Positions 1-20,103 of a stretch of DNA of 20,103 bases are shown here, in pieces. The position numbers and the translations under genes were made by a program. The DNA comes from a virus. Each line of letters starts with the position of its first letter. Positions within the stretch are counted from its first letter, which is position 1. The notes under the pieces are model-generated. The model did no database searches. It saw only the letters and a list, made by a program, of their open reading frames with translations, and was not told the origin of the DNA. Location of the stretch: the IMG/VR virus record IMGVR_UViG_3300042294_002351, positions 1-20,103 of that record; one strand, given 5' to 3'.

Positions 1-145
1 TGGTGTCTTTCCCGGGGCGCTGCTGCATCTGCCCGGGCACAAGAATCTGAAGATTGTTCTGGCTGACATTCCCGCCCGGTGGAACCCGGTACGGGCTCGC
101 CGCCGTGACAAGGCCGAGCCAATCTTTAATTTGCAGGCTAGGCAT
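1..145 (-). CDS. Tail-tubular/stopper-like virion protein, N-terminal part only
   Basis: This is the first 48 codons of a leftward gene cut by the window edge. The ATG at 145 shares its A with the TGA of the adaptor gene (TGATG), so the two are probably translationally coupled. The visible protein begins MPSLQIKDWLGLVTAAS and continues with a segment rich in Pro, Gly, Asn and Gln that ends QQRPGKD. An N-terminal segment with an early 'G..QRPG' motif is reminiscent of the tail tubular protein B or stabilisation-protein class that caps the connector in podovirus-like phages, and the place directly after an adaptor-type gene fits that. The family assignment is inference from context and a weak pattern; that the frame is coding is well supported by the coupled start and the open frame to the edge. 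Confidence 0.6.
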   Translation of the reverse strand, partial: MPSLQIKDWLGLVTAASPYRVPPGGNVSQNNLQILVPGQMQQRPGKDT

Positions 146-1284
146 CAACCACCTACGTCGCCAAGGGGATCGGAGTGGTAGCCCAGCGTCCGAGGCGTCG
201 GGTAGTGCGTGACGTACTGGCGACCGCTCATCGGAGAAACAACGTCGTTCTCCATTGCCAATCGCAAATCGCGATTAAACAGGGCTACGGCGTCCCCGGC
301 TGGCTTGCCTGCGAGTCGGGCGTACCACATCTCCACGGCTGACAGCATCGCAGTCCACATCTGCGGCGAGCAGTCGATGATGTCGGAGATGGCGTACTTG
401 ACGGTGGTCAGCGCGACAGGGAGCGTAGTTGTGGTGGTCAGTTGCGTGTTTGAGTCGCGGGTTAAAATCTGCCGCTCGTACACGAAAGGATTGAGAGCCC
501 CCGGCGGGTCAGCCTCGGTCGTGGCCGTGCCGAAGCGAATAGCCGAGTACCCGATGATTGGCGGAAGCGTGTTCCCCGCAACGGTGACAATCGCAGTGTT
601 GGCCGACACGCTGACGGTGCCCTGCCTGCACGACGGCTCGTAGCCCATCAGCCGAATCTCGTCAGGGATGTACCGGTAGGTGTAGAGAACCACGGTTCCA
701 TCCTGCGGGACGCCCACGAAGCGAATCTGAAACCGGTTGGGGTCGGTGTCGCTCCGCATCACGGTGTAGTAGTAGGGTTCGCCCGTGCCCCGCGTGTTTA
801 CTTGCAGTTGCATCCACTCCTGCGGCGTGACGTAGAAATGCAACGTCCCGACCGTTTCGGTCATCAGCGAGTCGATGTCCTTGACGTTTGCGGGGAGGTT
901 GTAGAACGTCTGGACTTTGACGGTGGAGGTTCCGCTTTGCAGGGCTGGCCGGTCGAGTGTCACGCTGTTGCCACTGACACTGACCACCCTCGGCGTGTAC
1001 GCGAAGAACCCGCTGGTGTCGAACACCACGATGCGGCCTTCCACGAACTGGCTGGCGTTGGATGTCACGGTGATAGTGGCGCTACCGCTTGTCATCGTCG
1101 CGGTCGTGGAGACTTGCTGCGTCGAGAACGAGTTGGTCTTCGTGTGCCATAGCCACTGGCGCGACTGAAACACCTCGCGCACGCCATGAACCACAGCGCT
1201 GCGAACCGCCCGGTGTTCGCCGTCCTGTGCGCCGCCGCCGGTTGCGGTAAGCAGATGGTCAACGAGGTCTTGGGCGGTGTTCAT
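145..1284 (-). CDS. Putative head-tail adaptor (connector) protein
   Basis: A 379-residue protein, probably part of the ring joining the portal to the tail. The N-terminal 45 residues are helical, with REVFQSRQWLW, a pattern common in phage adaptor proteins of the gp6/tail-tubular-A type. A long Thr/Ser/Val-rich beta section follows (about residues 50-120), then alternating beta segments and a helical C-terminal part (about 305-350, with MWTAMLSAVEMWYARLAG) that resembles the returning helices of adaptor folds. No catalytic motif is visible. The ATG overlaps the stop of the upstream gene as ATGA, and its own stop overlaps the next gene as TGATG. Position after portal and before a stopper-like gene supports a neck role. 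The exact family is inferred, not matched; a generic virion protein is the main alternative. Confidence 0.65.
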   Translation of the reverse strand: MNTAQDLVDHLLTATGGGAQDGEHRAVRSAVVHGVREVFQSRQWLWHTKTNSFSTQQVSTTATMTSGSATITVTSNASQFVEGRIVVFDTSGFFAYTPRVVSVSGNSVTLDRPALQSGTSTVKVQTFYNLPANVKDIDSLMTETVGTLHFYVTPQEWMQLQVNTRGTGEPYYYTVMRSDTDPNRFQIRFVGVPQDGTVVLYTYRYIPDEIRLMGYEPSCRQGTVSVSANTAIVTVAGNTLPPIIGYSAIRFGTATTEADPPGALNPFVYERQILTRDSNTQLTTTTTLPVALTTVKYAISDIIDCSPQMWTAMLSAVEMWYARLAGKPAGDAVALFNRDLRLAMENDVVSPMSGRQYVTHYPTPRTLGYHSDPLGDVGG

Positions 1285-1775
1285 GCCTTGGGCCTCTTGT
1301 ATCCGTACTTGGCCCGCACCTTCTCGCGGAGTTCGCCGTCACTTAGTTTCTTGCCCGGGTTCATCAGGCGCTCCTTCGCCATCATCTCCCGGGTGAGTTT
1401 TTCGGAGAGCCCCTTGGGCTTGGGCGGGGGCATCGGAGTCCCCTGATGCTCCACAATCCCGCGCACGGTGAGATTGCGTTCCCGGGCGACCTTCCTGATG
1501 TCGGCAGAGGAGTCGATCCACGCCGCCGGATCGCGGTGGCCGCGCTTGTCGGCCAGACCGGACATGTAGAACTTGCCCGAGATATTAATGCCCGCCGCTT
1601 TTGCCTCGCGCACCATCGCGTCGGCTTGATCTTTCGGCATCGCGCTCAACCACTCTTGGTTGTAGCGGCCTTGCATGACGGCGCGATCTGTCCCCTTTAC
1701 GCCGGGAGGGGCTTGGAGGCAGCACATTTCCGCCCATCTGTGACCGTAGCCTTCGGACAGTAATCGAACGTACAT
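1281..1775 (-). CDS. Hypothetical protein in head-completion module
   Basis: A 164-residue protein from ATG 1775. The frame is open up to 1949, but the part upstream of 1775 reads as low-complexity Ser/Ala/Pro and lies over the endonuclease VII coding region, so it looks like a shadow. The protein is hydrophilic and mixed alpha/beta (LLSEGYGHRWAEMCCLQAPP near the N-terminus, then GKFYMSGLADKRG, then a Lys/Arg/Pro-rich C-terminal third ending in a helix). It contains two adjacent cysteines but no recognisable motif. A GAAG-like ribosome site lies about 9 nt before the ATG; a GTG at 1781 is an alternative start. It ends in an ATGA overlap with the adaptor gene. I do not recognise the family; a minor virion or packaging accessory protein is a guess from position only. 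Confidence 0.7.
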   Translation of the reverse strand: MYVRLLSEGYGHRWAEMCCLQAPPGVKGTDRAVMQGRYNQEWLSAMPKDQADAMVREAKAAGINISGKFYMSGLADKRGHRDPAAWIDSSADIRKVARERNLTVRGIVEHQGTPMPPPKPKGLSEKLTREMMAKERLMNPGKKLSDGELREKVRAKYGYKRPKA

Positions 1776-2085
1776 GGACACCGCTTCTTTTCCGGCCCTT
1801 AGAACCTCCCCGGGAACGTCGCTCGTGTCTTCGGAGATAGTTGATCGCGCGGCGGACGCCCGCGAGGGTGTCACCGAACGCGGCGAGGGCGGCGTTGCAA
1901 CCTCGGCAGACGAGCCCTCGGACGATGCTGGTGTCATGGCAATGGTCAACGCAGATGTTTCGGGGCGAGTCGCATATCTCGCACCTACCGTTATTTCTGG
2001 ACGCCAACCGCTCGTAAGCGGCCTTTGTTATCCGGTAGCGCCCCCAAAGGTTTTGCCACCGTTTGCTTTCTGATTTGCTGTTCAC
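1585..2085 (-). CDS. Recombination endonuclease VII-like protein
   Basis: A homologue of phage endonuclease VII (T4 gp49 class), which cuts Holliday junctions and branched DNA so that packaging is not blocked. The signature is clear: a zinc-binding CEIC pair (C35, C38), the active-site DHCH (residues 47-50), then CRGCN (C60, C63, N64) and a helix ending near residue 86. The start is GTG at 2085, overlapping the portal stop as GTGA, which indicates translational coupling. The family domain ends near residue 88; the remaining 75 or so residues are Arg-rich, low in complexity, and lie out of frame over the next gene (overlap 191 nt). That tail may be real, a non-functional extension, or the sign of a frameshift. 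Domain assignment is strong; the true C-terminus is uncertain. Confidence 0.85.
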   Translation of the reverse strand: MNSKSESKRWQNLWGRYRITKAAYERLASRNNGRCEICDSPRNICVDHCHDTSIVRGLVCRGCNAALAAFGDTLAGVRRAINYLRRHERRSRGGSKGRKRSGVHVRSITVRRLRSQMGGNVLPPSPSRRKGDRSRRHARPLQPRVVERDAERSSRRDGARGKSGGH

Positions 2086-4061
2086 GCGGGCGGCGGTTGA
2101 TCCGGCCCCGCCGCCGCAGCCTGCTCATCCGGGGAGGGAGGCGCGGAAGGCGGCGCGGCTGGCGGGGCAGGGGGCGGGATCATGTAGGGCTGGGCATCAA
2201 TGTCGAGACTCGCCGCCCAATCCCTCATCAGGGCGTTGTAAGGTTCTATCATCCCTGCCCCCACCAACTGCGACACCATCGGCCCCAACGTCTGCACCGC
2301 CATCTGCATCTGCTCCACGCGAGTCGCTTTGTTTGGCTTCCGCGCGCTCCCTGCCTCGACGCGGAAAATGAAGTCCCGGGTCAATTCAATGAGATCGGTC
2401 TTCATCACCAAGTTCTGCCACGCGATTGCGCCGGTCGGCCCCAGCACAGACGCAACGTCACCCGGCTCCAGTAGCCAGCGGGCCGCAAGCGCCTCGCGTC
2501 GAGCAAGCGTGGACATGGCGTCCTCAAGCGTATTGCTCATGTTGTCGGGCCGAATCGAGATGTTCTCGCTCTTGATCTGCGCCTCGCTGGCACTTCTGAA
2601 AGCCGAGCGTGTTGCGCCGTACATGAGTTCGGTGAGCCCGGTGCGTTGGGCGAACATCTCGCTAACCGACTCGATGACGCGCCAAACGTCTTGCGTCATC
2701 GGCGGCGGCTGGAACACCGACATGATGTCGCCCACCCCACGCCCGAGCAGTTCGGAGAGTTCGATGATTTTGAACCCGCCCTCACTCGGCGCGAGAATCT
2801 GGTCTTTGATCGTCTGGTCGGCAGCCTTCTGGCAGGCGATCATCGTTTCGCAACTTGTCGCAAGCCGGGTCGCCGCAAACGACATTGCCCAGTTCAGGAA
2901 TCTCAATTCCCCGATAGCGGGCCGGATGTGCGAGATGGGATACGAGTACCCCGGCTTCCAATGGAAACCGAGTGGCGTGAACGGCCACCCGCCCGGATCA
3001 ACGTAGAACGGGATGGGCCACGAGGTCTTGGTGATGAGTTCGTCCGAGACTCCTTCTTCGGACTGCTCGATGAGTTCCGGGGACATGTTGAGCGGCCGGT
3101 CTACGCCCTCGCAGATGACGAGGTAGGCGTACTTGCCGAGCCCGTCAAAAATTCCCTTGAACTGCTTGGGGGCGTTCTTGAAACGATCCCCCATGCCCGT
3201 CTTCGACCAAATCTTGTAGTAGGTGATGAGTTCGTTGGTCGCCTCGCCCTTGTTCTTCCCCTTGGGCTCTTTCCCGAGTTTGACCTCACGGCCGCTGTCG
3301 AGGTGCTTCTTCAGTTCCTCCTCGGGGATGCCGTACTCCTCCGCAACTTGCTCGATTGGATGGACGCACTTGCGGGCGCACCACAGGATGTCATCCATGT
3401 TGTCCCAATCAGGATCAACCAAGAAGTTGTCCACGGTGTCGTAGAAAGACCCGATCATGCGGATGGGCGGTCGGGTGCCGTCACCGGAAGTCTCCAGCGT
3501 GACGAGTTCTGTCCACATCACCCCGAGCCCTTTCATCAGGGCTTCCCGCACCCACTTCTGGCCTTGTCGCTTCAGGTCGAGTTCCTGCGGTGTCCAAGAC
3601 AAATACTTCTCAAGAAGCATTGCCGCAGCCCGGCGCATCTCAGCCCGCTTCTTCTCCTCCACGGTCATCTGGAGGATTTGCATTTGCTCCGGGGTCAACG
3701 CCGCCGGATTCATGGCGATGGCTTCAACGTCTATCCCGAACGCGGCTGGCGGAAGGTCGGGATGCTCCTGAACCGTCACCGTGCGGGTGGGGTTCCGGTG
3801 GTACATGACTGCCCCATAGATGTCGAGCAGTTCAAAAACCTTGTTGACCTGAATACGGAAGTTCGGGGGCTGGATAGAGTTGGTAAATCCCTTCTCTCCC
3901 CGGGCATAGGAGTCCTTCCACATCCAGTTATGCTCGGCGTCAAAGAACATCGACGCCTCTTTGGCGTCATCCGAGAAGGTTTTCTTGTACGCTACCGCAG
4001 CGTTGAGTTTCTTAACCCAAACGCGGGTCAACGTCCGCAGAACGTCACTTGCTGTTGACAT
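2082..4061 (-). CDS. Portal protein
   Basis: A 659-residue protein, the usual size for a podovirus-type portal, the twelve-subunit ring through which the terminase pumps DNA. It lies between the large terminase and the head-completion genes, as portals normally do. The N-terminus is helical with aromatic residues (FFDAEHNWMWKDSYARG), a central part contains RTGLTELMYG, a pattern like the portal core before the long crown/stem helices, and the C-terminus is a Pro/Ala-rich disordered tail (about 610-659). The ATG at 4061 lies inside the last codons of the upstream gene, 17 nt before its end, with GAAGGA about 8 nt upstream. I rely on length, order and the RTG..E element; I could not run a profile search. 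The antisense frame is also long and open but looks like a GC-driven shadow. Confidence 0.82.
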   Translation of the reverse strand: MSTASDVLRTLTRVWVKKLNAAVAYKKTFSDDAKEASMFFDAEHNWMWKDSYARGEKGFTNSIQPPNFRIQVNKVFELLDIYGAVMYHRNPTRTVTVQEHPDLPPAAFGIDVEAIAMNPAALTPEQMQILQMTVEEKKRAEMRRAAAMLLEKYLSWTPQELDLKRQGQKWVREALMKGLGVMWTELVTLETSGDGTRPPIRMIGSFYDTVDNFLVDPDWDNMDDILWCARKCVHPIEQVAEEYGIPEEELKKHLDSGREVKLGKEPKGKNKGEATNELITYYKIWSKTGMGDRFKNAPKQFKGIFDGLGKYAYLVICEGVDRPLNMSPELIEQSEEGVSDELITKTSWPIPFYVDPGGWPFTPLGFHWKPGYSYPISHIRPAIGELRFLNWAMSFAATRLATSCETMIACQKAADQTIKDQILAPSEGGFKIIELSELLGRGVGDIMSVFQPPPMTQDVWRVIESVSEMFAQRTGLTELMYGATRSAFRSASEAQIKSENISIRPDNMSNTLEDAMSTLARREALAARWLLEPGDVASVLGPTGAIAWQNLVMKTDLIELTRDFIFRVEAGSARKPNKATRVEQMQMAVQTLGPMVSQLVGAGMIEPYNALMRDWAASLDIDAQPYMIPPPAPPAAPPSAPPSPDEQAAAAGPDQPPPA

Positions 4062-4359
4062 TCATGCGTTCCTTCGCGGTGGCCGCTGTTACGGCTTTCT
4101 GGATGTCCTTGGTGATGGGGGCAAAGTCCCACGCACCATCGTCGTTCCAGTGCTTGGCCTCGATCCAGCCCGGATCGTCCCTGTGGTGGACTGACCGGCG
4201 GTCTACCCATCCGGTCGGCGTGAACACCAAGATGTCGATGGTGCTGCTACCGGGCCGCTTGTAACAGAACCCGATGGTGGCGTTGTCGAAGTTCTTGGGG
4301 TCGGGCGAAAACAGAACGATGTCCCCAGCGCGGGGAACCGGCATATCCCATGTCTCCAT
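4045..4359 (-). CDS. Small hypothetical protein between terminase and portal
   Basis: A 104-residue protein starting at ATG 4359. A strong GGAGGT lies 7 nt upstream, inside the last codons of the terminase, so it is translated from the same message right after it; the gap to the terminase stop is one base. The sequence begins METWDMPVPRAGDIVLFS and looks like a compact beta-rich fold (DIVLF, TIGFCYK, TIDILVFTP, GWVDRRSV), followed by a helical C-terminus rich in Ala and Lys. The opening 'P.AGDIVLF' resembles small SH3-like or NlpC/P60-like start segments, but no Cys-His catalytic pair is visible. I do not recognise a family. The C-terminal codons overlap the portal start. Confidence 0.75.
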   Translation of the reverse strand: METWDMPVPRAGDIVLFSPDPKNFDNATIGFCYKRPGSSTIDILVFTPTGWVDRRSVHHRDDPGWIEAKHWNDDGAWDFAPITKDIQKAVTAATAKERMNVNSK

Positions 4360-4360
4360 G

Positions 4361-6046
4361 TCATGTACCTCCAGACATTGGCCCCAAGTTTATGTAACCG
4401 GGGGTGTCTAGCCCTAGATTTTTCCGGCGGCGCTCCACCCATTTCAGCCACCATGGGTCTGCCTGCTTCGGGGCGGGGGGCGTGTGATACCGGGGGCGAT
4501 AGGCTAGGAGGTACTCCAAGCACTGAACAATGTGACATTCTCCCCGGGTGTTTGGGGCATCTGTAACCACCGGAACTCCCGAGACGTAGTTCACCTTCTT
4601 GCGATACCTCTTGATCTCCCTCTCCAAATCCGGCACGGCGTTAGATAACACCCGCAGGAACGGAGTCCCCGATTGGGGGCGAACGTACATGCCCACCCGG
4701 GTCGCCTCCGTTCGGGCCGGGATGTCATCGCAGCCAGCAAGAAAACTTGAGCCCGTGATGTGGCTGGAGATTTGCCGCTTGACGAGTTCCTCGGTGTACT
4801 GCTCGCTGGGCAGCCGCCCGGAGCCGATGTCTCTGATCCTCGCCCCATGCGCATCAATGATGAACGCATGGAAGTTGTGGTCGCGAACCTTCTTGTCGAA
4901 CTCCTCGCCAAACACCTTGGCGTTGCATTGCCTCAAATACAGTTGGTCGTAAAGCAAAACCATGTCATCGGACGGCGGGACAGCCGCGAACAGGACTGCG
5001 GTAACGGTGTGGCCCGGGTCGATGATGGCGTATCGAGTCCAGTTTTCAGGGACTTGCCCGTTCTCCAGTGATTCCCGGGGGAAGCCGTGTACCGCCATGT
5101 CGAAGTTGGGGTACATGAGAACCGAGTCAACGATGAAGTCGCCCTCGGCTCGCTGCCGCAGTGTGTCCTGACCGATGGCTGCCCACCGGGCGATGGACTT
5201 CTGCTTTTCAACGGCATCGAGGAATGGGTTGTCCAAGAACCGCAACTTGAACGCCCGGATGTGGGAGTCTTCGCCGTGCAGTGCCTCTTGCTCCTCGGCC
5301 CGCTCCTTGAGCCCGAGCAGCGCGTTATTCGTGCTGTGCGGCATGGCTGACCAGCACAGTTTTCCCTTGCGGTCTACCAAGCGTGCTTGGAGTTCCGGCA
5401 CCCAATTCTCGTTGTTGATGTCCTCGTCAATGTGTACACGAGAGGCGGAAAAACCTTGTACGGGCTCGCCTTCGCTGGAGAAGAAGTAAATCGTCCAGCC
5501 GGTGTGAAGCACCGCCTGTTGGATGTACTGGGCGGACTTCAAGACCCACGACTTGCTTTTGACTAACCGCCGTGGAATCAGGGGCGGCGCGGGGCGGGCC
5601 TCGAAGAACCGGTCGCCGTCAGTCCCCGGGTCGAAAACCCGCCACTCGCCGGTCTGCAAGTCCTTGATTATCTTGAACGCCCCGTCGCGAAACAACATCG
5701 GGTAAACCACCAATCCGATGTGTTTGTAATCTTTCCCGACAATAATGAGCGTCCCATCGGTTTTGGGATATTTGTTGTACGGGTCTTCTCCGCAAACAGC
5801 GCGGGCATCCTCCACGAACGTACAAAGGGACTTGCCAGAGCGGTTGCCACCAATGACGAGGATTTCACTCGCCCTGCACTGGTGGACTTGCTCCTGCATC
5901 GGCGTCGGGCGGTAGAGCCGCAGCGCCTCCAGTTTCCGCTCCCGTATCTCCGATTGCAGTTCCTTGATCCTGTCCTTCTGGTGCTGCGTCAGCGTCGGGA
6001 TCGGGGGAATCTTGGGGGGGCTCTGCGGGGGGTGCTTCCTTGGCAT
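4361..6046 (-). CDS. terL: Terminase large subunit
   Basis: A 561-residue packaging motor and genome-cutting nuclease. The ATPase half has a Walker A motif GGNRSGKS (66-73), preceded by LYRPTPMQEQ, a common adenine-binding lead-in of phage terminases, and a Walker B motif VHIDED (204-209) with the catalytic acidic pair. The nuclease half has the RNase H-fold acidic positions IIDPGH (D343) and FIIDAHG (D398). A coupling-type motif with Ser/Ala follows the Walker B (WSAMPHSTN, 232-240). I chose ATG 6046; a TTG at 6049 is in frame directly before it. AAAGG lies about 10 nt upstream. The first 61 or so codons overlap, in another frame, the end of the upstream zinc-finger gene. The next gene's ribosome site lies within the last codons. 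Confidence 0.95.
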   Translation of the reverse strand: MPRKHPPQSPPKIPPIPTLTQHQKDRIKELQSEIRERKLEALRLYRPTPMQEQVHQCRASEILVIGGNRSGKSLCTFVEDARAVCGEDPYNKYPKTDGTLIIVGKDYKHIGLVVYPMLFRDGAFKIIKDLQTGEWRVFDPGTDGDRFFEARPAPPLIPRRLVKSKSWVLKSAQYIQQAVLHTGWTIYFFSSEGEPVQGFSASRVHIDEDINNENWVPELQARLVDRKGKLCWSAMPHSTNNALLGLKERAEEQEALHGEDSHIRAFKLRFLDNPFLDAVEKQKSIARWAAIGQDTLRQRAEGDFIVDSVLMYPNFDMAVHGFPRESLENGQVPENWTRYAIIDPGHTVTAVLFAAVPPSDDMVLLYDQLYLRQCNAKVFGEEFDKKVRDHNFHAFIIDAHGARIRDIGSGRLPSEQYTEELVKRQISSHITGSSFLAGCDDIPARTEATRVGMYVRPQSGTPFLRVLSNAVPDLEREIKRYRKKVNYVSGVPVVTDAPNTRGECHIVQCLEYLLAYRPRYHTPPAPKQADPWWLKWVERRRKNLGLDTPGYINLGPMSGGT

Positions 6047-6560
6047 CAATCACCAGCCTTTGTGAAATCACTGCCTGCCGGAATCGGTCACGCAGTTCGG
6101 TTTCAAGTTCGTCCTCTGTCCAGAGCGTGAGCGGTTTCTTTGCCCCGCCCGCGTCCACGTTAACGCTGATGAGCCGGGTAACTGTCTCCAGCAACTTGTT
6201 GCGGGTGCTTGTCCCGGGCTTGGCGTCGTAATACTGCTTGACCATAACGGCCGCGAAACCGGCCACGCCGCCAAAATACTCGCAGACTTTCTCCACGAGT
6301 TCGGCACTGTGCGGAATGTTGGAACCTCCCGCTTGGGCCAATTTGGCGTACAAATCGACACCGGCCGTCTCTATGGCCCTCAGATTGGCCTTTCTCTTGG
6401 AAGCGGCCTTTTTAACGGCCAGCCTTCTCTCGGCCTTGTGGCAGGCTAGGCAGACGCCTGTGAGGCCATCCCGCTTGTGATGGAAGAAGTTGTCCTTGGT
6501 GTGCGGATACTGGTTGCCGCACCGGATGCAGACCTTCTCACGCGGAGTCGGATTTACCAT
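5865..6560 (-). CDS. Zinc-finger protein, candidate small terminase subunit
   Basis: A 231-residue protein directly before the large terminase. The N-terminus carries a treble-clef or zinc-ribbon-like pattern: CIRC (residues 11-14), then CLAC (37-40) with nearby histidines, followed by a strongly basic helix (ERRLAVKKAASKRKAN). The middle (about 70-165) is helical with a repeat-like Leu/Val pattern. The last 60 residues are acidic, Pro/Ala/Gly-rich and probably disordered, and this part overlaps the start of terL out of frame by 182 nt. Order and a DNA-binding-looking N-terminus make it the best candidate for the small terminase (DNA recognition), but I see no helix-turn-helix and no family match; an HNH-like relic or a regulatory protein is possible. 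The ATG has only a weak ribosome site. Confidence 0.65.
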   Translation of the reverse strand: MVNPTPREKVCIRCGNQYPHTKDNFFHHKRDGLTGVCLACHKAERRLAVKKAASKRKANLRAIETAGVDLYAKLAQAGGSNIPHSAELVEKVCEYFGGVAGFAAVMVKQYYDAKPGTSTRNKLLETVTRLISVNVDAGGAKKPLTLWTEDELETELRDRFRQAVISQRLVIDAKEAPPAEPPQDSPDPDADAAPEGQDQGTAIGDTGAETGGAAALPPDADAGASPPVQGE

Positions 6561-6578
6561 GGTCTGTAAATGATAACA

Positions 6579-6601
6579 GCCCGCCGGGTTTTCCAGCAGG
6601 C
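6579..6601 (-). terminator. Hairpin terminator candidate after the capsid genes
   Basis: On the leftward strand a 9-bp stem (GCCTGCTGG with CCGGCGGGC, two G-U pairs) closes an AAAAC loop and is followed by TGTTATCATTT. It lies 30 nt beyond the decoration-like gene and 18 nt before the zinc-finger gene. The downstream tract is only moderately T-rich, so it may be a partial terminator that lowers, but does not stop, transcription into the terminase genes. Confidence 0.5.
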
Positions 6602-6630
6602 CGTTACCATTGCGGTGTGTATTGCTCGGC

Positions 6631-7251
6631 TCAAGCGCCGGTCACAACGTCGCCAAACAGGTTGACGCGGATCATGGTGTCTGCCGTCGTGGAAGACGCT
6701 GACGTTCCGAGATGCGATCCGACCGGCGTGCCGGTGCTGCGCTGAACCACCTGACCGGACGTTCCCGAGATTTCAACCGGGCGACCGGCCGCGACGGCGG
6801 CAGCGGTGGTCTTGACCTGCGTCGGCCCCTTGACCACCAACCACACGATGTCGTTCGGACGAACCGTGCCGGTGAGGTACTCGTCAAGAATCCCAATCGT
6901 GAGGCCGTTGGTGTTCACATCGGTCGTGGTTGCGACAGCCGAGAACTCGGACAGTGCGGGAACCGCGCGGCTGTCGGTGCTGGTCGTAGCAAACACATAC
7001 GGACGGCCCGCATTGGCAGTCGCGTCGAGGTTGCTGGCCCCCTTGTACCGCGCGGCCACGCAGTACACGAGGCGGTTGCTAAGACGCTGGCCCGTCGTTG
7101 GGTTCACATCTTGGAAGACCTTGACGGCCCCCACGAGTTCGCCGCCAGCGGTCGGCTGCGAGTTCGTCGGGGAGTCAGCGAACTCGATCAACTCGCCTTG
7201 AAGCAGTGTGCGACCGCGCGTCCAGCCCGGATCAGAAAAGATTGAAGACAT
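6631..7251 (-). CDS. Putative capsid decoration or minor head protein
   Basis: A 206-residue protein immediately downstream of the major capsid gene (31 nt gap), with AGGAG about 10 nt before the ATG. It is rich in Thr, Val, Ala and Gly, almost lacks Cys and Trp beyond a few positions, and is predicted by eye to be mostly beta strand. The segment PNDIVWLVVKGPTQVKT (about 135-151) followed by 'AAGRPVEISGTSGQV' is typical of small beta-rich virion proteins that coat capsids. Position after the capsid gene supports a decoration or head-stabilising role. There is no catalytic motif. I infer the role from composition and place; a head fibre or second capsid component is possible. Confidence 0.6.
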   Translation of the reverse strand: MSSIFSDPGWTRGRTLLQGELIEFADSPTNSQPTAGGELVGAVKVFQDVNPTTGQRLSNRLVYCVAARYKGASNLDATANAGRPYVFATTSTDSRAVPALSEFSAVATTTDVNTNGLTIGILDEYLTGTVRPNDIVWLVVKGPTQVKTTAAAVAAGRPVEISGTSGQVVQRSTGTPVGSHLGTSASSTTADTMIRVNLFGDVVTGA

Positions 7252-7282
7252 GCTTTAGATGCTCCTAAGTCAGAGGTTCGGA

Positions 7283-8452
7283 TCAGGTGATGGGCGCGAG
7301 AAGGAAGAAGTTTCTCGGGCTCTTGAAGCGGAAGTTGCCGAGGGTCGAGCAGGCGTACCTGAACGCCTGTGTTTCCTCTGAAAAGTACGGCCCTTCGGCC
7401 ATGAACAGTTGGTCTTCCAAGCATCGGAGTTCCATGTTCCCGATGCTCATTCCGAATCCGAGGCCGCTCGGAACCGCTGCCTCGGTCGTGATTTCCACGC
7501 CGTCCTGTTCAAATACATCGTTGTAACCAAACTGGCGAAGGCCGTTCTCGCGAGTGACGAGGGCACGCTCCTTCGACTCCAGATTGTTCAAATACTGGAT
7601 GAAAAGTTTCCGGTCGAGAACCACCATGTCGATCTGGCTCTCGCGGGTGTCATTGCGTTTGCACTGGTGGATGCCTTCGCGCGTTGCAGCGACGGCCGTG
7701 CCGCTTGCGCCGCCCCACGAACCAGTGCTCGTGTAGCCCGTCGAGTTGTAGTTGATGATGATGGGCGAGTAGAAGTCGTAGTCTTCCGTCACCGGCACAT
7801 CGGGGAACATGCCCTTGTCGGCACCAACTGCGGGACGCAGGCGACCGCCGCCATACGAGCCGAGCGTAGTGTCGAGCCCAGCGTAGTTGTCGGACGGGAA
7901 GCCGAACTTGTCCGCGCCGTTGCTCGACGTGCGCTTCTCGGCGGGATTGGTCTTCACATCCTGACCAGAGGCCGTGCTGATGGTGCCGTCGTATCCAAGA
8001 AACGAGAGCATCCCGTGAAAGAAATTCTCGTTACCGCTGGCGTTACCATCGACGTAGGGCTGGTACGAGAGGTACTGCTCAAGCGACTCTTGGAGCCGGT
8101 TCGCCATCTGCGAGGCGATGTTGACGAGGGCGGACTGACCCCGGTTCTCTAACATCTCCCGGCGATAAATAAGATCGGTTGTCGTAAACCCGCGCCATGG
8201 AAGTTCTGCTCGCTTCCACATGTTCACGCGATTGAATGTGCGGGGAGTGTCTCCGCTATTGCCCGTTACGGGGGCGTTGCGGAATCTTACATTCCAGTCG
8301 AAACCCCGGCCGTTCTGATTCATCAGAATGTTGCCCGACGCTTCCAGCATCGAGAACACCTTGAACCGCCGAAAGACGGCAATTTCCTCCTCCCGCGTGT
8401 GCTGGACGATGGTCGTGGCAATCGCGCGAGCCCAATCGTTAGGGGAGGCCAT
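7283..8452 (-). CDS. Major capsid protein
   Basis: A 389-residue protein forming the icosahedral shell. It follows a scaffold-type gene directly and has the size, composition (many Asn, Gly, Ser, Tyr; few Cys) and order of an HK97-fold capsid protein. The N-terminal arm (about 1-50) is helical with alternating charge, then WNVRFRNAPVTGNSGDTP (residues 53-70) leads into a body with a long helix (about 108-135, LVNIASQMANRLQESLEQYLSY) that suits the spine helix. The late segment LDRKLFIQYLNNLESKERA and the C-terminal 'CSTLGNFRFKSPRNFFLL' suit the axial domain. AAAGG lies about 10 nt before the ATG. The assignment rests on order and composition; no search was run. A 15-codon relative of residues 56-70 occurs elsewhere in this window. 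Confidence 0.87.
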   Translation of the reverse strand: MASPNDWARAIATTIVQHTREEEIAVFRRFKVFSMLEASGNILMNQNGRGFDWNVRFRNAPVTGNSGDTPRTFNRVNMWKRAELPWRGFTTTDLIYRREMLENRGQSALVNIASQMANRLQESLEQYLSYQPYVDGNASGNENFFHGMLSFLGYDGTISTASGQDVKTNPAEKRTSSNGADKFGFPSDNYAGLDTTLGSYGGGRLRPAVGADKGMFPDVPVTEDYDFYSPIIINYNSTGYTSTGSWGGASGTAVAATREGIHQCKRNDTRESQIDMVVLDRKLFIQYLNNLESKERALVTRENGLRQFGYNDVFEQDGVEITTEAAVPSGLGFGMSIGNMELRCLEDQLFMAEGPYFSEETQAFRYACSTLGNFRFKSPRNFFLLAPIT

Positions 8453-8468
8453 GTTTTGTTAACCTTTC

Positions 8469-9512
8469 TTATTCAAGACCCATCGAGTTCATGTTGGACA
8501 GCATCCTGTCCGCGAAACTCATGGGCTTCTTGGGGTTTCTTGAGTCAGATGCCGGGTTTGCCCTTCGCGGGGCTGTTCTCTGTGCCTGCTTTCGCAGGAA
8601 ATCCATGTTTTGCTGTGCGGCTGACGGCTGTGGTGCCACCGGCTGCGGTTGCTGCGGTTGCTGCGGGGCGGGCTGGTTTGTCGCTTGGGCTTGCTGCATC
8701 AGGTTTTGGAGATTGGCGAGGGCCAAGTCTCGTTCAACCATCGCGGTCGCATAATCCCAGCGGGCCTTGGCACCGTTGATGCCTTGACCCCTTGCGTCCT
8801 CAATATATTTCTGGACAAGAAGACCCTCGCGGGATACACGACCTTCTTGGTCGTACAGCCAATCCCTGTTCTCTTGCTCAATCTGTGAGACATATGTCTC
8901 CTCTTTGAGCCCGGTAATTTGCTGTTCTGCAATCTTTTGGGCTCGATCCGTCACAATTTGCTCGACCATGGGGCCGAGCGCGCCCTGCGGGTCTTCAAGG
9001 AATTTCCGGGCGAAATCGGCCTTGTAAGCCTGATATTCGGCCAGAGCATGGCGGGCCTCCATCGGAGCCTGCTCGGAAATGACCTCTCGGCCGTTCTCGT
9101 CGCGTGTGATGTACTGCCGGTACGAGTCTTTTACCTTCGGCGGGTTCCACCACGGGTCTTTTTGGGGCTGCGGCTGGGCCACCGGAGCCGCCTGCGGCTG
9201 ATTCCGGCTCTGCTTCCACTGCTCAAAGAGTTCCCGGTTGGAGAGATATTCGCTCGCAGCCGGGATAACACTCTGGTACTGCTGGAGCGCGCGGTAAGCC
9301 TGCTGCTCGCGGGCCATGGACTCCTGAATCCGCGACACAATGTCTTGGTCGCTGGCCCCCTCAAACCCGGGCTGGGAGCGGAAAACATCGAGGGGACTGC
9401 TGGAAACAGGAGATTCGGCCTCTACTGGGGCCGCTGCTTCCGTAGCCTGCTCTGGAACATCCGGCAGGCCAACATCTGTGTCATTTTCGGCTGTTACTTC
9501 CTCGTCCGCCAT
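8469..9512 (-). CDS. Scaffolding protein
   Basis: A 347-residue, highly charged, Gln/Ala/Pro-rich and largely helical protein directly upstream of the major capsid gene, the classic place for a capsid assembly scaffold that leaves or is lost before maturation. The N-terminal 45 residues are acidic and low in complexity, the middle has long amphipathic helices (AREQQAYRALQQYQ; ALAEYQAYKADFARKFLED), there is a Gln/Pro tract (about 280-300), and the C-terminus is basic (KQAQRTAPRRAN and on), as in scaffolds that bind the capsid through a basic C-terminal helix. I chose ATG 9512 because AGGGAGG lies 5 nt upstream; a GTG at 9515 is in frame. The start overlaps the end of the upstream gene by 32 nt. 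Confidence 0.85.
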   Translation of the reverse strand: MADEEVTAENDTDVGLPDVPEQATEAAAPVEAESPVSSSPLDVFRSQPGFEGASDQDIVSRIQESMAREQQAYRALQQYQSVIPAASEYLSNRELFEQWKQSRNQPQAAPVAQPQPQKDPWWNPPKVKDSYRQYITRDENGREVISEQAPMEARHALAEYQAYKADFARKFLEDPQGALGPMVEQIVTDRAQKIAEQQITGLKEETYVSQIEQENRDWLYDQEGRVSREGLLVQKYIEDARGQGINGAKARWDYATAMVERDLALANLQNLMQQAQATNQPAPQQPQQPQPVAPQPSAAQQNMDFLRKQAQRTAPRRANPASDSRNPKKPMSFADRMLSNMNSMGLE

Positions 9513-11109
9513 CACGGCCTCCCTGTGGTTTTCGGGTGCCGTAGTATTGTGACGAGGTATCTATCAGTCCCCCTAGTAATTTTTCTGTATCAGCCCGGTG
9601 TCGGGCGAGGATGGCGGGGTACTCGGGGCTGTTAGGATCGGCTGGCTGGCCGTTTTGGTCATATACCCCGGCGTCCGCGAACGGCGTGGTAACAAGCGCT
9701 GTCGGGTCATCCGAGTACGGCTTGTTCAGGGAGTAAATACCGGCTGCGATGCCTGTTTCAAAGGGCTGATCCTCCACGAAATTGCGGGCTACAGCGCTGC
9801 CGTATGCCTTGGCCCCCATCTTCCCGGCCGAGCGAAGTAACCCACCCCCGAGGGTCGCAGCCGTCAACGGGTCGAAGTAATACTTCGGGGCGTTGACAGC
9901 CGTGTTCTCCAGCGGCGTGGGGTAGGAGTACCGGCTGAACTTCGCCCCCGAGGTGGGCAAACCGGCGTCCCCGAGATTGTCCATCGCGTCGTTCCATGCC
10001 CGCTGGTACATCGGCTTGTTTGCCATGTACTGGTTTTCCTGCCTGTTGAGGTATGTGTCCAACTGGCGGCGGGTCTTCGCGGCGGTCAGCGAGTCCATGC
10101 CCTCCGGTAAAACGGGCACCTCCCGGCGCAAGTTGAGGGCCAGAGTTCGGATCGAATCGCTGCCCGGAAGCCCGAGGACAGGCGTGCCCGAGAGGTACTG
10201 CGGCCCGAGAAAACTCCCGACGTAGGTGTTGAGGTTGGCGTTGTCCATCTCGCCCTGCCGCTGGGCTCCAACGCCGGTTGTCCACGAGAACTGCGGGTAG
10301 TAGCCGCCGAACAGCGAATCCTTGTACGTCCCGGCCTTCTTCTGCTCGTCCGCGAGTTTGTCCCAATACAAAGCCTCTTGAGCCCGGGCCTGAAGCGGAT
10401 TGAGCATCGACTGAATGTTGCGGGAGTAGGCCAGACTGCGCGTATCGGAGCCGGGATCGCCCGCAACTGCGCGAGCCCCGGGGTTCAGAACGCTGCCGAG
10501 TACGGAGTGCAACGCAGAAGTTGGCGAGGCAAAGTCGGGCTTGAACTCGGGCTCGTCCCGCATCGCCGTGAGCATGTTGTAGGCGCGGGTGGCGAGAAGG
10601 TTTCTGTCCATGTTCTCGCTGGTGACGTACCGCATGTCCTGCGGAAGATTGCCGCGAGCGCGAGCGTTTCGCTGCTCAAGCGTCTGGCCCGGGAACAACT
10701 CGTCGCTTCCGCCCACTCCTTGGCTGCGGAGCGTGTCGAGCGTGTCTTGCAGAGCCGAGTCAAGTTCGCCGCCGCTTACCAACTTGCCAAGCCCCGTCTC
10801 TTTGAGAGCCCTTTCGGAACTCCCCCAATCCGCCTCCTCTGACCCTACGCTGGCCTTGTGCTGCGCAAGGTAGTAGTCGGCCGGTGAGATCATCTGTTCG
10901 CCAACCCGGATCGAGGGCGTTTCCCACACCGCACGAGCCCGGTCTTCGTACTCCCGCATCTCGGGGAAGTCGCGGGGGTACGCTGTCAGCGGGGCGGCGA
11001 TCCCGGCCAGTTCTTGGAACGGTCGCGGCAGGGGATAGCGCGGGACTTCCTGCATCTTCTTCAGATACGCGATCAAACCGGGATCGGAACCGGAGTAGAT
11101 GTCTTCCAT
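9481..11109 (-). CDS. Unrecognised 542-residue virion-module protein
   Basis: A large hydrophilic protein of unknown family placed just before the scaffold. It opens MEDIYSGSDPGLIAYLKK, has a Pro-rich patch, then mostly helical segments rich in Arg, Glu and Ala, a Tyr/Gly/Asn-rich central part (GGYYPQFSWTTG near 275), and a stretch near 415-445 with Ala/Gly small-residue helices (LTAATLGGGLLRSAGKMG) that could touch membrane. The C-terminus is basic and Gly/Arg-rich. No Walker, protease or lysozyme motif is visible. The ATG shares its A with the upstream stop (TGATG) and AAGGG lies 6 nt upstream. Possible roles are an internal or ejection protein, or a head-assembly protein; neither is shown by the sequence. 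Confidence 0.75.
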   Translation of the reverse strand: MEDIYSGSDPGLIAYLKKMQEVPRYPLPRPFQELAGIAAPLTAYPRDFPEMREYEDRARAVWETPSIRVGEQMISPADYYLAQHKASVGSEEADWGSSERALKETGLGKLVSGGELDSALQDTLDTLRSQGVGGSDELFPGQTLEQRNARARGNLPQDMRYVTSENMDRNLLATRAYNMLTAMRDEPEFKPDFASPTSALHSVLGSVLNPGARAVAGDPGSDTRSLAYSRNIQSMLNPLQARAQEALYWDKLADEQKKAGTYKDSLFGGYYPQFSWTTGVGAQRQGEMDNANLNTYVGSFLGPQYLSGTPVLGLPGSDSIRTLALNLRREVPVLPEGMDSLTAAKTRRQLDTYLNRQENQYMANKPMYQRAWNDAMDNLGDAGLPTSGAKFSRYSYPTPLENTAVNAPKYYFDPLTAATLGGGLLRSAGKMGAKAYGSAVARNFVEDQPFETGIAAGIYSLNKPYSDDPTALVTTPFADAGVYDQNGQPADPNSPEYPAILARHRADTEKLLGGLIDTSSQYYGTRKPQGGRDGGRGSNSRK

Positions 11110-11519
11110 CAGTTGCCCTTACTTCGCCAGTGCTTTTGCCACTTGAGCAATGCCATCCGGTTGGCTTTCTTCTGCCGCCACCAATCGAGGATCATCACGA
11201 TGACCTCGTACAAAACTGCTTGGAGAATGATCGTCCAGATGAAGCCGAACTGCTGCTCCCCATACGCCAGATGGAGATGCCGCTTAACGTCGGCCATGAG
11301 GGACTTGACCACCGCCGCTTCTTGGGCATGGCCGGAATCAGCGAGAGCAAACCCGTCATCGGGCCATTCCTGAACCACGACCGCAACGCAGTCGAGAACC
11401 TTCTCGCGCCCCACCAACCACTTCCGCATGGGCAACTTCGCCCACACCGCCTGTCGGAACTTGTCGTAGTCTTCGTCGGGTGGCATGTCACTCGGTTGCC
11501 TATCCATCAACTGGATCAC
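11109..11519 (-). CDS. Small protein with one membrane segment
   Basis: A 136-residue protein if started at GTG 11519, or 132 from ATG 11507. AAGGA sits about 6 nt before the GTG and GGTGAT 7 nt before the ATG, so the start is not decided. The soluble N-terminal part is mixed; a hydrophobic stretch FGFIWTIILQAVLYEVIVMI (about 92-111) is a likely membrane helix, followed by a Trp/Lys/Arg-rich basic tail (DWWRQKKANRMALLKWQKHW), which suggests an N-out/C-in or peripheral orientation. It overlaps the next gene as TGATG. It could be a lysis or entry accessory protein, but I see no class-defining feature. Confidence 0.7.
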   Translation of the reverse strand: MIQLMDRQPSDMPPDEDYDKFRQAVWAKLPMRKWLVGREKVLDCVAVVVQEWPDDGFALADSGHAQEAAVVKSLMADVKRHLHLAYGEQQFGFIWTIILQAVLYEVIVMILDWWRQKKANRMALLKWQKHWRSKGN

Positions 11520-11537
11520 CCCCTTTCCTTCGGATGC

Positions 11538-11553
11538 GTTGGACTATTCCAAC
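11538..11553 (-). other. Short hairpin before the 136-aa gene
   Basis: A perfect 6-bp inverted repeat (GTTGGA/TCCAAC) with a 4-nt loop lies in the 64-nt gap between the SSB gene and the next gene. It is not followed by a T-tract, so it is more likely an mRNA stability or processing structure than a terminator. Support is limited to the palindrome. Confidence 0.3.
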
Positions 11554-11583
11554 TAGGGGTCGGACAACCTTTTTATGGACTGC

Positions 11584-11964
11584 CTACCACGGCTGGCGGC
11601 TTTCGCGAGACTCCTTTTTTGAGAATCGCGGCTCGTCTTCCTCGTAGTTCTTCGCGGCTCGCATTGACAGGGCGACCTCGTTGGCGATCAGCCGAAGCGA
11701 GTGGCCCGGGGTGCCGTCCTTCTTCTCGTACTGCTCCAAGGCCATTTGGCCCGTGACCACAACCTTGGCCCCCTTGTGAAGTTGGGCAACCACGCCCTGC
11801 GCCAGTTCATCGAAGCACAGAACGTCCACCCACGTTGTCTCGGGCTCGCGGCCTTCCTTGCGAGTGGTGCTGGCAACGGAGAAGGACACCATCGCCTTGC
11901 CGGTCTTCGTGTTGCGGGTTTCGGGGTCGCGGCCCACGTTGCCGGTGACGGTCGAGGTAATCAC
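11584..11964 (-). CDS. ssb: Single-stranded DNA-binding protein
   Basis: A 126-residue OB-fold SSB of the bacterial type. The N-terminus (ITSTVTGNVGRDPETRNTK) is the typical strand 1 with the GN.GRDPE motif, followed by the conserved 'FSVASTTRK' strand, 'TTWVDVLCFDELAQ', 'KGAKVVVTGQMALEQYEKKDG' and a closing strand. It covers and protects single strands during phage replication. The start is GTG 11964 with GGGAGA 7 nt upstream. It is short: the acidic tail is only EEDEPRF and the end is ESRQPW, so the usual DDDIPF-type C-terminal tip that recruits host partners is missing. It sits in the same leftward run as the virion genes, an unusual place for a replication gene. Confidence 0.93.
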   Translation of the reverse strand: MITSTVTGNVGRDPETRNTKTGKAMVSFSVASTTRKEGREPETTWVDVLCFDELAQGVVAQLHKGAKVVVTGQMALEQYEKKDGTPGHSLRLIANEVALSMRAAKNYEEDEPRFSKKESRESRQPW

Positions 11965-11982
11965 TGTTAATTCTCCCGGTTC

Positions 11983-12087
11983 CTAGATAACTCCCATGAT
12001 GCGGCCTGCAAAAACCACCATCATCCAAGCCAGTGTAATGAGCCCCAGTTCGATAGCCCAAGCAACAATCCAATCGGGAAATCTCAT
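11983..12087 (-). CDS. 34-residue single-span membrane peptide
   Basis: A very short gene whose ATG follows the TGA of the upstream gene without a gap, and whose TAG lies 18 nt before the SSB start. The peptide is MRFPDWIVAWAIELGLITL followed by a further hydrophobic run with AWMMVVFAG and a short RIMGVI end. Nearly all of it would form one membrane helix with a charged Arg/Asp start. Coding is supported by exact placement between two genes, the correct strand and the membrane-like composition. Phages use such peptides as holins, antiholins, spanin partners or superinfection factors; the sequence alone does not choose. Confidence 0.55.
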   Translation of the reverse strand: MRFPDWIVAWAIELGLITLAWMMVVFAGRIMGVI

Positions 12088-12273
12088 TCAGTGAGCGTCC
12101 GGGTGGGCTGCGGACGAAACGTAGACTTGATTCTTGGCTTCTTGCAGAACCGCAATCACGGCTCGGAGGCTGATGATTTCGCGGCGGGCGTCGCGCAAGG
12201 TCTGGTCGGCGTCCACGGCATCGTCCTCCTCCAGCCAAGCGTCGATCCGCTCCACAACGTCCCTGCTCGCCAT
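12088..12273 (-). CDS. Small helical protein at the head of the leftward operon
   Basis: A 61-residue protein with a strong AAAGGAGAGG ribosome site directly upstream of the ATG. It is almost entirely helical and charged (VVERIDAWLEEDDAVDADQ, then LRDARREIISLRAVIAVLQEA), with a heptad-like pattern of Leu, Ile and Val in the second half that suggests a short coiled coil or dimer. No DNA-binding motif is evident. It is the first gene of the run that leads to SSB and the virion genes. Function unknown. Confidence 0.72.
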   Translation of the reverse strand: MASRDVVERIDAWLEEDDAVDADQTLRDARREIISLRAVIAVLQEAKNQVYVSSAAHPDAH

Positions 12274-12301
12274 CCGCCTCTCCTTTCGCTCTATAGCGCA
12301 C

Positions 12302-12490
12302 CGATCATATTGAAAACTCAGCGCGAAACGTCGTTTTTCTCATATGAAAAATGCCCCGGCTCACCCGCTGCGTGATGCTTTGTCGGCGCGCCCGCGTCTC
12401 GGAGCGAACCACCCTCACGCTTTGCGGCCGGTGACTGCCCCCCAGCGGTCTGCTTTATCAGTGCAGGGCTTAGGGTAGGGGGTGGCTGTT
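12302..12490 (-). promoter_or_regulatory. Intergenic gap with a weak promoter candidate
   Basis: No gene could be supported in these 189 bases. The end near the operon is AT-rich on the leftward strand and contains TATGAT (12304-12309), a good -10 match, about 25 nt before the ribosome site of the 61-aa gene; the -35 position holds GACGTT, a poor match. This is the natural place for the start of the leftward virion transcript, but the promoter is only a candidate. The half near 12,400-12,490 is GC-rich with no clear terminator. Confidence 0.25.
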
Positions 12491-13000
12491 TCATGTTTTT
12501 GGCTTGCTGAACCACCGCGCAATGCGCGACCACCAACCCCCGATAACCGAACCAATCACAGCACTCCAGATTACCCCCTGCACATCAAGCGGGACGGCCG
12601 TTTGTGGCCTTTTCTTGTACGCTGTCACATGGCCTGCTTCGCCGTACTGGCTCAACGCCTGCGAGATAGCCTGCCGTGTTGGAAATTTCTTGGCGTTTGT
12701 AGCCACATCCCAATCGGAGTATTTCAGCGGGTAGCCCTCGGCGGCGAACATTTCTGACTGCTCTCTGGTTCGCCAGCGTCCGTTTATGCGACTGCCAATA
12801 GCCCAACAGCGCAGGCCGATTTGCGCAGGGTTAGCCCTCCGAATCTCGTCAGTGATGGCAGAAAAAACCATCGCTTCCCTCGCGGAAAACTCGCGCCGGT
12901 GCGAGATCGGCGGGTGGGATTGCTCCGACCTTGGTGTGAAATAGACCTTGAAACCCGGCGGGTTGAGGGTTTGCATTTCCTCTAGGGTATAGAGCCTCAT
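12491..13000 (-). CDS. Hypothetical protein with C-terminal membrane helix
   Basis: A 169-residue protein starting at ATG 13000, overlapping the upstream stop as ATGA, so it is coupled to the 266-aa gene. The N-terminal two thirds are soluble and mixed (SAREAMVFSAITDEIRRANP; LRCWAIGSRINGRWRTREQ), and the C-terminus has VIWSAVIGSVIGGWW (about 142-156), a small-residue-rich likely membrane segment followed by a basic, aromatic end (SRIARWFSKPKT). No motif is recognised. A tail-anchored protein with a GxxxG-like pattern could be a lysis or membrane accessory factor, but this is only a reading of the topology. Confidence 0.7.
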   Translation of the reverse strand: MRLYTLEEMQTLNPPGFKVYFTPRSEQSHPPISHRREFSAREAMVFSAITDEIRRANPAQIGLRCWAIGSRINGRWRTREQSEMFAAEGYPLKYSDWDVATNAKKFPTRQAISQALSQYGEAGHVTAYKKRPQTAVPLDVQGVIWSAVIGSVIGGWWSRIARWFSKPKT

Positions 13001-13797
13001 GGAAGATCGTCCCCCGGACTCCAGCCGCCTGTTGGGGGGCCACCAGACAGGACGTGTGGGAAGTCAGAGGAGCCAACGGAATATGAATCCTCAATGCCTG
13101 CGATCCCCCCGGTGTAGCCCGTCCGAAAATGGTAAATGTCCACAATAGTGCATATGTCGGCCGCTAAACTGGCAATCTTTTCCTCGTTGTTGTCTATTAC
13201 CACAGTACGCTTGACGCACCACGCTGCCCCCTTCGCCGGGTCTTGGCTAATTTTGTATCGCTTCTGAGGCCACAAAATCTGCACCCCACCGGCAACAGCC
13301 ATAGAGCGACCCCCAAGGCCATCTATATCCCAAGGGCTATCGTCGCCCAGCAGTTTTTCAGCGGTAATGCACTCGCCATTTCCGTTGAACAACAGCGGAG
13401 TGTTGCCCATAGGGTTTTCGTTGTAAGAAACAGATACGCTAGTTTCCGTAACTTCACTTTCTTCCACCGACCCAAATGGCAGACCCCATTTTTCGTTGGG
13501 GTCGCGCACGGGTGCAAAGTAGTAATAGAAACTGCTGGGCGCAACCGGCGGGTCGTACACTGCGCCCATAATCTGCCATGTGCAATTAAATGGCAGTCCG
13601 TATGCGATGCTGAACGCAGCCAGTTGGATTACGTTTAGTAGTTCCGGGTAGTTTGAATAATCGGACTGTGGCACCAAAATTTGGTCGAAAGAATACAAAA
13701 CGTCTGGATTGTACGTCGTGAATTCTTTGAACTGCTCTGCCACGGCCCCGGCCACGACTTTGCTGGGGCGTAGAAGCCGGTGGTTCATTGGGGTCAT
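12997..13797 (-). CDS. Hypothetical 266-residue protein
   Basis: An unrecognised, soluble-looking protein rich in Tyr, Pro, Asn and Gly, beta-strand-like in much of its length (TWQIMGAVYDPPVAPSSF; ETSVSVSYNENPMGNTP), with a Gly/Pro/Asp-rich C-terminus. It has three or four Cys and no catalytic pattern that I can see. Composition suggests a structural or receptor-related protein, or an exported one, but no signal peptide is visible. ATG 13797 is the longest start; an ATG at 13788 is a close alternative, and neither has a clear ribosome site. The codons look less GC-biased than those of the capsid genes, which may mean a separate origin. Confidence 0.68.
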   Translation of the reverse strand: MTPMNHRLLRPSKVVAGAVAEQFKEFTTYNPDVLYSFDQILVPQSDYSNYPELLNVIQLAAFSIAYGLPFNCTWQIMGAVYDPPVAPSSFYYYFAPVRDPNEKWGLPFGSVEESEVTETSVSVSYNENPMGNTPLLFNGNGECITAEKLLGDDSPWDIDGLGGRSMAVAGGVQILWPQKRYKISQDPAKGAAWCVKRTVVIDNNEEKIASLAADICTIVDIYHFRTGYTGGIAGIEDSYSVGSSDFPHVLSGGPPTGGWSPGDDLP

Positions 13798-13826
13798 GGG
13801 CGGGAATCCGGCAGCGTGATTCTGTG

Positions 13827-13855
13827 ATTAAAACGCACTTGTTTTTCTTACTGAA
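13827..13855 (-). promoter_or_regulatory. Weak sigma70-like promoter candidate
   Basis: On the leftward strand TTCAGT and TTTAAT are separated by 17 nt in a locally AT-rich patch about 30 nt before the 266-aa gene. The -10 has one mismatch; the -35 has three matches of six. It could drive the 266- and 169-aa genes. Confidence 0.25.
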
Positions 13856-13946
13856 TGAGATGGGCCGCGAGGCGCAGGCGCGACGCACGACACCTGTCCC
13901 GGTTCCGCTTCGGCGTCGTGTTCGTGACAGGAAACCGGAAAAACAT
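13848..13946 (-). CDS. 32-residue basic micro-protein
   Basis: A short open frame from ATG 13946 to TAA 13848, in the same direction as its neighbours and filling an otherwise empty gap. The peptide begins MFFRFPVTNTTPKRNRDRC and continues Arg/Leu/Ala-rich. It is strongly basic and could bind nucleic acid. GAGGTG abuts the ATG too closely for an ideal ribosome site, and AGGTG lies 12 nt upstream, so translation is uncertain. An inverted repeat within it (CCTGTC/GACAGG) may equally mean a structured noncoding leader. Confidence 0.4.
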   Translation of the reverse strand: MFFRFPVTNTTPKRNRDRCRASRLRLAAHLIQ

Positions 13947-13977
13947 CACCTCGCCGCACCTGCGCTCTCTGGATAAT

Positions 13978-14013
13978 CCCCGCCCCGCATCCTTGGGCAG
14001 ACACGGGGCGGGG
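13978..14013. terminator. Perfect 10-bp inverted repeat, terminator-like
   Basis: CCCCGCCCCG and CGGGGCGGGG flank a 16-nt loop just past the stop codon of the 31-aa gene. The stem is very stable in either direction, but neither side has a run of T, so it is either a factor-assisted terminator or a 3' end stabiliser. Confidence 0.5.
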
Positions 14014-14028
14014 TAAGAAGTCACGGGG

Positions 14029-14124
14029 TTACTTCTTCTTGCACGAGGAACCCATCTTGCCGCTTCCGCCCTTCAAGGGCTTGAACGGCTTGGGCTGCGG
14101 CTTCGGCATGGAAGACTTCGCCAT
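14029..14124 (-). CDS. 31-residue Lys/Pro-rich peptide
   Basis: A tiny gene with an almost perfect ribosome site: AAGGAGGT seven bases before the ATG. The peptide starts MAKSSMPKPQPKPFKPLKGG and ends with one Cys and three Lys; about a third of the residues are Lys, with a PKP repeat. It is extended and basic, so nucleic-acid or surface binding is plausible, but no family is known to me. It is preceded by another small gene 37 nt upstream and followed by a strong inverted repeat, so it looks like a real, highly translated unit and not a chance frame. Confidence 0.65.
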   Translation of the reverse strand: MAKSSMPKPQPKPFKPLKGGSGKMGSSCKKK

Positions 14125-14161
14125 GGTTATTACCTCCTTTCCATGGTTTGAGTGTCGGGGA

Positions 14162-14320
14162 TCAGCGGTGGCGGATGGCCCGGACGGGGGCGGTCACGAC
14201 CTTTTTTGTAGCCTTGACCACGGTGGCACCGGCCGACCGGATGGGGCAGCGCCCGTGGCAGGCAGCCATGGCGGGGGACGAAAGGCACAGGGAGAGCAGG
14301 GCGACGAACAGGTAACGCAC
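14162..14320 (-). CDS. 52-residue secreted basic peptide
   Basis: A GTG-initiated gene with GAAGGAG seven bases upstream. The N-terminus MRYLFVALLSLCLSSPAMA is a textbook signal peptide: one basic residue, a hydrophobic core, and an A-M-A site before residue 20. The mature part carries CHGRC and then a basic, Val/Thr/Ala-rich helix with KKVVTAPVRAIRHR. An Ala-Cys follows the cut site, but a lipobox is not well matched (Met at -3), so export through signal peptidase I is more likely than a lipoprotein. A periplasmic or surface role such as lysis aid or superinfection exclusion is possible but unproven. Confidence 0.65.
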   Translation of the reverse strand: MRYLFVALLSLCLSSPAMAACHGRCPIRSAGATVVKATKKVVTAPVRAIRHR

Positions 14321-14367
14321 GGGTTATCTCCTTCAGGGAAAACAGAGCAAATCGCTCCTTCCCCCTA

Positions 14368-14391
14368 GTTGTAATGGGATGTCAAGATCGG
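14368..14391 (-). repeat. Direct repeat copy 2 (3' side of the nuclease gene)
   Basis: A 24-nt unit that matches the copy at 14877-14900 at 22 of 24 positions. On the leftward strand it contains CGATCTTGACATCCC and TACAAC. It spans the stop codon of the 170-aa gene and ends about 48 nt before the start of the 52-residue secreted peptide. Confidence 0.75.
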
Positions 14392-14894
14392 GCCGTGAAC
14401 TCCTTGGCCCCGGCCATGTCGATGTAAGCGTTCGCCCGGACAGCCTCGCCGCCGTTGATCGTGGCCTGCGTCGTGGTTCTATCGACCCGGAACTTGGCAA
14501 CGAACAGCCCTTCCGCGTCGGCCAACTGCTTAGTTAACAAGCACTCGTCTGGAATAAGGTAGAGAAACCCGACGAGGGGGACTCTCAACTGTCGGCCCAC
14601 ACCGCTGGCCCGCACGAGTTTATCCATCGTGACCAGCCACTCGTCCTTGAACTCCGCGAGTTGCACCCGGGACATATCCCGGCTCTTTTGCTCCACGATG
14701 GCGCGGACGGTCAGCCCGGGGTCTACCAACACACCGTCTATGGAACTGTCAGAGTTCTCGGGGGTGACGATGTACTGCCAGCCCGGGTTGTGGGAACACC
14801 AAATCTCGGCACACCGCTGGGCGTACTCCAGCGATTTCTGCCCCCGAGGAGTGTTAATGTCGAGGCTCACGCCCCTGTTGTACGGGGATGTCAA
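14382..14894 (-). CDS. Putative PD-(D/E)XK-like nuclease
   Basis: A protein of up to 170 residues. The part SIDGVLVDPGLTVRAIVEQKSRD (about 51-73, quoted here only as D...EQK) has an acidic residue followed, after two strands, by E-Q-K, the layout of a PD-(D/E)XK nuclease core; a helix precedes it (SLEYAQRCAEIWCSH) and helix/strand units follow. Restriction-like or resolvase-like phage nucleases fit, but this motif is short and only suggestive. The start is unclear: TTG 14894 has no ribosome site and lies inside a repeat; GTG 14870 is the better start on protein grounds (SLDINTPRGQ). The frame stays open upstream into a capsid-gene relic. Direct repeats flank the gene, which may mark it as an inserted cassette. 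Confidence 0.6.
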   Translation of the reverse strand: MTSPYNRGVSLDINTPRGQKSLEYAQRCAEIWCSHNPGWQYIVTPENSDSSIDGVLVDPGLTVRAIVEQKSRDMSRVQLAEFKDEWLVTMDKLVRASGVGRQLRVPLVGFLYLIPDECLLTKQLADAEGLFVAKFRVDRTTTQATINGGEAVRANAYIDMAGAKEFTARS

Positions 14895-14900
14895 GATCGG
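14877..14900 (-). repeat. Direct repeat copy 1 (5' side of the nuclease gene)
   Basis: The partner of the copy at 14368-14391 (22 of 24 bases identical, with CCCCT-type flanks also similar). The unit lies between the capsid relic and the probable GTG start of the nuclease gene. A third, partial match (13-nt CCCCGATCTTGAC) is on the plus strand at 18927-18939. Confidence 0.75.
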
Positions 14901-14942
14901 GGTGTCGCCCGTGTTGCCCGAGACGGGAGCGTTGCGAAAGCG
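14898..14942 (-). pseudogene. Fifteen-codon relic of a major capsid gene
   Basis: In the frame of the nuclease ORF, directly upstream of its possible TTG start, the codons read RFRNAPVSGNTGDTP. The major capsid protein in this window has RFRNAPVTGNSGDTP at residues 56-70: 13 of 15 identical and the other two are Thr/Ser swaps. At DNA level most differences are synonymous third-base changes, so the piece comes from a diverged capsid homologue and was under protein selection, and is not a recent copy of the local gene. Neither side continues the similarity, and a stop codon lies about 12 codons upstream. Confidence 0.7.
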
Positions 14943-15069
14943 ACCAGCCTGACCCCCTTGAGGTTTTTGGGAAAAAATCTAGGGGGTGAACGTGAGCGGG
15001 TCGCGCCGCTCAATGGGGGCCGGAGGGGTCATCGGTCGCAAGTCGTTTGCCAGCAAGGGTTTGCGTCAA

Positions 15070-15173
15070 GGCCGATAGAACTTTCGGCCGTCGCGAGCCC
15101 CGAACGCGGGGCCGGAGAGTGTGGCGCGGTCGGCCTCCCGGATGGCGCGCCGTCCATGGCGCGCCATCCCGGG
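15070..15173. other. Structured intergenic region with three hairpins
   Basis: The gap 14943-15187 has no gene I can support; two frames of 33 and 25 codons on the leftward strand lack ribosome sites. It holds three consecutive inverted repeats: GGCCGA/TCGGCC (15070-15089), GCCCCG/CGGGGC (15097-15112), and a long one with GGCGCGCCATC arms around a 6-nt loop (15137-15173, up to 15 bp with one bulge). The last follows the stop of the 134-aa gene by 15 nt and may end its transcript. Together they could also form a small structured RNA. Confidence 0.4.
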
Positions 15174-15187
15174 GCCGTGCAGCCGTC

Positions 15188-15592
15188 CTACTTCGCGGGC
15201 TTCACGCTCCAGTAGCCCGTAGCGCGGATACGCTCACGGTCGGCGGCGTATCCCTCCGGGCCGGTATCCTGAAGATACGCGAGCGTATCGTCTTCGTCGG
15301 CCCATGCCACGACCCCATAGGTGCCGAAATGCCCCCCCGTGGTCAGAAGCCCGTTAGCCCCGACATAGAGCGACACTACCTTCCCGGTCGGCAGGATACG
15401 CTCGGCCTGATACCGGGCCGGGCGCTCGATGGCGGTACCATCCTTCTTCAAGGTCTTTACCGGCTTGGGATGGAAACCGGGCTTCTTCTCGCTGCGCTCC
15501 TTTTCGGCCTTGAGCGCGGCCAGTTCTGCCCGCAGTTGGGCGATGAGCGCGTTTTCGTCTTCGTTGGAACGGTCGGAATCAATGCGAGCCAT
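15188..15592 (-). CDS. Hypothetical 134-residue protein with coiled-coil start
   Basis: The N-terminal third is a charged helix (NALIAQLRAELAALKAEKERSEKK, about 15-38, a likely short coiled coil), followed by a Lys/Pro linker and a C-terminal beta-rich part with VVSLYVGANGLLTTG and GTYGVVAWADEDD. No motif is recognised. AGAGGG lies about 10 nt before the ATG. Leader element copy A is 52 nt upstream, so this gene probably forms its own transcription unit. It is followed by a strong hairpin. Confidence 0.75.
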   Translation of the reverse strand: MARIDSDRSNEDENALIAQLRAELAALKAEKERSEKKPGFHPKPVKTLKKDGTAIERPARYQAERILPTGKVVSLYVGANGLLTTGGHFGTYGVVAWADEDDTLAYLQDTGPEGYAADRERIRATGYWSVKPAK

Positions 15593-15643
15593 GTTGGATA
15601 CCCTCTTTCACACTGTGCCCCGATAATCGGCCGGGGCGATACC

Positions 15644-15688
15644 GTTAGCGGGGCTCTGCCCGCCACAAGCCCGTTTGGCAGATAACCC
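15644..15688 (-). promoter_or_regulatory. Leader element, copy A
   Basis: Upstream of the 134-aa gene and on its strand. The core reads GGTTATCTGCCAAAC (13 of 15 bases of the consensus GGTTCGCTGCCAAAC), followed by a GC-rich part with GGGCT and AGCCC arms. Over its full 45 nt it matches copy B at 40 positions. It lies 52 nt before the start codon. Confidence 0.75.
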
Positions 15689-15949
15689 TCCCAACTATGT
15701 CGGAGGGGCTCGCCGTGACGGGATGGACGCTGGCCCCAACCGCGACACCTATGACCCGTGTGAATCAGAGGGTTGGGTTGGGGCGTGGAAAGAAACGCCG
15801 GGAGGTATCGAACATCCCCGGTACAGAGCCAACACGGTGTCCTAGGAGCGCGTTGGGTTATACCGTTCCAATGTGGGCCTATGGCCTACGCGGCGCTTGC
15901 AATCGCCATTTGGTGACGTAGGGAACGGCTTCGGCGTTGTGCGGTTGGG
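15689..15949. other. Intergenic region without a supported gene
   Basis: These 261 bases contain no frame with a ribosome site and protein-like composition. They hold GGGTTGGGTTGGGG (15770-15783), a 14-mer that recurs at 17117-17130, and, on the leftward strand, an 8-bp arm pair (CCAACGCG with CGTGTTGG) followed by a TTCGATA loop with a 4-of-5-bp stem. The latter recalls a tRNA T-arm, but no full cloverleaf could be drawn. Confidence 0.4.
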
Positions 15950-16117
15950 CTAGTAGCCCATGGCCTTGGCATCGTCTCGCAGACTGTCCAGCGCGGTGTA
16001 TTCCGCAAGTTGGTCGATTTCCGCTTCCGTCATGCCGAACTCTCTTGCGACAAGGCACTCGTCGCAATCGCAGGAACATGGGTCGCAACCGTCGAACGTG
16101 CAATCGCTGATGGTCAT
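15950..16117 (-). CDS. 55-residue Cys-rich protein
   Basis: A small acidic protein from ATG 16117 (GGGGGA six bases upstream). The first half carries six cysteines: C6, C11, C14, C16, C18 and C21, in a tight CDPCSCDCDEC cluster that would bind zinc or another metal; the second half is an acidic helix (MTEAEIDQLAEYTALDSL). The start overlaps the upstream stop as ATGA, so it is coupled to the 65-aa gene. Frames open further upstream to a TTG at 16135 but that start has no support. Family not recognised. Confidence 0.7.
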   Translation of the reverse strand: MTISDCTFDGCDPCSCDCDECLVAREFGMTEAEIDQLAEYTALDSLRDDAKAMGY

Positions 16118-16311
16118 TGGTTGTCCCCCTTGCAACCCTGATCCTGCGGGACCGCCAACTTCAGCACGAGGTTGGCGAGTTTGGCGCGTCTCTTGTCCGA
16201 CATGACGCGAAACTCGGTCAGCGTCGGAACTCTATTCAAACCGCCGAGCGATTGGCGGTTCAGGCTACGGCTCAACATGTCATGGGCACGGGACAGTGGG
16301 ATGAAAATCAT
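16114..16311 (-). CDS. 65-residue basic hypothetical protein
   Basis: Starts at ATG 16311 with GGAG seven bases upstream and ends in an ATGA overlap with the Cys-rich gene. The protein is basic and helical in the middle (DKRRAKLANLVLKLAV), with a single Cys near the end. No motif. It is the first gene downstream of leader element copy B, and the short frame running through that leader ends in ATGA exactly on this start codon. Confidence 0.68.
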   Translation of the reverse strand: MIFIPLSRAHDMLSRSLNRQSLGGLNRVPTLTEFRVMSDKRRAKLANLVLKLAVPQDQGCKGDNQ

Positions 16312-16340
16312 CGTCTTTCTCCGGTTGGGGAAGGGAATGT

Positions 16341-16385
16341 GTTATCGGGGCTTTGCCCGCCGCAAGCCCGTTTGGCAGCGAACCC
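16341..16385 (-). promoter_or_regulatory. Leader element, copy B
   Basis: Carries the exact core GGTTCGCTGCCAAAC, followed by GC-rich arms (CGGGCTTG and CAAAGCCCCG) that can pair with a bulge. It lies 29 nt upstream of the 65-aa gene, on the same strand, and matches copy A at 40 of 45 bases. Confidence 0.85.
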
Positions 16386-16465
16386 GGCCAACCCGAGATC
16401 GGTGCCGGATGTACCGTCCGTGGTACACCCATGCACCGGATCGCGGTTGAGCAAGGGGTTGGGGT

Positions 16466-16978
16466 TCACGAGTGGAACGTGAACTTCGCCAGTTCCTTCT
16501 CGGTTTGCGGCCAGAAGATGGCGCAAATGAAGTACCGGTCGGTGATAACCGCCGTGTTGGGCCTAGTCTTCGTGTAGGACGCCCCGATCTCCGGTTGGCT
16601 GCCGTTGCGACCGGGTTGGCAGTGGATCGTCACGTTGCCGAATCGGTTGGCCCACATGTTCCACTCAGCCAGATAGCCAATGGCGTTCTGGAAGGCGGTG
16701 TGGCCGTGGTATTCGGCCATGGTGTCATCGAATCCCTCGTCCTTGATGATCGTGATGGTGCGCTCCTGACGGGGCGACTTGGCCTTCACGGGTTCCAACT
16801 GCTCGATGGCCTTCGAGCCGTACAACCCCGAATTAACAGCGTCACCGGCACACTCGGCACACATCGGCGTTCCGGTCTGATCTTCCATGTCCAAGCGGTA
16901 CATGATCCAGACGGCGGGCTGCGGGCATGTGCCCTTGCAGGAAGGGCACCCCGGATCGCGACATTCACACATTTGCAT
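16466..16978 (-). CDS. 170-residue protein with N-terminal zinc clusters
   Basis: The N-terminal 40 residues hold two Cys groups, CECRDPGCPSCKGTC and, after a spacer, CAEC, which would make one or two zinc-binding knuckles. The rest is mixed alpha/beta (TITIIKDEGFDDTMAEYHG; IGYLAEWNMWANRFGN; VITDRYFICAIFW) without a known catalytic motif. I chose ATG 16978 because AGAGGA lies 7 nt upstream; ATG 16984 is in frame and makes an ATGA overlap with the leader frame of copy C. The open frame goes on upstream to 17623, but that part runs antisense to supported rightward genes and through the leader element, so it is rejected. A DNA- or RNA-binding role is likely from the zinc pattern; the family is not recognised. 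Confidence 0.75.
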   Translation of the reverse strand: MQMCECRDPGCPSCKGTCPQPAVWIMYRLDMEDQTGTPMCAECAGDAVNSGLYGSKAIEQLEPVKAKSPRQERTITIIKDEGFDDTMAEYHGHTAFQNAIGYLAEWNMWANRFGNVTIHCQPGRNGSQPEIGASYTKTRPNTAVITDRYFICAIFWPQTEKELAKFTFHS

Positions 16979-17000
16979 GGTCATATCCTCTCGTGATGGT

Positions 17001-17050
17001 GGCTTATCCGGGGCGTGTCCCCGGCAAAGCCCCGTTTGGCAGCGAACGCC
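17001..17050 (-). promoter_or_regulatory. Leader element, copy C
   Basis: Core CGTTCGCTGCCAAAC (14 of 15) on the leftward strand, followed by a hairpin with CCGGGG and CCCCGG arms. It lies 22 nt before the 170-aa gene. With copy D it forms the head-to-head pair of the divergent region. Confidence 0.8.
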
Positions 17051-17116
17051 ACCATGCGCGGGATACGCGAAAAGCCGTAACGCGCTACACGCAACGCTGT
17101 GTGCTACGTCGTGCGT

Positions 17117-17130
17117 GGGTTGGGTTGGGG
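17117..17130 (+). repeat. 14-nt G-rich direct repeat
   Basis: GGGTTGGGTTGGGG here is identical to 15770-15783. It lies between leader copies C and D, ten bases before copy D. Four G-runs make a G-quadruplex possible; only two-layer stacking is guaranteed because one run is shared. Confidence 0.45.
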
Positions 17131-17140
17131 TGCATGTCGC

Positions 17141-17191
17141 ATGGCAGGGTTCGCTGCCAAACCCGCCCCGGGGGCGACCAGTTCCGCCCCG
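17141..17191 (+). promoter_or_regulatory. Leader element, copy D
   Basis: Begins ATGGCAGGGTTCGCTGCCAAA and contains the exact 15-nt core at 17148-17162. It is followed by a hairpin (17169-17191, CGGGGGCG with CGCCCCG, one bulge). It lies 28 nt upstream of the 71-aa gene. Read as codons it is in frame with that gene and has no stop between. Confidence 0.85.
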
Positions 17192-17218
17192 TTCCCAGCA
17201 ACCCCAAGGGCCAACCCA

Positions 17219-17434
17219 ATGAGCAGATTCGCAAGTCTGACGAAGCGCCAGAAGAAGAACTTCGACGCTCTGGTGGAGCATACCGTGCAGTCTCACTGTC
17301 GCGGTATGCAAATCCCCATTCTCGACATCCCCAAGGTGTTTGAAGCGGCCCGTGTCGCGTTCGATGCCAACCATAGCGTCGTGGAGGCCATCGTGTCGAA
17401 GTACCGCGAGTTGTCGCAAGGCGGTGCGGCATGA
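17219..17434 (+). CDS. 71-residue hypothetical protein
   Basis: First gene of the five-gene rightward set. From ATG 17219 (AAGGG eight bases upstream) it encodes a basic, helical protein: MSRFASLTKRQKKNFDALVE, then helices rich in Val, Ala and Glu (FEAARVAFDANHSVVEAIVSKY). No known motif; a small DNA-binding or dimerising protein is possible. A start at ATG 17141 would add 26 Pro/Ala-rich residues encoded by the leader element; I judge this less likely because the element recurs before other genes. It overlaps the next gene as ATGA. Confidence 0.7.
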   Translation: MSRFASLTKRQKKNFDALVEHTVQSHCRGMQIPILDIPKVFEAARVAFDANHSVVEAIVSKYRELSQGGAA

Positions 17435-17673
17435 GTTGGAGGTGCCATACATGTGGAGCCCCGTCCGCCAACAACGAAGACCACAACTGGGATGATGTGA
17501 CGGATGAGCAGTGGGAAGTGATGTACCACGCGCAAGAGTTGCTGGCCGCGTTGCGTCAGTGCGCTGCGCGTCTCTCAGAGTGGGTGGATTCTGGCTCGCG
17601 TGATACCCGCGATCTTGTAGCAATCAGGGACGCCGAGAAGGCAATCGCCAAGGCAGAAGGGAGGGGTGAGTGA
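17431..17673 (+). CDS. 80-residue protein with N-terminal CxxC
   Basis: Begins MSWRCHTCGAP, a half zinc-ribbon (C5-x2-C8), followed by an acidic linker and a long helix (WEVMYHAQELLAALRQCAARLSEW), then a second helix rich in Ala, Lys and Glu. Only one CxxC is present, so a metal site would need another partner, such as a dimer. It starts in an ATGA overlap and ends in TGATG with the next gene. Family unknown. Confidence 0.7.
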   Translation: MSWRCHTCGAPSANNEDHNWDDVTDEQWEVMYHAQELLAALRQCAARLSEWVDSGSRDTRDLVAIRDAEKAIAKAEGRGE

Positions 17674-17930
17674 TGAGCGAGCAGGGTTCTTATCTGGGCG
17701 CGGGCTGGTTCACACTCCCCATTCCCAAGGACACCATCATCGAACTGATGCCCAAGTTCGTCGTAACCGTGTGTTGTCTGGAGAACGGCAATATGCCGTG
17801 GATTTGGGGGCCATTTGTCAGCCAAGACGAGGCCAACGATTGGATCGAACAGCATCGCCAGCGTATCGAATGTCTGCACTGGGTAGACATGAACTCGCTT
17901 GGGGTGCAGGAACTTTCTAGGGAGTGGTGA
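17673..17930 (+). CDS. 85-residue hypothetical protein
   Basis: ATG 17673 shares its A with the upstream stop, and GGAGGGG lies six bases before it. The protein is a small alpha/beta fold: PKDTIIELMPKFVVTVCCLENG, a Pro/Trp strand (MPWIWGPFVSQDEAN) and a helix DWIEQHRQRIE. The pattern of 'strand - WGPF - DEA..WI' looks like a short sequence-conserved phage accessory domain but I cannot name it. Two adjacent Cys are present. Confidence 0.7.
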   Translation: MSEQGSYLGAGWFTLPIPKDTIIELMPKFVVTVCCLENGNMPWIWGPFVSQDEANDWIEQHRQRIECLHWVDMNSLGVQELSREW

Positions 17931-17932
17931 GC

Positions 17933-18199
17933 ATGAACAAGCCGAGCATCCTTAACCCGGAAGGACTAGACCCGGGAGTTGCCCGCTTGCAGAGCGAGTA
18001 CGGCAACCGGTATACGCTGGCAACTCTCAGGGTGTATCTGACTAAAACCGAACTAACCGAGTTTTACGGAGAGCGTTGCCCGGACTACGAACCGCTTTGC
18101 GCATGCTGCAAGGCGTGGATTGAGTGGCAGGAAACGGGCATGGTGACGTTCACCATCGGCAGGAAGTTGGCCCTCTTTGCTCTGCGGGAGGACGATTGA
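17933..18199 (+). CDS. 88-residue hypothetical protein
   Basis: I chose ATG 17933 because GGGAG lies eight bases upstream; two GTG codons at 17924 and 17927 are in frame but too near it. The protein has an N-terminal linker (NPEGLDPGVARLQSEYG), helical parts with TLRVYLTKTELTEFYGER, a CACCKAW cluster and a C-terminal 'MVTFTIGRKLALFALRE' strand-helix. The CxCC cluster may bind metal. It overlaps the next gene by TTGA. Confidence 0.68.
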   Translation: MNKPSILNPEGLDPGVARLQSEYGNRYTLATLRVYLTKTELTEFYGERCPDYEPLCACCKAWIEWQETGMVTFTIGRKLALFALREDD

Positions 18200-18405
18200 A
18201 CTGCATCAACTGTTGTCGGGAACTCTCCCCGGATAGGGCCGAGTTCTTGCGAGAGACGGGGCGCGCTTTGGTGTGCCTGTCGTGTTCCCGTGAGTCATCG
18301 AGGTTGGTGCTGATGGAGTATGCCCACAAGACTGCGGGCTACCCCGTCATTGTCCCTCGTGGCGATGAAGACAAGGCGCGTCGAGCGTATCGACGGGCCA
18401 GATAG
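18196..18405 (+). CDS. 69-residue zinc-ribbon-like protein, TTG start
   Basis: Begins at TTG 18196 in a TTGA overlap with the upstream stop, with GGAGG four bases before it. The protein has CINCC near the N-terminus and CLSC at about residue 31, a two-knuckle pattern of a zinc ribbon, followed by a helix and a basic end (RGDEDKARRAYRRAR). The frame is also open upstream, but that part lies over the previous gene. A DNA- or RNA-binding role is likely from the zinc pattern and basic tail. It is the last gene of the five. Confidence 0.68.
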   Translation: MNCINCCRELSPDRAEFLRETGRALVCLSCSRESSRLVLMEYAHKTAGYPVIVPRGDEDKARRAYRRAR

Positions 18406-18408
18406 TCA

Positions 18409-18459
18409 TTGGCAGGGTTCGCTGCCAAACCGGCTCCCGGCGGGCTTTCCGCCGATTTT
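18409..18459 (+). promoter_or_regulatory. Leader element, copy E, with terminator-like hairpin
   Basis: TTGGCAGGGTTCGCTGCCAAA with the exact core at 18416-18430, four bases after the previous stop. It is followed by CGGCGG-GCTTT-CCGCCG (18438-18454) and ATTTT, which looks like an attenuator. It lies 30 nt before the 120-aa gene on the same strand. Confidence 0.85.
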
Positions 18460-18488
18460 CCCACTTCAAGTACGAAAGGACGGTGTTT

Positions 18489-18851
18489 GTGAACGCTGAA
18501 CAAGTGATTTCCGCGCTCCGCGAATTGGCGGGCCAGACCGAAGCGAAGACCAAGACCAAGGAGCAGAAGATCGCCAAGGCGGCGGCGTCTGTCCCCGAGG
18601 TCAAGTTGGCGGCGACCCCCAAGGCGGTTGATCCCCCAACGGACGATGAGGAGCAACCTGAGAACGAACTCCCGGGTCTTGTGCCCGTGGTTGTTCTCGA
18701 TGACGGCGACACGTTCAGCAATCTGGCCGGTGCGCGGATTGCGTTCGTGAAGCCGGGTGCCGACGAACTGGGCGATGGTGCCTACGAGAACGGCATCCCG
18801 ATTAGCGGACTGCTGGAACTCTACGAGTGCATCCGCAAGGTGACGCGGTAG
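18489..18851 (+). CDS. 120-residue hypothetical protein
   Basis: GTG 18489 is preferred because AAAGGA lies eight bases upstream; a GTG at 18483 is too near that site. The N-terminal 35 residues form a charged helix (EQVISALRELAGQTEAKTK), then an acidic, Pro-rich linker (about 50-70, DPPTDDEEQPENE), then a small beta-rich domain (LVPVVVLDDGDTFSNLAG, then IAFVKPGADELGDG) and a C-terminal helix. No motif. The layout of a helix, acidic linker and small domain resembles a regulatory or adaptor protein. It ends 26 nt before a strong terminator, so it is the last gene of that transcript. Confidence 0.72.
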   Translation: MNAEQVISALRELAGQTEAKTKTKEQKIAKAAASVPEVKLAATPKAVDPPTDDEEQPENELPGLVPVVVLDDGDTFSNLAGARIAFVKPGADELGDGAYENGIPISGLLELYECIRKVTR

Positions 18852-18877
18852 TTCATACTGCAAACCTGTTCACCCAT

Positions 18878-18924
18878 ACCGGCGCAAGTGGTTCACGGGG
18901 AGCCACTTGCGCCGGTTTTCTTTT
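18878..18924 (+). terminator. Strong intrinsic terminator
   Basis: A perfect 14-bp stem (ACCGGCGCAAGTGG with CCACTTGCGCCGGT) and an 11-nt loop, followed by TTTTCTTTT. This is the clearest terminator in the window. It closes the rightward unit ending in the 120-aa gene. Confidence 0.92.
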
Positions 18925-18926
18925 AC

Positions 18927-18949
18927 CCCCGATCTTGACCGGCTCTTAC
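18927..18949 (+). promoter_or_regulatory. Copy of the CGATCTTGAC-N6-TTAC motif
   Basis: CCCCGATCTTGAC then six bases then TTAC, placed right after the terminator and 27 nt before the 301-aa gene. Both direct repeats around the nuclease gene have CGATCTTGAC-N6-(T/G)TAC on their coding strand. TTGAC resembles a -35 core but no good -10 is found downstream, so it is listed only as a candidate. Confidence 0.3.
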
Positions 18950-18976
18950 CTTCGTTAGCAAAGGAGATTCTTTCCC

Positions 18977-19882
18977 ATGGCTACGGTTTCTATTCCCGTG
19001 ACAGGCAGGCAGTTCGCCTTCACGGGTTGCATCAGCCTGTGGCGGTCTACCCGTGTTCCACGGGCTACCGTCGAGGCTTCGCTGTCCAAGGTGGGCATCA
19101 ACTCGATCCCGCCCATCGACCACTACGCCGCGTTGCTGGAAACCGGCAACCAAGTGGTCGAGAAGTGCGCCGTGAAGTCCCCCGGCGTTCCCATCAAGTC
19201 CGACTCGCTGTCTCGCAGTGCTGTCGGCGTCGAGTTCTTCGCGACCACCAAGGGGGACAAGAAGAACCAGCGTGAGTTCCTGTTCTCCATCGGCGTGGAC
19301 AAGAACAATCAGGCGTTCGTCAAGGACATTGGCAGCCACCCCAACGTGGTTGCCGTGTTGGGTCATCCCCAAGCCGACACGACGTTGGACACGCTGTATC
19401 AGTCCAACTTGCTGTACATGCCAGCCCGCGATGTCACGGAGGCTCTGACCGCCGTTGTCATGGCGAATCGGGCGGTGCGGCTGGCCGATGGCAAGGGCGT
19501 GTTCTTCGTCCCCGAGTCCGGTGTTCCGACCGTGGATGCCGTGTTTCAGGACATGAACAACGCCGGTTGCCGCTGCATGATGTGGGCCAACGACCTGTCT
19601 GACCCCAACGTGCAGTCGCAAGTTCTGGAGGCGACCAACGAGCAACTCGTGACTGATCTCGGCGTGATGCAGCAAGAGATTCAGGCCATCCTGTCCGACC
19701 CCGAGAAGCGGCCACGCATCAACGGGCTCACGACCAAGATGCAGGCGCTCGCCAAGCACGCCGACCTTCTCGATTACTACAAGCGGATGTTCAACGGCGG
19801 TCTTGATACCGCCGAGAAGTCCCTTGCAGTCACGTTCGATCTGCTGTCGGAACTCCAGATTCGGTATCGCGGCGACAAGTAG
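18977..19882 (+). CDS. Conserved-looking 301-residue hypothetical phage protein
   Basis: From ATG 18977 with AAAGGAGAT eight bases upstream. The fold looks alpha/beta throughout: strand-rich N-terminal half (SAVGVEFFATTKGDKKNQ; REFLFSIGVDKNNQAFVKDIG), then helices (LYMPARDVTEALTAVVMANRA; GVMQQEIQAILSDPEKRP) and a long C-terminal helical part (LDYYKRMFNGGLDTAEKSLAVTF). It has few Cys and no visible catalytic motif. It reads like a well-conserved cytoplasmic phage protein, possibly from a domain of unknown function seen in giant and environmental phages, but I cannot confirm the family. It begins a new transcription unit after the terminator and is the largest gene of the right arm. Confidence 0.82.
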   Translation: MATVSIPVTGRQFAFTGCISLWRSTRVPRATVEASLSKVGINSIPPIDHYAALLETGNQVVEKCAVKSPGVPIKSDSLSRSAVGVEFFATTKGDKKNQREFLFSIGVDKNNQAFVKDIGSHPNVVAVLGHPQADTTLDTLYQSNLLYMPARDVTEALTAVVMANRAVRLADGKGVFFVPESGVPTVDAVFQDMNNAGCRCMMWANDLSDPNVQSQVLEATNEQLVTDLGVMQQEIQAILSDPEKRPRINGLTTKMQALAKHADLLDYYKRMFNGGLDTAEKSLAVTFDLLSELQIRYRGDK

Positions 19883-19896
19883 TCGCGAGTACCGAG

Positions 19897-19955
19897 ATGG
19901 CTGGGTTCGCTGCCAAACGGCTGGCAGGGGGCGGCGGCGCGTTGCCGTCGCCCCC
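19897..19955 (+). promoter_or_regulatory. Leader element, copy F
   Basis: ATGGCTGGGTTCGCTGCCAAA with the exact core at 19904-19918, then a 12-bp stem (GGGGGCGGCGGC with GCCGTCGCCCCC, one G-T pair, 5-nt loop) at 19927-19955. It lies 36 nt before the last gene on the same strand. The tract after the stem has some T (TTCTTTC) but not a full terminator run. Confidence 0.85.
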
Positions 19956-19991
19956 GGTTCGTTCTTTCACTTTCACTCAGGGGAGATTCCT

Positions 19992-20103
19992 GTGTCCAAC
20001 ACCAAGACGGGCTTCGCGAAGGCCAAGAAGGGCGACTACTTGCCCAACTTGCCGTACTTCGTCGTGGCTCACACGCAAACGCCGATGATGATTTGGGGCG
20101 ATA
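19992..20103 (+). CDS. Hypothetical protein, N-terminal part only
   Basis: The first 37 codons of a gene cut by the window edge. GTG 19992 has AGGGGAGA five bases upstream. The visible part starts MSNTKTGFAKAKKGDYLPN and continues LPYFVVAHTQTPMMIWGD, a basic N-terminal segment followed by a strand. It is in a different frame from the open frame that runs through leader copy F. Nothing more can be said about its function. Confidence 0.7.
   Translation, partial: MSNTKTGFAKAKKGDYLPNLPYFVVAHTQTPMMIWGD

Follow-up and report, generated by a model that had tools for sequence, protein, structure and literature searches.

We analysed a 20.1 kb viral fragment (20,103 nt, here called the window) from an unclassified podovirus-like phage. 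The leftward genes of the window include those for the portal, an endonuclease VII, the capsid and a single-strand-binding protein, and short rightward early genes follow from about 17.1 kb. A search of a phage collection with the portal and terminase proteins returned 0 matches at 1e-5. With a looser limit, only matches of 22-28% were obtained for the terminase, chiefly to marine Pelagibacter and Roseobacter podoviruses and to Arthrobacter and Microbacterium phages. The gene at 14382-14894 contains a motif resembling PD-(D/E)XK nucleases; of the relatives described below, G005 has a counterpart (66%) and G003 has none at the matching place. ARAGORN called a tRNA-Ala(GGC) at 11229-11303 on the minus strand, within the open reading frame 11109-11519; the call is doubtful.

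The core sequence GGTTCGCTGCCAAAC is present in six copies within 15.67-19.92 kb, four exact, one with one mismatch and one with two (Table 1), which is the count that an earlier note on this DNA had given. When up to three mismatches were allowed, the window contained eight matches against 0.82 expected, and 0 of 100 shuffles reached eight; the two additional matches, with three mismatches each, look like chance. All six copies are intergenic and directed at the following gene on its strand, and their placement on the coding strand, also claimed earlier, was confirmed. The positions previously assigned to the rightward cores were correct, but those of the three leftward cores were off by one, and the spacing of 22-52 nt to the gene had to be replaced by 55-80 nt, measured from the end of the core to the start codon. 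The 20.1 kb fragment holds no further real copy of the core, including in the 15 kb of structural genes left of 15673, and none of the copies is located within a gene or misoriented.

Table 1. The six elements of the window, with strand, component parts and the gene that follows each (positions in nt; distance is from core end to start codon)
Element	Extent	Strand	Upstream block	Core	Hairpin	Following gene	Distance (nt)
A	15646..15694	-	15690-15694	15673-15687, 2 mismatches	about 15646-15665	15188-15592	80
B	16346..16391	-	16387-16391	16370-16384, exact	weak, in 16346-16369	16114-16311	58
C	17008..17055	-	17051-17055	17034-17048, 1 mismatch	about 17008-17024	16466-16978	55
D	17141..17190	+	17141-17145	17148-17162, exact	about 17171-17190	17219-17434	56
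E	18409..18454	+	18409-18413	18416-18430, exact	about 18438-18454	18489-18851	58
F	19897..19955	+	19897-19901	19904-19918, exact	strong, 19927-19955	from 19992, cut by window end	73

Across IMG/VR, the exact core had 29 matches, all of them single-copy and chance-like, and no contig was multi-copy. A degenerate pattern of the motif was multi-copy in the contig G003 and otherwise gave single matches only. No Rfam match above the gathering score was found in the window. Two other sequence features lie near the elements. Tracts of the GGGTTGGGTTGGGG type are located upstream of A, B and C/D (15767-15783, 16456-16468 and 17116-17130) and are also present in G003, and a long imperfect inverted repeat (GATCCGGTGCATGGGTGTACC...GGTACATCCGGCACCGATC) at 16390-16445, upstream of element B, is mostly retained there.

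Alignment of the window and G003 copies revealed a full motif of about 22 bp, which reads WTGGC-n2-GGTTC-GCT-GCCAAAC in the window. The motif includes a further conserved block, [AT]TGG with a C next in most copies, which begins 7 or 8 nt ahead of the core. The earlier note had missed this WTGGC block. Downstream of the core, a hairpin was found in all elements except B, where it is weak. The stem-loop starts 7-10 nt past the core, and the hairpin sequence differs at most copies. For stems at this offset, the summed length was 43 in the window compared with 18.9 (sd 4.1) in shuffled sequences, and 32 in G003 compared with 13.4 (sd 3.6), with 0 of 1000 shuffles reaching the observed value in either case; the offset range was picked after the leaders had been inspected, and the margin over the shuffles is wide. 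In folding energy, C and F were the sole elements to exceed the shuffles, most hairpins not differing from shuffled GC-rich sequence, and the difference in hairpin energy between leaders with and without an element was not significant (p = 0.065). The GC-rich inverted repeat proposed to follow each copy is thereby supported, in the form of a structure locked in position whose sequence varies at most copies. At site A, the two arms covary between the relatives, with GCGGG/CCCGC in the window and GCGGCA/TGCCGT in G003; the earlier note had named a lack of such covariation as grounds for rejection.

A hairpin inside the core, GGCAG/CTGCC, was also considered as a conserved structure and rejected. 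As described before, it is perfect in D and E, but it is perfect only there: it is mispaired in A, B and F, and it is broken in G003, where CTG is changed to CGG while the upstream CAG is unchanged. The pairing within the core is not conserved, and the argument for RNA-level selection drawn from it does not hold.

In IMG/VR, three contigs carry an 88% match to the capsid protein of the window. The longest of them, G003 (19,058 bp), spans most of the same region with 86-89% identity and contains five copies orthologous to A-E. All five read GGTTC-CGG-GCCAAAC, one having a mismatch elsewhere. The triplet after GGTTC is changed from GCT to CGG at every site, giving differences at 15 of 15 triplet positions over the five site pairs, whereas only 3 of 60 positions differ in the remaining twelve core columns and 16-21% in the flanks. 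The contrast between triplet and rest of the core (Fisher p = 4e-13) is indicative, positions within a site not being independent. The flanks have not been homogenised, which makes it improbable that one element was copied over the others. The simplest explanation is that all sites are read by one trans-acting factor whose specificity has changed. The switched triplet lies on one side of the motif, and the WTGGC half shows no mirrored counterpart of the change, an argument for recognition with a direction.

More distant relatives were collected by a scan with a terminase alignment, and all records are fragments. The terminase identity to the window was 78% for G005 (40 kb), 70% for G006 and G017, 60% for G007 and 55-56% for G008-G016. 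G005 contains five copies built on CCCCGGCGAG, with CATGGCCGAGGCGCCCCGGCGAGnGGTTTTCGG as the longest consensus. Its copies matching A, C and E lie before genes homologous to those of the window (40, 62 and 49% identity), the copy at F lies before an ATPase gene, the start of which matches the window F gene, and the gene after the copy at D matches a window early gene over a short stretch. Neither the window nor G005 has an element ahead of the 301-aa-type gene between E and F. In the window, this gene (18977-19882) is separated from the E gene (18489-18851) by a strong terminator-like hairpin with a T run at 18878-18916. In G017, GGGGGCAAGGCTTT is present in four copies, of which three point leftward and one rightward. 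They are arranged around the divergent junction as in the window, and the genes that follow them have no detected homology to those of the window. G007 has five copies of CCCCTTCGGGG, all leftward. The cores of these more distant relatives are quite different, common to the copies within each genome, and strand-matched. Together with the switch in G003, this pattern is the mark of sites that a single trans-acting factor of changing specificity reads.

The exact-repeat counts in G005, G017 and G007, made on segments that were selected around the elements, were above those of 100 shuffles in each genome or segment. A motif search on gene leaders separated G000, G003, G005 and G017 from shuffles and did not recover the G007 repeat, and a de novo search in G010, G012 and G008 found no leader motif clearly above shuffles. 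About 800 prokaryote genomes were searched for integrated relatives, which yielded two distant prophage-like regions with a terminase about 34% identical, from the phylum of a Planctomycetaceae genome and the phylum of a Bryobacterales genome. Their repeated leaders, GTCCGAGTTTTCCGCGCAGC in G768 and TGACCATCTAGGG in G396, are suggestive only; the G768 core is one arm of a hairpin of 7-9 bp.

These comparisons bear on the four candidates among which the earlier note made no choice, a promoter, an antitermination RNA, a processing site and a mobile palindromic repeat. A mobile repeat, or a replication or packaging site without link to the expression of the next gene, would be in keeping with a short repeat clustered at a divergent region, a possible place for an origin. 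Such a site would hardly be expected to show strict gene orientation, distances of 55-80 nt to start codons and no copy within genes, to be replaced in concert without homogenised flanks, or to have each relative's own motif at corresponding positions, and we regard this possibility as very improbable. The promoter is now favoured.

Our tentative reading is that the elements are phage-specific promoters with a 5' hairpin, each placed directly ahead of a transcription unit. In this model, we infer the transcription start at the element, the identity of the factor and the role of the hairpin as follows. A phage-encoded initiation factor, either a phage sigma factor working with the host RNA polymerase or an RNA polymerase yet to be found, would recognise WTGGC-n2-GGTTC-nnn-GCCAAAC. 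The RNA would start at GCCAAAC or a few bases past it, so that it would begin with or near the position-locked hairpin, which may protect the RNA 5' end, with the ribosome-binding site next. Elements A-C would drive the leftward operons into the structural genes and D-F the rightward early genes, and the three bases after GGTTC would be the specificity block, changing along with the factor.

The six strand-matched intergenic copies at 55-80 nt ahead of start codons argue for promoters, as do the concerted change from GCT to CGG in G003 and the presence of own strand-matched cores in G005, G017 and G007. Sigma-70-like promoters at the window elements were not found beyond chance. Because element E begins 3 nt past the stop codon of the preceding gene (18403-18405), there is little room for another promoter before it. 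The location of the switched block on one side fits a directional reader, and T7/T3 promoter specificity likewise lies on three adjacent bases, -12 to -10, which are the main determinants (PMC11617373).

The elements resemble the promoters of single-subunit phage RNA polymerases (T7, T3, SP6, Syn5 and VSW-3) in being contiguous, about 20 bp long, strand-matched and one per transcription unit, and, as in T7 and T3, a few adjacent bases would set the specificity between the close phages represented by the window and G003. However, the window motif is GC-rich and shows no match to these promoters beyond the loose TTGG of Syn5 and VSW-3. A T7-like RNA polymerase (PF00940) was absent from all fragments, the records being incomplete, whereas the T7 control was found with E = 1e-109. 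The replacement of the whole core between moderately related phages, whose capsid proteins are 77% identical, also weighs against promoters of this kind. To our knowledge, such turnover is faster than that of T7-group promoters.

The promoters read by phage sigma factors in phage 7-11 and the phiEco32 group (PMC4331800) are similar to the elements in that they are few, repeated, strand-matched, intergenic and phage-specific. A protein encoded in G010 (L222, 3814-4326) scored above the Pfam cut-off for sigma-70 region 2 and was matched by PHROG sigma families too, and G005 (L217, 7784-8305) encodes a weaker sigma-like match; both count towards the promoter reading. The two proteins have no similarity detectable by BLAST. 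AlphaFold modelled the G005 protein with low confidence (pLDDT 59), and a fold search with the model was uninformative. No sigma-like gene was found in the fragments of the window, G003, G007 or G017, all of which are incomplete. Unlike phage sigma promoters, the elements form one contiguous block of 20-32 nt; the window and G003 alignments show this single block and not -35/-10 blocks 16-18 bp apart. In addition, G010 has a sigma gene, yet its leaders lack such a motif. A sigma-54 promoter (GG-N10-GC, with TGC at -12) was considered as well and rejected: the spacing is 11 or 12 here, and TGC is gone in G003.

The position of the hairpin is best accounted for by a leader that acts in the RNA. 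Core and hairpin in the 5' UTR would be bound by a phage protein and would control antitermination, processing or translation, and the core would switch when its binding protein does. We consider this possible, if doubtful. A stem locked 7-10 nt after the core and the joint change of the arms at site A are consistent with it, as are the ability of the 3' part of the G005 core to pair with the sequence after it and the G768 core serving as a hairpin arm. The terminator-like hairpin after the E gene is not followed by an element, and read-through may be needed there. On the other hand, the conserved sequence in the window lineage sits in the linear core and not in the hairpin, and the folding energies of most hairpins are those of shuffles. 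The lambda nut sites and HK022 put RNAs consist of a linear motif and then a hairpin in the leader. Nut-like sites would have a conserved hairpin loop, whereas the hairpin sequence here varies between copies and matches no Rfam family, and several copies fall in one operon; D, E and F together exceed the need of an antitermination site.

The fast turnover of the core would be best explained if the elements were operators for a repressor, or stoperator-like sites, in a temperate phage, at which one repressor would block transcription on all copies and immunity escape would drive the fast concerted change, in agreement with selection on immunity. Overall, this reading appears unlikely. Stoperators of Cluster A mycobacteriophages are 13-14 bp long, number 20-30 per genome and are spread throughout it; like the elements, they are asymmetric, oriented with transcription and differ in consensus between syntenic relatives, being subcluster-specific (PMC6550527). 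A temperate lifestyle would agree with a tyrosine integrase-like gene in G010, with a serine recombinase and a small HTH protein in G005, the latter weakly matching a transcriptional repressor family, and with the prophage-like appearance of the two distant relatives. The WTGG and CCA halves form an imperfect dyad, but its spacing is off by one base in three G003 copies. Unlike genome-wide stoperators, the elements are 4-6 per fragment at the divergent junction, with 0 copies in 15 kb of structural genes. They are at least 22 bp long, and the locked hairpin after each would have no role in repression. Nor was a sigma-70-like promoter found beside the copies as a target.

Other repeated sites are known from Cluster K phages, in which the SAS has the 13-bp consensus GGGATAGGAGCCC and lies 3-9 nt from the start codon, and the ESAS is a 17-bp inverted repeat that holds putative promoters and varies in consensus by subcluster (PMC3203893, PMC11373665). 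Like these, the elements are repeated, strand-matched and upstream of gene starts outside the structural genes. Unlike them, they lie 55-80 nt from the start codon and have no similarity to GGGATAGGAGCCC.

A further reading, which we judge unlikely, is that this phage family without cultured members has a core-plus-hairpin leader before early and junction genes, with the core rewritten per lineage at all sites, and that a factor of undescribed kind reads it, which could be a leader system that binds RNA or a polymerase not belonging to the T7 group.

Phage promoters and stoperators specific to a species are already known. The unusual aspect here is how cleanly the replacement is recorded, with three bases switched at five sites between close phages and the core fully replaced between more distant ones, positions being kept where orthology was shown. 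The window and G003 isolate the first as a clean case of factor and sites moving together. The family as a whole offers a natural series in which the sites of one presumed regulator switch specificity together while the surrounding genes are still recognisable. The elements are also a starting point for identifying the transcription machinery of a phage group without an isolate and, if they are promoters, a possible source of orthogonal phage promoters. A separate repeat was seen in G008 (L223, 8223-8696), where the 13-mer CACCGTCACCGGC occurs about ten times, as it does in G009, mostly 48-63 bp apart and within one gene.
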